Assembly (NCBI GenBank): GCA_947499255.1
Contig: CANMNF010000001.1
Coordinates: forward strand, 1,178,001-1,242,000
Length of the DNA: 64,000 nt
From: an uncultured Sphingomonadaceae bacterium
GTDB lineage: Bacteria > Pseudomonadota > Alphaproteobacteria > Sphingomonadales > Sphingomonadaceae
Direction of reading: 5' to 3'
The notes below the pieces were generated by a model. That model searched no databases and was not told where the DNA came from. It saw nothing but the letters and a program-made list of their open reading frames with translations. Numbering within the stretch: position 1 is the stretch's first letter; the number at the start of each line of letters is the position of its first letter. The position numbers were made by a program, and so were the translations under genes. This document shows positions 1 through 64,000 of the stretch, one piece after another.

Positions 1-543
1 TGGCTCACGCCCGATTAGCATCGCGCCAAAGTGCCACGCATGATCGGCTGGGTTTTTCATCACCCGGTCCAGCCAGATGACATACGGCACGCTCAAGATG
101 AAAAGCGGGATTGCCGCTGCGCCAATAACGCGCATGGCAAACAGATATTGCCCATCCCAATACCAACGGCCCAGCGCATACAGAATGCCGATGATCACCC
201 ATGTCGCCCACAAGCCAGCAAGCTTGGTGGTGGCAGTTTCCAATGCTTGGGAAACAGGGCGCTTATTGTCCCAATCGATGCCCGTCGATGCGTTGCGGTG
301 CACTTTATCGACCAGCACCGACCATGCCGCCATCGCAAGCCCTGTCACCACCATCGTGGCAAGCGCTGCATGCGGGCCGGAAAGCGGTCCGCGAGAGGCA
401 TCCATACCCAAGGCCAGCGCAATATCTGGCCAACTGCGCGCAAACGCGATGCACGACAGCAAGACCGCCAAGCCGACAAATCCCACCCAAGGGGAAACGT
501 CGCTGGCCGGTGGCTGCGAAGCAGGGGCGTGATGCGCGCTCAT
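1..543 (-). CDS. N-terminal part of a multi-pass membrane protein (runs off the left edge)
   Basis: An open frame starts at ATG 543 (MSAHHAPASQ) and stays open to base 1, giving 181 codons without a stop, so the C-terminus lies outside the window. About four hydrophobic segments are visible, near residues 18-38, 55-78, 104-124 and 134-155, joined by short polar loops such as VDKVHRNAST. It lies 93 bp downstream of bamB on the same strand. The look, including a WHFGAML stretch near residue 172, recalls sphingomonad membrane proteins annotated as isoprenylcysteine-methyltransferase-like. The domain that would decide this is missing, so that reading is only a weak recollection. The frame and membrane nature are well supported; the function is not. 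Confidence 0.7.
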   Translation of the reverse strand, partial: MSAHHAPASQPPASDVSPWVGFVGLAVLLSCIAFARSWPDIALALGMDASRGPLSGPHAALATMVVTGLAMAAWSVLVDKVHRNASTGIDWDNKRPVSQALETATTKLAGLWATWVIIGILYALGRWYWDGQYLFAMRVIGAAAIPLFILSVPYVIWLDRVMKNPADHAWHFGAMLIGREP

Positions 544-636
544 CGCCGCGTATCTATAGCGCAAGGGTTAATGCGCCGGTAACAGATTACGCAACAGATT
601 GCGCAACCGGTGCTGTGGGGCATCAGATGGCCGAGA

Positions 637-1989
637 TTAGCGCCAGGCAGTGATGCGTCCGCTGTCATCTAGGATGTAGAGCGTTTCATTGGCCACGATC
701 GGCGGCAAAGATACGCCATTATTCAGCTCTGTAAACTCTGTCACAGTGCCGGTCATTACGTCAGCGGACTGCACAACGCCGCGGCTGCTTGCGATCCACA
801 GGCGGTTATTCGCCAGCACTGGCCCCGTCCAGAAAATCGGACCTTCGCGGTTTTTAACATTACGGAACTGTTCCAGCTGCGTCATCCAACGAATGCGTCC
901 AGAGGTGCGTTGAATAGCCAGCAGGCGCGCATCATCGGTAAGGGTAAATACCCATTCGCCCACCACGGTGGGGGTTGAGATACCCGCCAGCGTCAATTCC
1001 CAGATACGTTGCCCGGTCGTCAATTCATAAGCGGCCATGCGGCCACCTTGGCCAAGCGCATAGACGCGGCCAGCATCGATAATCGGGTTGGCATCAACAT
1101 CGGTTAGCGTGCCAACCTGCGTGCTGATTGATGTACGCGCCAATGCATCTGACCAAAGGTTGCGGCCATTTTCATACCGGTACGCCACCAGCTCGCCCGA
1201 AGAATATCCAGCGATAACCGAACCTTGGCCCACAGCGGGGGCGGCAACGCCGAACACACCGGCTTGACCTGTTGCGGCGGCATCTTGCCACACAACAGAG
1301 CCATCTTCGCTGTTAAGCGCGTGGATCTGGTTGTCCTGCGTCATCACAAAAACGGTGTTGAACGCCACGGTAGGCGCGCCGCGCAATGGCCCTGCAGGCT
1401 TTACGCGCCAAAGCACTTGGCCAGTTGCCGCTTCCAGCGCGACCACATCGCCAACGCCGTTGGTGGCATAAAGCCGCCCATTGGCAAAACTTGCTCCGCC
1501 GCCAAAAGTTGCATCGCGCAAATCGCCCGAAACGCGGATCTCATGTTGCCAGCGCCGTGCGCCCGTTTGCGCATCAAAAGCGTGGATCACCGCGCCTGTA
1601 TCTACTGCGAAAAGCAATCCATCTGCCACCACGGGAGCTGCGGCCAGACGGCGCGTCTTCGTGGTGCCGGCGATTTGTGCCGTCCATGCGCGCACCGGAG
1701 CATCGCCCAAGGCCACATGGCCCGCCACTTTTGCTGCATTTCCGCCAGCTTGGGGCCAGCTTACATTGGCGCGCGCAGGGGGCACGATGACAGACACGTC
1801 TGCCAAAATTGGATCCGCCACAATCTCAGTCGCCAAGCGCGACAAAATCGGTTCACGATTGCCCGTTGTTGGTGTGCTTGCCTCTTCAGACCCACCAAAG
1901 GCCCCGCAGCCCGTCACACCAAGCGCCACAAGCGGGGCAAGAACCAAACGCATGGTGTGTGACATTGAACGAAATCGAATGGGAATCAT
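637..1989 (-). CDS. bamB: BamB-like outer membrane assembly lipoprotein (PQQ-type beta-propeller)
   Basis: About 450 residues. A hydrophobic signal ends in a lipobox (GVTGC, Cys about residue 28), so the mature protein should be a lipoprotein. The rest is a series of beta-propeller repeats with the PQQ/BamB pattern of Gly-Val-Ala-Leu-Asp strands and recurring W-x2 turns (for example VVWQDAA and RIRWMTQ). BamB is an accessory part of the BAM complex that inserts beta-barrel proteins into the outer membrane. The start is taken as ATG 1989 because a GGAAGAG lies about 10 bases upstream; an in-frame TTG directly before it and internal ATGs (MSHTMRL) are alternatives. It starts 20 bases after the TPR-protein stop, so the two are probably co-transcribed. 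Confidence 0.9.
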   Translation of the reverse strand: MIPIRFRSMSHTMRLVLAPLVALGVTGCGAFGGSEEASTPTTGNREPILSRLATEIVADPILADVSVIVPPARANVSWPQAGGNAAKVAGHVALGDAPVRAWTAQIAGTTKTRRLAAAPVVADGLLFAVDTGAVIHAFDAQTGARRWQHEIRVSGDLRDATFGGGASFANGRLYATNGVGDVVALEAATGQVLWRVKPAGPLRGAPTVAFNTVFVMTQDNQIHALNSEDGSVVWQDAAATGQAGVFGVAAPAVGQGSVIAGYSSGELVAYRYENGRNLWSDALARTSISTQVGTLTDVDANPIIDAGRVYALGQGGRMAAYELTTGQRIWELTLAGISTPTVVGEWVFTLTDDARLLAIQRTSGRIRWMTQLEQFRNVKNREGPIFWTGPVLANNRLWIASSRGVVQSADVMTGTVTEFTELNNGVSLPPIVANETLYILDDSGRITAWR

Positions 1990-2009
1990 CAAAATATCTC
2001 TTCCGGAGC

Positions 2010-2792
2010 TTATTGCGCAGGAGCTGGAGCACGGCCTGCATCAAGGCCAGCCAAGGTTTCTTCTACATCTTCGATCGCATCAAATCCGAGCAGTCCGGCC
2101 AGTTGCCGCGTGCGTGCTCGCAAGGATTCAGGTGTATCTTCATCTTGCGAAATCGCGACCAGCAAGGGGCCTGCCTCTTCCGGCTTCTCCTGCGCGAGAT
2201 AGGCATGAGCCACCAGTTCGGCGGCATTGCCGTAATAGGTGCTGCCTTCATTGGCGAGCGAGCCGATCCGGTCGATCACCTCTTGTGGGTCAAGCGTATC
2301 ATAAGCTGCCGTCACTTCGCGCAGCCGCGCCAAATCGCGCAATTCCTGCGGTAATTGGGCATTGTCGGCCACTTGCGCAAACAAAGTGCTGGCGTCTTCC
2401 AGCCTGCCCGCCTCAAGCGCGATGCCAGCGCGCGTCATCGTGGCAATCGCTGCTGCCGCTTCGCTTTTGCCCGCCGCAATCAGCGCTAGCTCTTCATCAG
2501 CAATCGTATCGTTGCCAGCGTCGAGTTCATCCAGCGCGGCAATATATTGTTCAGAGCCTTGGTTCAGCGTCTCTTCGCTTTGGTTTTGCCAAAACAAAAA
2601 CCCGCCAAATGCAGCGAAGCCCAGCACCAGCGCAATACCGATAGGCAGGCCATAGGATTTGGCAAATTTGGTCGCCTCATCCTTGCGCACCGCCTCGTCC
2701 ACCTCACGCATAAAGACCTCTTGCTCGTGGTCTTTGCGCTCCTCTTTTTTGGCTACGTTCTTGGGTGTGTTTTTGGTCGGTTCTCTGGCCAC
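2010..2792 (-). CDS. YfgM-like membrane-anchored tetratricopeptide protein
   Basis: 260 residues. A charged, Lys/Glu-rich cytoplasmic N-terminus of about 45 residues is followed by one membrane segment (about 50-68, rich in Gly, Ala, Phe and Leu). Then comes a long helical region with TPR-like alternation of Ala, Leu and Tyr (for example AYLAQEKPEEAGPLL). This matches the YfgM-type family (TPR_21, PF09976), which in Enterobacteria sits next to bamB and takes part in periplasmic chaperone traffic. Here too bamB follows at once downstream. The C-terminus is acidic and ends in an Ala/Pro stretch. The family is clear; the role is inferred from the family and the neighbour. Confidence 0.85.
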   Translation of the reverse strand: MAREPTKNTPKNVAKKEERKDHEQEVFMREVDEAVRKDEATKFAKSYGLPIGIALVLGFAAFGGFLFWQNQSEETLNQGSEQYIAALDELDAGNDTIADEELALIAAGKSEAAAAIATMTRAGIALEAGRLEDASTLFAQVADNAQLPQELRDLARLREVTAAYDTLDPQEVIDRIGSLANEGSTYYGNAAELVAHAYLAQEKPEEAGPLLVAISQDEDTPESLRARTRQLAGLLGFDAIEDVEETLAGLDAGRAPAPAQ

Positions 2793-2906
2793 TGTCGTCA
2801 GGCTCTCACTATACTGTTCGAAATGCGTAAGCGCCGTCCTTTAAAGCATGGCAGCGCCTTTTCAATCCGCCTGTTTACGTCTGTCGATAAGCGGGTGAAC
2901 GGTCAA

Positions 2907-4058
2907 TTAAGCGTGTTCGGCCAGTTTGGGGCGATTCATCAAGCCCCAATACAACGCATGATAGCGATCAATCATGCGTCTTTCGTCAAATTCTTCGCGT
3001 GCTTTGGCACGGTTCGCCTGCCCCATCCGCTTGCGCGCTGCCGGGTCACGGGCGATTGTGTCGAGCATTTTGGTGAGCGCTTGCTGATCACCCGGCTCCA
3101 CCAAAGCAGGCCCATTGTCAGAGGCAACCATGCGGCCAATATCGCCAACGCGTGGCGCCACCACAGGCAGCCCCGCTGCCATCGCTTCGATAACAGAAAT
3201 CGGCTGCTGTTCAGACCGGGATGAAAGCGCGAAGATATCAAACAGACCGATCAGCTTGGCAGGATCCTCGACAAAGCCGGGCATATGCACCCGGTCTTCC
3301 AGCCCCAATTCCTCCGCCAGATCAGTAAGATAGGCGCGTTCCGGCCCCTCCCCTGCGATCACCAATTGCCAGTCAGGCGGCACCAGCGTCATCGCGCGGA
3401 TCAGGCTATCGAGTTGCTTGACTTTGCGCAGGCCCGCCAGCGTGCCGATCCAGAACTCATCCTTATGCTTGATAAGGCCGGGCAACAGATCGCGCTTTGG
3501 GCTGGCGGCAAAGCTGCGTGTGGCAATGCCGTTGGGAATGCGCCGGACCCGGCTGCGCGGCTGCTGCCAGGGTCCAAGCGCGATATCTTCCAACACATGC
3601 GATGGCACGACAAGCGCGCCAGTACGGCCAAGGGCAATACGGCGATACAAATTGCGCTGCCATTTCAAACCGCCCGCCTCATCTTCATTGAAGCCATCTT
3701 CATGATGCACCAGCGGCGGCAATTTATGCACATCGGCGAACAAGGTATGCGCCATCACCGCATCAATCGCACCCCAATTGTAAGTGCAGATCAGATCATA
3801 GCCCGCCATCGCAGCGGCAAGTTTCTTTAACCGTCCGGGCCATGGGTGCCCCGTTAGCGATGGAAATTTCGGCCATGACACGCGCACTTTGCTGCTAAGC
3901 AATTGTGCCGCGCTGCGTTTATCAGGTTCGCTGGAAACAATGGCATGATCGGCCTCACGCTCCCACGCATTGATCAATCGGACACAGCGCAATTCCTTGC
4001 CCCCTGCATCGAATGTTGAATGCAGGTGAAGTATTTTGGGCAGCGCAGATGCGCTCAT
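2907..4058 (-). CDS. Family 4 glycosyltransferase
   Basis: 383 residues with the start at ATG 4058, which overlaps the stop of the upstream hydrolase by four bases (ATGA). The C-terminal half is a typical GT-B donor-binding domain: a strand with VIAGEGPE near 233-240 and the E-x7-E signature (E283 and E291) in front of AMAAGLPVVAP. The N-terminal half begins KILHLHSTFDAGGKE, resembling the acceptor domain of retaining GT4 enzymes that use nucleotide sugars. The substrate cannot be read from the sequence. Exopolysaccharide or lipid glycosylation is the usual role of such stand-alone genes. A longer upstream frame exists but would run far into the hydrolase gene. Confidence 0.88.
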   Translation of the reverse strand: MSASALPKILHLHSTFDAGGKELRCVRLINAWEREADHAIVSSEPDKRSAAQLLSSKVRVSWPKFPSLTGHPWPGRLKKLAAAMAGYDLICTYNWGAIDAVMAHTLFADVHKLPPLVHHEDGFNEDEAGGLKWQRNLYRRIALGRTGALVVPSHVLEDIALGPWQQPRSRVRRIPNGIATRSFAASPKRDLLPGLIKHKDEFWIGTLAGLRKVKQLDSLIRAMTLVPPDWQLVIAGEGPERAYLTDLAEELGLEDRVHMPGFVEDPAKLIGLFDIFALSSRSEQQPISVIEAMAAGLPVVAPRVGDIGRMVASDNGPALVEPGDQQALTKMLDTIARDPAARKRMGQANRAKAREEFDERRMIDRYHALYWGLMNRPKLAEHA

Positions 4059-4948
4059 GCGATTTTCGCCAAGAGGCGCGCAATCGCTGCGCGCGCGGCA
4101 GGTTCTTCCAATGTCGGCACATGGCCCACGCGCGGCACGGTGACCGCTTCCATATCGGGGATTTCCGCCTGCATTTTGGCCAGCGTGTCCGCTGAAAACA
4201 GGTCTGACAATTCCCCGCGCAACGTCAGCAAGGGCCGCCCGGCCAGCGCGCGAAAAGCGGGCCACAGATCAAATGCGGGCAGCTCGCCGTCGGCTCCATT
4301 ATCAGCAGCAGCAAATGGTTCTGCGATCTTCATGTCGTAATCCAGCTGAATGCGGCCATTGCTGCACAGGCACATCGATCGCTTTGCCAGTTTGAGAAAA
4401 TCGGAAATCGCGAAGTCGGGATAGGCATCGCCAGAGCTGGCCTGCAATTCGCGCGCGGCGTGCATCCATGTGGGGAAGCTGCGCCCTTGACCGACATAAT
4501 CCTTGATCCGCTCCAGTCCTTCGGCCTCAATCACCGGTCCAATATCGTTGAGGACTACCCCTGCAAGCTTTTCAGGCGCGGCCATTGCGAGCAACATCGT
4601 CACCAGCCCGCCCAGGGATGTGCCGATTACAACGGCGCGATCTATCTCGGTCTGTTCAAAAAAGGCCAGCATATCGGCGGCATATTGCGGCGGCAGATAG
4701 GTGGCGGGATCCTTGGCATAATCGCTTTTGCCGCGGCCGCGAAATTCTGCGCAGATCACGCGCCATTCACCTGCAAAGGCATCCGCCACCGGTTCAAAAT
4801 CGCGCGCATTGCGGGTCAAACCGGGCAGGCACAGGATCGGCGGGCGATCATCGTGGCCTGATCCTGCATCTCTGGGATAGTCGCGATAATGCAGCTTGAG
4901 CCCGTCGGCGCTTTCCCAATAGCGGTCTTCGTATTCGCTTTCGCTCAC
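4055..4948 (-). CDS. Alpha/beta hydrolase
   Basis: 297 residues with the alpha/beta-hydrolase fold. The oxyanion region is LPGLTRNARD near 41-50. The nucleophile elbow is GTSLGG with Ser111. A likely acid is Asp249 in RGELSDLFS and a likely catalytic His is H276 in RVGHVPTLEEP. The same arrangement is seen in many sphingomonad hydrolases annotated only to superfamily. The substrate is unknown. It precedes the glycosyltransferase with a 4-base overlap, so the two are translated as a unit. The upstream selO gene is divergent, with 55 bases between the starts. Confidence 0.88.
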   Translation of the reverse strand: MSESEYEDRYWESADGLKLHYRDYPRDAGSGHDDRPPILCLPGLTRNARDFEPVADAFAGEWRVICAEFRGRGKSDYAKDPATYLPPQYAADMLAFFEQTEIDRAVVIGTSLGGLVTMLLAMAAPEKLAGVVLNDIGPVIEAEGLERIKDYVGQGRSFPTWMHAARELQASSGDAYPDFAISDFLKLAKRSMCLCSNGRIQLDYDMKIAEPFAAADNGADGELPAFDLWPAFRALAGRPLLTLRGELSDLFSADTLAKMQAEIPDMEAVTVPRVGHVPTLEEPAARAAIARLLAKIA

Positions 4949-5003
4949 ATAACCCTCGCTTGCTCATTGCCTTGCGGCTTGCAAACCCCCACGTAAAGCC
5001 TCG

Positions 5004-6449
5004 ATGCCCGCCCGCCAACCACAAGCAGCACCCTATTGCCCCGATCCGCGCATTAGCGAGGTGGCCGATTTCCTTGGCGTCCCCGTTAAGGCCGCCGATT
5101 TTCCCAAGACACAGCTGCGGTTCCGCAATGATGTGTGGGACAAGGCGGTGGGTCTTGGCGATATGTCGGATGCGGATTGGACCAAGCATTTTGGCCGGTT
5201 CGTGCCGCTCAATGATAATCTGCCGCAACCGCTTGCGTTGAAATATCACGGGCACCAATTTCGCAATTACAATCCCGATATTGGCGATGGACGCGGGTTT
5301 TTGTTCGCCCAATTGCGCGATGGCGGCAAAGAGGGCGCCGAAAATGGTGCGAAAAAAGATAGTGGCCGTTTGCTTGATCTGGGCACGAAAGGCTCCGGAC
5401 AAACACCCTATAGCCGGTTTGGCGATGGACGCCTGACTTTGAAAGGCGGCGTGCGCGAAATCCTTGCCACCGAAATGCTTGAAGCCTTAGGCGTGAACAC
5501 CAGCAAGACTTTCTCGATTATCGAGACTGGAGAAGAGCTGGAACGCAATGACGAGCCATCGCCCACACGTTCTGCCGTGATGGTGCGGCTGAGCCATGGG
5601 CATATCCGCATTGGCAGTTTCCAACGGCTGATGGCGCATGAAGAGCACGATGCGCTTGCGCGGCTGGTCGACTATTGCCTCACCGTCTTTCCTGGCCCGC
5701 CTCCGCCGCAAGATGCGCCTGATCGCGATAATCCGGCAATTGTGCTGTTTCATCAGGTGGTTGAACGGCTCGCAGATTTGGCGGCTGGCTATATGGTCGC
5801 AGGCTTTGTTCACGGCGTCCTCAACACTGACAATATGAACATTACCGGCGAGAGTTTTGATTATGGCCCTTGGCGCTGGCTGCCCACATGGCAGCCCAGC
5901 TTTATTGCAGCGTATTTCGATCAAACGGGCCTGTATGCCTTTGGCCGTCAGCCCGAGGCGCTGCGCTGGAACCTTGGGCAATTGGCCATCGCTTTGCGCC
6001 CCTTGGCACAAAGTGAGCCATTGATTGCCGCGCTGGATCGCTTTGCGCCGCTTTATCACGCGGCCATGCGGCGACGGTTTTGCTGGCGGCTTGGCGTAAA
6101 AGAGCGCGGCGATGCGGCGGACACTGCACTTATCGAAACTGCTGAGCGGGTTATGCGAGAGGACAATATCGGCCCCGATGCGCTGTTCTTTGCGCATCGC
6201 GGCGGGCGCAATACCTCTGGCGATCTGGCCGAAGCGTTGAAAGATCACCAGCCCCTGCCCAGCGATCACCCGTATTGGCAAAGCAACGCGCCTGAAACTA
6301 TGTTAATCGATGAAGTCGAGAGCCTATGGGCCGCGATTGACGAGAGAGATGATTGGGAGCCGCTTTACGCCAAAATCAAGGCGTTGCGCGCAATGGGAGA
6401 GGCACATGGGGAACCCCCTGCATTACCAGGTCATACACAACCGGCTTGA
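5004..6449 (+). CDS. selO: SelO-type protein AMPylase (UPF0061/YdiU)
   Basis: 481 residues, the usual length for bacterial SelO. This pseudokinase family transfers AMP from ATP to Ser, Thr or Tyr of target proteins and is linked to redox stress. Visible hallmarks are GHQF (83-86), GDGRG (94-98), the inverted glycine-rich region GTKGSGQTPYSRFGDGR (127-143), a catalytic-loop-like TDNMNI (Asp276, Asn277) and FDYGPW (Asp286), which match the metal- and base-providing residues of the family. Like most bacterial members it has no selenocysteine near the end. The start ATG 5004 gives a natural N-terminus; the gene is divergent from the hydrolase gene. Confidence 0.92.
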   Translation: MPARQPQAAPYCPDPRISEVADFLGVPVKAADFPKTQLRFRNDVWDKAVGLGDMSDADWTKHFGRFVPLNDNLPQPLALKYHGHQFRNYNPDIGDGRGFLFAQLRDGGKEGAENGAKKDSGRLLDLGTKGSGQTPYSRFGDGRLTLKGGVREILATEMLEALGVNTSKTFSIIETGEELERNDEPSPTRSAVMVRLSHGHIRIGSFQRLMAHEEHDALARLVDYCLTVFPGPPPPQDAPDRDNPAIVLFHQVVERLADLAAGYMVAGFVHGVLNTDNMNITGESFDYGPWRWLPTWQPSFIAAYFDQTGLYAFGRQPEALRWNLGQLAIALRPLAQSEPLIAALDRFAPLYHAAMRRRFCWRLGVKERGDAADTALIETAERVMREDNIGPDALFFAHRGGRNTSGDLAEALKDHQPLPSDHPYWQSNAPETMLIDEVESLWAAIDERDDWEPLYAKIKALRAMGEAHGEPPALPGHTQPA

Positions 6450-6519
6450 AGCATGGCTTTACGCCGTGCACCATGAACGCCTAAGGGGCCTTAAGAACTA
6501 GTTACAAAGGACACCGGAT

Positions 6520-7944
6520 TTGTCCGATTCCATGGAATTGATTTCAACACAGCCCGCCACTGGCGAATTTTTGTGGCGCGGCGCGCATGGCGATGTTGAC
6601 GCAGCCGTTGAACGTGCGCGTTTGGCGTGGCCCAGTTGGGGCGCGCAGCCTGTCGCGCGGCGTATGGAATTGATGCGCCGCTTCGCCAATCAGGTGCTCA
6701 AAGGTCAGGAAGAATTTGCCGAGCTGATCGCGCGCGAGACAGGCAAGCCCCTATGGGAAGCCAAAACCGAAGTCGAAGCCGTCATCGCCAAAGTCGAAAT
6801 TTCGATCAACGCCTATTCAGAGCGTACCGGGCAGCGCAAATTAAACTCCGCGCTCCAAGGCACCGCAGCTTTGCGGCACAAACCGCATGGCGTGATGGCG
6901 GTGCTTGGCCCGTATAATTTCCCCGCGCATCTGCCAAATGGTCACATCGTGCCTGCTCTTTTGGCGGGCAATGCGGTGATCCTCAAACCATCGGAAAAAA
7001 CGCCAGCGGTGGGTGAGCGGTTGGTGCAGTTTTTCCACGAAGCGGGCATGGAAGAAGATCTCGTCCAGCTGCTGATCGGTGGGCCGGATGAAGGCAAAGC
7101 GCTGGTCGCGCATAATGACGTGAACGGCGTGTTGTTCACCGGCAGCGCGCAAGTTGGCATCGCGATCAACCGCAAGCTGGCGACCAATCCGGGCAAAATC
7201 GTCGCGCTGGAAATGGGCGGCAACAATCCCATCGTTTTGTGGGACACGCCTTTGATGCAGGATGCCGCTGCGCTGATCGTGCAATCTGCTTTCACTACTG
7301 CAGGGCAACGGTGCACTGCCGGGCGCAGGCTGATTGTAAAAAGCGATATGTATGATGAAGCGATTGAGGCGGTCAAAACGCTAACCGATCGCATGATCGT
7401 GGGCGCGCCATTTGATGAGCCGCAGCCTTATATGGGGCCGGTGATCGATCAAAATACGGCTGATCAGCTGACCGAAAGCTTCCTGTATCTGCTGTCCAAT
7501 GGCGGTAAAGCGATAAGCCATATGCGGCCCCTTCGCGATAAACTGCCATTCCTCAGCCCCGCGATTATCGACACCACAGCCATGGCGGAGCGACCCGATG
7601 TCGAATTGTTCGGCCCGCTTTTGCAAGTGGTAAAGGTCGATACGCTGGATGAAGCGATTGCGGAGGCCAATTCCACACGCTTTGGCTTGTCCGCATCGAT
7701 GATTGGCGGGGATTCCAAGCAATATAACCGTTTCTGGGCGAATATTCGGGCGGGTATTGTCAATTGGAACCGGCCCACAAATGGAGCATCGTCTGCCGCG
7801 CCCTTTGGCGGCATTGGCCTATCGGGCAATCATCGCCCCGCCGCCTTTTATGCCGCAGATTATTGCGCTTATCCCGTCACCAGCACGGAAATGGAGCAGC
7901 CACGCGCCAGCGTAGGTGTAGGCTTTGATGACGCCAAAAGCTGA
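6520..7944 (+). CDS. astD: N-succinylglutamate 5-semialdehyde dehydrogenase
   Basis: 474 residues, aldehyde dehydrogenase superfamily. Catalytic Cys265 is in AGQRCTAGRRL and the general base Glu231 in ALEMGGNN. The NAD-binding helix region FTGSAQVG (207-214) and GPYNFPAHLPNGHIVPALLA (130-149) are highly similar to E. coli AstD, which carries out the fourth step of the arginine succinyltransferase pathway. The start is TTG 6520, supported by AAAGGACA seven bases upstream; no in-frame ATG gives a fuller N-terminus. No astA, astB, astC or astE gene is in the window, so the enzyme is an orphan here; the remaining genes may lie elsewhere. Confidence 0.88.
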   Translation: MSDSMELISTQPATGEFLWRGAHGDVDAAVERARLAWPSWGAQPVARRMELMRRFANQVLKGQEEFAELIARETGKPLWEAKTEVEAVIAKVEISINAYSERTGQRKLNSALQGTAALRHKPHGVMAVLGPYNFPAHLPNGHIVPALLAGNAVILKPSEKTPAVGERLVQFFHEAGMEEDLVQLLIGGPDEGKALVAHNDVNGVLFTGSAQVGIAINRKLATNPGKIVALEMGGNNPIVLWDTPLMQDAAALIVQSAFTTAGQRCTAGRRLIVKSDMYDEAIEAVKTLTDRMIVGAPFDEPQPYMGPVIDQNTADQLTESFLYLLSNGGKAISHMRPLRDKLPFLSPAIIDTTAMAERPDVELFGPLLQVVKVDTLDEAIAEANSTRFGLSASMIGGDSKQYNRFWANIRAGIVNWNRPTNGASSAAPFGGIGLSGNHRPAAFYAADYCAYPVTSTEMEQPRASVGVGFDDAKS

Positions 7945-7958
7945 TGGGCAAGGTTTTC

Positions 7959-7992
7959 AAGGCGTCCGTGCCGCAAAGGACACGAACGCCTT
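7959..7992. terminator. Hairpin in the astD-pyrC convergent gap
   Basis: An imperfect inverted repeat: AAGGCGTCCGTG (7959-7970) faces CACGAACGCCTT (7981-7992) with one mismatch and a 10-base loop. It starts 14 bases after the astD stop and lies between convergent genes, where a terminator would be expected. There is no clear U-tract on either strand. The remainder of the 208-base gap (to 8152) shows no gene that I can support. Confidence 0.4.
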
Positions 7993-8152
7993 GGCGCAGC
8001 TCCTCTGAATACGACCCGAAGAGCCGCACTGCGGTTGCAACCGAACAGGTTCGGCCACACCGATCTGGATAAATCTCTGCGCTATCGTGTATAACTGACA
8101 GGCGCTTTAGCGTGCCTTGGATGAACCGATTACAACAAGGTTGGGTTAGCAA

Positions 8153-9205
8153 TTACCCCGGCAATTGACCGGCAAAGTGCCACGCCAGCCGATCACCAGC
8201 ATGGAACGGAACCACAGGGCCAAGCGAAGTCATAAAATGCTCTGGTACAGGCTCAGTCTCGCGCTTTTCCAATGTGATTTGCCCTTCATTGCGCGGCAAT
8301 CCGTAAAAGTCTGGCCCATGCTCGCTGGCAAAGCCTTCAAACTTGTCCAGCGCGTTTTCAGCATCAAATACAGCAAGATAGCTTTCCAATGCAAATGGCG
8401 CATTGAAAATACCCGCACAGCCGCAGGCGCTTTCCTTATCACTTTGCAAATGCGGCGCGCTGTCTGTGCCAAGGAAGAATTTGGATGAGCCGGAAGTCGC
8501 CGCGCGAACCAGCGCCAAACGGTGCTCCTCACGCTTGGCGACCGGCAGGCAATAGGCATGCGGGCGCATTCCGCCCACCAGCATCGCATTGCGATTAAGG
8601 TGGAGATGCTGCGGGGTGATAGTGGCCGCAATATTGGCAGACGCATTTTCAACAAAGGCGACGCCTTGCGAACTGGTGATATGTTCAAAAACCACTTTAA
8701 GATCAGGCAAATCTGCAATCAGCGGCTCTAGTATCTGCTCGATAAAAACAGCTTCGCGATCAAAAATATCGATTGCATGATGAGTGACTTCGCCATGGAC
8801 GCACAAAACCATGCCGATCTCTGCCATCACTTCAAGAACAGCGCGAATATTGGCAACATCGGTAACGCCGCTATCGGAATTTGTGGTGGCACCAGCTGGA
8901 TAAAGCTTGGCCGCTGTAAAAACGCCCTCAGCAAAGCCCCGGCGCACCTCTTCGGGATCGGTTTTGTCGGTGAGATAACAGGTCATAAGCGGGGTGAATT
9001 CCAGGCCATCGGGCACTGCGGCCAAAATCCGTTCGCGATATGCTGCACCGGCGGCAACATCGGTGACAGGCGGCGTCAGATTTGGCATCACAATCGCGCG
9101 CGCAAATTGCCGCGCCGTATGGCCCACCACCGCTTCAAGCATCACGCCATCGCGAAAATGCAGGTGCCAATCATCGGGGCGGCGGATCGTGAGCGTGTGT
9201 GTCAT
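8153..9205 (-). CDS. pyrC: Dihydroorotase, class II (PyrC type)
   Basis: 350 residues. It catalyses the reversible cyclisation of carbamoyl-aspartate to dihydroorotate in pyrimidine synthesis. The N-terminus RRPDDWHLHFRDG carries metal ligands H14 and H16. The lysine expected to be carboxylated is K100 in AAKLYPAGATTNS. Further metal histidines lie in CVHGEVT and VFEHITS, and the catalytic aspartate in GTDSAPH. Similarity to E. coli PyrC runs through the whole length, unlike the longer class I enzymes. The start is ATG 9205 (MTHTLTIRRP), which matches the family N-terminus; an upstream frame extension was not used. pyrE lies elsewhere in the window (26964). Confidence 0.93.
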   Translation of the reverse strand: MTHTLTIRRPDDWHLHFRDGVMLEAVVGHTARQFARAIVMPNLTPPVTDVAAGAAYRERILAAVPDGLEFTPLMTCYLTDKTDPEEVRRGFAEGVFTAAKLYPAGATTNSDSGVTDVANIRAVLEVMAEIGMVLCVHGEVTHHAIDIFDREAVFIEQILEPLIADLPDLKVVFEHITSSQGVAFVENASANIAATITPQHLHLNRNAMLVGGMRPHAYCLPVAKREEHRLALVRAATSGSSKFFLGTDSAPHLQSDKESACGCAGIFNAPFALESYLAVFDAENALDKFEGFASEHGPDFYGLPRNEGQITLEKRETEPVPEHFMTSLGPVVPFHAGDRLAWHFAGQLPG

Positions 9206-9243
9206 GGGATTGCCTATGCCGCGATGCTCCTTATGTGTCACCC

Positions 9244-9975
9244 ATGATTTCAGGACCGCTCACCGCCCGCGCGATTATCCGCGTTACCCCCACCGATGCT
9301 GGCGAAAGCGCGCGCGATTTTCTCCAGGGTCTTTTGACCAATGATGTGAGCGGCGATTTGCCCGTTTATTCCGCACTGCTCAGCGCGCAGGGCAAGACGA
9401 TGTTCGATATGATTATTTGGGATGGCGGCGATGGCGCATTGCTGCTCGATTGTGAAGCATCGCAAGCTGATGCGCTGGTCAAGCGGCTCTCGCTCTATCG
9501 CTTGCGGCGCAATTTGGAGATTGTTCGCGATGATGCGCTGGGCGTGTTTTGGTCCACACAGCCTACAGATGGCGCATCGCCTGACCCACGGCTTGCCGCG
9601 CTCGGGTTTCGCTGGATCGCGCCTCCTGCAGCGGGTGACAGCGCGGATGCAGCTTGGACTGCGCACCGCCTTGCGCTTGGCGTACCGGAGGGCAGCGCTG
9701 AATTGGGCGATATCCTTTGGCTGGAAACCAATGCGGTGGAACTTGGCGGGGTGAGCTTCAACAAAGGCTGTTATATCGGGCAGGAAAACACAGCGCGTAT
9801 GAATTGGCGGCAAAAGGTCAATCGGCGGCTGATCGTGGTGCCGCTGGCCCAATCACAGGAAAAAAGGCGCAAAATTTCTTACCCGGAATTTGGCCTGGCT
9901 ATCGATCATCTGCGCGTCAGCGATATTGATAAGGCATTGCTGCCCGCTTGGCTGGAGCTTGACCCGCCTGCTTAA
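9244..9975 (+). CDS. ygfZ: YgfZ/IbaG-type tetrahydrofolate-dependent Fe-S protein factor
   Basis: 243 residues, related to the T-protein of glycine cleavage. The diagnostic motif KGCYIGQE is at 174-181; its cysteine is essential in E. coli YgfZ, which supports folate-dependent repair or maintenance of certain Fe-S enzymes. The N-terminal FLQGLLTNDVSG and the central folate-binding core are also conserved. The start is ATG 9244 (MISGPLTARA), 38 bases from the divergent pyrC start. The stop overlaps the end of the convergent tetR gene by two bases. Confidence 0.88.
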   Translation: MISGPLTARAIIRVTPTDAGESARDFLQGLLTNDVSGDLPVYSALLSAQGKTMFDMIIWDGGDGALLLDCEASQADALVKRLSLYRLRRNLEIVRDDALGVFWSTQPTDGASPDPRLAALGFRWIAPPAAGDSADAAWTAHRLALGVPEGSAELGDILWLETNAVELGGVSFNKGCYIGQENTARMNWRQKVNRRLIVVPLAQSQEKRRKISYPEFGLAIDHLRVSDIDKALLPAWLELDPPA

Positions 9976-10577
9976 GCAGCCGGCGCAATATCACCAGCAG
10001 CGGCAAAGGACGCGGTGAGCATTTCTTCGGCGCGATCGCGCGATGTCTGGCGCTCAACTCCCAGCGATTCGGCCAAAGGTTCACCCAACAACGCATCCCC
10101 CAGCGCCAGCAAAACCAGCGAATAGGTGATCTCATGCATGCTCTGCTCAATACCGGGATCATGCTCTTTGGGATGCAGATCATCGACCAGCGCGTGGATC
10201 GTTTCCACAATCGGATCGAGCGCATTTTCATTGCCCGATAACAACATCCAGCTTGCTAAAGGGCCGCCGCCCTGTTCGCCAAACGCATCAAAGGTAAGAT
10301 CCACCACATCGCGCGGTGTCGCCATTCCAGCGCGCGTTGCTCGCACCGCTTCGCCAATCGTATCGCACACGGTTTGCGCAAGATGGCGCGCCAGCTCTTT
10401 CTGAAGTCCCGCAGCGGAACCAAAATGGTGCAGCAAATTTGCATGGGTGCGGCCAATGCGCTGGCCAACCGCTTTGAGCGTAACCGCCTGCGGCCCTGCC
10501 TCAATCAACAATTCACGCGCTGCGCCCAATGCTGCTGCGCGGCTCTTTTCTGGACTGAGGCGCTTCTTTATTGACAT
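9972..10577 (-). CDS. TetR-family transcriptional regulator
   Basis: 201 residues. The N-terminal helix-turn-helix (about 15-60) includes GAARELLIEAGPQAVTLKAV followed by RIGRTHANLLHHFGS, the standard TetR DNA-recognition arrangement. The rest is an all-helical ligand and dimerisation domain with no family-wide signature, so the ligand is unknown. The gene is divergent from the ferritin-like hydrolase gene with a 54-base gap, so it probably represses that gene and itself from a shared operator. Confidence 0.9.
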   Translation of the reverse strand: MSIKKRLSPEKSRAAALGAARELLIEAGPQAVTLKAVGQRIGRTHANLLHHFGSAAGLQKELARHLAQTVCDTIGEAVRATRAGMATPRDVVDLTFDAFGEQGGGPLASWMLLSGNENALDPIVETIHALVDDLHPKEHDPGIEQSMHEITYSLVLLALGDALLGEPLAESLGVERQTSRDRAEEMLTASFAAAGDIAPAA

Positions 10578-10631
10578 AGCTGTCAGTATCTCGCAGAAGA
10601 CTATCGGGACATCGCATTCAAGGCTTTCGTT

Positions 10632-11510
10632 ATGAACGCAATTGCCAGCTTACAACAAGCTTCGCCCGACGAAACGCACTTAAAAATCCGTAACCGTCGT
10701 TTTGTTCGCGATGCGTCGCCCGATCCTCAATCCGATCCGATAGCGGCCGCGTGGTTCACCGCCCTATCGGCAAGCTTCCCGCGCGGAGAGGCGATGTTTA
10801 TCGATGCCGTGCGCGCGCACCGCGATGGTGTGCCCGAACCGCTCGCCACCCAGATCCGCGATTTTGTTCGCCAGGAAGTAAACCATTCGCGCGAACATAT
10901 CGCTTTCAACCGCGCTGCCAAAGCTGCCGGATTTGACCTGACGCAGATCGATGTGCGGGTGGCGCAAATGGTGCGTGAGACGCAGGATCAACCGGCTATC
11001 GTGCAGCTCGCCGTCACAATGGCGCTGGAGCATTTCACTGCGATGTTCGCGCACCTGTTCCTCAAAGATCCCGATAGCATAGCCAGCGCTGGCATGGGTG
11101 GCCGCGATCTGTGGTTGTGGCATGCAGCCGAAGAGATTGAGCATAAAGGCGTTGCCTTTGACACGTGGGATCACGCCGTGCGCGATTGGTCACAACAGCG
11201 CCGATGGATGACGCGGTGCATGGTGATGGGCAATGTCACTTTTCACTTCATCCGCAATCGCTGCGAAGACGCGCTCGAACTGCTTGCGCAGCGCGGCATC
11301 ACCGGGCGGCGCGCACGGTGGCGGCTTTTAACTTACCTCACCGTGCGGCCCGGCATGTTACGGCGGATCATTCCGCAATGGCTCGCCTTTTTTCGGCCCG
11401 GCTTTCACCCTTGGGACCATGACGATAGCGCGCTGATCACCGCTTATGACAGCGATCAGGCGGCTACAGTCAATGCCAGCTGCGGCGACAAGGCAAGCTC
11501 ACACGCGTAA
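10632..11510 (+). CDS. Predicted metal-dependent hydrolase, ferritin-like (PF10118 type)
   Basis: 292 residues. Histidine- and glutamate-rich helices suggest a di-metal centre of ferritin-like type: RQEVNHSREH near 83-92, MALEHFTAMFAH near 134-145 and HAAEEIEHKGVAFDTW near 162-177. These are the hallmarks of the PF10118 group, whose reaction is not established. The divergent TetR gene suggests induction by a small molecule. The 3' end overlaps the convergent GNAT gene by 55 bases. The family call is firm; the chemistry is not. Confidence 0.82.
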   Translation: MNAIASLQQASPDETHLKIRNRRFVRDASPDPQSDPIAAAWFTALSASFPRGEAMFIDAVRAHRDGVPEPLATQIRDFVRQEVNHSREHIAFNRAAKAAGFDLTQIDVRVAQMVRETQDQPAIVQLAVTMALEHFTAMFAHLFLKDPDSIASAGMGGRDLWLWHAAEEIEHKGVAFDTWDHAVRDWSQQRRWMTRCMVMGNVTFHFIRNRCEDALELLAQRGITGRRARWRLLTYLTVRPGMLRRIIPQWLAFFRPGFHPWDHDDSALITAYDSDQAATVNASCGDKASSHA

Positions 11511-12001
11511 CGTATTGTGGGTACGTCCTGCCCACCGCGCCCCTGCGATGGGGTTGCGGCAATCTCTCCGGTGGGGGCAAAACCTGCTTTGCGCAGCACT
11601 GCGCCTGATTCGGGGTTATCGGCGAAATGGCCTGCGCAAACTTGCGTGAAGCCCAACAAGGCGGCTTTCTCCAGCACAGCGGTCACCGCTTCACTGATAT
11701 AGCCTTGCCGCCAGAAATCGGGCGCAAGCCAATATCCCAGCTCCGGCACATCGCTAGCAAGTTCAAGGCCGATACCGCCAATGATCGGGGCACCGCGCTG
11801 CTCTGGCAGAGTGACGGCGAAATTGGTGCAAAAGGGATTGAGCGGACGGGCGCAAAACCCGCGCGCATGATCCATCGTGTAAGGCCACGGCGCACGGCTC
11901 AACATCCGCACCACACGCTCATCCGCGATTCGGGCAAAAAGCTCGCGCGCATCTTCGGCAAAGTAGGGCCGCAATAACAGGCGGCTGGTACGGATCATCA
12001 T
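11456..12001 (-). CDS. GNAT-family N-acetyltransferase (RimJ/RimL-like)
   Basis: 181 residues. It starts MIRTSRLLLRPYFAEDARELF, typical of RimJ/RimL-type acetyltransferases. The acetyl-CoA region is visible as GYWLAPDFWRQGYISEA, followed by HFADNPESGAVLRKAGF, the conserved asparagine and helix that close the CoA site. The acceptor could be a ribosomal protein N-terminus or a small amine; the sequence does not decide. It lies downstream of rpmA in the same direction after a 162-base gap holding hairpins, so it is probably expressed separately. The end overlaps the convergent hydrolase gene. Confidence 0.85.
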   Translation of the reverse strand: MMIRTSRLLLRPYFAEDARELFARIADERVVRMLSRAPWPYTMDHARGFCARPLNPFCTNFAVTLPEQRGAPIIGGIGLELASDVPELGYWLAPDFWRQGYISEAVTAVLEKAALLGFTQVCAGHFADNPESGAVLRKAGFAPTGEIAATPSQGRGGQDVPTIRYACELALSPQLALTVAA

Positions 12002-12057
12002 TGGCTGGCTCCCTCAACGGCCAGTCCCCACACCCAAAGGTGCGCGGAGTGGATTGT

Positions 12058-12123
12058 GAAGGGAGATGCACAAAGGGAGACGGGTCAGCCCCATCTCCCT
12101 TCAAGAGCCGGATTTGCTCCGGC
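12058..12123. terminator. Two hairpins downstream of rpmA
   Basis: A perfect 11-base inverted repeat GAAGGGAGATG/CATCTCCCTTC (12058-12068 and 12092-12102) and next to it a 6-base stem GCCGGA/TCCGGC (12107-12123). They lie between the end of rpmA and the start of the GNAT gene, so on the minus strand the compact hairpin is met first after rpmA. No long U-run follows. They may act as terminator or RNA-stabilising structures for the rplU-rpmA message. Confidence 0.45.
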
Positions 12124-12163
12124 GGGGCCATCCCGGTGGATGACCCTGTAATCAGATCATCCG

Positions 12164-12433
12164 TTATTCGGCAGCTTCTGCCACAGCATCGACCGACACA
12201 TATTTGCGGCCAAGCTTGCCTGCATGAAAGCGCACAATGCCGTTGCCGGTTGCAAATAGTGTGTGATCTTTGCCGATGCCCACATTGGCACCCGGGTAGA
12301 ACTTCGTACCGCGCTGACGCACGAGAATGTTGCCGCCGATCACGTTCTGACCGCCGAATTTTTTCACACCAAGGCGCCGGCCTGCTGAATCGCGACCGTT
12401 ATTGGATGAACCGCCTGCTTTTTTATGTGCCAT
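12164..12433 (-). CDS. rpmA: Ribosomal protein L27
   Basis: 89 residues, the full family length. The basic N-terminus [16 protein letters not shown] reaches toward the peptidyl-transferase centre in ribosomes. It is followed by the conserved [12 protein letters not shown] and [20 protein letters not shown]. It is the large-subunit protein that stabilises the 3' ends of tRNAs. It directly follows rplU, the order found in nearly all bacteria. There is no N-terminal cleavage extension of the Firmicutes type. Confidence 0.97.
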
Positions 12434-12451
12434 GGCTCTCGCGTCCTTTAA

Positions 12452-13141
12452 TTACGTGTCTTTGCCAGAAGCGGCTTCGGCCTGATCGACCTTGGCGCGC
12501 GGCGGCTTACCAGCGAGCAGTTCTTTCGCCTGCTCAACCCATTCGTCCTTCACCGGGCGATTGCCCAGCTTAAGCTCGTCATTCATCTTCGCAGCCGTGG
12601 CTTCATCCCAGCTGGCGATATCATTCCAGCTTTCAATGCCAGCAGCGCGCAGCTTCTTTTCGATAGTCGGGCCCACGCCCGAGATCAGCGAAAGGTTGCT
12701 GGTGTCCAGATCGGCTTTGGCATCTGCCTTTTTAGGAGCAGCTTTCTTGGCCGGAGCCTTCGTTTCCGCAGACTTGGTGCCTTCTGCCTTGGGTGCAGCT
12801 TCCTTTTTAGGAGCAGCAGCTTTCTTGGCAGATGCTTTTTTGCCTTCGCCAACGCCCAAAATGCGCAGCAGCGTAAGCTGCTGGCGATGGCCGTTCTTGC
12901 GGCGATAGTTTTGTCGGCGACGTTTTTTGAAGATCGTCACCTTCTCACTTTTCGCCTGAGCGATGATCTCGGCCGAAACCGTGACTTTACCCGCGTCAGC
13001 AAGGTCTGCACCTTCGCCAGCGATCAGGACATCGTCCAAGGTGATCGTTTCACCGGCTTCACCAGCCAGTTTCTCGACCGCGATTTTATCTCCTTCGGCG
13101 ACGCGATATTGCTTGCCGCCGGTGCGCACTACTGCGAACAT
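12452..13141 (-). CDS. rplU: Ribosomal protein L21 with a long C-terminal helix-hairpin-helix extension
   Basis: 229 residues, more than twice the usual L21 length of about 103. Residues 1-100 are ordinary L21: [14 protein letters not shown] at the start and [17 protein letters not shown] in the RNA-binding hairpin. Then comes a Lys/Ala/Pro-rich linker of about 60 residues and a C-terminal domain starting near [20 protein letters not shown], a helix-hairpin-helix-like fold of the kind seen in DNA- or RNA-binding proteins, followed by [11 protein letters not shown]. The start is ATG 13141, which gives the canonical N-terminus. Similar extended L21 proteins occur in sphingomonads as I recall. 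Confidence 0.93.
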
Positions 13142-13374
13142 GGTGCTCGTATCCGTTTCTTCTGGTGTCTTACCACGCGGGCCCAGCGCCGTTGTTGCAA
13201 TGACAAAAAAGGCGCCCAATCACGGGCACCGGAAAGATGGCGGCTGATAAGCGAGGGCTGACGGGCTGTCAACCACGAGAGCGGCATGAAAGTGCGAATC
13301 TTCAGACATTGTTACGAATAGTGCAAAGCAGGCTGGCAAGCGGGGCTTTGCGGCGTTATGAATCGCCCATAAAG

Positions 13375-13881
13375 ATGCTCAAACACACCTGCCTTGCCGC
13401 GTTGTTGCCTGCAATAGCGCTTTCTGGATGCGCTTCGTCAGACGCCGCATATCCGAGTCTCGGCATTCGCGATACCGAGCGGGTGAGCTTGACGATGGCA
13501 ACACCAACCGCGCAACCATACCAACCGCCTGCCACCAGCGCCGCTGCATTGACGCAAAGCGAGCAATTGGTGGCCCAAGCACAAGCTGCGCACAGCGATT
13601 TCCTGAAAACAGCCCCGCAAACCCGCAATGCAGTAGCCGCTGCTCAGGGCGCGGCGCGCGATAGTGATCGCTGGGCCAATGCCCAGGTTGCCATCGCCGA
13701 TTTGGAAGGCAGCCGCGCGCAATTGATGATTGCCTTGGCGGATTTGGACCGGTTGACCGTCAATGCTTCGGTGGCGGGTGAGCAATTTGCAGAGCTAGCG
13801 GCAAAGCGGGATCAAATTGCGCAATTGAGCGATACGCAATCCGCGCTGATTTCCGCAATGTTACAAAGCCTTGCGCCATGA
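13375..13881 (+). CDS. Small lipoprotein, unknown function
   Basis: 168 residues. A signal peptide MLKHTCLAALLPAIALSGC ends in a clear lipobox (LSGC, Cys19), so this should be a lipid-anchored envelope protein. The mature part is helical and rich in Ala, Gln, Asp and Leu (for example LTQSEQLVAQAQAAHSDFL), which suggests coiled-coil formation rather than an enzyme. The start is ATG 13375 because it gives the signal peptide. The stop overlaps the start of the next gene, the FNR-type regulator, by four bases (ATGA), so the two are co-translated. I do not recognise a family. Confidence 0.8.
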   Translation: MLKHTCLAALLPAIALSGCASSDAAYPSLGIRDTERVSLTMATPTAQPYQPPATSAAALTQSEQLVAQAQAAHSDFLKTAPQTRNAVAAAQGAARDSDRWANAQVAIADLEGSRAQLMIALADLDRLTVNASVAGEQFAELAAKRDQIAQLSDTQSALISAMLQSLAP

Positions 13882-14561
13882 ACCTGGTTTGTGAAACCTG
13901 TCCCGTTCGCGATAGCGCAGCGTGTTCAGTGCTCACCGAAAAAGAGCGTGGCACCTTGTCCAAAGCAGGCCGTACGCGAGAATTGGAGCGCGGCGAATTG
14001 CTGTTTGCCGCAGGCGATGAAGAAGCGGCCTGCGCCACTTTGGTAACAGGCGCGCTCAAAGTCACCAGCTATGATGCTGATGGCAATGAGCGTATCTTGG
14101 CGCTGATCCATCCGTCTGGATTTGTGGGGGAAATGTTCGCCCCCTTCCCCAGTCACGATGTCGTAGCGCTTACCAATAGCAGGCTTTGCGTTTTCGCCCG
14201 TAGCGAGGTGGAAGATGCCATCAACCGCTATCCGCAATTAACCCGCGCCTTGCTTCGCCGTTCTCAGGAAGACTTGCATGCCGCACGCCAATTGCTGGCT
14301 ATGGGCTCTGGCCGCTCTGCCAATGCGCAAGTGGGCGCTTTGGTGCTGGCTTTGGCGCAGGCGGCGAGCAATTCACCGTGCCATTTCGCGCAGCGATTCG
14401 ATTTGCCGCTCACACGCGGAGAGATGGCCAATATGCTGGGGCTGACGATTGAAACGGTAAGCCGCGCGATCACGTCGCTGGAAAAAATGGGCGGATTGAA
14501 GCGAAATGGAGCACGCGGGATCGAATTGATCGACCCCGCGCGCCTGGAGGATGCTGATTAA
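13878..14561 (+). CDS. Crp/Fnr-family regulator with FNR-like cysteines
   Basis: 227 residues. The N-terminus MNLVCETCPVRDSAACSVL holds Cys5, Cys8 and Cys16, and a fourth Cys sits in SRLCVFARSEVED near residue 102, at the position equivalent to the central cysteine of FNR. This set can bind a [4Fe-4S] cluster, so oxygen sensing is likely. A cyclic-nucleotide-binding-like barrel (about 25-115) is followed by a dimer helix and a winged helix with recognition segment LGLTIETVSRAITSLEKMGG. It lies about 12 kb from the aa3 oxidase operon, but no direct link can be read. The FNR class call is good; the targets are unknown. Confidence 0.88.
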   Translation: MNLVCETCPVRDSAACSVLTEKERGTLSKAGRTRELERGELLFAAGDEEAACATLVTGALKVTSYDADGNERILALIHPSGFVGEMFAPFPSHDVVALTNSRLCVFARSEVEDAINRYPQLTRALLRRSQEDLHAARQLLAMGSGRSANAQVGALVLALAQAASNSPCHFAQRFDLPLTRGEMANMLGLTIETVSRAITSLEKMGGLKRNGARGIELIDPARLEDAD

Positions 14562-14581
14562 CCCAAAGTGTGCTCAGAACT

Positions 14582-14683
14582 TTAGGCCAACAGTGCGGCG
14601 AATGTCACCGCGGCCACCCCCCACAGGAAGATCGATAGGCCAATCGTACAATCAGCGGCACAGACCGCTTTGATCTCGCTCAA
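14582..14683 (-). CDS. Possible 33-residue membrane peptide directly after moaE
   Basis: A short frame begins with TTG 14683, one base after the moaE stop, and runs 33 codons to a TAA at 14584-14582. The product starts MSEIKAVCAADCTIGLS and ends in a hydrophobic stretch FLWGVAAVTFAALLA, a plausible single membrane helix preceded by two cysteines. Coupling to moaE translation would explain the weak start codon. I know of no named family. The evidence is position and composition only, so it may be chance. Confidence 0.35.
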   Translation of the reverse strand: MSEIKAVCAADCTIGLSIFLWGVAAVTFAALLA

Positions 14684-14684
14684 A

Positions 14685-15140
14685 CTATAGTTTTTTCGTT
14701 GCCCAGCGGGCCAGATCACTGTGATCTTGGGCGCGCGGCTCTATCCAATGCCAGCCATCGGACCGCTTTTCACGTTTCCACAGCCAGCTGGCGGATTTGA
14801 GATAATCCATAGTAAAATCCACCGCATCAATGGCAGCCCGGCGATGATGTGCAGCAGCGGACACGCACACAATCGGTTCACCCGGGCCCATCACGCCAAC
14901 ACGGTGCACAATCAGCAAGCCCATTAGCGCGAATCGCTCCAACGCGGTGTCGGCCAGCTCCTCCATGCCTTTGCGCGTCATTGCGGGATATTGGATCAGC
15001 TCCAAAGCTTCCACGCCGTCTTCCCCGCGCACTTCGCCCACGAAAGTGCAAACGCCGCCAAGGCCGGGATGCGCTTTAGCGAATTCGTCGGTCAATGCGC
15101 CGGGGACAAATGGCTGCGTTACAATGCGAACATCGCGCAC
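14685..15140 (-). CDS. moaE: Molybdopterin synthase catalytic subunit
   Basis: 151 residues. MoaE joins two sulfurs from thiocarboxylated MoaD onto precursor Z to give molybdopterin. Family signatures are GGVCTFVGEVRGEDG near 29-43, MEELADTALERF, the VHRVGVMGPGEPIVCV strand region, SAAAHHRRAAIDAVDFTMDY and LKSASWLWKRE, which carries the active-site lysine. It starts three bases after the moaD stop, so the MoaD-MoaE pair should be made in balanced amounts. The moa genes here suggest that the organism makes at least one molybdoenzyme. Confidence 0.93.
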   Translation of the reverse strand: MRDVRIVTQPFVPGALTDEFAKAHPGLGGVCTFVGEVRGEDGVEALELIQYPAMTRKGMEELADTALERFALMGLLIVHRVGVMGPGEPIVCVSAAAHHRRAAIDAVDFTMDYLKSASWLWKREKRSDGWHWIEPRAQDHSDLARWATKKL

Positions 15141-15143
15141 GGG

Positions 15144-15386
15144 TTAGCCTCCACTGACAGGCGGAAGCAGCGCGATTTCATCGCCATCGTGAGCCTCGAG
15201 CGCAGCCTTATCGGTCAGCAGCGCGCCGTTGAGCGCAATTTTGGTGGTATCATCTTGCGCGGCTTGTGCGAGGGCTGGTTCCAAAGCTGAAAGCAATCCG
15301 GCCCAATCGAGCGGCGCGGCGATTGCGCGATCATCACTGCCGGCCAGATCGGCCAGCTTGCCAAGGAAAACCAGCTTTACCGCCAT
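15144..15386 (-). CDS. moaD: Molybdopterin synthase sulfur carrier subunit
   Basis: About 80 residues with a ubiquitin-like fold. The C-terminus PPVSGG ends in the Gly-Gly that is adenylated and thiocarboxylated before sulfur transfer to MoaE. The strand pattern KLVFLGKLADLAG and IALNGALLTDKAALEAHDGDE is typical. The ATG at 15386 overlaps the moaA stop by one base (TGATG); a GTG one codon upstream is also possible. It lies between moaA and moaE. Confidence 0.92.
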   Translation of the reverse strand: MAVKLVFLGKLADLAGSDDRAIAAPLDWAGLLSALEPALAQAAQDDTTKIALNGALLTDKAALEAHDGDEIALLPPVSGG

Positions 15387-16387
15387 CACCCACCTGTAAC
15401 CGACATATGGCGCGGCTGCGTGGGCGCGGCTCCGGGCGCAATGGCGAAATGGTGGCGCTCTGGCTTGATCATCATCGCCTCATTCAGAGCCCTCTCCAGC
15501 TCTTCTTCAGGCGTGTCCGACCGCAAAGCCGCGCGCAAATCGACCTTCTCCGCGCCGCCAAGGCAAGCATAAAGCTGGCCCGTCGCGGTTACTCGGATGC
15601 GGTTGCAGGACGCGCAAAAATTGTTGGTCAGCGGGGTGATAAAGCCCAATCGCCCGCCCGTTTCAGCCACGCGGACATAGCGCGCAGGCCCGCCAGTATT
15701 GTCCGGCAGGTCGGTCAACGACCAGCGCTCTTCCAACCTGTCGCGCACGGCAGGAAGCGGCAGATAATGTTCGGAGCGTTCTTCTTCAATTTCACCCAGA
15801 GGCATCACTTCGATCAGTGTCACATCAGCCCCGCGCCCATGCGCCCAGCTGATCAAATCGGGCAGCTCGCCTTCATTTACGCCTTTAAGCGCCACAGCAT
15901 TGATTTTGACCGCAAGCCCCGCCTCATCCGCAGCGCGAATGCCTTCGAGCACATCGTTCAACCGGTCACGCCCGGTCAGCTTGGCGAAAATTTCGCGGTC
16001 CAGCGTATCGAGCGAGATGTTCACCCGCTTCACCCCTGCCCGCGCCAAAACATCGGCATGGGCAGCCAATTGCGTGCCATTGGTGGTGAGCGTGAGTTCT
16101 TCCAGCCCGTCACCCAGCTTGCGGCCCAATGCCTGGACCAGCTCAATCATATCGCGCCGCACCAGCGGCTCCCCGCCGGTTAGCCGGATCTTGGTGATCC
16201 CGCGCGCAATCATCGCCAGGCTTAACTTGTGCAATTCCTCAAGGCTCAAAATCTCGCGCTTGGGCAGGAATTGCATCAATTCGGGCATACAATAAGAACA
16301 GCGCAAATCGCAGCGATCCGTCACTGAAAGCCGCAGATAGGTGATCCGGCGGGCAAAAGCATCCACAAGTGGTTTGTCGCAGCTCAC
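15386..16387 (-). CDS. moaA: GTP 3',8-cyclase (MoaA)
   Basis: 333 residues, radical SAM enzyme for the first step of molybdenum cofactor synthesis. The radical SAM cluster motif is C26-x3-C30-x2-C33 in TDRCDLRCSYCMPE. A second cluster is bound by the C-terminal cysteines in NNFCASCNRIRVTATGQLYA, and the chain ends in Gly-Gly, which is needed in MoaA. Also seen are the SAM-binding LTGGEPLVRRD and RVNISLDTLD. The start is GTG 16387, with GGGGAGA four to five bases upstream and a 4-base overlap (GTGA) with the preceding gene; a longer upstream reading would add an unrelated N-terminus. Confidence 0.94.
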   Translation of the reverse strand: MSCDKPLVDAFARRITYLRLSVTDRCDLRCSYCMPELMQFLPKREILSLEELHKLSLAMIARGITKIRLTGGEPLVRRDMIELVQALGRKLGDGLEELTLTTNGTQLAAHADVLARAGVKRVNISLDTLDREIFAKLTGRDRLNDVLEGIRAADEAGLAVKINAVALKGVNEGELPDLISWAHGRGADVTLIEVMPLGEIEEERSEHYLPLPAVRDRLEERWSLTDLPDNTGGPARYVRVAETGGRLGFITPLTNNFCASCNRIRVTATGQLYACLGGAEKVDLRAALRSDTPEEELERALNEAMMIKPERHHFAIAPGAAPTQPRHMSVTGG

Positions 16388-16710
16388 GCGGTCTCCCCTT
16401 CGATGCGCAAGACATGCCCGGTAATTCCCGGTGCAGTCTCCAGCCAATCGGCAGCTTTTGCAATGCCGGCATCATCCGCGCCGACAATCGCATTCACGCG
16501 AACAGGCGCGGCCGTGCGGGCGAGGTCTTGCACACTGGCCAGTCGCCAGCCGTGGTGGGCATGGTCAGCAGGAGGAAAAATCAACACCATCACATCCACA
16601 CTGTTCGCCTGCTTCAGCACACCGGTCACATATTCAGCATGGAAAGTGGCAGCAGCATCAAGCGGCGCATCAGGCAGATCATCGATCGCAATGCGCACAG
16701 CTTTCCCCAT
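16384..16710 (-). CDS. Small Rossmann-like protein between folB and moaA
   Basis: 108 residues that look like one alpha/beta domain: KAVRIAIDDLPDAPL, SVDVMVLIFPPADH and PVRVNAIVGADDAG alternate predicted strands and helices in the manner of a partial short-chain dehydrogenase fold, but no nucleotide-binding glycine motif or Tyr-x3-Lys pair is present. Its start overlaps the folB stop by one base (TGATG) and its stop overlaps the moaA start by four (GTGA), so it is embedded in the pterin operon. It may be a non-catalytic partner of pterin enzymes; this is inference from position alone. Confidence 0.75.
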   Translation of the reverse strand: MGKAVRIAIDDLPDAPLDAAATFHAEYVTGVLKQANSVDVMVLIFPPADHAHHGWRLASVQDLARTAAPVRVNAIVGADDAGIAKAADWLETAPGITGHVLRIEGETA

Positions 16711-17081
16711 CAGCGTCGCTGCCGTGTCAAAGTGATGCCGATCTTCTCATTCGCCTCGGTCAAGGCAAGCTTGATGATCTTTACGCTGATCTCTTCCACC
16801 CTGTCATCCTGCGTGAACAAGGTATCGCATACATGATCAGCCACCGCTTCGATCAGAGTGAAATGCGTATCGGTGCCCAGCGCCTCTGAACAGGCGAATT
16901 TCAGGTCCATGTAATTCTTGCTCGCCGAAAGCGGCGTATCGGGTGTGTAATGCGCAGGCACTTTTAATTGCACCCGCACCGTGAAGCGCAAAGGCTGCGG
17001 CTTACCCGTCTCCTCGGAGTAAATTCCGGTGAGCACGTCATGCTCAAAATCGGTGAGTTCAAGATATAGAGTGTCAGACAT
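16710..17081 (-). CDS. folB: Dihydroneopterin aldolase
   Basis: 123 residues, the usual FolB length. It cleaves 7,8-dihydroneopterin to 6-hydroxymethyl-dihydropterin and glycolaldehyde in folate synthesis. Family features are LYLELTDFEHDVLTGIYSEE near the start, the strand LRFTVRVQLKV, NYMDLKFACSEAL, FTLIEAVADHVCDTLF with the conserved glutamate, and the final basic strand with KIIKLAL. The start is ATG 17081 (MSDTLYLEL). It heads a tight operon with moaA, moaD and moaE; both branches use GTP-derived pterins. Confidence 0.88.
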   Translation of the reverse strand: MSDTLYLELTDFEHDVLTGIYSEETGKPQPLRFTVRVQLKVPAHYTPDTPLSASKNYMDLKFACSEALGTDTHFTLIEAVADHVCDTLFTQDDRVEEISVKIIKLALTEANEKIGITLTRQRR

Positions 17082-17191
17082 GGCAGAAAGCGCCTGATTG
17101 CACCGCGAACACCACTTGGCAAGATGGCGTGCGCACATTGACGAAGGGCAGTGTTTGCGGGCATTCGCTGTTGCCGATACAGGAGAGTGCA

Positions 17192-17959
17192 ATGAACGAG
17201 ACTGTCGCAGCGTCTAAAGCCAAGAAATCATGGGCCTGGAAATTGGGCGTAATCGGCCTGGTTGGCGTTGCGGGCGCGATCATTGTGGGCGTGATTGCAA
17301 TGACTTTTGCACGCTACGATATAATCGACAAGATCACCGGCTTTTTGTGGTTTATGGGCGCGCAACCCTTTGTGCTGGGCGCTGCTGCAATTGCAATAGT
17401 TGGTTTGGTTATCGGTTTTGTGAAGAAATCGGGGCCGAAATGGCCAGCGGGCCTCGCCATTGTGATGGCCGCTGCGATGGTTGGCGTTATCTGGATGAGC
17501 GTGGCTGTGCCCGGGGGCAAATATCCTCCCATGCATGACATCACCACTGATGTGGATGATCCGCCCCAATTCGTCGCTTGGGAAGTGCGCGAAGACAATC
17601 TGCGCCCGTTTGAAAGCATGGAAGAATGGCGCGCTGCGCACCGCGAAGGCTATCCCGATATTGCACCCATCGTGATGAACCAATCGCCTACAGAAGCGCT
17701 CGCCATCGCGCGCGCATTGGCCGAAGAGCGTGGATGGCAGATTACGGATAGCGATCCACAGGCTGGGCGAATCGAAGCGATTTCTTATGCCGGTTATATC
17801 CGCTTTCGCGATCATGTGGTGGTGGAAGTGACACCGATTGATGATGGCAGCACGCGGGTTGATATGCGCTCTACCAGTGAAGTGGGCGTGTCTGATCTTG
17901 GCTACAACGCAAAACGGATCGAAGAATTCCTTACCGCGATGAGCAACGTTGCAGGCTGA
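17192..17959 (+). CDS. DUF1499 membrane protein
   Basis: 255 residues. After a lysine-rich start come three hydrophobic segments near residues 17-40, 52-76 and 85-105. The C-terminal domain of about 130 residues begins with HDITTDVDDPPQFVAW and contains MNQSPTEALAIARALAEERGW, the DUF1499 pattern. The function of DUF1499 is not established. The start ATG 17192 is supported by AGGAGAG five bases upstream. It ends back to back with the convergent methyltransferase gene, with no gap. Confidence 0.82.
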   Translation: MNETVAASKAKKSWAWKLGVIGLVGVAGAIIVGVIAMTFARYDIIDKITGFLWFMGAQPFVLGAAAIAIVGLVIGFVKKSGPKWPAGLAIVMAAAMVGVIWMSVAVPGGKYPPMHDITTDVDDPPQFVAWEVREDNLRPFESMEEWRAAHREGYPDIAPIVMNQSPTEALAIARALAEERGWQITDSDPQAGRIEAISYAGYIRFRDHVVVEVTPIDDGSTRVDMRSTSEVGVSDLGYNAKRIEEFLTAMSNVAG

Positions 17960-18871
17960 TCAGGCGTTGTTCCACCGCGCAAAGATCGCAGTGGGCAATA
18001 AGCGGCCATCTGGTCCCTCTTCGCGCATGGCCAAATCGCCATGTTCGATGGTGCCGGGAAGGTCTGCGAACGCTTCGGCCAGCAATCCGCCCAGCGCCAG
18101 CGAGCTCATCCGCACGGCATAAACGGTGAGGAAAAGAAAGCGGCTGCTTTCGTCCAGCAACTGGCGGCAATCGGCAATAAGAGGCGGCAAGCCTTCTTCA
18201 ATGCGCCATGTCTCTCCCTTGGGGCCGCGCCCGAATTTGGGCGGATCGAGGATAATCCCGTCATAGCGATTTTCGCGCCGCACTTCGCGTGCAGCAAATT
18301 TGGCCGCATCATCAATCAGCCAGCGGATCGGGCGGTCTTCCATGCCCGAAAGCGCGGCATTTTCGCGCGCCTGCGCAACAGATTTTTTGCTCGCATCGAC
18401 ATGGGTGACCGGGCCTTGTTGCGACAAAGCGAGCGAGCCAACGCCAGTATAGCCAAACAGGTTGAGGCAGGGCCGAGGTTCCGCCGTGCGTCCTTCCAAC
18501 TGTCCGCGCATCCAATCCCACACAGGCGCCATATCGGGGAAGAAACCCAGATGCCGAAAAGGCGTGCATTGCGCGGTAAATTGCACGTTATCGCCCGCAT
18601 TTGGCCAGCTTAGCGGCCAACCATCCTGCGGCACTTCGCGTTCATAATGCCAGCGCCCGCCGCCATCGTCATCCGAGCCGGGAATAAATTCGCCATCCGC
18701 CTGCCAATCGCTTTCGCCAAAGCGCGGAGACCACAAGGCCTGCCCTTCGGGACGGACAAAGCGATAGGGGCCATAACGCTCCAGCTTGCGCCCATCGCCG
18801 CTGTCGAGCAGCCCGTAATCAGGCCAGCTTGCGCCTTCCAGCAAAACGGCTTGGCTGGTAAGCGTCGCCAT
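17960..18871 (-). CDS. Class I SAM-dependent methyltransferase (RlmI-like, lacking the PUA domain)
   Basis: 303 residues. The SAM-binding motif I reads LNLFGYTGVGSLAL near 138-151, the following acidic strand has THVDASKKSVAQARENA, and motif IV is DPPKFGRG near 209-216. This is the pattern of COG1092-type rRNA cytosine-5 methyltransferases, but the N-terminal PUA RNA-binding domain of RlmI is missing; instead there is an N-terminal beta-rich part with WPDYGLLDSGDGRKLERYG. The target RNA is not readable from the sequence. Its start overlaps the thrC stop by one base (TGATG). Confidence 0.85.
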   Translation of the reverse strand: MATLTSQAVLLEGASWPDYGLLDSGDGRKLERYGPYRFVRPEGQALWSPRFGESDWQADGEFIPGSDDDGGGRWHYEREVPQDGWPLSWPNAGDNVQFTAQCTPFRHLGFFPDMAPVWDWMRGQLEGRTAEPRPCLNLFGYTGVGSLALSQQGPVTHVDASKKSVAQARENAALSGMEDRPIRWLIDDAAKFAAREVRRENRYDGIILDPPKFGRGPKGETWRIEEGLPPLIADCRQLLDESSRFLFLTVYAVRMSSLALGGLLAEAFADLPGTIEHGDLAMREEGPDGRLLPTAIFARWNNA

Positions 18872-20271
18872 CAGGCAGACTGCGTTGCGTTGGCCTCGAC
18901 ATAGTCGCGTACCGCATCATAGGTGCCGGGCAATTGCTCATATTTTTCCGTGCGGTCGAACAAATCGCCCACGCGGCGCGGCAATGCGGGCCGCTTGCCT
19001 GTGGCCCGCTCCACAGCATCGCGGAACTTTGCGGGATGCGCGGTTGCCAGCGTCACAATGGGAACGTCTTTGGCCACATCGGCGTGGCGCGCTGCGTGCA
19101 GGCCGATTGCGGTGTGCGGATCGATCACTTCGCCGCATTTGTCCGATGCCCAGGCAATCGCCTGCGTCATCTCAGCTGCATCAGCGCGGGCGCTGGTGAA
19201 CAGTTCTGAAGCGCCTTCACGCTGGCTGTTGGTGAGCTGCATCGATTTGCTCGCTTCAAAGCCGTGCATTTGCTGCGCCAGCGCTTTGCCATCGCGTCCG
19301 CCGACATCGAACAACAACCGTTCAAAATTCGAGCTGACCTGAATATCCATGCTGGGTGCCGCCGTTGGCGTGACCGTTCCAGCGGAGTAATCGCCAGTGG
19401 ACAAAGCACGGTGGAGGATGTCGTTGATATTGGTCGCGACAATCAACCGTTCAATCGGCAGGCCCATCTTGGCCGCGACATAACCTGCGAAAACGTCCCC
19501 GAAATTGCCCGTGGGCACGCTGAAGGCAACTTTGCGCTGCGGTCCGCCCAATTGCAGCGCGGCGGCGAAATAATACACCACCTGCGCCATCAATCGCGCC
19601 CAGTTGATGGAATTCACCGCGCTAATGCGGAAGCGGCCGTTCATCTGGTCATCCACGAACATGCGCTTCACCATGGCCTGCGCATCATCAAAGCTGCCTT
19701 CGATGGCAAGGTTGTGCACATTGGGCGCGCGCACGGTTGTCATCTGGCGGCGCTGCACATCGCTGACCCGGCCATGTGGGTGGAGCATGAAGATATCGAT
19801 CCGCTCACGCCCGGCCACAGCGTCAATCGCGGCAGAGCCGGTATCGCCGGACGTCGCACCAACAATGGTGAGATGATCGTCGCGCTTCTTGAGGAAATGC
19901 TCAAACAAGCGGCCAAGCAATTGCAACGCCACATCCTTGAACGCCAGCGTGGGGCCGTGGAACAGTTCGAGCAACCATTGCTGCTGGTCAAATTGCTTGA
20001 GAGGTGTGACGCCTTCATGCGCGAACGTGCCGTAAGCGCGCGCGCACAAATCGCCAAGTTCATCGTGCGTCAGCGATCCTTCAACGAACGGCGCCATAAC
20101 GCGCGCGGCCAGTTCAGCATAAGGCAGGCCAGCCATATCGGCGATCTCGCTTTGGGAAAAACGCGGCCATTCAGCAGGCAGATACAGGCCGCCATCACGC
20201 GCCAGACCCGCCAGGGTGACGCCTTCGAAATTGAGCGCAGAAGCGCTTCCTCTGGTAGAAACATATTGCAT
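18871..20271 (-). CDS. thrC: Threonine synthase
   Basis: 466 residues, PLP-dependent, converting O-phosphohomoserine to threonine. The cofactor lysine lies in GPTLAFKDVALQLLG; the phosphate-binding GATSGDTGSAAIDA follows near 138-151. The N-terminus MQYVSTRG and the FAHEGVTPL stretch match the long threonine synthase type of Proteobacteria and yeast. It follows the SURF1 gene by only 12 bases in the same direction, so threonine synthesis is probably co-transcribed with the terminal-oxidase assembly genes, an arrangement known in alphaproteobacteria. Confidence 0.94.
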   Translation of the reverse strand: MQYVSTRGSASALNFEGVTLAGLARDGGLYLPAEWPRFSQSEIADMAGLPYAELAARVMAPFVEGSLTHDELGDLCARAYGTFAHEGVTPLKQFDQQQWLLELFHGPTLAFKDVALQLLGRLFEHFLKKRDDHLTIVGATSGDTGSAAIDAVAGRERIDIFMLHPHGRVSDVQRRQMTTVRAPNVHNLAIEGSFDDAQAMVKRMFVDDQMNGRFRISAVNSINWARLMAQVVYYFAAALQLGGPQRKVAFSVPTGNFGDVFAGYVAAKMGLPIERLIVATNINDILHRALSTGDYSAGTVTPTAAPSMDIQVSSNFERLLFDVGGRDGKALAQQMHGFEASKSMQLTNSQREGASELFTSARADAAEMTQAIAWASDKCGEVIDPHTAIGLHAARHADVAKDVPIVTLATAHPAKFRDAVERATGKRPALPRRVGDLFDRTEKYEQLPGTYDAVRDYVEANATQSA

Positions 20272-20283
20272 TGCAGCGCGGCG

Positions 20284-20901
20284 TTAGCGCGCTGCGCGGC
20301 GTAATGCCAGTATGTAGATGACCAGCGCGGTAAGCGCGAAGAGGAACCACTGTACCGCGTAAGACAGGTGGTTGTTGGGCAGGTCGTTGGGGTCAGGCTT
20401 TGCCAGAGGGGCAAGTCCGGCAAGCGGCTGGGTCGCAACAACTTCAAAGTCTTCGCCGGCCATCGATAAAACGCCTGTCACCATACCGCCTTGCCATTCA
20501 GGTTGCTGCGGTGAGCGCGACCATCCAATCGTCCCATACAAATCAGGCCCGGCTGTCTCAGAAGAACCAAGAGCGCCCATGGGGAACCCATGACAAATAA
20601 ACATATGCACATAGCCGGACTGACCATTGGCATGGCGCCCCGCAACTGCCTTCCAATCCTGCGGATTATCACAATCGATTTGCACCGTGCGGAAAAGCTC
20701 ATCCTGCGGACCGGTGAAACTTCCATCGTCATTCGTTTGGAAAGGCTGATAACTGCCAATGACAGGAAGTTCCTGATTAGCCTCATACTGCGTGATCAAT
20801 TGCGCCTTCTCATCCGCGCGGTCCAGCTGCCAGAAGCCCAGCCGCACCATGATCGCGACAGCGGCCACCACAATGATGGTCGAGATAACCGGTATGCGCA
20901 T
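20284..20901 (-). CDS. SURF1-family cytochrome oxidase assembly protein
   Basis: 205 residues. There is one membrane helix near residues 5-22 and another near the C-terminus (about 178-200), with a periplasmic domain between: the SURF1 topology. The first helix is followed by FWQLDRADEKAQLI, matching the family motif of Leu-Gly-x-W-Q-x2-R. The conserved W-S-R near 123 is also present (TIGWSRSPQ). SURF1 helps heme a insertion into subunit I of aa3 oxidase. The start overlaps the DUF983 stop by one base (TAATG), and the gene is the last assembly factor of the cta operon. Confidence 0.9.
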   Translation of the reverse strand: MRIPVISTIIVVAAVAIMVRLGFWQLDRADEKAQLITQYEANQELPVIGSYQPFQTNDDGSFTGPQDELFRTVQIDCDNPQDWKAVAGRHANGQSGYVHMFICHGFPMGALGSSETAGPDLYGTIGWSRSPQQPEWQGGMVTGVLSMAGEDFEVVATQPLAGLAPLAKPDPNDLPNNHLSYAVQWFLFALTALVIYILALRRAAR

Positions 20902-21287
20902 TACAGATCGCCTGTTCCGGCTTCACGCGCATCGCGGGCATATTCTGACGCCATTAGCCAGCCTTTGGTGATCCGCAGCCCATAAATCACAGCGGCAATG
21001 ATCAGGGGCACCCACAAGATCACATGCACCCACCATGGCGGCTGCGCGGCAAGCTCCAACCAGATCGCCAGCGCGGCGACAATCGCGCCAATCACCATCG
21101 TGAGAAACGCCGCCGGACCATCGCCAACATTGAACTTGTCAAAATTCAGCCCGCAGCCCCCGCATCTGGGCGCAAACGCGATCCAGCCATCGAACATGCT
21201 ATGCTCACCGCATCGGGGGCACAAACCGGAAAGGGCAGCCGTACCAATGGTGGGCTGCCCTTTCGCTAATTTGGGTTCTTTGGTCAC
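20901..21287 (-). CDS. DUF983 zinc-ribbon membrane protein
   Basis: 128 residues. An N-terminal zinc ribbon is formed by CPRC and CGGC (CPRCGEHSMF...APRCGGCGLNF), followed by two membrane helices near residues 52-72 and 80-103. DUF983 proteins regularly sit between COX3 and SURF1 in alphaproteobacterial oxidase operons; they are presumed assembly factors, with no biochemical role that I can name. The start is GTG 21287 (MTKEPKLAKG), seven bases after the ctaE stop. Longer upstream reading would run into ctaE. Confidence 0.85.
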   Translation of the reverse strand: MTKEPKLAKGQPTIGTAALSGLCPRCGEHSMFDGWIAFAPRCGGCGLNFDKFNVGDGPAAFLTMVIGAIVAALAIWLELAAQPPWWVHVILWVPLIIAAVIYGLRITKGWLMASEYARDAREAGTGDL

Positions 21288-21294
21288 CGGACGC

Positions 21295-22176
21295 CTAGTG
21301 GCTGCCGATCTCTGCGCCCCAGCCGCCCCATACATAGACTGTGATGAACAGGAACAACCACACCACATCAACGAAGTGCCAATACCAAGCCGCCGCTTCG
21401 AAGCCAAAGTGCTGTTTGGGCGTGAAGTGGCCTTTATAGGTGCGCACAAGACATACGATCAGGAAGATCGTGCCAACCAGAACGTGGAAGCCGTGAAAGC
21501 CGGTCGCCATGTAAAAGCCGGAGGAATAGTTGGTCCCGCCAAAGCCAAAGGCCGCATGGCTGTACTCGTAAGCCTGAATGCCTGAAAACAGGATGCCCAG
21601 CAGAACGGTCAACCACAAACCCTGCTTAAGACCTTCGCGGTCCCCATGGATCAACGAGTGGTGCGCCCAGGTAATCGTGGTGCCCGAGCACAACAGGATC
21701 AGCGTGTTAAGCAGTGGAAGATCAAACGGATCGAGCACCTCAATGCCCTTGGGCGGGAAATTCGCCAGAGCAGCAGCAGCGTCCGTACCGATCACATTGC
21801 TCCAGATGCCAGCGCTAGAATCGTAATCCAGCGGGGCGGGGAACAAGGCAAAATCAAACCAGGCCCAAAACCACCCGACAAAAAACATCACTTCAGAAGC
21901 AATGAACAAGATCATGCCGTACCGCATGTGCAACTGAACCACCGGGGTATGATCACCGGCCTCAGCTTCGTTTACGACTTTGGAAAACCAGCCAAAAAAG
22001 GTCGCGATCAAACCGGCAATACCCAAACCCAGAACAATCGGCCACGCGGTTGGGAAAGTCTCCTGATGCATATAAAGCACCATCCCGGTGGTAAAGGTCA
22101 GCGCCGAAAATGCGCCAACCAGCGGCCAGATATCGGGATCGAGAATGTGATAATCGTGGTTCTTGGCGCCCGCCAT
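21295..22176 (-). CDS. ctaE: Cytochrome c oxidase subunit III
   Basis: 293 residues with seven membrane helices, the standard subunit III form. Signatures are AGAKNHDYHILDPDIWPL at the start, FIASEVMFFVGWFWAWF, the histidine-rich NTLILLCSGTTITWAHHSLI, and the last helices with HFVDVVWLFLFITVYVWGG. Subunit III binds phospholipids and stabilises proton uptake in aa3-type oxidase. It follows ctaG by 76 bases, a gap with no gene, and is followed closely by the DUF983 gene. Confidence 0.96.
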   Translation of the reverse strand: MAGAKNHDYHILDPDIWPLVGAFSALTFTTGMVLYMHQETFPTAWPIVLGLGIAGLIATFFGWFSKVVNEAEAGDHTPVVQLHMRYGMILFIASEVMFFVGWFWAWFDFALFPAPLDYDSSAGIWSNVIGTDAAAALANFPPKGIEVLDPFDLPLLNTLILLCSGTTITWAHHSLIHGDREGLKQGLWLTVLLGILFSGIQAYEYSHAAFGFGGTNYSSGFYMATGFHGFHVLVGTIFLIVCLVRTYKGHFTPKQHFGFEAAAWYWHFVDVVWLFLFITVYVWGGWGAEIGSH

Positions 22177-22252
22177 AATGTCCGTCCTGATCTTTCCAAT
22201 TCGCCCTAGCCCTTAAAGCGCCCCCGCGCCTTGGTCTAGAGCTTTACGAAAC

Positions 22253-22834
22253 CTATTGCGCCGACGTTTCAGCGCGATGAAATGTATAACTCAGCGTGAT
22301 CTGTTCGACCCCTTGCATGTTGGGATCATCCAATGCTGCGGGATCAACGAAATAAAGCACCGGCATTTTCACCGATTGCCCCGGTTCCAACACCTGTTCG
22401 ACAAAGCAAAAACACTGGATCTTGTGGAAATACCGGCCCGCCTGCTCTGGCTCGACATTGAAAGTTGCGGTGCCCGTAATTGGTGCATTGCTGGTGTTTT
22501 TCGCATTATAGATCGCGATATCGCGTTGCCCAATGGTGACCGTGTCTGTCACTTGTGCTGGCGTGAAATCCCACGGCATTCCTGCAGCTGTATTGGCGTC
22601 AAAGCGGATTGAATATGTTTTCGCGCCCGCCAATGCGCCTGCTTCAGCCGCAGCATTGGCTTCAGCCTGCGTGGCAACCTGCGTGGTCCCGCCAAAGCCT
22701 GTGACCCGGCAAAACAGATCGTATAGCGGCACCGCGGCATAGCCCAGCCCCAGCATAAACAGCGCAATGCCAAACCCAATCATCATCGTGCGCTTATTGC
22801 GCGCTTCCAAAGAGGGGACAGGCGCGGTCGACAT
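22253..22834 (-). CDS. ctaG: Cytochrome c oxidase assembly protein CtaG (Cox11)
   Basis: 193 residues. One N-terminal membrane helix (about 17-37) is followed by LYDLFCRVTGFGG, the conserved Cox11 start of the copper domain, and IQCFCFVEQVLEPGQSV, in which C-F-C binds the copper ion delivered to CuB of subunit I. The C-terminus has LYFVDPAALDDPNMQGVEQITLSYTF. The start overlaps the stop of the small upstream gene by one base (TGATG). Its position between ctaB and ctaE is typical. Confidence 0.95.
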   Translation of the reverse strand: MSTAPVPSLEARNKRTMMIGFGIALFMLGLGYAAVPLYDLFCRVTGFGGTTQVATQAEANAAAEAGALAGAKTYSIRFDANTAAGMPWDFTPAQVTDTVTIGQRDIAIYNAKNTSNAPITGTATFNVEPEQAGRYFHKIQCFCFVEQVLEPGQSVKMPVLYFVDPAALDDPNMQGVEQITLSYTFHRAETSAQ

Positions 22835-22959
22835 CAGTCAGTCACCCGCACAACCGTGATCGCATAAACCAGCGCGACAAAGGCGAACATGGCCACAGCA
22901 AACACGACATTGCGCGCTTTGCGGCGGGCTTTGTATTCGGTTTCTTCTTCAGGTGTCAT
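22834..22959 (-). CDS. 41-residue CoxF-like membrane peptide
   Basis: A short frame of 41 codons from ATG 22959 to TGA 22834-22836. The product begins [17 protein letters not shown] and continues with one hydrophobic helix [20 protein letters not shown] and a short polar end. Its start overlaps the ctaB stop by four bases (ATGA) and its stop overlaps the ctaG start by one, so the frame is locked into the operon. Many alphaproteobacterial oxidase operons carry such a small membrane protein here (CoxF or similar); its role is unclear. The frame is too short for many gene finders. Confidence 0.75.
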
Positions 22960-23882
22960 GCCAACGCAATCCGATCCACGACCAGCGCCGCGAACAAAGC
23001 AAACAGATAGAGTATCGAAAACGCAAACAAACGCTTTTCCGGTTTCAGCTTGTCATCCTCGCTCGGCATTCTTAGCCCAACGGGAACAGACAGTGCCACA
23101 AACGCGCCTGAAAGCAGCACAGCGGCCACCGCGTAAATCAATCCGGCCCCGCCGATCGCAACAGGTGCCAGCGTGGTGAGGAACAAGATCACGCTATAGC
23201 CAAGGATCTGGAAGCGGGTGCTTTTCTCACCAGCGACATTGGGCATCATCGGAATGCCCGCAGCAGCATAATCGGGCTTTACAAACAATGCGAGCGCCCA
23301 GAAATGCGGCGGTGTCCACATGAAGATGATCGCAAACAGCAAAATCGGCATCATGGTGATTTCACCTGTCACCGCGATCCAGCCAATCAATGGCGGAAAG
23401 GCCCCTGCCCCGCCGCCGATAACGATGTTCTGCGGCGTGCGTGGTTTGAGCCACATGGTGTAAATCACCGAGTAATAAATGATGGAAAAGGCAAGAATCA
23501 GCCCGGCGAGCCAATGCACGGCCAGCCCCATGATCGCCACCGAAAAGCCGCATAGCAACAAGCCGAAATCACGCGCATCATCGCGGCGGATACGGCCTGC
23601 GGGAATTGGCCGTTTGGCTGTGCGCTTCATCAACTTATCAAGATCAGCTTCCCACCACTGGTTCAACACAGCAGCACCGCCAGCACCCAGCGCAATGCAC
23701 AGGATCGCGGTAAAACCAATGATAGGGTGGATGGAACCAGGCGCAGCCAGCAAACCGCACAGCCCGGTAAACACCACAAGCCGGATTACGCCAGGCTTGG
23801 TCAACGCATAGAAATCGCGCCAATCGGCCGGCATCGCAACCGGTGTTGGAGTGGTTTCTAAAGGGGCGGCTTTGGTGTTCAC
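22956..23882 (-). CDS. ctaB: Protoheme IX farnesyltransferase (heme O synthase)
   Basis: 308 residues, UbiA-type prenyltransferase with about nine membrane helices. It farnesylates heme b to heme o, the precursor of heme a for the oxidase. Signatures are [15 protein letters not shown] near the start, the Asp-rich [19 protein letters not shown] (N-x3-D-x2-D type), and the second aspartate-rich loop near [20 protein letters not shown]. The start is taken as GTG 23882, with AGTAGGA just upstream; an ATG at 23945 would add about 21 residues that run through a strong hairpin at 23901-23936, so it is less likely. Confidence 0.92.
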
Positions 23883-23900
23883 AATAGTCCTACTTTTGAC

Positions 23901-23936
23901 GCGAGGGGCGCTGCCGTTGCCGACTGCGCCCCTCGC
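23901..23936 (-). promoter_or_regulatory. Strong hairpin between ctaD and ctaB
   Basis: A perfect 11-base inverted repeat (GCGAGGGGCGC at 23901-23911 facing GCGCCCCTCGC at 23926-23936) with a 14-base loop sits in the 95-base gap after ctaD and before the GTG start of ctaB. No U-tract follows on the minus strand (the next bases read GTCAAAAG). It could be a partial terminator or an mRNA 3' stabiliser that makes ctaC-ctaD more abundant than the assembly genes. The role is inference; the repeat is seen directly. Confidence 0.6.
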
Positions 23937-23977
23937 TATTGTCATGTTGGCGAGAGGCCTTCGCCCTTAAGCTGACC

Positions 23978-26760
<2,783 letters not shown>

Positions 26761-26963
26761 AGCGTCACTGCTTTCCGTTTCTGTCTGAGTTCAGGAAATG
26801 CCCGAACCGACCCCTTCGAGAGATCCATGAGACCCCTTTGGGCGCGCCTATACGCCCGCTTGCCCCATGCCTCAAGCGTCTCTAGGGAGTTTTTTCCCGA
26901 TGGGCGAGATAGTCTTTTGTCCAGCACATCATTCAAATTCCTTGCGAAAGGTTCGCAATACCC

Positions 26964-27545
26964 ATGACGCCCGAAGAAGTCCTTGAAGAATTCCGCGCCT
27001 CCGAAGCGCTTTTGAACGGACATTTCGTCCTTTCCTCAGGGCGCCACTCTGCCAATTATCTACAATGTGCTCGCGTGCTGATGAATCCAGACCGCGCACA
27101 AAGGCTGGCCATTGCATTGGCCCAAAAAATTCCGCGCGATATTCGCAGAGCGGTTGATGTGGTGATTTCTCCGGCTATGGGCGGGCTTATTATCGGCCAT
27201 GAAATGGGCCGCGCGCTGGAAAAAGACGCGATGTTCCTCGAACGTCCCGATGGCGCGTTTCACCTGCGCCGCGGTTTTCGTATCGAAGAAGGCGCCAAGG
27301 TTTTGATGGTCGAAGACGTCGTTACCACCGGCCTTTCCAGCCGCGAGGCCATTGCTGCGGTGGCCAAGGAAGGCGGGCAAGTGATTGCCGAGGTGTCTTT
27401 GGTCGATCGTTCTGGCGGCGAAGTTGATCTGGGCGTGCCATATTTCCCGCTGGTTGCAATTACCTTCCCGACTTACGCCCAAAATGAAGTGCCCGAAGAG
27501 CTCGCCAAGGTGGAGATCACCAAGCCGGGCAGTCGCAAGGCATAA
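26964..27545 (+). CDS. pyrE: Orotate phosphoribosyltransferase
   Basis: 193 residues. The PRPP-binding motif is VLMVEDVVTTGLSS near 113-126. The N-terminal part has GHFVLSSGRHSANYLQCAR and VVISPAMGGLIIGHEMGRAL, matching the alphaproteobacterial enzyme. It adds ribose-phosphate to orotate in pyrimidine synthesis. It heads a plus-strand run pyrE-pdxJ-acpS-lepB. The gap from the divergent ctaC start (203 bases) must hold both promoters; I could not place them with confidence. Confidence 0.94.
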   Translation: MTPEEVLEEFRASEALLNGHFVLSSGRHSANYLQCARVLMNPDRAQRLAIALAQKIPRDIRRAVDVVISPAMGGLIIGHEMGRALEKDAMFLERPDGAFHLRRGFRIEEGAKVLMVEDVVTTGLSSREAIAAVAKEGGQVIAEVSLVDRSGGEVDLGVPYFPLVAITFPTYAQNEVPEELAKVEITKPGSRKA

Positions 27546-27550
27546 GTGTC

Positions 27551-28306
27551 ATGATGCCAATTTCAGGTCAGCATAAACTCCGCCTTGGCGTGAATATCGA
27601 TCACGTCGCCACCATCCGCAATGCGCGTGGCGGCGATCATCCCGATCCGGTGCGCGCAGCGAAGATTGTTGCAGAGTGCGGCGGGGACGGGATCACTGCG
27701 CATCTTCGCGAGGACCGCCGCCATATCCGCGATGAAGATTTGCGCCGCATTCAAGAAGCGACCGATCTGCCGCTTAACCTTGAGATGGCGGCCACCGAAG
27801 AAATGCTTGCCATCGCATTGGCGCACAAGCCCCATGCTGCCTGCATCGTGCCCGAAAAGCGCGAAGAGCGTACCACCGAAGGCGGGCTGGATGCCGCTGG
27901 CCTGCACAATCAGCTCGCGCCGATTGTCTCGCAATTGCTGGATGCCGATATCAAGGTGAGCCTGTTCATCGCACCCGAAGAACGCCAGATTGAGGCGTCA
28001 TTGCGGCTTGGCGCTCCTATCGTTGAGCTGCATACAGGCGAATATGCCCATGCCCATCTGGATGGCGACGGTGAGCGGATCGCTGCCGAGATGCGCCGCC
28101 TGTCTGATATGGCAGCTTTGGCCGCCAAGAACGGGATTGAGCCGCATGCAGGCCACGGCCTCACCTATGAGAACGTCCAACCCATCGCCGCCATTCCGCA
28201 ATTGGCAGAGCTGAATATCGGGCACTATCTTATTGGGGAAGCGGTATTTTTCGGTCTTGAGAAAGCTGTCCTGAAAATGCGCGATTTGATGGACGAAGCA
28301 CGGTGA
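27551..28306 (+). CDS. pdxJ: Pyridoxine 5'-phosphate synthase
   Basis: 251 residues, a TIM-barrel that joins 1-deoxyxylulose 5-phosphate and 3-amino-2-oxopropyl phosphate to pyridoxine 5'-phosphate. Signatures are [34 protein letters not shown], the catalytic glutamate in [10 protein letters not shown], and [15 protein letters not shown]. Two adjacent ATG codons lie at the start; the second is equally possible. It starts five bases after the pyrE stop, and its stop overlaps the GTG start of acpS (GTGA). Confidence 0.95.
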
Positions 28307-28704
28307 TCATCGGCCTTGGATCAGACCTGTGCAATATCGAGCGTATCCAAAACTCGCTCGACAGGTGGGGTGAGCGGTTCAAACAGCGCAGCTTTACCGA
28401 TGTGGAAAATGCCAAGGCGGCGCGCCGTCCGCATACGCAAGCGGGCACCTATGCCAAACGCTTTGCCGCCAAGGAGGCGTTTTCCAAGGCGGTGGGCACA
28501 GGCTTTAAGCGCGGCGTCTATATGAAAGATATCGGCGTTGTGAATGCGCCATCGGGCGCGCCCACTTTGGCGTTGACGGGAGGCGCTAGGGCGCGGCTGG
28601 ATGAACTCACGCCGGAAGGGCACACGATCATCATTCATGTCACGCTAACCGATGACCACCCTTGGGCGCAGGCCTTCGTAATCCTTGAGGCGCATCCTGC
28701 ATGA
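28303..28704 (+). CDS. acpS: Holo-[acyl-carrier-protein] synthase
   Basis: 133 residues. It moves phosphopantetheine from CoA onto a serine of the acyl carrier protein. The magnesium-binding residues are in [13 protein letters not shown] near the start (Asp) and [17 protein letters not shown] (Glu). The GTG start overlaps the pdxJ stop by four bases, and its stop overlaps the lepB start by four, so the genes are tightly coupled. Length and motifs match the AcpS class and not the larger Sfp class. Confidence 0.93.
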
Positions 28705-29600
28705 GCGAGGAAAAGCCCAACTCGGCCGAAAAGTCCAACTCGGCCGAAAAGTCCGAAAAGGTGGATTGGTTCGCGGAAATCCGCGGGCTGTTCTTCATGC
28801 TGCTTGCCGTGCTGTCTTTCCACACCATTATCGCCAAGCCGTTTTACATCCCCTCCGGCTCAATGATGCCCGGCCTGTTGGTGGGCGATCGGCTGGTGGT
28901 GTCCAAATATCCCTATGGCTGGAGCTGGGTTTCGGCGAGCTTTCATGTTCTGCCGCGCGATGACTGGCGCATTGCCCCGCGCACGCCTGAATATGGTGAT
29001 ATCGTGATCGCCGTGCCGCCGGGCCGCGATGAAGATTATATCAAGCGCGTGGTCGCCCTGCCCGGTGATCGCATTGCGGTTGTCGATGGCGTGATCGTGC
29101 TCAATGGTACGCCGGTGCCGCAAGTGACGCAGCCGCCGGTACAGCTTAGTACAGATCATCAAAACGCTTGCTCTGGCCCTTACAACAGCGCCTATCCCTG
29201 CCTTGATGTCTTTGCCCAATATGCCAAACTTCTGGAGGATGGCAGCGGCATTGTGGAGCCGCCCACATTCCGCGAAACCTTGCCCAATGGCGCGACCTAT
29301 CTGATTATCGATCACCAATCGCGCGGGCATGATAATATGGGCGAAATCACCATACCCGATGGCCATGTGTTCTTGATGGGCGACAATCGCGATCATTCCG
29401 CTGACAGCCGTTTTCCCGCCAATGATCTTACCAATGGCCTTGGCGGCCCCGTCCCGCTGGAGAATGTTGGCGGACGCGCGGAATTCATCACATTTTCGCT
29501 TGATGGGCAGGCAAGCTATAATCCGCTCACCTGGTATTCAGCTTTGCGGGGCGAGCGTGCATGGACGAGCTTGCGGCCCGAAATCCGCGAACCGCAATAG
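28701..29600 (+). CDS. lepB: Signal peptidase I
   Basis: 299 residues, the membrane serine protease that removes signal peptides. One membrane helix (about 30-47) follows a short cytoplasmic tail. The nucleophile serine is in [14 protein letters not shown] and the general-base lysine in [15 protein letters not shown]. The conserved box E region is [15 protein letters not shown]. An inserted segment of about 60 residues between boxes D and E (including two cysteines, C157 and C167 region) lengthens the protein beyond the minimal form. The N-terminal tail contains a tandem 6-residue repeat, listed separately. Confidence 0.94.
28719..28754 (+). repeat. Two tandem 18-bp units in the 5' end of lepB
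   Basis: AACTCGGCCGAAAAGTCC occurs twice in direct succession (28719-28736 and 28737-28754), encoding the peptide NSAEKS twice in the cytoplasmic tail of LepB. Because the unit length is a multiple of three, copy-number change would keep the frame. The copies are identical, which points to recent duplication. Confidence 0.85.
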
Positions 29601-29612
29601 GGGAGAGAGACC

Positions 29613-30839
29613 TTGCGCAAATTCCTCTACACAATCGTTGTTGGCATCTTCCTTGTTGCAGCAGTGCTGTTTGCGCTGCGCCTATACGGGGAAGAGCTGA
29701 CGCAGGCCGCGCTTGTTCCTGATGCGGAATTTGCCCCGCAGGATGCGCTTGCCACCAATGCCTATCAAGATCCGGCGATGTGGTTCAGCCGACCCGGCAT
29801 TGGCGCGATCAACGATCCTGCGCGTTGGCAACCATCGGCAATGGAGCTGACGCAGGCTGGGCCAGTTCGAACCGGGGAGGCGCAAGCTGAAGAGACGCCC
29901 TCACCCCAGCCAACCCCCGATATTGAGCAGCCCGCAGAGGAGGCCACGCAGGCACCAGACTTCGCAGTATTCTTCGTGCACCCCACCAGCTTTCTGGATG
30001 GCAGCAAATGGAATGCCCCGCTTGATGATCAACAATCGCAAGACCGCGCCCGCCTTATGGTGCGCGGCATGGCGAGCGCTTTTAATCAGGCGAGTGAAAT
30101 CTGGGTGCCACGATATCGTCAGGCGACATTCGGCGCATTCCTGACTGATTTGCCCGAAGCGCAGCAGGCCATCGATGCAGCCTATGCCGATATCGAACAA
30201 GCTTTTGATTTCTTCGTCAATTCCGTTCCTGCTGACCGCCCGATTGTGCTTGCCGGACATAGCCAAGGCGCTTTGCATGTCATGCGCTTGTTAGAACAAC
30301 GCGTGACGCGCAGCGATCTGGCGAGCCGCGTTGTCATGGCATACCCCATTGGCTGGCCGATATCGCTGGAACATGATTTGCCCAGCCTTGGGATGCCCGC
30401 TTGCGCGGCGGCTGATCAAGCGGGCTGCATTGTCGGCTGGGCCAGCTTTGCCGAGCCTGCTGATCCCGGCATGTTCCTGAGCCGCTATGAAACAACCGCT
30501 GGCCTTGATGGTCAAATTCGCGGGGAAAGCCCGATCCTGTGCGTCAATCCGATCAGCGGCGTCTTGAACGATACCGCCAGCATGAACCGCAATCTGGGCA
30601 CTTTGGTGCCCGAAGATGATTTGACCGGCGGTGAGCTGATTGCAGGCGCGGTTCCAGCGCGGTGCAATGCAGCGGGCTTGCTGCTGGTCGGCAATCCGCC
30701 GCAATTGGGGCCATATGTGTTCCCCGGCAACAATTATCACGTCTACGATATCCCTTTGTTCTGGAAGAATTTGCAGGAGGATGTGACGCGCCGCATTGGC
30801 GTTTGGACTTCTGCCCAAGGAACTGTGCCGCGTGGCTGA
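29613..30839 (+). CDS. DUF3089 lipase-like protein
   Basis: 408 residues. An N-terminal hydrophobic segment (about 4-24) suggests membrane anchoring or export. The hydrolase core shows VFFVHPTSFLDGSKWNAP, then LAGHSQGALHVMRLL with the nucleophile serine in GHSQG, and a likely histidine in NNYHVYDIPLFWKN near the end. This is the DUF3089 pattern, an alpha/beta-hydrolase group of unknown substrate. The start is TTG 29613 with GGGAGAGAG upstream. A 45-residue Glu/Pro/Ala-rich linker lies between anchor and core. The end overlaps the ruvX start by eight bases. Confidence 0.82.
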   Translation: MRKFLYTIVVGIFLVAAVLFALRLYGEELTQAALVPDAEFAPQDALATNAYQDPAMWFSRPGIGAINDPARWQPSAMELTQAGPVRTGEAQAEETPSPQPTPDIEQPAEEATQAPDFAVFFVHPTSFLDGSKWNAPLDDQQSQDRARLMVRGMASAFNQASEIWVPRYRQATFGAFLTDLPEAQQAIDAAYADIEQAFDFFVNSVPADRPIVLAGHSQGALHVMRLLEQRVTRSDLASRVVMAYPIGWPISLEHDLPSLGMPACAAADQAGCIVGWASFAEPADPGMFLSRYETTAGLDGQIRGESPILCVNPISGVLNDTASMNRNLGTLVPEDDLTGGELIAGAVPARCNAAGLLLVGNPPQLGPYVFPGNNYHVYDIPLFWKNLQEDVTRRIGVWTSAQGTVPRG

Positions 30840-31326
30840 AGCGGGCCAAAAAGCCGGACTGGTGACAGAGGAGGCAGGCCAGTTTCGCGATAGTCTGCCC
30901 GATGGCGGCGCGCTTTTGGGGCTGGACCTTGGGACCAAAACCATCGGGATCGCTTTATGCGATGCGGGATGGCGCTTTGCCACGGCGGGCAATACTTTGC
31001 CCAAAGCCAAATTCTCCCGCGACAAGGCCAGCATTGAAGAAATCTGCAAGTCGCGCAATGTGGCGGGCATTGTTATCGGCCTGCCGCTCAATATGGATGG
31101 CAGTGCAGGCCCGCGCGTTCAGGCCAGCCGCGCCTTTGCCCGCAATCTTGCGGTATTGGGATTGCCAATCCTGTTATGGGATGAACGCTGGTCAACAGCT
31201 GCGGCAGAACGCGATATGATCGCCATGGATACCAGCCGCGCATCGCGCGCACAGAAAATCGATAGCCATGCAGCCGCCGTAATCTTGCAAGGCGCGATTG
31301 ATCGGCTGGCTGGCGGGATCTTGTAA
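30832..31326 (+). CDS. ruvX: Putative pre-16S rRNA nuclease / Holliday-junction resolvase-like (YqgF)
   Basis: 164 residues, RNase H-like fold. The family start GALLGLDLGTKTIGIALCD holds the first catalytic aspartate, GIVIGLPLNMDGSAGPR follows, and LLWDERWSTAAAE plus KIDSHAAAVILQ hold the other acidic residues. YqgF finishes the 5' end of 16S rRNA in E. coli; its name RuvX reflects an earlier prediction. The start GTG 30832 overlaps the upstream gene by eight bases. The N-terminus has about 28 extra residues before the core compared with E. coli YqgF. Confidence 0.9.
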   Translation: MAEAGQKAGLVTEEAGQFRDSLPDGGALLGLDLGTKTIGIALCDAGWRFATAGNTLPKAKFSRDKASIEEICKSRNVAGIVIGLPLNMDGSAGPRVQASRAFARNLAVLGLPILLWDERWSTAAAERDMIAMDTSRASRAQKIDSHAAAVILQGAIDRLAGGIL

Positions 31327-31339
31327 GCTTGGGAAACGA

Positions 31340-31366
31340 GGGAGGGTGCAAATCTTGCCCCCTCCC
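31340..31366. terminator. G/C-rich hairpin between convergent ruvX and the cupin-like gene
   Basis: GGGAGGG (31340-31346) faces CCCTCCC (31360-31366), with a small inner GCA/TGC pairing in the loop. It lies 14 bases after the ruvX stop and 22 bases before the stop of the minus-strand cupin-like gene, so it may terminate both. No long U-run is present. Confidence 0.5.
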
Positions 31367-31387
31367 CCATTCCGCGGGGTTGCCTTG

Positions 31388-32293
31388 TTAAACCACTTCC
31401 AATTCAATAGCTGCGCGGTGGCGCCTGGCCTCTGCTGCAATAAGCTTGCTGGCCGAGCTTTCCGCCCGGCGCCACAATTCATCGCGCTCTGCCATGCCCA
31501 GCACACCGGCCTGCGCTTCAAGAGCGGTTAAGCGCATGCGCTCACTCACATGGTTTTTGGCGAAATCGAACGCCAGATCGCGGGCATTGGGGCAGCCAAG
31601 TCCAACAGCTGCACGCAGAAACACTTCGGAGGCACCCGGGCTCAAAACCGCTTCGATAGTGTCTTTGGCGACGTCGAACCGGTATTGATCGAGCCACCCT
31701 TGCGCCCCGCCAGCATGCATGATGTTCAACGAAACTGAGAGGCTTTCAGGTGGCAATTGCGAATGCACATCAAGACTGGCGCGGTAATGCATGATTTTGC
31801 CGGGATCGAGCGTTGAGCGTTCAACAAAACGCAAGCCCGCCTTCTCACCAATCGCACCTGCGACCGCTTCATAATCATACTCGTAATAATCGCTGGAATA
31901 TCCCGGCCCGAAATAACCAAGGGTCAGGAAATCGAAATTGTGATCATGCGGCAATTCATAGGAGAAGGCCGATGCGCCGCTGGCCCGAAACATATGCTCG
32001 CCTGCACTGGGCCAAAAATTCGCGCGCATGAAAAATTCGCCTCCCAGCGGCGAAAGCATCACAACCTGCGCTCCGTAAGAGCTGGCCTCTTCCGCTGATT
32101 TCACGCCCTGTTTCAGTTCTGCAAGCAACATATCGCCCAGAAACTCACGATCATTGCCCAATTGGCGCAGCCACCGCGCACCGTTCTGCAAACTTTGTTC
32201 ATCGCGCGGGTCAAAGCCATCGTCTTTGAGGCCCTGCACACATTCTTCCAGCGTGCAGACCGTATCATCGGGCACTTCGATTATGCGCGGCAT
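31388..32293 (-). CDS. Cupin-like protein with an intact H-x-H site and a helical C-terminus, next to a peptide gene
   Basis: 301 residues. I do not know a named family. Residues 1-70 look helical; 75-200 look like a beta-barrel of cupin type. The barrel holds LPHDHNFDF (H116, H118, D121), and TLDPGKIMHYRASLDVH (H169, H177) resembles the second cupin motif (P-x-G-x2-H). These could bind one metal ion such as Fe(II), so an oxygenase or similar reaction is possible. Residues 205-297 are helix pairs in the HEAT-repeat style (for example AFDFAKNHVSERMRLTALEA). The start ATG 32293 has GGAGAG seven bases upstream and overlaps the preceding gene by 13 bases. With its distant paralogue and the small peptide gene upstream, it is a candidate RiPP-modifying enzyme. 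Confidence 0.8.
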   Translation of the reverse strand: MPRIIEVPDDTVCTLEECVQGLKDDGFDPRDEQSLQNGARWLRQLGNDREFLGDMLLAELKQGVKSAEEASSYGAQVVMLSPLGGEFFMRANFWPSAGEHMFRASGASAFSYELPHDHNFDFLTLGYFGPGYSSDYYEYDYEAVAGAIGEKAGLRFVERSTLDPGKIMHYRASLDVHSQLPPESLSVSLNIMHAGGAQGWLDQYRFDVAKDTIEAVLSPGASEVFLRAAVGLGCPNARDLAFDFAKNHVSERMRLTALEAQAGVLGMAERDELWRRAESSASKLIAAEARRHRAAIELEVV

Positions 32294-33249
32294 AATGTTC
32301 TCTCCAAATCGGCAAGTTGCGGATAGGTTTCAAGCAGCTGCGCCCGCAGCGCCGCGGCGTCGCTGAAAAGAGGATCGGCAGGCGAACGGGCAAGCTGACA
32401 TAAGGCGGCAAATCCTTTGGCAGTATCCATACCAAGACATTCGCGCAGCGCCTGCCAGCGCAGCGAAACATCGCCATCACCTGTCGCTATCGATGCCAGC
32501 TGAGGAGCCGCATCTGTGCGTTTCATGCGTCCCAACAATGCGATGATCGCCTCCAGCCTGCTGGTCGCGAGATTGCCTGCGCTTTGCTGCATCAACACGC
32601 CGGTATCGGTGCAAAATTCTTTCGTCGTCTCTGGTGTCTGCGCAGATCGAACAAGCCGCAAGGTGACCATTCGCCGATGCACCCGATCAACTTCAAGGCT
32701 CTGGTTCAAAAGGTCGAGCGAGAGGCGTGATCCGGGTCGTAGTGCAAGCGCCTCATGCGTGAAATGTCCTGATGCACCATCGCCTTTATGCAGGTGGAAA
32801 AGGCGCGCTTCACCAGCTCCTCCCAACACGGCATCATAGCGTACCCCATCGCTAAAAACTCGGCTCTTATGCGCGTAATCACCCGGGTCACGCGATTCCA
32901 AAAGCAATTGCGCGCGTCCAGAACGGGACAGCAGCGTAGTACCGGTGCGACCATCAAATCCATTGCGAAAAGGCGCCTGAGCAAAGCGGTTGGCTTTAAA
33001 GCAAGCGCACATGCGCTGTGACAGATCACCGATCAGATGTTCAGCTTTGCCAGATTGCATGAACATGCCTTCCAACACCCCGCCTTGGGTCAAAGGTGCG
33101 CCGCCACCAAACTCTTCAAGTTCGCGCAACATCGTTGCGCCAGCTTCATCCTCACGCCAGCCCATCCAGGCTGTATGAACCGCTTTTTGCGCACTGCGCT
33201 GCGGAGCCCGATTGCTCCGCAGCGCTGCGATATCTTTATCGATATGCAT
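32281..33249 (-). CDS. Second cupin-like/HEAT-like protein, without the H-x-H site
   Basis: 322 residues from ATG 33249, 19 bases after the stop of the peptide gene. It has the same layout as the next protein: a helical start, a beta-rich centre (about 100-205) and a helical C-terminus with clear HEAT-like units (LEAIIALLGRMKRTDAAPQL and VSLRWQALRECLGMD). The strand before the expected metal site reads VLGGAGEARLFHLHKGDG, so the H-D-H of the partner is replaced and only later histidines are present. LALRPGSRLSLDLL resembles a metal-free second cupin motif. It is probably a distant paralogue that lost the usual site, perhaps a peptide-binding partner. A TTG start at 33300 would overlap the peptide gene and lacks a good ribosome site. 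Confidence 0.78.
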   Translation of the reverse strand: MHIDKDIAALRSNRAPQRSAQKAVHTAWMGWREDEAGATMLRELEEFGGGAPLTQGGVLEGMFMQSGKAEHLIGDLSQRMCACFKANRFAQAPFRNGFDGRTGTTLLSRSGRAQLLLESRDPGDYAHKSRVFSDGVRYDAVLGGAGEARLFHLHKGDGASGHFTHEALALRPGSRLSLDLLNQSLEVDRVHRRMVTLRLVRSAQTPETTKEFCTDTGVLMQQSAGNLATSRLEAIIALLGRMKRTDAAPQLASIATGDGDVSLRWQALRECLGMDTAKGFAALCQLARSPADPLFSDAAALRAQLLETYPQLADLERTLCRA

Positions 33250-33268
33250 AATTTTACCGATCCGCCGC

Positions 33269-33436
33269 TTAGCAGGGGCCGCCGCAACCTTCGTAAACAA
33301 TACTGGCGATCACGATGATCGAACTGTTTTGGCCCGTGCGCATAGAACCGTACATACCAATCAATTGAGCCAGGTCAGGCAGGATTGTGGGGTCAATTTG
33401 AGGTAGGGATGTGAGATCAAATTTCGGCAAGTCCAT
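33269..33436 (-). CDS. 55-residue peptide ending CGGPC; candidate RiPP precursor
   Basis: The product starts MDLPKFDLTSLPQIDPTILP, continues with DLAQLIGMYGSMRTGQNSS and a hydrophobic stretch IIVIASIVY (40-48), and ends EGCGGPC. Residues 1-30 are acidic, Leu/Pro-rich and leader-like; the two cysteines (C51, C55) are the only ones and lie at the very end. The start ATG 33436 has a perfect GGAGGA six bases upstream, the strongest ribosome site that I noted in the window; an upstream extension to 33484 has none. The stop is 19 bases before the cupin-like gene. It lacks a signal peptide. The precursor role is inferred from size, leader-like part, ribosome site and neighbours. Confidence 0.75.
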   Translation of the reverse strand: MDLPKFDLTSLPQIDPTILPDLAQLIGMYGSMRTGQNSSIIVIASIVYEGCGGPC

Positions 33437-33441
33437 GATTA

Positions 33442-33447
33442 TCCTCC
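33442..33447 (-). promoter_or_regulatory. Very strong Shine-Dalgarno of the peptide gene
   Basis: On the minus strand GGAGGA lies here, six bases (TAATCC-side spacing ATAATC-type) before ATG 33436. It decides the start of the 55-residue peptide and suggests high expression relative to the two downstream genes, whose ribosome sites are weaker. The upstream 33448-33546 is AT-rich compared with the surroundings and probably holds the promoter; I cannot place -35 and -10 boxes securely. Confidence 0.8.
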
Positions 33448-33546
33448 AAAAAGACGTAGCAAAATGCTCGTCTCGAAGGATCATGCGTTAACCATACAAC
33501 TATTTGAAATTAAATGATTTTAATGCCGATAAATAGGTAAGATTGC

Positions 33547-34329
33547 TTATTTTCCGACACGCAAAAACACCACTACCCCGCTTCCCGGCACATCGTCTTT
33601 GCCCAATTCCAATCGCGCCGCATCCGCCCGGGCGCGGTTGAGAATTTCAGGTGTGATTGCACGGTCAGCAATGATCGCATCCGCCGTTCCCAAAAGCCGC
33701 GCTTGCCGGATCGTCAGATCTTCTGGGTCCTGGCTGGTGAGAGTGAATTCGTGCACCTCGTTCTTGCCAGGAGCATCCGCGCCGTCCAGCCAATCACCAA
33801 TGCGTGATGCGCTGCCTTCGCCCAGCACATCGAGCGGGCCGCCCTGCCCCAATGCGATATCGAGGGCCTGCCGGCGCTGGCTCATCATGGGAAAGCGCGC
33901 TTTGATTGCATCGCGCCCTTTCGCAAGCCCGCTGGCCAGCATGCCCAGATCTGCTGGTAACAAGCCTTCGAGCCGCAGCCGCAATTGCTTGGCCAGCCCG
34001 GCAGAAGCGCCGCTTGTGCCAACGGCAATCAGAACGGGATCGCGTTCCAGCAGGCTGGGCGTCGTAAAATCGCACAGCTCGGGGCGATCCACCACATTGA
34101 CCAACAGCCCTGCACACCGTGCACGGATCGCATCACCTTCGCACATGGCCGCATCATCATGCGCGATAAAGGCAAGGCGCGCGCCTTCATCGATGCCTTC
34201 CTGCATATCGGGCACCACGCGCCCACCGGCACGCGCAACCAAGCGCTGTTTTGGCTCCGCTGCATCTCCCTCCCCCAACACGATTACCGGCTGACCGGCG
34301 ATACGATGATACAGAGGCAGTGAGCGCAT
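33547..34329 (-). CDS. Siroheme-synthase-like protein with a truncated methyltransferase remnant
   Basis: 260 residues. The N-terminal part resembles precorrin-2 dehydrogenase/ferrochelatase (CysG-N/Met8): SLPLYHRIAGQPVIVLGEGD is the NAD-binding strand-turn-helix, RLAFIAHDD and LLVNVVDRPELCDFTTPSLL follow, then VLIAVGTSGASAGLAKQLR. The last 65 residues (EVHEFTLTSQDPEDLTIRQA, then DAIIADRAITPEILNRARAD) match the start of uroporphyrinogen-III methyltransferase but stop after about 65 residues instead of 240, and the G-x-G-x-G of its SAM site reads TLTSQDP. It should therefore lack the methyltransferase activity. The start overlaps the lysA stop by one base (TAATG). Confidence 0.82.
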   Translation of the reverse strand: MRSLPLYHRIAGQPVIVLGEGDAAEPKQRLVARAGGRVVPDMQEGIDEGARLAFIAHDDAAMCEGDAIRARCAGLLVNVVDRPELCDFTTPSLLERDPVLIAVGTSGASAGLAKQLRLRLEGLLPADLGMLASGLAKGRDAIKARFPMMSQRRQALDIALGQGGPLDVLGEGSASRIGDWLDGADAPGKNEVHEFTLTSQDPEDLTIRQARLLGTADAIIADRAITPEILNRARADAARLELGKDDVPGSGVVVFLRVGK

Positions 34330-35600
34330 TAGCTATCCTTTAAAAACGCAGGAACTCTTTCCGCAGCGGTGATGGCTTCGGGCAATATACGGTCGGCAAC
34401 CACTTCAAACTGATCGCCATCAACCATGACTTCGGCAACAAACCCGCGCGAATTATAACTCGACGCCATTGTCGCGCCATAAGCGCCCGCCGTGCGGAAA
34501 ACCGCCAGATCGCCTGTGGCAACTGCATCGATTTCACGCGCGGTGGCGAAGGTGTCACCCGTTTCACAAATCGGTCCGACGATATTGGCAACCATGCGCG
34601 CGCCATTGGGTTCCACCGCATCGAAATCATGCCATGCACCATAAAGGGCCGGGCGCGCGAGATCGTTCATCGCGGCATCAACAATCACAAATGGATCGCG
34701 ATTGGCATTGCGCTTCACCCGCACAACTTGCGTTAACAAGACACCCGCATTGCCAGCAATCACGCGGCCCGGTTCAAACATCAAAGTGACATCCCAGTTC
34801 GCCGTGACCCGCTGCACCATCGCGCCATATTGGGCAGGGGACGGCATTTCCTCACCCTTTTTATAGGGAACACCAAGGCCGCCTCCCAGATCAATATGCG
34901 TCACCGTATCACCACCAGCGCGCACTTCGGCGAGCAATTCACCAAGTTTGAGAAAAGCCATTTCCAGCGGCGCCAGATCGCCCAACTGGCTGCCAATATG
35001 CACCGCAAGCCCGCGCATTTCCAGGCCAGGCAATGCCGCCAGCCGCGCATAGATCGCCACGGCCTGATCAATCGGCACGCCGAATTTGTTGTCCTTTTTT
35101 CCGGTCGAGATTTTTTCATGCGTTCCGGCATCAATATCGGGGTTCACACGCAGAGCGCAGCGCGCCAGCTCTCCGCGTTCTGCCGCGATTTGCGCAAGTT
35201 CTACGCCTTCCTCTTCGCTTTCGATATTGAACTGACCGATTTGGGCTTCAAGGCCTGCGACCAATTCCTTGGCCGACTTACCAACGCCTGAAAACACAAT
35301 ATCTTCCGCTGGAACACCCGCAGCCAAAGCGCGCGCCATTTCTCCGCCTGATACCACATCAGCGCCATAACCCTGCTTGCTAAGCAGGCTGAGCACTGCA
35401 AGGTTGGGATTGGATTTTACGGCAAAGGCGATATGCGGCTTTTTCGGCAGGCCGGAAAGCGCTTCGGCAAAGACGCGGGCATGGCGTTCAAATGTGGCGC
35501 GTGAATAGATATAGACCGGCGTGCCGACCTCTTGCGCAATGCGCGCCATGGGCACGTCTTCGGCAAACAAAGCGCCGTCGCGATATTGGAAAAAGTCCAT
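34329..35600 (-). CDS. lysA: Diaminopimelate decarboxylase
   Basis: 423 residues, PLP enzyme of the alanine-racemase fold, making lysine from meso-diaminopimelate. The cofactor lysine is in HIAFAVKSNPNLAVL near 57-71. HIDLGGGLGVPY is the glycine-rich phosphate site, and ICETGDTFA holds the active-site cysteine from the partner subunit. RTAGAYGATMASSYN is also conserved. The start is ATG 35600 (MDFFQYRDGA); the open frame continues upstream but runs into the lipoprotein gene. It follows the small lipoprotein by 7 bases. Confidence 0.95.
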   Translation of the reverse strand: MDFFQYRDGALFAEDVPMARIAQEVGTPVYIYSRATFERHARVFAEALSGLPKKPHIAFAVKSNPNLAVLSLLSKQGYGADVVSGGEMARALAAGVPAEDIVFSGVGKSAKELVAGLEAQIGQFNIESEEEGVELAQIAAERGELARCALRVNPDIDAGTHEKISTGKKDNKFGVPIDQAVAIYARLAALPGLEMRGLAVHIGSQLGDLAPLEMAFLKLGELLAEVRAGGDTVTHIDLGGGLGVPYKKGEEMPSPAQYGAMVQRVTANWDVTLMFEPGRVIAGNAGVLLTQVVRVKRNANRDPFVIVDAAMNDLARPALYGAWHDFDAVEPNGARMVANIVGPICETGDTFATAREIDAVATGDLAVFRTAGAYGATMASSYNSRGFVAEVMVDGDQFEVVADRILPEAITAAERVPAFLKDS

Positions 35601-35607
35601 TGGGGAA

Positions 35608-35847
35608 TTAGCCTTCGGGTGGGAGGTCGAAGGGATCGTCCTCACGTTCTTCAGATTCGCGCCGTAACTCGACGCTGCGTTCGGGGGCTGCTTGGGGATC
35701 GAGCTCCAAAAGCTGCTCAGAATCGGGCTGCACATCCGCACCATAAGGCGCAGGCGGCAGTGATTGGCCGGGCGGTGGCACAAGGTCTGCACGCTGCCCG
35801 CAAGCAGAAAGCGCCACGCCGCAAGCCAGAATTATAGCCAGCCGCAT
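35608..35847 (-). CDS. Small LptM-like lipoprotein between argH and lysA
   Basis: 79 residues. The signal [16 protein letters not shown] ends in a lipobox with Cys16, then GQRADLVPPPG, the short proline-rich start typical of the LptM/YifL group that sits beside lysA in many Proteobacteria. In E. coli LptM helps mature the LptD-LptE machine. The rest is acidic and low in complexity (for example REESEEREDDPFDLP). The start overlaps the argH stop by one base (the last base of TGA and ATG). The call rests on size, lipobox and location. Confidence 0.8.
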   Translation of the reverse strand: MRLAIILACGVALSACGQRADLVPPPGQSLPPAPYGADVQPDSEQLLELDPQAAPERSVELRRESEEREDDPFDLPPEG

Positions 35848-37220
35848 CAGCCCATCTCCAGATGGCGACGCGCCTCGGCAATGCGCGCGCGCACTTCAAC
35901 AGGCGCAGTGCCGCCATAGGATTTGCGCGAAGCGACAGAGGCATCGACGGAAAGCGCTTTGTACACCCGCTCATCCACGCGTGCATCAATGGCTTGCAAT
36001 TCGGACAATTCCAAAGCTTCCAAAGCCACGCCTTTGCTTTCGGCCAGCTTTACCGCAGCACCGGTAATATGGTGTGCTTCACGAAAGGGAATATCCGCTT
36101 CGCGCACAAGCCAATCGGCGAGGTCCGTGGCCGTCGCATAGCCCAATTCAGCCGCTTGCCGCATACGATCTGTCTTAAAGGTGGTGCCTTCAATCATGCC
36201 GGTCATCGCCGCGATGGACAGCGTGAGCAGCGAATGCGCTTCAAAGACTGGCGGCTTATCGTCCTGCATATCCTTGGAATAGGCGAGCGGGAGGCCTTTC
36301 ATCGTCACGATCAACGATGTGAGGCAACCGGTGATCCGTCCTGCATGGCCGCGCACCAGCTCGGCTGCATCAGGGTTCTTCTTTTGCGGCATGATCGAGC
36401 TGCCGGTTGATAATGTGTCGGGCATGCGCACAAAGCCAAACGGCTGGCTGGCCCAGATCACCATCTCTTCGGCCAAGCGCGACAGGTGCAACGAACATTG
36501 CGCTGCGGCTGAGAGATAATCGAGCGCGAAATCACGATCGGAAACGGCATCAAGGCTGTTGCGCGTTGGCCCATCAAAGCCAAGTGCATCACTGGTCATC
36601 TCGCGATCAATCGGAAAGCCTGTCCCGGCCAACGCAGCACTGCCAAGCGGGCTTTTGTTCAGCCGCTTGCGCGCATCGGCAAAGCGGGAAATATCGCGCC
36701 GCGCCATTTCGTAATATGCCATCAGGTGATGGCCCAGCGTTACCGGCTGCGCGGTTTGCAGATGGGTGAAACCGGGCATAATCGTTTCGGCATGTTCATC
36801 GGCGCGGGTCACCAGCGCGCGTTGCAAAGCGCCAAGCCCGGCCAGCGTTTCGTCCATCGCTGCGCGGGTCCACAGCTTGAAATCGGTCGCCACCTGATCA
36901 TTGCGGCTGCGCGCTGTGTGCAAACGGCCAGCAGCCGGGCCGATCAATTCGGCAAGCCGCGCTTCGGTGGTCATGTGAATATCTTCAAGGTCCCAATCCT
37001 CAGGAACCCCATCGGCGGCATATTCCGCTGCAACCTTGTCCAAACCATCGGTGATCAAGGCGACATCATCCGCGCTGACAATCCCGCATTCGCCCAGCAT
37101 CGCCACATGGGCCTTGCTTGCGGTGATATCTTCGCGCCACAAGGCCTTGTCGAAGGGGATCGAGGCGTTAATCTCGCGCATGATCGATGAGGGCCCTTCT
37201 GCAAAGCGCCCACCCCACAT
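35847..37220 (-). CDS. argH: Argininosuccinate lyase
   Basis: 457 residues. It splits argininosuccinate into arginine and fumarate. Signatures are [20 protein letters not shown] at the start, [38 protein letters not shown] with the general-base histidine region, and the flexible loop [19 protein letters not shown], the superfamily signature with the catalytic serine. The start is ATG 37220; a TTG at 37247 would add nine residues but overlap the divergent tlpA-like gene. Only 19 bases separate the two divergent starts. Confidence 0.94.
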
Positions 37221-37239
37221 CGCATTGGAGGCCTTTTCT

Positions 37240-37830
37240 GTGCTCAAACTGCCATTTCCTTCACTGATTCTCGCAAGCCTTGCCGCCTGCGCTTTGGCCG
37301 GGTGCGATACCGGTGCGGATGATGCCGCGCAAGGCACTGCGGATGCAGGCTCGATAGGCGAGCACAGCTTTATCGGCACACTCGACCGGTCCTTAGCTGG
37401 GGAGAGCATGCCCGAAGTTGAAGTGGTTGATCCATCGGGCACGCGTTTGGCACTGCATGAAACGGCAGAAACGCCGGTTTTGTTGAACCTGTGGGCGACA
37501 TGGTGCGCGCCCTGTATCCGCGAGATGCCGCTGCTTGATGAACTGGCCGGAGAGATGGGGGATGATCTGCGCGTTATCACTGTCAGCATGGATTTGCGCG
37601 GGGCCGAAGTGGTGGAGCCGTTCTTTGAACAGCGCGATTTTCAACATCTGCCGCGCTGGATGGACCCGCAAAACGTGCTGGCGGCGGAGTTTGGCGGCGG
37701 CGCGGTGTTGCCGCTCACCGTGCTGTATGATGCGCAAGGGCGCGAGGTTTTTCGCGTCATCGGCGATTATGACTGGGCCAGCGAAGACACTCGCGCAGCA
37801 ATTGTCGAGAGTTTGGCGCAAGGCGACTAG
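37240..37830 (+). CDS. TlpA-type thioredoxin-fold lipoprotein
   Basis: 196 residues. The signal [18 protein letters not shown] ends in a lipobox (LAGC, Cys22), so the protein is lipid-anchored outside the cytoplasm. The thioredoxin domain has [20 protein letters not shown] with the C-A-P-C redox pair, [16 protein letters not shown], and a cis-proline region [15 protein letters not shown]. TlpA/ResA-like proteins keep cysteines of cytochromes or CuA sites reduced, which fits with the oxidase genes elsewhere in the window. The start is GTG 37240 with TGGAGG eight bases upstream. It is divergent from argH with almost no spacer. Confidence 0.9.
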
Positions 37831-37943
37831 TGCCCAAAATCCACCCAACGCAAATTCTTGTGTGAAAACCCCTTTCGCGATTGTCCCGCTTGCGCTAGAG
37901 GCGCTGTCCTTCCGGCAAGACGCGCTGCGCGTCGGCATGGAAC

Positions 37944-38019
37944 GGGCGGTTAGCTCAGTTGGTAGAGCATCTCGTTTACACCGAGAGGGTCGGCGGTTCG
38001 AGACCGTCACCGCCCACCA
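37944..38019 (+). tRNA. tRNA-Val (anticodon TAC)
   Basis: A 76-base cloverleaf. The acceptor stem is GGGCGGT (37944-37950) with ACCGCCC (38009-38015), followed by an encoded CCA at the 3' end. The D-arm carries TAGCTCAGTTGGTAGAGC, the anticodon loop TTTACAC gives anticodon TAC reading valine codons, and the T-arm is GGCGGTTCGAGACCGTC. A short T-run follows the gene at 38021. It stands between the tlpA-like gene and the sulfatase gene. Confidence 0.95.
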
Positions 38020-38184
38020 GTTTTTCCGATATATACCAATGGATCAATGCGTTTCTGCGCATGATGTGCAGCGGCGAATTGGCAGTGCCAGTCATACCTC
38101 AAACAACCCGGTCACAAGTTCAGTAGTGACACCGCGTGACAAAGGCGGCACTCTGTCCAAAAGGTTTGGATAGAGGAAAAAATT

Positions 38185-39915
38185 ATGCGCGTTATATTGG
38201 CGGCATGGGCCGCGCTCATTCAATTGCTGGTGTTCAGTCACGCCAGCTTGGCATCGGACCACTCTTCCAAAAGCACAGCGGATCACCCCAATATCGTCGT
38301 CCTCATGGTGGAGGATTTAAGCCCGCGAATCGGCGCTTTTGGAGATGATCTTGCGCGTACGCCCAATATCGATCGGCTCGCGCGTGAAGGCATCCGGTTC
38401 ACCAATGTTTTTACAACAGCCGGCGTATGCGCGCCCAGCCGCGCTGCTTTTATCACCGGAATGTATCAACAAACGATGGGTGGTCAGCATATGCGCACCA
38501 GCTCATTCGACAGGATTACAGATGGCGGAATATCGTATGAAACGGTGCCGCCACCTTATGTCAAAGCCTTCCCGGAATATCTGCGCGCAGCAGGTTATGT
38601 CACGATAAACAATCATAAAACGGATTATCAATTCGGCAATCCTACCAGTGTTTGGGATGCCAATAGCACCCAGGCTGGTCTGGCTGATCGTGATCCCAGC
38701 CGGCCGTTTTTCATGATGGTAAGCGACAATACATCCCACGAAAGCGGGCTGTTTGTTGACGGCCAAGTGCCGCGCCCGGGCAGCACCAGTCCCCAATTCC
38801 TTAAAGACAGCATGGTCAATCGCGCCGCACAAACCGCGCAATATCTTGCACAAATGAGCGAGCGCACAGATCCCGCATCAGTGACCGTGCCGCCGTACCT
38901 GCCCGACACCGCACTGATCCGTCAGGAAATTGCGCAGCATTATGACAATATCTCGCGCCTGGATGACAATATCGGGAAAATACTGAACGCGCTTGAAAGC
39001 GAAGGATTGATGGACAACACCATCATCATCTGGACCACCGATCATGGCGATGGGATCGCGCGGGGCAAACGAACATTGTACGATTCTGGCCTGCATGTGC
39101 CGATGATCATACGGTATCCTGATCAGCGCGATGCCGGTTCTGTGCGCGAGGAGCTTATCTCCTTTGTTGATCTTGCGCCGACTATCTTGTCCCTGGCGGG
39201 CCTGCCCTCGCCCGAATATGTGCATGGGCGAAATTTCTTGTCCGGCAATTCGGCTTTGCGCGATTATATCTATGCCGCAAGGGACAGGCTGGATGAATTT
39301 CCCGACCGTTCGCGCGCTGTGCGTGATACCCGGTTCAAATATATTCGAAATTATGATGTGGGTCGCCCGCTATTCCAGCCGCTGGATTATCGTGAGAACC
39401 TTTTGGCTATGCAGGAGATGCGACGCCTCCTTGCCTCAGGTGCATTGCCGCCGCAAATTGCGGCCTATTTCCAAACGCCGCGCCCGTTGGTCGAGTTGTT
39501 CGACACGCATGCCGATCCTCATGAAATCAACAATCTTGCAGGCAATCCCCAATATGCCCAAGTGCAGGAAAGGCTGGCGGGTGAATTGGATGCGTTTTTG
39601 GCACAGCACCGCGATTACGGCGACACGCGGGAGCGCGTTATGGTGCGCGAATTTATGTGGCCAGGCGGTATTCAACCCCAAACGCTTGCGCCTGAAGGAA
39701 CCGTTACGCTCAATGATGCAGGTGAGCACATCCTGACCATTTCCAGCGAAACACACGGCGCTTCCATCGAATACCGATTGCCCAAAAGCGAACAAGGTGC
39801 AGATCGCTGGTGGCTATATTCAGGGCCAATCGCGGTTTCCGCAAAGGCACAAGTTGAAGCCAGAGCCATCCGCTATGGTTTCAAGCCCAGTGAAACGGTG
39901 GCCATCAATCCATAA
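38185..39915 (+). CDS. Sulfatase (heparan N-sulfatase-like)
   Basis: 576 residues with an N-terminal signal peptide (about 1-23). The sulfatase signature CAPSR is at 82-86, where Cys82 would be turned into formylglycine. VEDLSPRIGAFG (D44) and later TDHGDGIARGKRTLYDSGLH supply metal-binding Asp and His residues. The next part matches the N-sulphoglucosamine sulphohydrolase-like group with DLAPTILSLAGLP. The exported form suggests action on sulfated polysaccharides, as in marine bacteria. No maturation enzyme (FGE or AtsB) is in the window, so it must be encoded elsewhere. The C-terminal 130 residues form a second domain with a beta-rich end. Confidence 0.9.
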   Translation: MRVILAAWAALIQLLVFSHASLASDHSSKSTADHPNIVVLMVEDLSPRIGAFGDDLARTPNIDRLAREGIRFTNVFTTAGVCAPSRAAFITGMYQQTMGGQHMRTSSFDRITDGGISYETVPPPYVKAFPEYLRAAGYVTINNHKTDYQFGNPTSVWDANSTQAGLADRDPSRPFFMMVSDNTSHESGLFVDGQVPRPGSTSPQFLKDSMVNRAAQTAQYLAQMSERTDPASVTVPPYLPDTALIRQEIAQHYDNISRLDDNIGKILNALESEGLMDNTIIIWTTDHGDGIARGKRTLYDSGLHVPMIIRYPDQRDAGSVREELISFVDLAPTILSLAGLPSPEYVHGRNFLSGNSALRDYIYAARDRLDEFPDRSRAVRDTRFKYIRNYDVGRPLFQPLDYRENLLAMQEMRRLLASGALPPQIAAYFQTPRPLVELFDTHADPHEINNLAGNPQYAQVQERLAGELDAFLAQHRDYGDTRERVMVREFMWPGGIQPQTLAPEGTVTLNDAGEHILTISSETHGASIEYRLPKSEQGADRWWLYSGPIAVSAKAQVEARAIRYGFKPSETVAINP

Positions 39916-39938
39916 AGCTGCAACTTTGGCGGCGCAGA

Positions 39939-40967
39939 TTACACCACCTGCGCCGCCGTTTTGCCAAGCTCGTGGAAATACCGGCCCATCGCATCGGTCG
40001 CTTTATCAGTGAGCTGGATGAAGGCGCGGCGGCGATCCGTTTCGTCTTCGATCCGCTCCAACAGGCCAGAATCTGTCATCTGGCTGATCCATCGCAGCGC
40101 CGTTGTTGGCGGAACACCTGAAGCGATGCACAGCGAGGTTACCGAAACGCGCACATGTTCAACCCGCGCAGCTGTAAGGTCGAGCAGCATATCCCATGCA
40201 GGGTCCGCAAACAGATCGCCATCAAAAAAGCGCGCGCGCAGTTGGCGTTGTTGAATGATTTTACGCACCAGCCGGGGATCGGGAAGCGGCGGACGCATAT
40301 TGCGCACCAATTGCTCACTTGTATCAACTGATGGTGCAGTTGATGATGGCGTGGCTGGCGCTTCGGTAAAGCTAAAAGCGCTGCTGCTGCCAGGCTGCGC
40401 GGCGGCAGGCTGGCTGCTGAATCCATCGAGCTTTTCAGCGATCTTGTTGACCTGTTCGGTGAGGCGCAGCAACGCCATCCGATCATCTTCGGACAATTCG
40501 CGCACCCGGCCACCTGGCGCGCGCGCCAACATTCGGCCCAGCGCGATAATCCGGTCTGCCCGGCGCGGGTTTACCAAAATTTGCGGATCGGATTGCGCGC
40601 AGCAGGCAAACACATCGTCCAACCCATCAACACTTGTTGCAACAATTATATGGCCGCCAGAACGCGCCACCTGGCTATCCAGGCGGGCAAGCGCGGCCAG
40701 GCTTTCTCCATCAAGCTCAGGACAATCGAGCATCACCACTTCGCCCAAAGGCTGCGGATCGGCATCCAAAGCGCGGGCGATAGAGCCACATTCGCGCAAA
40801 GCAAATCCGGCCGCATCAACATCTTCGCGCATTTCAGAACGCACGCCATCGCGATCTGCAAAAATCGAAACAGCCAGCGGCAAACCAGCACTGTCAGCAG
40901 CAAGCGCATAGGTGAAATCGGGGGAAAGATCAGGGGCGAAATCAGGCGTCGTTTGCATCTGGGTCAT
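39939..40967 (-). CDS. Regulator with receiver-like N-terminus and MarR-like winged helix
   Basis: 342 residues. Residues 20-155 alternate strands and helices like a receiver or CheY-type domain (EVVMLDCPELDGESLAAL and GGHIIVATSVDGLDDVFACC), though the phosphorylation residues are not clear. A short helix near 165-185 (LSEDDRMALLRLTEQVNKIA) looks like a dimer helix. A Pro/Ser/Thr-rich linker (about 195-225) leads to a winged helix (about 265-335) with SGVPPTTALRWISQMTDSGL and ERIEDETDRRRAFIQLTDKA, of the MarR type. Both halves suggest a DNA-binding regulator; the combination is unusual. The ligand and targets are unknown. Confidence 0.75.
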   Translation of the reverse strand: MTQMQTTPDFAPDLSPDFTYALAADSAGLPLAVSIFADRDGVRSEMREDVDAAGFALRECGSIARALDADPQPLGEVVMLDCPELDGESLAALARLDSQVARSGGHIIVATSVDGLDDVFACCAQSDPQILVNPRRADRIIALGRMLARAPGGRVRELSEDDRMALLRLTEQVNKIAEKLDGFSSQPAAAQPGSSSAFSFTEAPATPSSTAPSVDTSEQLVRNMRPPLPDPRLVRKIIQQRQLRARFFDGDLFADPAWDMLLDLTAARVEHVRVSVTSLCIASGVPPTTALRWISQMTDSGLLERIEDETDRRRAFIQLTDKATDAMGRYFHELGKTAAQVV

Positions 40968-41098
40968 CTAAGTGTCTCCACGGAATGAATGAGAACATGA
41001 TCGGAACAAAAAGGGGTCAGGTCAAGAAAATAATAAGTATAAACCCCGATATCGCGTCCGAATTGAACCTTTCGGCAATTCTGCGAGACTATCTATGA

Positions 41099-41683
41099 GT
41101 GACCAAACCTGTTGCCCCTTCCCGGCCTTCTTCGCGCCCCCCGTCCCGGTCCCCAACGCTGCCCGATAGCGCGCAGCTTTATGATGAGTGGCTGGTGGTG
41201 CGCGCGCAGGCGGGAGAGCGTGAAGCGGCCGAAGAATTGGCGCAGCGTTGGCACAAGCGCCTGCTGCGCACGGCGCGGCGGCTGACAGGCTCTGCCGAGA
41301 TGGCGAAAGTGGCGGTGCAGGATAGCTGGTTGGCGATTTTTAGGGGGCTGAAAACTCTGCGCGATCCGGCGCGATTTGCACCCTTCGCCTTCACCATTTT
41401 GCGCCGCCGCGTGGCCGATCAATTGCGCGGGCAAAGGCATGATGCGGATATCTCCGAAATGGAGATAGCATCGCCGCCAGCGCAAAATGACGCCGCCGCT
41501 TTGACGCAAGCTTTCGCCGCATTGCCGCTGGATCAACGGCTCGCAGGCCAATTGTTCTTCGTTGAGGGATTGTCCCTTGCCGAAATTGCCGAGGTGCAGG
41601 ACGTGCCCATTGGCACCGCCAAATCGCGCCTTTTCCACGCCCGCCAGAAATTGAAGGCGGTTCTATCTGGAGATGAATTATGA
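41099..41683 (+). CDS. ECF-type sigma-70 family factor
   Basis: 194 residues. Region 2 is near 40-105 (AEELAQRWHKRLLRTARRLT and LRDPARFAPFAFTILRRRVA), with a basic helix for promoter opening. Region 4 is near 135-190, with ALPLDQRLAGQLFFVEGLSL and VPIGTAKSRLFHARQKL, the -35 recognition helix-turn-helix. There is no region 3, so it is an extracytoplasmic-function sigma. The start is GTG 41099 because an ATG four bases earlier is in another frame that soon stops. The stop overlaps the next gene by four bases (ATGA), the usual sigma/anti-sigma arrangement. Confidence 0.85.
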   Translation: MTKPVAPSRPSSRPPSRSPTLPDSAQLYDEWLVVRAQAGEREAAEELAQRWHKRLLRTARRLTGSAEMAKVAVQDSWLAIFRGLKTLRDPARFAPFAFTILRRRVADQLRGQRHDADISEMEIASPPAQNDAAALTQAFAALPLDQRLAGQLFFVEGLSLAEIAEVQDVPIGTAKSRLFHARQKLKAVLSGDEL

Positions 41684-42051
41684 CCGAGATTGATAACCGC
41701 ATCCGCGATCTGCTGGATGCAGACGATAAAGAGTTTCTTGGCGAACTCGAAGCTGACCGGGGGATGTGGCGGCAAGTGGGCGATTCGCTGACCGGCCCGA
41801 TGGGCGGCTGGGCAAAGCTGATCTTTGGCCTAGCTATCGTGTTCGGCCTGCTGCTGGTGTTCTGCTTCTACAAGATCTTCACTGTGCACGAGCCATTCGA
41901 GCATTCCATGTGGGCGATTTCCGCGCTGGCCGTGCTGGTGGTGCAGGGCTTTATTAAGGAATGGTTCTGGGCGCGGATGAACATGCTGACCGTGCTGCGC
42001 GAGGTGAAGCGGCTGCAAGTGCAGGTGGCTTTACTGCGGGAGGGGAAGTGA
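41680..42051 (+). CDS. DUF6768-like membrane protein, putative anti-sigma partner
   Basis: 123 residues. A cytoplasmic N-terminus MTEIDNRIRDLLDADDKEFL (about 1-45) is followed by two membrane helices near residues 46-65 and 77-95 and a short C-terminal helix VLREVKRLQVQVALLREGK. It resembles the DUF6768 group that sits next to ECF sigma genes. A membrane anchor translated in overlap with the sigma gene suggests an anti-sigma role, but no zinc-binding anti-sigma motif is present. The function is inferred from position. Confidence 0.72.
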   Translation: MTEIDNRIRDLLDADDKEFLGELEADRGMWRQVGDSLTGPMGGWAKLIFGLAIVFGLLLVFCFYKIFTVHEPFEHSMWAISALAVLVVQGFIKEWFWARMNMLTVLREVKRLQVQVALLREGK

Positions 42052-42071
42052 GGAATCACCACCAACCGACC

Positions 42072-42165
42072 CCGTCGCCCCGTGCTTGACACGGGGCCGG
42101 GCTTACTTTGGCGGGCGAGTAAGTCAAAAGAACAGCCTTGCACCGTGTCAAGCACGGGGCGACGG
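42072..42165. repeat. Long-range inverted repeat, 23-bp perfect arms
   Basis: The arms 42072-42094 and 42143-42165 are exact reverse complements (starting CCGTCGCCCCGTGCTTGACA) with a 48-base spacer, in the gap between the DUF6768-like gene and a convergent small membrane gene. It lies just outside the coding ends. Such arms look like a dispersed palindromic repeat element of sphingomonad genomes; on RNA they would form a strong stem that could terminate or protect both converging messages. Confidence 0.8.
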
Positions 42166-42175
42166 TGGTGGCCTA

Positions 42176-42421
42176 TCAATCGATGGTCTGGTCAAGTCGC
42201 CGACGAGCGCGCTGTCTTCCCTCTCTGAGCCAGTCATCCGCAAACTTCCAAGCAATCATCGCTGGTATCATAAAGGTGAAACTGACAATACTTCCTCTTT
42301 CGAAACCAAGCGCCCAAGATAACTGATACAACCAACTTAAAGCATAAACGAAGCAAACGAAGCAAAGTAGCCTGAGCAAAACGTACACCCAAGTCTTCGC
42401 CAGCAGGTCCATCTCGATCAC
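42176..42421 (-). CDS. Small two-helix membrane protein downstream of purA
   Basis: 81 residues from GTG 42421, whose GTG overlaps the purA stop by four bases (GTGA). The product has two membrane helices near residues 10-30 and 43-60 ([20 protein letters not shown] and [16 protein letters not shown]) and a basic C-terminus with [10 protein letters not shown]. The codon use differs from its neighbours: AT-richer, with CTA, TTA and AGA codons, so recent acquisition is possible. No family is recognised. The overlap supports it as a real gene. Confidence 0.6.
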
Positions 42422-43710
42422 AACTCCGCAAACGGGTTCCGTACCAGGATCGTATCATCGCGCTCTGGGCTGGTCGAAACGCTCGCTGCCGGGCATTCGA
42501 TCAATTCCTCAATGCGGCGGATGTATTTGATCGCTTGGGCGGGCAGTTCCGCCCATGTGCGCGCGCCTTCGGTCGATTCGCTCCAGCCTTCCATTTCCTC
42601 GTAAACCGGCTCCAGCCGCGCCTGTTCAGTGGCGCTCGCAGGCAAGTAGTCAATTTCTTTGCCGTCGAGCATGTAGCCGGTGCAGATTTTCACCGTTTCA
42701 AATCCGTCGAGCACGTCCAGCTTGGTCAGCGCGATGCCAGTGACACCGCTGATCGCGCAGGATTGGCGCACCAGCACTGCATCGAACCAGCCGCAGCGGC
42801 GTTTGCGCGCGGTGACAGTGCCAAATTCGTGGCCCTTCTCGCCAAGGGTCTGGCCAATCTCATCGTCCAGTTCGGTGGGGAACGGGCCGGAGCCAACGCG
42901 GGTCGTATACGCTTTCACGATGCCCAGCACGAAGCCTGCCGCGCTGGGGCCAAGGCCCGCGCCTGCGGCCACCGAGCCGCTCACCGTATTGGAGCTGGTG
43001 ACAAAGGGATAGGTGCCGTGATCGACATCGAGCAGCACGCCTTGCGCGCCTTCGAACAGGATGCGCGCGCCATCGCTGCGTTCATCGCGCAGGCGCTTCC
43101 ACACCGGTTGCGCATATTGCAGCACGAACGGCGCAATCTCCTGCAAAGCGGCAACCAATGCGCCGCGATCAACAGGGTCTTCGCCAAAACCTGCGCGCAA
43201 GGCATCGTGATGCGCGCATAGGCGGTCAAGCTGCGCATCCAGGCTATCGAGATGCGCCAGATCACATACGCGGATCGCGCGGCGGCCCACTTTGTCTTCG
43301 TAAGCAGGGCCAATGCCGCGGCGCGTGGTGCCGATCTTGCCTTTGCCAGTCGCATCTTCGCGCAGGCCATCAAGCTGGGTATGCAGCGGCAGGATCAGCG
43401 TGCAATTGTCCGCAATGCCGAAATTTTCGGGCGTGATTGCAACGCCTTGCGCTTCAAGCCGCTCAATCTCGCCTTTCAAGGCCCACGGATCCAGCACAAC
43501 ACCATTGCCGATCAGCGAAAGCGTGCCTGTCACAATACCCGAAGGCAGCAGCGAAAGCTTATAGGTCGTGCCATCAACCACCAGCGTATGGCCGGCATTG
43601 TGACCGCCTTGAAAGCGCACGACCACGTCAGCTCTGGTCGCGAGCCAATCGACGATCTTGCCTTTGCCTTCATCGCCCCATTGCGCCCCGATTACCGTGA
43701 CATTGGCCAT
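42418..43710 (-). CDS. purA: Adenylosuccinate synthetase
   Basis: 430 residues, the usual length. It joins aspartate to IMP using GTP on the way to AMP. The P-loop-like [20 protein letters not shown] is at the start ([10 protein letters not shown]), then [32 protein letters not shown] and [19 protein letters not shown], which recognises GTP. The start is ATG 43710. An upstream in-frame extension would run far into the divergent region and was not used. The next gene downstream overlaps its stop by four bases. Confidence 0.96.
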
Positions 43711-43933
43711 GCGTGTTTTCCCTTCGAAGCCCAAACTCTGCAAACCGCGCGGCCCTATGCCAGACAGCCGCTTGCAGCAAGGGCAAGTGGCAACTGGCAT
43801 GTTCTTAATTTGCGGATAAGCACATGGCTTAGTATGCCGGTGGGGGATGTGGTGCAGGATAGGACTAGCAAAGCGGCTTCCCCACGTTATACCAATTGAA
43901 CAAGGGGAAGCTGAGGACGGGAGCCGAAGGCCC

Positions 43934-45847
43934 ATGTTGGATACTGAAAGCCCGCTGGCAGAGCCGAAAGAGCAGCCCAGCAAAGACAATGACGAAGACA
44001 ACGCACAAACCAGTGAGATTGCCCTAGAGGCACCGCCATCGCGATTGGCGCAAGATGACGATACGCGCAGCGATCCGCGTGAGGTATCAGCCTTATCCAA
44101 AGGTGCAGCGGTATCGACGCTGGCCCTCGCCGTTGCTGCATGTGGCGGTGGCAGTAGTGGTAGCAGTGGTGGCGGAAATACCGGCGGCGGCGGTGGTCCT
44201 TTGCCCACTCCCACACCAACGCCAACTGCGCTGGCCCCGCAAAGCGATCCTGATGCCGCCAGCTTCATCCTGCGCGCTTCGCTTTCAGCATCGACAGCCG
44301 ACGTCGCCTCGATACGCGATGTGGGGTATGAGCCTTGGCTTAATGCCCAGATTAATCAGCCGATCCAGGAAACCGGGCGCCAGTTCCTCGCTTCGGCAGG
44401 GTATGAAGATATCGACGATAACCGCTGGTTTTTTAGCAGGCGGCCCGGCGATTATGCCATTTGGCGGCAATTGATGACCGGCTCCAACGCAGTGCGCAAA
44501 CGTGCAGCGCTGGCTTTGTCCGAGTTTTTCGTGATTTCGTTGAGCACCATCCAAATGACTTGGAGAAGTTCAGCCGCGATTGCCTGGTGGGATATGCTCA
44601 ACGAGCACGCTTTTGGCAATTTTCGCGAATTGATCGAAGCTGTAACCCTGAACCCGGCGATGGGCGTTTTTCTCAATACGCGTGGCAATCGGCGGGAAGA
44701 TCCCAATACCGGCCGAGTGCCGGATGAAAATTACGGCCGCGAAGTTATGCAGCTGTTTTCCATCGGTTTGTTTGAGCTCAACATCGACGGCTCTGTACGC
44801 ACAGATAGCAATGGCGATCCGTTGGAAACCTATACCAATGATGATGTCACCGGCATCGCCAAAGCGTTTACCGGGTATGATTACGATTACACCGGCATCG
44901 GCCTCACACCTATCGCGGGCGGCGGACAAATCCCCGATCCCCAATATGTGCGTCAGCCAATGACAGCCGACCCTTCCAGATGGCGCAATCCGCGCAGCAG
45001 TGGCTTTCATTCCATGTCCGAAAAACGCTTTTTGGGCACTGTCATCCCTGCTGGTACGGGGGCACAAGACACGCTGCGTTTGACGATGGATGCCTTGTTC
45101 AATCACCCCAATGTTGGCCCGTTTTTTGGTGAGCAAATGATCCAGCGGCTGGTCACCAGCAATCCCAGCCGCGCCTATGTTCGGCGTGTGGCTGAGGTGT
45201 TTAATAATAATGGCAATGGCGTTCGCGGGGATCTGCGCGCTGTATTCCGCGCGATTTTGATGGATGATGAAGCGCTTGGCCGGACAGCGACGGTGGCCAA
45301 TTCCTTTGGCAAATTGCGCGAACCGATGCTGCGCTTCACACAATGGGGGCGAACATTCGATGCCCGCTCAGCCGATGGCAATTGGCGTTTTGGCGATCTG
45401 TCCGATAGTTCCAGCGGTTTGGGTCAGGCCCCCTTGCGACCTCCCTCGGTTTTTAACTTCTTCAGGCCAGGATATGTCCCGCTCAATTCCCAATCCGCCA
45501 ATGCCGGACTGGTCGCGCCTGAATTTCAGATTGTGAATGAAACGTCTGTTGCAGCCTATATCAATTTTATGGAACGTTCGATTGATGGCAGCGGCCGCTG
45601 GATGCGCGCAATCGCGGCGACATATAATAACGAAATTCCCATCGCACATCAGACTGACAATCTGCTCGACAGGCTCGATCTGTTGTTAACCGGGGGGCAA
45701 ATGTCGCAGGCCACGCGCACCATTATCGCCGATGCGTTGAACGCGGAAAATGTCACCAGCGCCAGCAGCAATGCTGACAGGCTGGCTCAAGTGCAGCGCG
45801 CCGTCATGCTCGTCATGTCGAGCAATGATTACATAGTTCAGAAATAG
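43934..45847 (+). CDS. DUF1800 exported protein
   Basis: 637 residues. The N-terminal about 55 residues are acidic and polar, then a hydrophobic stretch ends in a lipobox-like AVAAC (Cys70), followed by a Gly/Ser-rich linker and a Pro/Thr-rich linker before the folded part (about 100 on). The core has [40 protein letters not shown] and [20 protein letters not shown], diagnostic of DUF1800, then [14 protein letters not shown] near the end. DUF1800 function is not known. The start ATG 43934 has AAGG four bases upstream. The next gene, DUF1501, follows after 12 bases. Confidence 0.85.
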
Positions 45848-45859
45848 GAGGCGGGCGGG

Positions 45860-47290
45860 ATGTTTATCGGCAAAGGAACCGAACTGTCGCGGCGCGCCTT
45901 TATCCAGCGCTCCAGCCAGCTTGCGGTGATGGGAGCCGCGTCCAGTTATGCCTTGGGCCTATCGGGTATTGGCGAAGCTGCGGCATTTGAAGGCGGTGGC
46001 GGATATAAAGCGCTGGTGTGCGTATTTCTACTGGGCGGGAATGATCATGCCAACACGCTGATCCCGTTCGACCAGGCCAATTTTAACAGGTACAGCACCA
46101 TTCGCGGCGGGCCAGCCTCGCAAGGGGGGATCGCGCTTGAACGCGCCGCGCTTGCGAACACCGTTTTGCAACAGCCCAATGATCAAGTGCTTACCGATGA
46201 TATGCAACTGGCTTTAGCGCCCACCATGCCGCGCATGGCCGCGCGCTTTGGTGAAGGTGTGATGGCGCCATTGCTTAATGTCGGGCCGCTGATCGTGCCG
46301 CTGACCAAGGCACAATATGATAGCGGCGACAATTCCAATTTCCCCCGCCCCACCAAGCTGTTCAGCCACAACGACCAGCAATCAACGTGGCAATCTTCTG
46401 CGCCTGAAGGATCGATAACCGGCTGGGGTGGCAGGATGGGCGATCTGGCGCAAAGCTCCAACACCAATTCCATGTTCACCGCAATCAGCGCAACGGGCAA
46501 TTCGGTGTTCCTGTCGGGCGATGAGGTGTTTCCTTATGGCGTCTCGACATCGGGCGCGATTGAAATGCGGCCGCTTAGAAATGGCAGGTTATACGGTTCA
46601 CAAGGCTCCGCAGCTGCGTTGCAAACCTTGCTGCGCAACCATTCCCCGCATGTGTTCGAAGCCGATTATGCGATGTCCAATGCCCGCTCGATCCAGTTTG
46701 GCGGGTTTATCAATAATGCAATTGCAGGCGTAAATCTGGCCACCCAATTCCCCGGCAGTCGCCTTGGCCGTCAGCTTGATATTGTGGCGCAATTGATTGC
46801 GGCGCGCGCCAGCCTGGGCGTGACCCGGCAGGTGTTTATGGTCGCCACTGGCGGGTTTGATAATCACGATGGCTTGATCGGCACGCATGAAGGGCTGCTG
46901 GGCGATCTGGATGCCTCGCTCGATGCGTTTTACCGCGCGATGGGCGAAGCAGGCGTGGGGGACCGGGTGACCGCATTTACCGCCTCTGACTTTGGCCGCA
47001 CGCTGGCCTCCAATGGCGATGGCAGTGATCATGGCTGGGGCGGACACCACTTTATGCTGGGCGGATCGGTCAATGGCGGGCGCTTTTATGGCACCGCGCC
47101 GGAAATATCGGTGACGGGCAGTGATCAAGTGGGCCGAGGGCGATTGCTGCCAACCACATCGGTCGATGAATACTCCGCCACATTGGCGAAGTGGTTTGGC
47201 GTATCTCCATCAGAAATCCCCGGCATTTCCCCCAATATTGGCCGCTTCCCCAGCCCTGATCTGGGCTTTTTAAGAGCGCCCGTTAGCTAA
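45860..47290 (+). CDS. DUF1501 exported protein with a Tat signal
   Basis: 476 residues. The N-terminus has a twin-arginine motif in TELSRRAFIQRSSQLAV, a hydrophobic stretch (GAASSYALGLSGIG) and an Ala-rich cut region, so export in folded form is likely. The core carries LVCVFLLGGNDHANTLIPFD, MAARFGEGVMAPLLNVGPL, FNDVT-like ATGGFDNHDGLIGTHEGLLG and TASDFGRTLASNGDGSDHGWG, which hold metal-binding Asp and His residues. DUF1501 is related in fold to the alkaline phosphatase/sulfatase superfamily. It is paired with DUF1800 across many bacteria; the joint function is unknown. Confidence 0.87.
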   Translation: MFIGKGTELSRRAFIQRSSQLAVMGAASSYALGLSGIGEAAAFEGGGGYKALVCVFLLGGNDHANTLIPFDQANFNRYSTIRGGPASQGGIALERAALANTVLQQPNDQVLTDDMQLALAPTMPRMAARFGEGVMAPLLNVGPLIVPLTKAQYDSGDNSNFPRPTKLFSHNDQQSTWQSSAPEGSITGWGGRMGDLAQSSNTNSMFTAISATGNSVFLSGDEVFPYGVSTSGAIEMRPLRNGRLYGSQGSAAALQTLLRNHSPHVFEADYAMSNARSIQFGGFINNAIAGVNLATQFPGSRLGRQLDIVAQLIAARASLGVTRQVFMVATGGFDNHDGLIGTHEGLLGDLDASLDAFYRAMGEAGVGDRVTAFTASDFGRTLASNGDGSDHGWGGHHFMLGGSVNGGRFYGTAPEISVTGSDQVGRGRLLPTTSVDEYSATLAKWFGVSPSEIPGISPNIGRFPSPDLGFLRAPVS

Positions 47291-47381
47291 ACCACGCGCG
47301 ACACAATGCGACATTTGGCGACTGGTTTTTGCGCTGCATCAACGCGATGATGTTTTGCGTAAATGCGATGGGAGCCAGCCG

Positions 47382-48410
47382 ATGAAGAAGCGTAGTGCGA
47401 TGCTTGCAGGAATGGCCAGCGCGCTTGGCGTTGCCATTGTTGCAGCCCCTGCCACCGCGCAGCAGCGGGTAAGCGAGGAATGCCGCATGCAGGTGCGAGC
47501 CTTGTGCGATATGCAGGACCGCCGCCAACGCCGCGCCTGCCTGCGCGAAAAATCGCGCGAGCTTTCCGCCGAATGCCGCTCTGAGTTGCGCTCGTTAAGC
47601 CAGAGGCAACAAGGCACAGCGCGCGCGGGAACCATGACTGTGCCCGCCACCCAATTGCTGTCTTTTGGAAAGCACCAACGGCAGGGCGTTGACTATTACG
47701 CACCCTCCTCCCCCAGCGCTGAAAAACCGCCGCTAATACTGTTCGTGCATGGCGGTGGCTGGGCGATTGGCAGCAGGGAGCGCACCGTCCATGCCAAGCC
47801 AGCGCATTTCACTGCCAATGGCTATGCCTTTGGCTCGCTCGGCTATCGCCTTTTACCCGAAGCGCCTGTTGAAACGCAGGCGGCCGATGTTGCGGCAGGC
47901 ATTGCCTATATACGTGGGCAAGCAGACCGGCTGGGTTTTGACTCTGATCGCATCATCCTGATGGGACATAGCGCGGGCGCGCATCTGGCCGCTTTGGTGG
48001 CCACCGATCCGCAATATGCGGGCGAGGATATGGCAGCGATCAAAGGCGTCGTGCTGCTGGATGGCGCTGGCTATGATGTTGCCGCCAATATGGCCCGAGC
48101 CACCAATCGCGCTTCGCAAATGTATCAAGCCGCCTTTGGCGATGATCCTGAACGTCAAAGCGCGCTGTCCCCCATCACCCATGCCAGAGCGCCCGATGCG
48201 CCGCACTGGTTGATTTTGCATGTCAGCTGGCGCGCGGATTCACGCGATCAATCACAGGCGCTGGGCGCTGCTTTGACACAGGCTGGAAGCGATGTGTCTG
48301 TCGAAGCGGTGCGCGGCACCGATCATGGCCGGATGAACCGTGAATTGGGCACGCAAGGGGATACCTCAACCGCGCTGGTCGATGCGTTTCTTGCGCGTGT
48401 TTTTGAATGA
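47382..48410 (+). CDS. Exported alpha/beta hydrolase (carboxylesterase)
   Basis: 342 residues. A signal peptide (about 1-27, MKKRSAMLAGMASALGV) is followed by a Cys/Arg-rich segment with four cysteines (about 34-66), which may be disulfide-bonded. The hydrolase core has LILFVHGGGWAIGSRERTVH (oxyanion), LMGHSAGAHLAALVA with the nucleophile, and a later TDHGRMNREL with the histidine; it belongs to the hormone-sensitive-lipase-like esterases. It follows DUF1501 by 91 bases in the same direction and may act with it. The stop is one base from the convergent hisZ stop. Confidence 0.87.
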   Translation: MKKRSAMLAGMASALGVAIVAAPATAQQRVSEECRMQVRALCDMQDRRQRRACLREKSRELSAECRSELRSLSQRQQGTARAGTMTVPATQLLSFGKHQRQGVDYYAPSSPSAEKPPLILFVHGGGWAIGSRERTVHAKPAHFTANGYAFGSLGYRLLPEAPVETQAADVAAGIAYIRGQADRLGFDSDRIILMGHSAGAHLAALVATDPQYAGEDMAAIKGVVLLDGAGYDVAANMARATNRASQMYQAAFGDDPERQSALSPITHARAPDAPHWLILHVSWRADSRDQSQALGAALTQAGSDVSVEAVRGTDHGRMNRELGTQGDTSTALVDAFLARVFE

Positions 48411-48411
48411 G

Positions 48412-49524
48412 TTAGAGCGGCTTTGCCTGATCGCCGTCCAGCACATGTGAACAGCCAAGCGTTTTGGCATCATCATCGGCACAAAGCGCTGCGCAGGTGC
48501 GCCAGCCTTCCGCGCGCAGCTTGGCCGCTGCCGCTGGATCGTGGCCGGTCGGCAAAAACACTTTCGCGCCCAAATCCTCATCAGCTTTGACCGCTTCGAC
48601 CAAATCTTCGGGGTAAAGTGAAAAGCCGGTGGCCACTTCGTCACTGCCGCCAATGTGATAGGTGCCACCGCGACCCAAAGCGCCTCGCGTACCTTCGGCA
48701 TAAAGCGTGAAGCCGAACCAGCTTTGATATTCAAACCCATGCCGCTCTGATGGGTCAAGCGTGATTTGCGCGCGCCCTTCAATGCGTTGGGCAATCTGGC
48801 GCAGCCCCTCAATACGGGTATCGAGCACGCCTGCGCTATCGATGGTGTCCAGCTTTTCTGCCGCTTCGGCAAAAGAACCTGCGGCATAAAGCAGCGGGAG
48901 ATACGCTTCGCCGCCCGCTTCTTTCAAACCGGCGGCATCTTTGGCGTCCAGTTCGCGGCGCACCGCTGCGCGTGCATCATCGGCCAAGGGAAAAGGTCCA
49001 TCGGCCAGCGTGTCGACCAGATCAGGCAGCGTGAAATCAACCGAAATGCCTGTCGCGCCTGCCGCTTCCAGCGCGCTGATCGCCAGCTCTACGAGCTCAG
49101 CTGCGGCGGCAACTGTATCGGCGCCGATCAGCTCAGCACCCAATTGCAGACTTTCGCGCCGGGGATCGAGCATATCGCCTGTAATGCGCGCAACTTGCCC
49201 TGCATAACACAGCCGCAAAGGACGCGGCGCATCGGCCAGACCAGTGGCGGCAATGCGCCCAACCTGCACCGTGATATCGCCGCGCAACGCCAATGTGCGC
49301 AAGCTTTTGGGATCGACAAAGCGGAACATGCGGCGCGTGCGCACACCATCCATGCGTGCAGCCATTGAGCTTTGGAATTCGATCAAAGGCGGGCGCACCC
49401 GGTCATACCCGTGGCTGCGCATAACCTGCATTGCAGCCGCTTCAATACGCGCCGCTGCCGCTGCGCTTTGGGGCAAACGGTCTTCGAGGCCTTCGGGCAG
49501 TAGATCTTGTGTCGGATCGGTCAT
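48412..49524 (-). CDS. hisZ: ATP phosphoribosyltransferase regulatory subunit (HisZ)
   Basis: 370 residues, class-II tRNA-synthetase-like fold. HisZ activates the short HisG at the first step of histidine synthesis; the partner hisG is not in the window. Features are PEGLEDRLPQSAAAAARIEA, GYDRVRPPLIEFQSS, MFRFVDPKSLRTLALRGDIT and a later GGTYHIGGSDEVATGFSLYP. The N-terminal catalytic strand lacks the class-II motifs needed for histidine activation as seen in HisZ. The start is ATG 49524 (MTDPTQDLLP). It follows serA by 80 bases that include a palindromic repeat. Confidence 0.88.
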   Translation of the reverse strand: MTDPTQDLLPEGLEDRLPQSAAAAARIEAAAMQVMRSHGYDRVRPPLIEFQSSMAARMDGVRTRRMFRFVDPKSLRTLALRGDITVQVGRIAATGLADAPRPLRLCYAGQVARITGDMLDPRRESLQLGAELIGADTVAAAAELVELAISALEAAGATGISVDFTLPDLVDTLADGPFPLADDARAAVRRELDAKDAAGLKEAGGEAYLPLLYAAGSFAEAAEKLDTIDSAGVLDTRIEGLRQIAQRIEGRAQITLDPSERHGFEYQSWFGFTLYAEGTRGALGRGGTYHIGGSDEVATGFSLYPEDLVEAVKADEDLGAKVFLPTGHDPAAAAKLRAEGWRTCAALCADDDAKTLGCSHVLDGDQAKPL

Positions 49525-49544
49525 GGCATGCCCCCTACCCAATT

Positions 49545-49587
49545 CGTCATCCCTGCGGAAGCATTAGCTTGCACCGCAGGGATGACG
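49545..49587. repeat. Palindromic repeat between hisZ and serA
   Basis: A 14-base arm CGTCATCCCTGCGG (49545-49558) faces CCGCAGGGATGACG (49574-49587), a perfect match with a 15-base loop; the flanks add an imperfect CCCAAT/ATTGGG. It fills the gap between the two minus-strand genes. The GTCATCCC core is shared with the repeat at 51201, so this looks like one member of a dispersed short palindrome family. Confidence 0.75.
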
Positions 49588-49604
49588 CGATTGGGGTCCA
49601 GTCT

Positions 49605-51188
49605 TTAGAAGGACAGCGCCTTCACCGTCTTCACGCCTTCCAGCGCCTGCGCTTTGGTCACCACATCGGCGCTGATCTTCTGATCCACGCTGAGCAGCAG
49701 GATCGCTTCACCACCGGCATCGCGGCGGCCAAGATGGAACGTGCCAATATTGATGCCTTCTGTGCCAAGCAGCGTACCCACGCGGCCAATAAAGCCGGGC
49801 GCATCTTCGTTCACAACATAGAGCATTTCGCCATCCAGATCGGCTTCGATACCGATGCCAAAAATCTCCACCAGACGCGGCGCAGTGTTGCCAAACAAAG
49901 TGCCAGCCACCGAACGATCGCCTTGGCTTGTCTCCACCGTGACGCGCACCAGCGTGTGATACACGCCTTCGCGCTCATTGCGGATTTCGCGCACCTGGAT
50001 GCCGCGCTCTTTGGCCAAATACGGCGCGTTGACCATATTCACGCTTTGCGAATACCGCTGCATCAGGCCAGCCAGAACTGCGCCAACAATCGGCTTTTGA
50101 TTGAGCTGCGCTGCGGCACCTTCTGTTTCAATGCTGATCTTGGGCAGCTCACCATGCGCAAGCTGACCCACCAGCGAACCCAGCTTTTCTGCAAGAGCCA
50201 TGTAGGGCTTGAGCTTAGGCGCTTCTTCGGCGCTCAGGCTGGGCATGTTGAGCGCATTGGTGACGCCGCCGGTCAGCAGAAAATCGCTCATCTGTTCAGC
50301 GACTTGCAAAGCCACATTGACCTGCGCTTCGGTTGTCGACGCGCCAAGATGCGGAGTGCAAATGAAATTGGGTGTACCAAACAGCGGATTGTCCTTGGCC
50401 GGTTCATCAAGGAACACGTCCAGGGCAGCGCCGGCAATATGGCCGCTTTCCAGCAGATCTTTCAGCGCCACTTCATCAATCAAACCGCCACGCGCACAGT
50501 TCACAATGCGCACGCCTTTGCGGGTTTGTTCAAGGCGTTCACGGCTCAGGATATTGCGGGTCTCATCGGTCAATGGCGTGTGCAAAGTGATGAAATCAGC
50601 GCGCTCCAACAACGTGCCAAGATCAGCCTTTTCCACGCCCATTTCCACAGCGCGCTCAGGCGTGAGAAAAGGGTCGTAAGCCACCACTTTCATTTTCAGG
50701 CCCAGCGCACGGCTGGCGACAATCGCACCGATATTGCCAGCACCGATCAGGCCCAGCGTCTTGCCGGTGACTTCAACGCCCATAAAATCCTTCTTGGGCC
50801 ATTCACCAGCTTGCGTGCGGGTGTTGGCCTGCGGGATTTGCCGCGCTACGGCGAGCATCATTGCGATAGCATGTTCGGCCGTTGTGATCGAGTTGCCAAA
50901 AGGCGTGTTCATCACCACAACGCCATTGGCGCTGGCAGTGGGAATATCGACATTATCAACGCCAATACCGGCTCGGCCAATCACTTTAAGATTGGTCGCC
51001 GCGGCAAGGATTTCAGGGGTCACCGTGGTGGAAGACCGGATCGCGAGGCCTTCATACTGGCCAATGATCGCTTTCAATTCTTCAGGCGTCTGGCCGGTGA
51101 TCACATCAACATCGCAGCCGCGCTCTTCAAAGATGCGGGCGGCGTTCGGGTCCATTTTGTCGGAGATGAGTACTTTGGGTTTGGTCAT
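49605..51188 (-). CDS. serA: D-3-phosphoglycerate dehydrogenase
   Basis: 527 residues, the long type with substrate, NAD, intervening (ASB) and C-terminal ACT domains. The NAD-binding loop is TLGLIGAGNIGAIVASRA near 142-159. Catalytic residues occur in IVNCARGGLIDEVAL (Arg), LDVFLDEPAKD (Glu) and CTPHLGASTTEAQ (His). The end ACT domain starts with LDGEMLYVVNEDAPGFIGRV, which may bind serine for feedback inhibition. It oxidises 3-phosphoglycerate in the serine pathway and follows serC after 90 bases. Confidence 0.96.
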   Translation of the reverse strand: MTKPKVLISDKMDPNAARIFEERGCDVDVITGQTPEELKAIIGQYEGLAIRSSTTVTPEILAAATNLKVIGRAGIGVDNVDIPTASANGVVVMNTPFGNSITTAEHAIAMMLAVARQIPQANTRTQAGEWPKKDFMGVEVTGKTLGLIGAGNIGAIVASRALGLKMKVVAYDPFLTPERAVEMGVEKADLGTLLERADFITLHTPLTDETRNILSRERLEQTRKGVRIVNCARGGLIDEVALKDLLESGHIAGAALDVFLDEPAKDNPLFGTPNFICTPHLGASTTEAQVNVALQVAEQMSDFLLTGGVTNALNMPSLSAEEAPKLKPYMALAEKLGSLVGQLAHGELPKISIETEGAAAQLNQKPIVGAVLAGLMQRYSQSVNMVNAPYLAKERGIQVREIRNEREGVYHTLVRVTVETSQGDRSVAGTLFGNTAPRLVEIFGIGIEADLDGEMLYVVNEDAPGFIGRVGTLLGTEGINIGTFHLGRRDAGGEAILLLSVDQKISADVVTKAQALEGVKTVKALSF

Positions 51189-51200
51189 TTTTACCTCGTC

Positions 51201-51220
51201 ATCCCGGAGCAGGCCGGGAT
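51201..51220. repeat. Small palindromic repeat between serC and serA
   Basis: ATCCCGG (51201-51207) and CCGGGAT (51214-51220) are a perfect 7-base inverted repeat in the serC-serA gap, preceded by CGTC, so the local sequence CGTCATCCCGG matches the repeat at 49545. A second, imperfect one (TCCCGG/CCGGAA) lies near 51255-51272. The 90-base gap holds no gene. Confidence 0.7.
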
Positions 51221-51278
51221 CTGTATCGAAAAAAGTGAAGTTTGGCGAAAACGATCCCGGCTTTTGCCGGAATGCGCC

Positions 51279-52406
51279 TTAAGCTTTGAGCTTTGCCCAG
51301 GCCCAATCGAGCCAGGGGCCAAGCGCTTCGATATCGGCGGCATCAACAGTCGCGCCGCACCAGATGCGCAGGCCAGCTGGAGCATCGCGATATCCCGCAA
51401 TGTCATAAGCTGCGTCCTCAGCGTCCAACAAAGCTGCAAACTTCTTGATGAAATCCGCATCAGCACCTTCGACCGTCAGGCATACGCTGGTGTTCGAACG
51501 CGTTGCCGGATCGGCAGCGAGATGGCCCAGCCAATCGCGCTCTTCCACCAGCTTGCCAAGCGCTGCCGCATTGGCATTGGCGCGCGATTGCATTCCTTCA
51601 AGGCCGCCCACTGACTTCGCCCATTCAAGCGCAAAGATCGCATCTTCCACAGCCAGCAACGAAGGCGTGTTGATCGTGGCACCTTTGAAAATACCTTCGA
51701 TCAGTTTGCCACCTTTGGTCAGGCGGAAGACTTTGGGCAGCGGCCATGCAGGAGTGTAGTTTTCCAGCCGCTCAACAGCGCGCGGGCCAAGGATCAACAC
51801 GCCATGCGCGCCTTCCCCGCCGAGCACTTTTTGCCAGCTAAAAGTCAACACATCGACTTTGTCCCAATCGATATCCTGCGCGAAAACCGCGCTGGTGGCA
51901 TCGGCGATGGACAGGCCTTCGCGGTCATCTGCAATCCAGTCCCCATTGGGAACGCGCACACCCGAAGTGGTGCCGTTCCACGTGAAGATCACATCATTCG
52001 ACCAGTCGACAGCGCCAAGGTCAGGCAGCTCGCCATACGGCGCTTCCATGACAGTGGGATCGATTTTCAACTGTTTGACCGCATCGGTGACCCAGCCTGA
52101 ACCAAAGCTTTCCCATGCCAGCGTGGTAACAGGGCGAGCGCCCAGCATTGTCCACATTGCCATCTCAACCGCGCCTGTATCAGAGCCGGGCACAATGCCG
52201 ATATGATGGGTATCGGGAACTTGCAGCACCTCGCGCATCAGGTCGATGCTATATTGCAGGCGTTCCTTGCCCACTTTGGACCGGTGCGAACGGCCAAGGG
52301 CAATCGTGTTCAGTTTGTCTGGGGAATAGCCCGGTGGCTTTGCACAAGGTCCGGACGAAAAGTGCGGGCGGGCAGGTTTGCGCGCCGGTATTGCTTGGTC
52401 AGTCAT
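51279..52406 (-). CDS. serC: Phosphoserine aminotransferase
   Basis: 375 residues, PLP-dependent, class V aminotransferase fold. It uses glutamate to aminate 3-phosphohydroxypyruvate, second step of serine synthesis. Visible are [13 protein letters not shown] near the start, [38 protein letters not shown] and [17 protein letters not shown] with the cofactor lysine (K in SWQKVLGG). The start is ATG 52406 with AAGGAGAG six bases upstream. The upstream leader with possible hairpins is listed separately. It heads the serC-serA-hisZ run. Confidence 0.95.
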
Positions 52407-52490
52407 GTATTCTCTCCTTACAGAGAGCTCGCGCGGCGTTGGGACCGCGTGGCCCGCAGCGGCCACTATAGAAGCCGCGGCGCGAGTCAA
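52407..52490 (-). promoter_or_regulatory. Promoter-like boxes and structured leader of serC
   Basis: On the minus strand TTGACT (52490-52485) and TATAGT (52470-52465) form a good box pair, though the spacer is 14 bases instead of the usual 16-18. Downstream are three possible stems: GTGGCC/GGCCAC (52466-52449), CGCGG/CCGCG (52449-52432) and CTCTC/GAGAG (52427-52412). The last includes part of the GGAGAG ribosome site, so pairing could block translation. A conserved RNA upstream of serC (the serC motif) is known in alphaproteobacteria; I cannot run a covariance search, so identity is only suggested. Confidence 0.5.
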
Positions 52491-52576
52491 TGGCAGTGCA
52501 CCATATTGCAGACTTTGTCCGCAGCGCGATTGCGGGCATATGTTCGCGCAGCATTCATACAAATGACGGCAAAGTA

Positions 52577-53272
52577 ATGATTATGAGGACGAAAATATCC
52601 GCCAAGCGCAGCGCGTTTGCCATCGTGCTGGCGCTGACTGTGGCCGGATGCGGCACTGCCGACAATGCGCGGCAAGGCAGCGCCAACACGCGGCCAAGCG
52701 CGAACCAAGGCGCGCTCTCCAGCAATCCGCAAACACGCGCCTGTTTGACACAGCTCAGCGCAATGGGCGCACGGTTTACACCGCTGCCTGACCGGTATCT
52801 TGATCGCGGGTGTTCGCAAGTGGGCACGGTGCAATTGCGGGCGTTAACCGGCGATGCGGGGCAATTGGCGGCGACCAATCTGGGCCCGGTTGCATGCCCT
52901 GTCGCGCAAGCATTTGCCGGATGGGCGCGGTTTGGCGTGGACCGGGCTGCGCGGCAGATTTTGGGATCGCCGCTGCGCAGTATTGAGACATTTGGCAGCT
53001 ATTCCTGCCGCAATATCGCAGGCTCCAGCCGCCGATCTTCTCATGCGACAGCCGAAGCAATTGATGTATCCGCCTTTGTGCTGGAGGATGGACGGCGCAT
53101 CACTTTGATCAATGGCTGGAACGGAACCGCGCAGGAACGCCAATTCATGCGCACCATCATGGCAAGCGCTTGTCGCCGGTTTGGCACGGTGTTGGGACCG
53201 GAATATAATGCCGCACACCGCGATCATTTCCACCTCGAAGGGGTGATCGAAGGCCGCAGTTTCTGCCGATAG
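52577..53272 (+). CDS. Extensin-like lipoprotein with a peptidase-like His/Asp domain
   Basis: 231 residues from ATG 52577 (or ATG 52583). A signal ends at LTVAGC (lipobox Cys about 24), so it is probably lipid-anchored. The C-terminal domain holds [20 protein letters not shown], then [27 protein letters not shown] with a His and Asp, and [11 protein letters not shown] with two histidines; this matches the extensin-like C-terminal family, which has the zinc-ligand layout of D-Ala-D-Ala-carboxypeptidase-like enzymes. A cell-wall role is inferred. It is divergent from serC. Confidence 0.82.
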
Positions 53273-53308
53273 GCTCCGCGCCGAAGTGTTCGCGGCGAAA
53301 AAGAGAGA

Positions 53309-53339
53309 CGGCGGCATCCGCTCTGAACGAATGCCGCCG
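53309..53339. terminator. Hairpin between the extensin-like gene and the regulator
   Basis: CGGCGGCAT (53309-53317) and ATGCCGCCG (53331-53339) form a perfect 9-base stem with a 13-base loop in the gap between two convergent genes. It may terminate both. There is no strong U-tract. Confidence 0.55.
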
Positions 53340-53399
53340 CCGCGCTAAGGGTGCCTCACCAGCAATATGTTGCAGCGCTGGTCAGGGGTGCAAGCGCCC

Positions 53400-54110
53400 T
53401 CACCGCGTCACTGCGTTGGGCATTTCCATCACCATTGCAGGTTGTACCGCATTGATCGAGCCATCCGCTTTTGCCACGGCTTCAGTGCGTTCTTCCTCGG
53501 CAAAATCGGCTTCGAGGCGGAGGCGGACGGCTTCTGCTGCGTGGCTGGCACCAAGCTTGTCCATCATATTGGCGCGGTGAATTTCAACCGTTCGCGGGCT
53601 GATTTCCAATTCGCGGGCGATCGCTTTGTTCGAACAACCTTCTGACAACCAATCGAGCACCTCGCGTTCGCGTTTGGAAAGATTACCGATACGGCGGCGG
53701 GCATTTACCAAGCGGCGGCGCGCTTCTGCATGGCGGCCAGCATCGGAGTGCACGTGAGAAATCATGCGGTGCAGTTCTTCTTGGGTCAATGGGAGTTGGA
53801 TATAATCAAGCGCGCCTGCCTGAATGGCTTCGACGACGTGTTCGACATCGGGTTCGGTAGAGGCAGCGACAACAGGTGCCCAAATGCCTTCTTCCCCCAA
53901 TACTTTCAACAAGGCCCGAACCCCGTTTTCCAGCAGATCTTCACATGCGATGATCACGCCGCCATGCGGTGGCCTATCAAACAATTCGTCAAGATCTGAG
54001 TAGACTTCCGCATGATGGCCCATACTCATCGCCAATCGCGATTGTTCGGCCCGGGATCGGCTGTTTCCGCCGACGATGTGAAGTGTGATACGTTGTTGTT
54101 CCATGCCCAT
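53400..54110 (-). CDS. LuxR/FixJ-like regulator with a degenerate receiver domain
   Basis: 236 residues. The C-terminal LuxR-type helix-turn-helix (about 140-205) is clear in NLSKREREVLDWLSEGCSN, KAIARELEISPRTVEIHRAN and MMDKLGASHAAEAVRLRLEA. The N-terminal about 120 residues have the receiver fold, ending with VEAIQAGALDYIQLPLTQEE (the loop that normally holds the conserved lysine, here a leucine). At the place of the phosphorylation aspartate the strand reads GGVIIACEDLLENG, with no aspartate directly after the hydrophobic run. Phosphorylation is therefore doubtful. The start is ATG 54110; ATG 54104 is also possible. It stands alone. Confidence 0.83.
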   Translation of the reverse strand: MGMEQQRITLHIVGGNSRSRAEQSRLAMSMGHHAEVYSDLDELFDRPPHGGVIIACEDLLENGVRALLKVLGEEGIWAPVVAASTEPDVEHVVEAIQAGALDYIQLPLTQEELHRMISHVHSDAGRHAEARRRLVNARRRIGNLSKREREVLDWLSEGCSNKAIARELEISPRTVEIHRANMMDKLGASHAAEAVRLRLEADFAEEERTEAVAKADGSINAVQPAMVMEMPNAVTR

Positions 54111-54296
54111 ATTAGTGCACACAGATACGAACCACTTCACGCCGAACTCATGCGGAATTCCACCTAATACTGGGGGATAATGCGCATAAATTGCGGAAGT
54201 CTGCGGGTTTTACGCCCTCCATTTTGGAGATAATCGCGTAATATTGCCCCTGTTGTGATCCCGTATTCAGGCGCTCATGCGATTACCGGGCAGCAC

Positions 54297-55052
54297 TTAC
54301 GTATTTTCACCAGGCTCATCAAAGCTATAGTTTGGCAGGCCGTGGAACGCCTCACGCAGGGAATCGCCCCAAAGCGAGGAAATCGCATTGAAGTACGGAT
54401 CGTCCTGTTCGATGCGCCGTTCGTGCAAAGGTTCAAACCGATCGCGTTCGATCACCAACAGATCAAGCGGTAGGCCTACCGACAGATTGGCTTTGAGCGT
54501 CGAATCGAAGCTTACCGTGAGCAGTTTCACAGCATCTTCAAAGCTCATATCGCGATCATAGCCCCGGATCAGGATCGGGCGGCCATATTTGGTTTCACCT
54601 ATCTGGAAGAAAGGCGTGTCAAAGCTCGCCTCGATAAAGTTGCCTTCCGGGTAAATCATGAACAAACGCGGTTCCATCCCGGCAATCTGGCCTGCCAGTA
54701 TGATCGAGGCGGTAAAGCGCCTGCCGCCACGTTGATCATTTTGCGTTTGGGTCGCGTTGACGGTTTCGCGCAGCAATTTGCCCATTTCCACAGCGACCTG
54801 AAACATCGTTGCCATGCCAAGAAACGAATTTACGCGATCTTCGGGTGCTTTGGTGCGTTCTTCCAAGCGGCTGATCACAGCCTGAGTGGTGGCCAGATTA
54901 CCCGACGTCATCACACCGATCATGCGATCACCGGGGACCGACCAATGGAACATCTTGCGAAACACAGAGATGTTATCGACGCCTGAATTGGTGCGCGTAT
55001 CGCTCATCAGGACAAGGCCCTTATCGAGCACCATTCCGCAGCAATATGTCAT
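54297..55052 (-). CDS. Anbu (bacterial proteasome-like) peptidase
   Basis: 251 residues, Ntn-hydrolase fold. The start MTYCCGMVLDKGLVLMSDTR places Thr2 as the catalytic nucleophile after removal of Met, followed by SDTRTNSG typical of the Anbu/HslV-like group, and FRKMFHWSVPGDRMIGVMTS. The order ATP-grasp, alpha-E, transglutaminase, Anbu in the four genes that share this strand is the known Anbu cluster. The protein forms rings in studied species, but the biological substrate is unknown. It lies 63 bases after the transglutaminase-like gene. Confidence 0.9.
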   Translation of the reverse strand: MTYCCGMVLDKGLVLMSDTRTNSGVDNISVFRKMFHWSVPGDRMIGVMTSGNLATTQAVISRLEERTKAPEDRVNSFLGMATMFQVAVEMGKLLRETVNATQTQNDQRGGRRFTASIILAGQIAGMEPRLFMIYPEGNFIEASFDTPFFQIGETKYGRPILIRGYDRDMSFEDAVKLLTVSFDSTLKANLSVGLPLDLLVIERDRFEPLHERRIEQDDPYFNAISSLWGDSLREAFHGLPNYSFDEPGENT

Positions 55053-55115
55053 ATTGTATTTACCCTCGTGAGCGCCCTTTTGCTGCCGTTATCGTGACGA
55101 CACGGGGGCGGCTCG

Positions 55116-55937
55116 TCATTGTTGTTGTTGTGAAACTTGTTGCTCGACAGCGAGGGATACCGTCAGATCTTGTTCGATCCCGCCAAAGCTTATGCCCGTT
55201 ATCGGGGCGGCATCGCGGTAGTCACGGCCCGTCGCCACGCGCACATAGCGCGGATCTGGCGAAATACCATTAGATATATCAAAACCAACCCAGCCCAGCC
55301 CCTGCACAAAAGCTTCGGCCCAGGCATGGGTCGCTTCTTGTTCGATCCGGTCATCCATCATCAGATAGCCCGAAACATAGCGCGCCGGGATATCGAGCAT
55401 TCGCGCAGCACCAATAAAGATATGCGCATGATCCTGACACACGCCTTCACCCTTTGTCGCAGCTTCTTCGGCGGTGGTCGTTACTTGCGTGGTCCCGGTG
55501 CAGTAGGTCACCTGCTCCCGGATCATCGAGGAAAGATTGTGCAGCGTGGAGACCATACCATCTTCGCTGCGCTCAACTTGTGAAACCAGCTGGCGGATGT
55601 TGGGACCAGGCTTGGTCAGCTTGGTCTGACCCAAAAACGCCCAGAGCGGCAAATGTCCGGCATGTTTGCCGATGACGCCGGCATTGTCTTCGGTTTGAAC
55701 CGTGCCAACGCAAGAGACAACAACTTCGCGCACACCTTCATCCACTCTTAACAAAGTGACGGTGTTGAAGTTCTGATCATCATAGCTGAGCTGTTCAATC
55801 CCGCCTTCATATTCCATATCCCAATTCAGGATTTTCTGCCCTTGTGTCTCCTTGGGCGTCAGGCGCAGTTTTTGCACCCCGTGCTGGACAGGTTCGGCAA
55901 AGCGATAGCTGGTGGAATGGCGGATGGAGAGGCGCAT
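55116..55937 (-). CDS. Transglutaminase-like cysteine peptidase of the Anbu cluster
   Basis: 273 residues. The start RLSIRHSTSYRFAEPVQHGV is the N-terminal beta domain found with such proteins, then LSSMIREQVTYCTGTTQVTT leads to the catalytic core. The triad is visible as Cys in GEGVCQDHAHIFIGAARMLD, His in THAWAEAFVQGLGWVG and Asp in FDISNG. Proteins of this kind accompany the ATP-grasp and alpha-E proteins in many bacteria and are thought to form or cut a peptide bond in one small pathway; the product is unknown. A CAA-rich tail (QQVSQQQQ) ends the chain. Confidence 0.88.
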   Translation of the reverse strand: MRLSIRHSTSYRFAEPVQHGVQKLRLTPKETQGQKILNWDMEYEGGIEQLSYDDQNFNTVTLLRVDEGVREVVVSCVGTVQTEDNAGVIGKHAGHLPLWAFLGQTKLTKPGPNIRQLVSQVERSEDGMVSTLHNLSSMIREQVTYCTGTTQVTTTAEEAATKGEGVCQDHAHIFIGAARMLDIPARYVSGYLMMDDRIEQEATHAWAEAFVQGLGWVGFDISNGISPDPRYVRVATGRDYRDAAPITGISFGGIEQDLTVSLAVEQQVSQQQQ

Positions 55938-55966
55938 AATAATGTCCGGTCTGGCATCGTCGCGGA

Positions 55967-56911
55967 TCAGGCGACGAAGCGATAATCCTCCGTAATGGCT
56001 TTCGCGAGGGATTGGTTGGAGTTGATAAATTCCAGCAGAAACTGGTGCAGGCCTTGATCAAAGATATCCTCAACGCTTTTGCCTGTCAGACGCAGATCAG
56101 CCAGCCGCATTTCTTCACAAGCTGACCCTTCTTCGCCGTGCAGTTGCGCCAGTTCAGCCAAAGCTTCGCGCAGGGCGGTATAGGAATAGGCAAGGCTGCG
56201 CGGGAAGCTGTCATCGAAAATAAGGAAATCGGCGATGGAGCGAGAATCCATGCGGCCGGAATTCAGCCATTGAAACGCCCGTTCTGCCGATAAGGATCGC
56301 AGCACATTGTCCCATTGCGTAGTGTCCAGCGCGGTGCCCACATAAGAGAGCGAAGGCAGCAGCAGATAATATTTCACATCGAGAATACGCGCGACATTGT
56401 CTGCCCGTTCAAGAAAAGTACCAAGCCGCGCAAAGTGATAGGCCTCCCCGCGCAGCATTGATCCATGCGTGGCGCCGCGCGCCAATGTGGATTCGCGCCG
56501 AATTGCGCCCAGCACCTGGTTCAGATTGGTTTCACGCACAGGCCGGGCAAGCTGATCGCAAATGCTCATCCAGCCTTCGTTGATCGCTTCCCAAACTTCG
56601 GTGGTGATGGCCGAACGGCTGATCCGCGCATTGGTCCGCGCGCGTTCCAGCATGGACAGCACGCTTTCGGGATTGTCCTTTGAACGCAGCACAAAATCGC
56701 ACACATGCGCGCTTTGATAATCGTCGTAATTATCTTCATACGCGGCCCGCAGGCCCAGCGTGGTGAGGACAGAGCGCCATTCCTCCACCGCCATATCGGA
56801 GCCGCGCGTCAACGTCATACGCTGTCCCGCGGCGAGCAGGCGCGCAGTGTTTTCGGCCCGTTCAAGATAACGGTACATCCAGAAGATCGAATGAGCGACT
56901 CTGCCTAACAT
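55967..56911 (-). CDS. Alpha-E domain protein of the Anbu cluster
   Basis: 314 residues, all helical. The start MLGRVAHSIFWMYRYLERAE and NTARLLAAGQRM is the signature of the alpha-E domain, and later LRGEAYHFARLGTFLERADN repeats the same R-x-E motif. Glutamates within the helices suggest a ligand- or metal-binding role. Its job in the cluster is unknown; it probably assists the ATP-grasp enzyme encoded just upstream. The gap to the ATP-grasp gene is 33 bases. Confidence 0.88.
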   Translation of the reverse strand: MLGRVAHSIFWMYRYLERAENTARLLAAGQRMTLTRGSDMAVEEWRSVLTTLGLRAAYEDNYDDYQSAHVCDFVLRSKDNPESVLSMLERARTNARISRSAITTEVWEAINEGWMSICDQLARPVRETNLNQVLGAIRRESTLARGATHGSMLRGEAYHFARLGTFLERADNVARILDVKYYLLLPSLSYVGTALDTTQWDNVLRSLSAERAFQWLNSGRMDSRSIADFLIFDDSFPRSLAYSYTALREALAELAQLHGEEGSACEEMRLADLRLTGKSVEDIFDQGLHQFLLEFINSNQSLAKAITEDYRFVA

Positions 56912-56944
56912 GACATGTGGCCTAGCATGAGGTGATCTTTTGCA

Positions 56945-58375
56945 TCAGTCGTCCAGCACCCAGCTATCTTTGGTCCCGCCCCCTTGCGAGGAATTGACGA
57001 CGAGCGAGCCTTTCTTAAGCGCCACCCGCGTCAAACCGCCCGGCGTAATGTCGATACCGTTGGGCGAGGACAGGACAAAGGGCCGCAAATCGACATGGCG
57101 CGGCGCAAGGCCAGCGCGCGTGAAGATCGGGCAAGTGGAAAGCGACAAGGTGGGCTGCGCAATGTAATTTTCAGGGTCAGCTTCTAGTTTCGCGCGGAAC
57201 TTGGCGATTTCTCTGTGCGATGATGTTGGCCCGATCAGCATTCCATAACCGCCCGAACCATGCACTTCTTTCACCACCAGCTCAGCCAGATTGTCGAGCA
57301 CGTATTTCAGCGAATCCGGATCAGCGCAGCGATACGTCTCAACATTGGGAAGCAGCGGCTTTTCGCCGGTATAAAACTCAACGATTTCCGGCATGAAGGA
57401 ATAAATCGCCTTGTCATCGGCAACGCCAGTGCCGGGCGCGTTGGCGATGGTGATATTGCCTGCACGGTACACATCCATAATGCCGGGCACGCCCAGCATG
57501 CTGTCAGGGCTGAAAGTCAACGGATCGAGATATTCATCATCAATCCGGCGATAGATCACATCGATAGGCTTGAAGCCGACCGTGGTGCGCATTTGCACTT
57601 TGCCATCAATGATCTGCAAATCGCTGCCTTCAACAAGCTGCGCGCCCATTTGATCGGCAAGAAAAGCGTGTTCGAAATAGGCCGAGTTAAAAATGCCCGG
57701 CGTCATCACCGCAATAGTTGGATTGGGACCAGCACCTTCGGGGGCGCACGCAGCCAGGCTTTTGGCCAGGCGACGCGGATAATCGGAAACGGGGCGCACC
57801 TTCACCTTACTGAAAAGTTCAGGGAACATAGCCATCATCGTTTCCCGGTTCTCCAGCATATAGGAGACGCCCGACGGCGTACGCGCATTGTCTTCCAACA
57901 CCATAAATTCATCAGGGCCGGTGCGCACCAGATCAATACCGACAATATGGGTGTAAACCCCACCCGGCGGCGTAAAGCCGACCATTTCAGGAAGCCAAGC
58001 TGCGTTGTTGCGAAACAACCGTTCCGGCAAGCGGCCAGAGCGGATGATTTCCTGCCGGTGATACAGATCGTGCATAAAGGCATTCAGTGCGCGCACGCGC
58101 TGCTCAATGCCTTTGGAAAGGCGCCGCCATTCGTTCCCGGTGATGATGCGCGGCACCATATCAAACGGGATCAGCCGTTCTTCAGCATCTTCATCGCCAT
58201 AGACATTGAAAGTGATGCCAGTTTTGCGAAAGAAGCTTTCCGCCTCGCTCGCTTTGCTGCGCATCCAGCGACCATCTTGTTCACCAAGCCAGCCATCATA
58301 GCCCTCATAGGCTTCGCGCACCCCGCCATCGGGCGTGTGCATCTCATCGAAATTGGTGGGATCGCTGGAAGTCAT
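56945..58375 (-). CDS. Circularly permuted type 2 ATP-grasp protein
   Basis: 476 residues, first gene of the Anbu cluster. Signatures are the N-terminal YDGWLGEQDGRWMRSKASEA, HDLYHRQEIIRSGRLPERLF, then FMVLEDNARTPSGVSYMLEN with ATP-binding acidic residues, VDVIYRR-like DVIYRRIDDEYLDPL, NAPGTGVADDKAIYSFMPEI and a lysine region VVKEVHGSGGYGMLIG. ATP-grasp enzymes join a carboxylate to an amine, so it is probably a peptide-bond-forming enzyme. The start is ATG 58375 (MTSSDPTNFD). The product is unknown. Confidence 0.9.
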   Translation of the reverse strand: MTSSDPTNFDEMHTPDGGVREAYEGYDGWLGEQDGRWMRSKASEAESFFRKTGITFNVYGDEDAEERLIPFDMVPRIITGNEWRRLSKGIEQRVRALNAFMHDLYHRQEIIRSGRLPERLFRNNAAWLPEMVGFTPPGGVYTHIVGIDLVRTGPDEFMVLEDNARTPSGVSYMLENRETMMAMFPELFSKVKVRPVSDYPRRLAKSLAACAPEGAGPNPTIAVMTPGIFNSAYFEHAFLADQMGAQLVEGSDLQIIDGKVQMRTTVGFKPIDVIYRRIDDEYLDPLTFSPDSMLGVPGIMDVYRAGNITIANAPGTGVADDKAIYSFMPEIVEFYTGEKPLLPNVETYRCADPDSLKYVLDNLAELVVKEVHGSGGYGMLIGPTSSHREIAKFRAKLEADPENYIAQPTLSLSTCPIFTRAGLAPRHVDLRPFVLSSPNGIDITPGGLTRVALKKGSLVVNSSQGGGTKDSWVLDD

Positions 58376-58452
58376 GAAATCCTTTTGTCGCATCGCAACA
58401 TGGCACGGACACACACCAATGCCAAGCGAGCATTAGACTAAGGCACAAACCC

Positions 58453-59283
58453 CTATGCAAGTTCCCGAAGAATTGCGTTTATCGCTTCATGAGAATCGGC
58501 AAAATCCATATGCGTGCAGCGCAATGCCCGCTCCCGATCGCGCTCGGCCGGCAAACCGCGCGCAGCGCGTGGTGAGATGACGCCATCGCGCGGGCTCCAT
58601 AGGGCTACGGTTTCCACCGGAGGCTTGGTCGCCAAATCCTTGGCAACGGGCGGATTTTCAACCGAATGTCCCGCCACCAATTGATAAGCGCGCCACATAT
58701 TGTTGGAATACGGCGAGTGGCTGAACGGTGATCCCATTGAGATCACCTTGGCCACGCATTCGGGATGCAGCTTGGCCACTTCGCGCGCAAACACGCCGCC
58801 AAGGCTCCACCCCACCAACACAACGCGTTGATCATACCGTTCGCTCACATCGCGAACGCGGCTGGCAAGCTGCGCGAACTTTTCCGGCGTGGGCCCAAAA
58901 TTGTATCCCACCCCCCAGCGCTTGACCGTGTGCCCTGCCCGCTCAAGATGCTGCGCCATGTACTGCATGCGAACAGGCGCAGTACCAAAGCCGGGCATCA
59001 ATATAACCGTTTGCGGATTGGCAGCGGGCAAAACCTCAAGCGGTTGGCGCCAAGGGCGAAAGGCGCGTTTTATAGGAAACGCCGCCTCGCCCAAAAACAG
59101 CCTTAGCGATGGATGGTGCGCGTGTTCGGGCGGATTGCCGCGTAGCAATCCCAACCTGCGCGACAATTCCTGACCCATCACGCCAATGCCAGAACGCAGG
59201 CGCGCACCAAGCGGTTGGATAGATTGAGGAAGGGTGGCCATTTTGCGCATTTCCGGGTGCTGTAATGAAAGTGTCATTTTCAA
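58453..59283 (-). CDS. Alpha/beta hydrolase, lipase-like
   Basis: 276 residues. The core has PQTVILMPGFGTAPVRMQYM (oxyanion), RVVLVGWSLGGVFAREVAKL with the nucleophile Ser in GWSLGG, an acid Asp in LWSPRDGVISPR, and a likely His in DFADSHEAINAI. The N-terminal about 85 residues are variable and basic. The family is seen in sphingomonads without assigned substrate; carboxylester cleavage is the inferred reaction. It ends 78 bases before the ATP-grasp start, on the same strand, so it may be part of the same transcript. Confidence 0.85.
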   Translation of the reverse strand: MKMTLSLQHPEMRKMATLPQSIQPLGARLRSGIGVMGQELSRRLGLLRGNPPEHAHHPSLRLFLGEAAFPIKRAFRPWRQPLEVLPAANPQTVILMPGFGTAPVRMQYMAQHLERAGHTVKRWGVGYNFGPTPEKFAQLASRVRDVSERYDQRVVLVGWSLGGVFAREVAKLHPECVAKVISMGSPFSHSPYSNNMWRAYQLVAGHSVENPPVAKDLATKPPVETVALWSPRDGVISPRAARGLPAERDRERALRCTHMDFADSHEAINAILRELA

Positions 59284-59363
59284 AACATGAACGCAGATAA
59301 GCGCAAGCGAATTTAATCGCCTGTAACCGTGTTGTCACAAATTTACAGGCTGGATTTAGCCCT

Positions 59364-59879
59364 TTATCCGCATTCACCAACGCGCTGTGATTGCATGCGC
59401 ATGGTCATGGTGATCCGGCCCATATCGGGGACCGCAAAATCCATCGCCATCGTGACATCAGAGCTGTTACCGCTCGCTGTACCGGTCATGGCGATGGTGG
59501 CGCTTTGCCCTTCCATATCGCAGCTCATCGCGGTGGAAAAACTGTTGCCGTCCGCGCTGAATTCATCGAGCGTGCAATCGGAATTGGACATCTGTTCCAA
59601 CCAATCCTGCCCGGTATCCTCCGGCGTCAGGCAATAGGTGTTCTCGCGTTGAAAACCGCTCGCCATCATCTGGCTCATCATGCCGCGCATGTTCGCTGGC
59701 ATCCCCGGCGCTTCAAAGCTGACCAATTCCATATCGGTACGATATTTGCCCGGATCAGGCCGCATTGCATCAAAGGCGGCGAGATCGCCCGGGTCCACTT
59801 GTCCCATAGCTGCGCCGCCCAGAACCATTGCTGATCCTGCAATCGCTATCGAAATTCCTGCAAGCTTGTTCACCGGCAT
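59364..59879 (-). CDS. DUF3617 protein, copy 1 (signal peptide)
   Basis: 171 residues. A signal peptide (MPVNKLAGISIAIAGSAMVL) precedes a mature part with PDPGKYRTDMELVSFEAPG, YCLTPEDTGQDWLEQMSNSD and AMSCDMEGQSATIAMTGTAS. The conserved cysteines in YCL, DC-T and SCD occur in all three neighbouring copies, as do the final MRMQSQRVGEC. DUF3617 function is unknown; these are secreted beta-rich proteins. It has a plain signal sequence and not the lipobox seen in copies 2 and 3. It lies 44 bases from copy 2 on the same strand. Confidence 0.85.
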   Translation of the reverse strand: MPVNKLAGISIAIAGSAMVLGGAAMGQVDPGDLAAFDAMRPDPGKYRTDMELVSFEAPGMPANMRGMMSQMMASGFQRENTYCLTPEDTGQDWLEQMSNSDCTLDEFSADGNSFSTAMSCDMEGQSATIAMTGTASGNSSDVTMAMDFAVPDMGRITMTMRMQSQRVGECG

Positions 59880-59923
59880 TCTCCATCCGCATCAACGAAA
59901 CCGGATAGTGCCAGTGGAACGCA

Positions 59924-60469
59924 TTAACCGCAATCGCCAATCCGCTCTGATTTCACGCGCATGGTGATCAATGCCTCGCTGCCATCGCCCAAATCCTGAC
60001 GAAAAGACATTTCCATGTCCGCGCTTTCATCATTGGCCGTGCCTTTCATTGCGACCGCGCCAATAATGCCGCCATCGGTGGAATTGCACGCCAGATTTGC
60101 ATCAACGATGCCATCTTCGGCGGTGAAAGTGGTAACGTTGCAATTGCTTTCGGCCATATCGGTAACCCAGTCTTCCAAAGACTGATCATCAGCAACGCAA
60201 TAAGTTGTTTCTTCGCCCGCTGCACCTTCGGCAAAGGCGGCGCTCATTGCTTCGACCATACCATCATCGGCGCCCGGCACTTCTAGGCTGATCAATTCTT
60301 GCGTGGTGCGATATTCGCCAACGGTCGGCACGATTTCAGCGCCAATGGCAGAGATTTCTTCAGCAGAAAGCGCCTCATCAGCAAGCTCGTCATCCGATTT
60401 ATCACATGCCGCCAAAGCCAATGGCGCGGCGAGCAACATCACATGGCGCAGTTTCAAGGTGGGACGCAT
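59924..60469 (-). CDS. DUF3617 lipoprotein, copy 2
   Basis: 181 residues. A signal ends in ALAAC (Cys22), so lipidation is likely. The mature part has VPTVGEYRTTQELISLEVPG, TTYCVADDQSLEDWVTDMAE and NLACNSTDGGIIGAVAMKGT, matching copy 1 and copy 3 over the domain. The end reads MRVKSERIGDC. Divergence in sequence with fixed cysteines suggests an old duplication. The function is unknown. It is followed by copy 1. Confidence 0.85.
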   Translation of the reverse strand: MRPTLKLRHVMLLAAPLALAACDKSDDELADEALSAEEISAIGAEIVPTVGEYRTTQELISLEVPGADDGMVEAMSAAFAEGAAGEETTYCVADDQSLEDWVTDMAESNCNVTTFTAEDGIVDANLACNSTDGGIIGAVAMKGTANDESADMEMSFRQDLGDGSEALITMRVKSERIGDCG

Positions 60470-60534
60470 GGCAAAACTTCTCCGAGATTCAAACAGCCCG
60501 CAGCCGGGCCTTCATAACACGCAGCCTAACAACC

Positions 60535-60562
60535 CCCCGCTACGCTGCCAAACGCAGCGGGG
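60535..60562 (-). terminator. Hairpin between the third and second DUF3617 genes
   Basis: CCCCGCT (60535-60541) pairs with AGCGGGG (60556-60562), with GCTG/CAGC pairing possible inside. On the minus strand it lies about 60 bases after the stop of copy 3 and is followed by a G/T-rich GGTTGTT. A terminator between copy 3 and copy 2 is plausible. Confidence 0.55.
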
Positions 60563-60619
60563 CCTGCAAAAGTTAACGTCCCATATCGGCGCGATTGCGG
60601 CGCAGTTCGTAACCGCTGC

Positions 60620-61171
60620 TTAGGAAGCGCAATCGCCCACACGTTCAAACTGGGTTTCCATCACCATGCGCATTCTGCCTTCGCCCAGCATTGCATTGGC
60701 CATATCCATTTCTGTGCGCATATCCTGCGTGGTTGCGCTTACGGTGCCGGATAAATTCATGGTGCCTTCATTGCCTTCGGCGTTGCAGGTCATTTCCGCA
60801 TCGAAGCTGTTGCCGGTGGTTTCATAACTGGTGAATTCGCATCCCTGAGGCACATTTTGCGATTTGGTGATCCAATCCTGCCCGCCTTCACCGATCATTT
60901 CTTCGGTCATGCAAAAGGTCTGACTCGATGCAAGGCCCGCTTCAAACAGACCGCGCATCATGCCTGCTTCATCTTCTCCGATGCCGGGCATTTCAAATTC
61001 GACCAGCTCCCCGGTGACCGAATATTCACCCGCTTGCGGCGTTGGCAAATCGCCCATCGCCTCGGCAATTTGTTCAGGATCGCTGGGGTCTTCCACCACC
61101 GTCCCGCTGTCACAAGCGGTAAGAGCCAAAGCAAGCGGCGCAGCGGCCATGAGATACGAATTTACACGCAT
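60620..61171 (-). CDS. DUF3617 lipoprotein, copy 3
   Basis: 183 residues. The signal ends in ALTAC (Cys20), so it is lipid-anchored. The mature part has PTPQAGEYSVTGELVEFEMP, SSQTFCMTEEMIGEGGQDWI and MTCNAEGNEGTMNLSGTVSA, and ends MVMETQFERVGDC. It shares the cysteine positions with copies 1 and 2. It is the most upstream of the three and is divergent from uvrB with a gap of 116 bases. The function is unknown. Confidence 0.85.
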   Translation of the reverse strand: MRVNSYLMAAAPLALALTACDSGTVVEDPSDPEQIAEAMGDLPTPQAGEYSVTGELVEFEMPGIGEDEAGMMRGLFEAGLASSQTFCMTEEMIGEGGQDWITKSQNVPQGCEFTSYETTGNSFDAEMTCNAEGNEGTMNLSGTVSATTQDMRTEMDMANAMLGEGRMRMVMETQFERVGDCAS

Positions 61172-61287
61172 GATATTTCCCCAAATTGGCCAACGCTGCC
61201 ATCGAACAGCTGTTTTGCCTTACCATTGTCATGCTGGCGGCAAATCACACCTTGAGCAAGCCTTGATGCAGGGCCATATCCTCTTTC

Positions 61288-63474
61288 ATGGCCGAACTCG
61301 TAATCAGACGTGGACTGGAAGAACCCGACACTTCCGGCGAATTCACCCCGCACAAACCCGCTCGCCCGCAAAAGTCCGATGGCGGGATACCGTTCAAACT
61401 TGTCTCGGAATACGAACCTGCCGGTGATCAACCCACCGCCATTGCCGAACTGGTGCAATCGGCCAAGCAGGATGAACAAACGCAGGTGCTGCTGGGTGTT
61501 ACCGGCTCTGGCAAAACCTTCACAATGGCCAAAATGATTGAGGAGCTGCAGCGCCCCGCCCTTGTGCTGGCTCCCAACAAGATTTTGGCCGCGCAGCTTT
61601 ATGGTGAGTTCAAAAGCTTCTTTCCCGAAAACGCGGTCGAATATTTTGTCAGCTATTACGACTATTACCAGCCCGAAGCCTATGTGCCACGCTCTGACAC
61701 CTATATTGAGAAAGAAAGCAGCGTAAACGAGGCGATTGACCGGATGCGCCATTCGGCCACGCGCGCTTTGCTGGAGCGGGACGATGTGCTGATCGTGGCG
61801 TCTGTTTCATGCCTTTATGGTATCGGTTCGGTTGAAACCTATTCAGCCATGATCTTCGATATCAAAGCGGGCGATACGGTGGATCAGCGTGAGCTTATCC
61901 GCAAGCTGGTGGCGCTGCAATATAAGCGCAATGACATGGCCTTTGCGCGCGGCTGTTTTAGGGTGCGCGGAGACAATCTGGAAATTTTTCCCAGCCATTA
62001 CGAAGACATGGCATGGCGTATCAGCTTCTTTGGCGATGATATTGAACAGATTGCCGAATTTGATCCTTTGACAGGCAAGACCGGTGCAAAGTTGGAAAAG
62101 GTGCGCGTCTATGCCAACTCGCATTATGTGACGCCCGGCCCGACGATGAAACAGGCGGCAAATGCGATCAAATTTGAACTGCAGGAACGATTGAAAGAGC
62201 TTCATGACGAAGGCCGCTTGCTCGAAGCGCAGCGATTGGAACAGCGCACCAATTTCGACCTTGAAATGATTGCGGCAACCGGCAGCTGCAATGGCATCGA
62301 AAACTACTCGCGTTTCCTCACCGGACGCCTGCCCGGTGAACCACCGCCAACCTTGTTTGAATATCTGCCCGAAAACGCGCTGCTATTTGTGGATGAAAGC
62401 CATCAGACGGTCCCGCAAATAGGCGCGATGGCGCGCGGGGATCATCGCCGCAAAATCACGCTGGCGGAACATGGTTTTCGCTTGCCCTCTTGCATCGATA
62501 ACCGCCCTTTACGCTTCAACGAATGGGACGCGATGCGCCCGCAAACCGTGGCTGTATCGGCCACGCCAGGTAGTTGGGAAATGGAGCAGACCGGCGGCGT
62601 TTTTGCCGAGCAGGTGATCCGTCCCACCGGCCTTATTGATCCGCCGGTCGAGATCAAACCGGTTGAGGATCAGGTGCAGGATTGCATCGCTGAATGCAAA
62701 GCAACTGCGGCCCAAGGCTATCGCACGCTGGTCACCACGCTGACCAAGCGCATGGCCGAAGATCTCACTGAATTCATGCACGAACAAGGTGTGCGCGTGC
62801 GGTATATGCATTCCGATGTGGAAACGCTGGAGCGCATCGAGCTGATCCGCGATTTGCGGCTGGGCGTTTATGACGTGCTAATTGGTATTAACTTGCTGCG
62901 CGAAGGCCTTGATATTCCTGAATGTGGCCTCGTTGCGATCCTTGATGCGGACAAGGAAGGGTTCTTGCGCTCAGAAACCTCGCTAATCCAGACCATCGGG
63001 CGTGCCGCGCGCAATGTGGATGGCCGGGTGATCCTCTATGCCGATCGCATCACCGGCTCAATGGAGCGCGCGATGGCCGAAACAGAGCGCCGCCGCGAAC
63101 GCCAGCGCGCCTTCAACGAAGAACATGGCATCACCCCCACCACCATCAAACGCGACATTGCCGATATCGTTGCACACACCGCTAGCAAGGATGGCGTTGT
63201 CGTGGGGACCGGCGATGATGAGGTCAACAATCTGGTCGGCCACAATCTGCGCGGCTATATCGAAGACTTGGAAAAACGCATGCGCGATGCCGCCGCGAAC
63301 CTTGAATTCGAAGAAGCAGGACGCTTGCGCGACGAAATCCGCAAGCTGGAAGCCGACGAGTTGGGTATCCCTGATGGCGAGAAAAAAGCGCCTTTGGTGG
63401 GCAGGAGCAATGAAGGCAAGCCGGGGACTCGCAAGATGCGGTATGGACGGACGACGCGGAAGTTTGGGAAGTGA
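61288..63474 (+). CDS. uvrB: UvrABC system protein B (excision repair)
   Basis: 728 residues. A superfamily-2 helicase-like motor that loads on DNA lesions with UvrA. The Walker A motif is [20 protein letters not shown] near 70-89, the beta-hairpin is [20 protein letters not shown], the DEAD-box-like [10 protein letters not shown] is near 368-377 and the helicase end motif is [20 protein letters not shown]. The C-terminal UVR domain ([18 protein letters not shown]) contacts UvrC. The N-terminus has an extra about 30 residues before [16 protein letters not shown] saw no clear LexA box of the GAAC-N7-GAAC or GTTC-N7-GTTC type in the 116-base gap before it. Confidence 0.96.
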
Positions 63475-63500
63475 TCGCGCCCACCGTCATGCTGCCACCG

Positions 63501-63587
63501 TCATGCTGAACTTGTTTCAGCATCCATCTGGCAGCCCGCACCGGAAGCGCCGGTGGAGAAATGGACCCTGTAACAAGTTCAGGGTGA
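63501..63587. repeat. Pair of dispersed palindromic repeats, inverted
   Basis: A 26-base unit 63501-63526 (TCATGCTGAACTTGTTTCAG and CATCCA) and its reverse complement-like copy 63562-63587 differ at a few bases only; each contains an inner palindrome (CTGAA/TTCAG and CCCTG/CAGGG). They lie in the 185-base gap after uvrB, before a lipoprotein gene. A shorter partial copy of the first part (CCACCGTCATGCTG) precedes at 63481. This is a common sphingomonad-type repeat as I recall; no gene is visible in the gap. Confidence 0.75.
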
Positions 63588-63659
63588 CGCTTCTACTTGG
63601 GAGGTGTACCAACCAGTAGCTCTGGCCGGACCCATAGATCAAGCTTTCCACATCGACGC

Positions 63660-64000
63660 ATGAGAAACCTCGCCCCTATCCTCCTCCTCACCCTCACCGC
63701 GTGCGGGCAGCCTGCCAGCGCGCCTGCTGATGCGGAGCGTATTCCTATCGCGCAAGGCGAAGCGCGCGGGCATGATCCTTTGGCATCGCCGGACACCGCA
63801 AATGCCAGTTGGTCGGTGGATGACAATGGCAAAGCCATTCATTTCGGCAATGAGAGTGCGGGTAAACCCTTCCTTTCGCTGGATTGCCTGATTGGCGAAG
63901 ATGCGCCGCGCCTTGCGATTATTCGCCATGCCTCCGCGCTGCCGGGGCAAGAGGCGTTGTTTCCGATCTATGGCAATGGGGTGCGCAGCCGCTTTTTGGC
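63660..64000 (+). CDS. Lipoprotein, N-terminal part (runs off the right edge)
   Basis: An open frame of 113 codons without a stop to the end of the window. The signal MRNLAPILLLTLTAC ends in LTAC (Cys15), a clear lipobox, so this should be lipid-anchored. The mature start is GQPASAPADAERIPIAQGEA; then ANASWSVDDNGKAIHFGNES and CLIGEDAPRLAIIRHASALP suggest a beta-rich domain. No family is recognised. The start is ATG 63660. The C-terminus lies beyond 64000. Confidence 0.75.
   Translation, partial: MRNLAPILLLTLTACGQPASAPADAERIPIAQGEARGHDPLASPDTANASWSVDDNGKAIHFGNESAGKPFLSLDCLIGEDAPRLAIIRHASALPGQEALFPIYGNGVRSRFL

Follow-up and report, generated by a model that had tools for sequence, protein, structure and literature searches.

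Two groups of described systems bear on the locus analysed here, the cysteine and thiol dioxygenases and the pathways that produce RiPPs. A Ser-His-Tyr triad is typical of cysteine dioxygenase (CDO), while the plant cysteine oxidases act on an N-terminal Cys. Multiple precursors and ABC transporter genes are familiar features of RiPP clusters, and export or protease genes are common in them without being universal. PQQ and mycofactocin depend on radical SAM enzymes and PqqD-like partners. For daptides, the available text of one report names an aminotransferase, an alcohol dehydrogenase, a methyltransferase and a leader-recognising protein (PMC10036551). A cupin-like hydroxylase related to a JmjC protein, PbsQ, is described in the available text on a biphenomycin-like RiPP pathway, where its cluster includes an MNIO, an arginase and a B12 radical SAM enzyme (PMC12257519). 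In the open-licence PMC literature this was the only cupin protein found in a RiPP pathway, and of another kind, as far as the available text goes (PMC12257519); no link of the cysteine/thiol dioxygenase fold to RiPPs was found in the same literature.

The locus is a trio of genes for a short peptide and two proteins, here called A and B, carried by an uncultured Sphingomonadaceae bacterium within the 64,000-nucleotide stretch that was analysed (the window). Compared with CDO, 3-mercaptopropionate dioxygenase and ADO/PCO, only A has a C-terminal HEAT-like domain, an adjacent metal-less homologue and a linked peptide gene. The parallel with PQQ and mycofactocin is one short, conserved precursor that a clade retains along with the enzymes for it, but A, B and the peptide have no radical SAM or PqqD-like matches in Pfam or NCBIfam. 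The likeness to daptides lies in hydrophobic cores, several precursors per cluster and multi-component ABC transporters, whereas A and B match none of the daptide enzyme kinds named in that text by profile or fold (PMC10036551). The trio resembles the PbsQ pathway in having a cupin-fold protein that works on a ribosomal peptide, an action that is predicted for A; however, PbsQ is JmjC-related, as the available text has it, while the A-B pair has the thiol-dioxygenase fold and the trio is without an MNIO, arginase or radical SAM enzyme (PMC12257519).

Organization of the locus

The genes run in the order peptide, B, A (Table 1), with 19 nt between the peptide gene and B and an overlap of 13 nt between B and A; open reading frames read directly gave the positions, strand, gap and overlap exactly as the original prediction had them. 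On one side of the trio lies a ruvX-like gene on the opposite strand (30796-31326), and on the other a cysG-like gene on the trio's own strand (33547-34329); the two were named from reading their translations. A search of the genome found the peptide gene in single copy; the sole other match (E 0.66) lies in a frame that by eye resembles a TonB receptor and was rejected as a second copy. An RNA element was likewise set aside, as Rfam gave no match at gathering score, and a scan of the locus for promoters and terminators returned signals no commoner than in shuffled sequence.

Table 1. Features of the trio, in window coordinates
Feature	Position	Strand	Basis
GGAGG ribosome-binding site	33443..33447	minus	7 nt 5' of peptide ATG, read directly
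Peptide gene, 55 aa	33436..33269	minus	ORF; iterated family model (peptide itself included), E 1.3e-15
Peptide residues 1-31, N-terminal leader-like segment, consensus MNLPKIDLSSLPDLDTLTGLFGS	33344..33436	minus	column identity
Peptide residues 40-48, IIVIASIVY, hydrophobic block, candidate core	33293..33319	minus	column identity
Peptide residues 50-55, GCGGPC tail, varies in relatives	33272..33289	minus	paired Cys in 2/137 peptides
Gene B, 322 aa, ATG start, thiol-dioxygenase-fold pseudoenzyme, HEAT-like C-terminus	33249..32281	minus	
Gene A, 301 aa, thiol-dioxygenase-fold protein, intact 3-His site, HEAT-like C-terminus	32293..31388	minus	
A H116-D117-H118, predicted metal ligands	31940..31948	minus	H116 and H118 invariant in 37 A proteins
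A H177, predicted third metal ligand (DxH)	31763..31765	minus	invariant; aligns with third His of cysteine dioxygenases
A residues 221-300, C-terminal HEAT-like helices	31394..31633	minus	helices in AlphaFold model

Proteins A and B

AlphaFold models of A and B (pLDDT 90 and 93) both consist of helices, a beta barrel and further helices, which confirms the layout of helical start, barrel core and HEAT-like helical end first read from the sequence. The barrel is of cupin type with N-terminal helices as in CDO, the arrangement of the thiol dioxygenase superfamily, and structure comparison matched A to PCO/ADO and to CDO; the earlier description as cupin-like thus holds for the barrel and is sharpened to cysteine/thiol-dioxygenase-like. 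Similarity of A to cysteine dioxygenases in sequence is weak, with an hhalign probability of 40 (E 3e-4) from a wide alignment and 4.8 (E 0.008) from the Sphingomonadaceae alignment. The three histidines of A (H116, H118 and H177) align with those of CDO in hhalign and are invariant in 37 A proteins, as are the same columns in a wider set of 42. At the corresponding positions of an A/B profile alignment, B has Y, A and L, so the three-His site is present in A alone and the H-D-H with a later His is kept in one protein and lost in its partner, as had been noticed. These features support A as a plausible metal enzyme and B as its metal-less paralogue.

In an alignment with CDO-family proteins, the Ser-His-Tyr triad is not kept in A, which has S188, N190 and M192 at those positions; Asn also takes the place of the triad His in L252, one of the four CDO-family proteins in the comparison. 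A further difference from CDO and ADO/PCO is that A has no Pfam match to PF05995 (CDO_I) at E up to 1. HEAT repeats apart, the peptide, A and B fell into no family of the profile libraries scanned, and at E up to 1 none of the three matched YcaO, LanM, radical SAM or MNIO in Pfam or NCBIfam, which bears out the original statement that no known RiPP enzyme lies next to the peptide (the window neighbours being judged by eye). Several public records name the A family 'transposase' (e.g. P0022, P0049, P0314), which neither fold nor profile supports; the label appears to be a misannotation that has spread through them.

Distribution and gene linkage in Sphingomonadaceae

Among 61 genomes searched as relatives, one of them the window's own, gene A was found in 27, each of which is one of the 37 of the window's genus. 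It was also found in 99 of the 296 genomes of the order, all in the window's family, with two of the matches weak and short (E above 0.001). The best named relatives belong to Aurantiacibacter and Alteraurantiacibacter. Within one species-level genome collection, 415 of 441 pattern-matched stretches encode an A relative (two patterns were used, and a gene may count twice), and a protein search returned at least 3711 matches, which may include remote paralogues. A is missing from some genomes, bears an in-frame stop in three from the search of the order, and on a long contig of another (L027, G011) is matched over its C-terminal third only. This last remnant suggests decay of the cassette in some lineages, and together these cases mark A as common but dispensable.

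Wider DNA was compared in 60 regions, 59 of them from other genomes, and in the best 80 named loci. We used 165 loci (L002-L026 and L055-L194, the window being L055), which collapse to 142 distinct A genes; L001 (the same gene as L055), fragments (L027-L029), short-flank loci (L030-L054) and copies or distant loci (L195 onward) were left out. B lies directly upstream of A in 140 of the 142, and in the other two A starts at the contig end. Setting aside these two, where B is cut off, and two with less than 250 nt upstream (L140 and L177) leaves 138 testable loci. The 14,431 small ORFs of the 142 loci were scanned with a model of the peptide, first trained on 18 close relatives and then iterated. 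The model matched upstream of B in 114 of the 138 at first and in 120 after iteration, with zero matches away from that side, so the linkage is not a matter of chance. Since 18 of the 120 matches are training peptides, the model recovered the peptide in 102 of the 120 loci on which it was not trained. In 16 of the 18 loci that it missed, a shorter or more divergent peptide is visible by eye, and in L151 and L156 none is. Homologues lacking a neighbouring peptide in most genomes would have spoken against the original prediction; instead, almost every Sphingomonadaceae locus tested has the peptide together with the A-B pair.

When the ORFs of 60 loci were clustered, no other partner gene proved as constant as B. 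Two families that by eye are hot-dog thioesterase-like occur in 26 and 22 of 60 loci (L055-L114), where they diverge from the cassette and lie roughly 1.7-2.2 kb upstream of A; no such gene was noticed next to the trio of the window. We read these recurring genes and the housekeeping neighbours as a shared chromosomal position.

The peptide

The family consensus begins with MNLPKIDLSSLPDLDTLTGLFGS, followed by a variable linker, DDTIVVIMVYVYE and a short variable tail. Across 121 peptides, mean column identity is 0.73 in the first 24 model columns, 0.26 in the linker and 0.56 in columns 33-45, the hydrophobic block. The codons are under purifying selection, with a median pN/pS of 0.41 over 153 pairs; comparison of the window peptide with the rest gives 0.50. 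The column identities support a conserved N-terminal segment that may serve as a leader ahead of a candidate core.

The window peptide is atypical in its GCGGPC tail and in an extra 'LPQIDPTI' stretch; the tail in 18 aligned close relatives is mostly PP..GL/I-F/I. Among 137 Sphingomonadaceae peptides (121 found by the model and 16 added by eye, a matter of judgement), 119 are Cys-free and 18 contain Cys, a few only in over-extended N-termini. A close Cys pair is confined to two of the 137, the window peptide and that of Aurantiacibacter rhizosphaerae (L122), so the CGGPC tail is local variation. The alignment supports the leader-like N-terminus of the original prediction and does not support the CGGPC tail as its key feature.

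Distant relatives and genomic context

Outside the family A is rare, being found in 6 of 385 genomes of the class, in 3 of 96 in the order of the alphaproteobacterial genome that carries L199, in 15 of 398 genomes of the phylum (13 of the 15 in the window's family) and in 2 of 303 genomes of the class of G905. With A of L199 as query, 165 proteins matched, and among the 120 matches listed are Rhizomicrobium, Niveispirillum, Chromobacterium, Lysobacter, Nocardioides and Planctomycetota. We read 17 distant loci, which include near-duplicates (L236/L248/L249, L250/L251 and L238/L240). A B-profile match lies directly upstream of A in 14; L224 and L240 have an unmatched ORF of 228-250 aa there, and in L249 B is fragmented.

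In L237, from a different class of the phylum (family f201, perhaps Lysobacteraceae), a MacB-type ATPase and permease precede three tandem diverged peptides, B, A and another ABC ATPase. Out of 2,139 small ORFs, these three are the top matches of the Sphingomonadaceae-built peptide model (E 5.4e-5, 2.8e-4 and 1.5e-3), which links the two groups by the peptide itself: a homologous peptide accompanies the A-B pair in another class, with the N-terminal motif in common and a different core. Distant-locus peptides other than those of L237 were chosen by eye; those of L236 and L248 score only E 0.07, and the others have no match at E up to 1. Several have Cys in the core, and in others it is absent. 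L224, L239 and L241 showed no convincing peptide, and the contigs of L204 and L249 are too short to judge.

Some further observations concern single loci. Two of the three L237 peptides have a core GGVCVxVGxxAGVxIN, like the peptides of L102 and L092, which also resembles a small ORF of an Alteromonas plasmid (L223). The peptide of L203, from a Rhizomicrobium-like genome, differs at its C-terminus (GGYDPISGMPCG...), where the peptide of L205 is similar, and in L203 a gene that by eye is CoA-ligase-like converges on A. L238 and L240 carry a shorter A/B-like pair (which in L238 is a second copy) and, by eye, adenylate-cyclase-like ORFs nearby; L238 also has a 63-aa ORF with a repeated STxFIFAA motif, as in multi-core precursors. 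In L241, a JmjC-hydroxylase-like ORF (by eye) lies about 2 kb upstream of A.

Pfam ABC genes adjoin the cassette in L223, L237 and L248. On the plasmid of Alteromonas stellipolaris (L223), B and A are preceded, in this order, by a HlyD-like gene, an ABC ATPase, a MacB-type permease and two small ORFs, and are followed by an ABC ATPase and an ABC-2 permease; the best NCBIfam matches of the ATPase after A include drug-resistance, bacteriocin-export and lantibiotic-protection ATPases, all below cut-off. In L248 A is followed by a 39-aa peptide, an unmatched membrane-like protein and an ABC ATPase, and L236 begins in the same order. Among 110 Sphingomonadaceae-type loci of at least 12 kb, one has an ABC-ATPase-like ORF by a motif scan that misses real ATPases (e.g. 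the second in L223). The original remark that no transporter is present thus fits the window's lineage and fails for several distant relatives. By eye, no protease was recognised among the window neighbours of the trio.

Carriage by mobile elements was considered and rejected, as no relative was confirmed in viral contigs (query A1) or phages (query P0324) and plasmid records number two only. A defence system was rejected likewise, PADLOC returning no match for A, B or the peptide.

Predicted function of the trio

A short precursor-type gene is clustered with modifying-type enzymes, as in RiPPs (120 of 138 loci, with an enzyme-like metal site in A), and the trio is probably a ribosomal-peptide maturation cassette, in which A as a mononuclear 3-His enzyme would modify the precursor and metal-less B would pair with it and hold or present the peptide. 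The metal, the modification, its site and the role of B are what we infer in the following mechanism. The peptide would be a precursor whose conserved N-terminal segment serves for recognition and whose C-terminal part is hydrophobic; the A-B pair would recognise the former, B would help to bind, position or present the peptide, and A, probably using Fe and O2 and combining the cysteine/thiol-dioxygenase fold with a HEAT-like tail, would oxidise something in the latter. Because most peptides are Cys-free, thiol oxidation is probably not the general modification; the oxidised group is more likely a different side chain or the C-terminus. ABC transporter genes and several precursors in some of the distant clusters resemble what is found in RiPP clusters. 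As the motif scan shows no clustered exporter in the window's lineage, the product there may have an intracellular role or be released by a route encoded elsewhere. The lack of such an exporter and the conserved core suggest a single, defined product that serves an internal or housekeeping purpose. Against maturation stand a presumed core that is fairly conserved in Sphingomonadaceae, unlike that of many RiPPs, the lack of a recognised adjacent protease and of an exporter in the window's lineage, the three distant loci where no convincing peptide was seen, and the weak sequence similarity of A to cysteine dioxygenases.

A peptide that is never modified would yield an identical gene order, and the main rival is that it serves as a small subunit of an A-B enzyme or sensor, for example as a strand completing the barrel or gating the site, with A acting on a small molecule such as a thiol. 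The conserved, strand-like hydrophobic block, the oxidation of small thiols by known members of the fold (structures matched) and the 109 of 110 Sphingomonadaceae-type loci in which the motif scan sees no ABC ATPase all suit such a subunit. It would nevertheless be unusual for a subunit to occur as three tandem diverged peptides with one A-B pair (L237), as two small ORFs (Alteromonas) or next to ABC genes, as in several of the distant cassettes, and the core types differ strongly (DDxIVVI, GxxCxxGII, GMPCG), so that we regard this rival as unlikely. A hydrophobic, bacteriocin-like or toxic peptide that A and B neutralise or escort is very improbable: hydrophobic Gly-rich cores occur with ABC systems in L223 and L237, and the Alteromonas ATPase has the NCBIfam resemblances given above, but the peptide is single, conserved at its N-terminus and kept across the family without a visible exporter, binding needs no invariant metal site, and the trio is without a PADLOC match. 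The least probable reading makes A a peptidyl-cysteine dioxygenase that oxidises the peptide's Cys. The fold match to PCO/ADO and CDO favours it, as does Cys in the window tail and in the eye-picked or model-found peptides of L223, L236, L237 and L203; yet the site of A is invariant while so few of the Sphingomonadaceae peptides have Cys, and the CDO triad is not kept.

Maturation of the peptide by the A-B pair remains our preferred reading, and we class the trio as RiPP-like, with an enzyme family not linked to RiPPs before, rather than as a proven RiPP class. Of the original proposal of a new RiPP-like system, the peptide-pair linkage, the predicted enzyme-pseudoenzyme relation of A and B and the lack of a known RiPP enzyme family survive, and the CGGPC tail as key does not; its division of labour, with A modifying the tail and B binding the leader, stays a prediction. 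More tentatively, at somewhat less than an even chance, a thiol-dioxygenase branch with HEAT-like helices and a dead copy may constitute a new RiPP class that oxidises non-thiol residues of hydrophobic peptides. In Alteromonas and similar relatives the product would be exported and resemble a bacteriocin; in Sphingomonadaceae it would have been kept as a stable compound of the cell itself, perhaps serving as a signal or cofactor.

The trio has gone unnamed although the window bacterium and many relatives carry it, with A itself unnamed or misnamed 'transposase'. If the maturation reading is true, a new enzyme fold would be added to RiPP biosynthesis, the pair would be a natural case of an enzyme and its own pseudoenzyme acting jointly on a peptide, and a large set of hidden peptides would become searchable.
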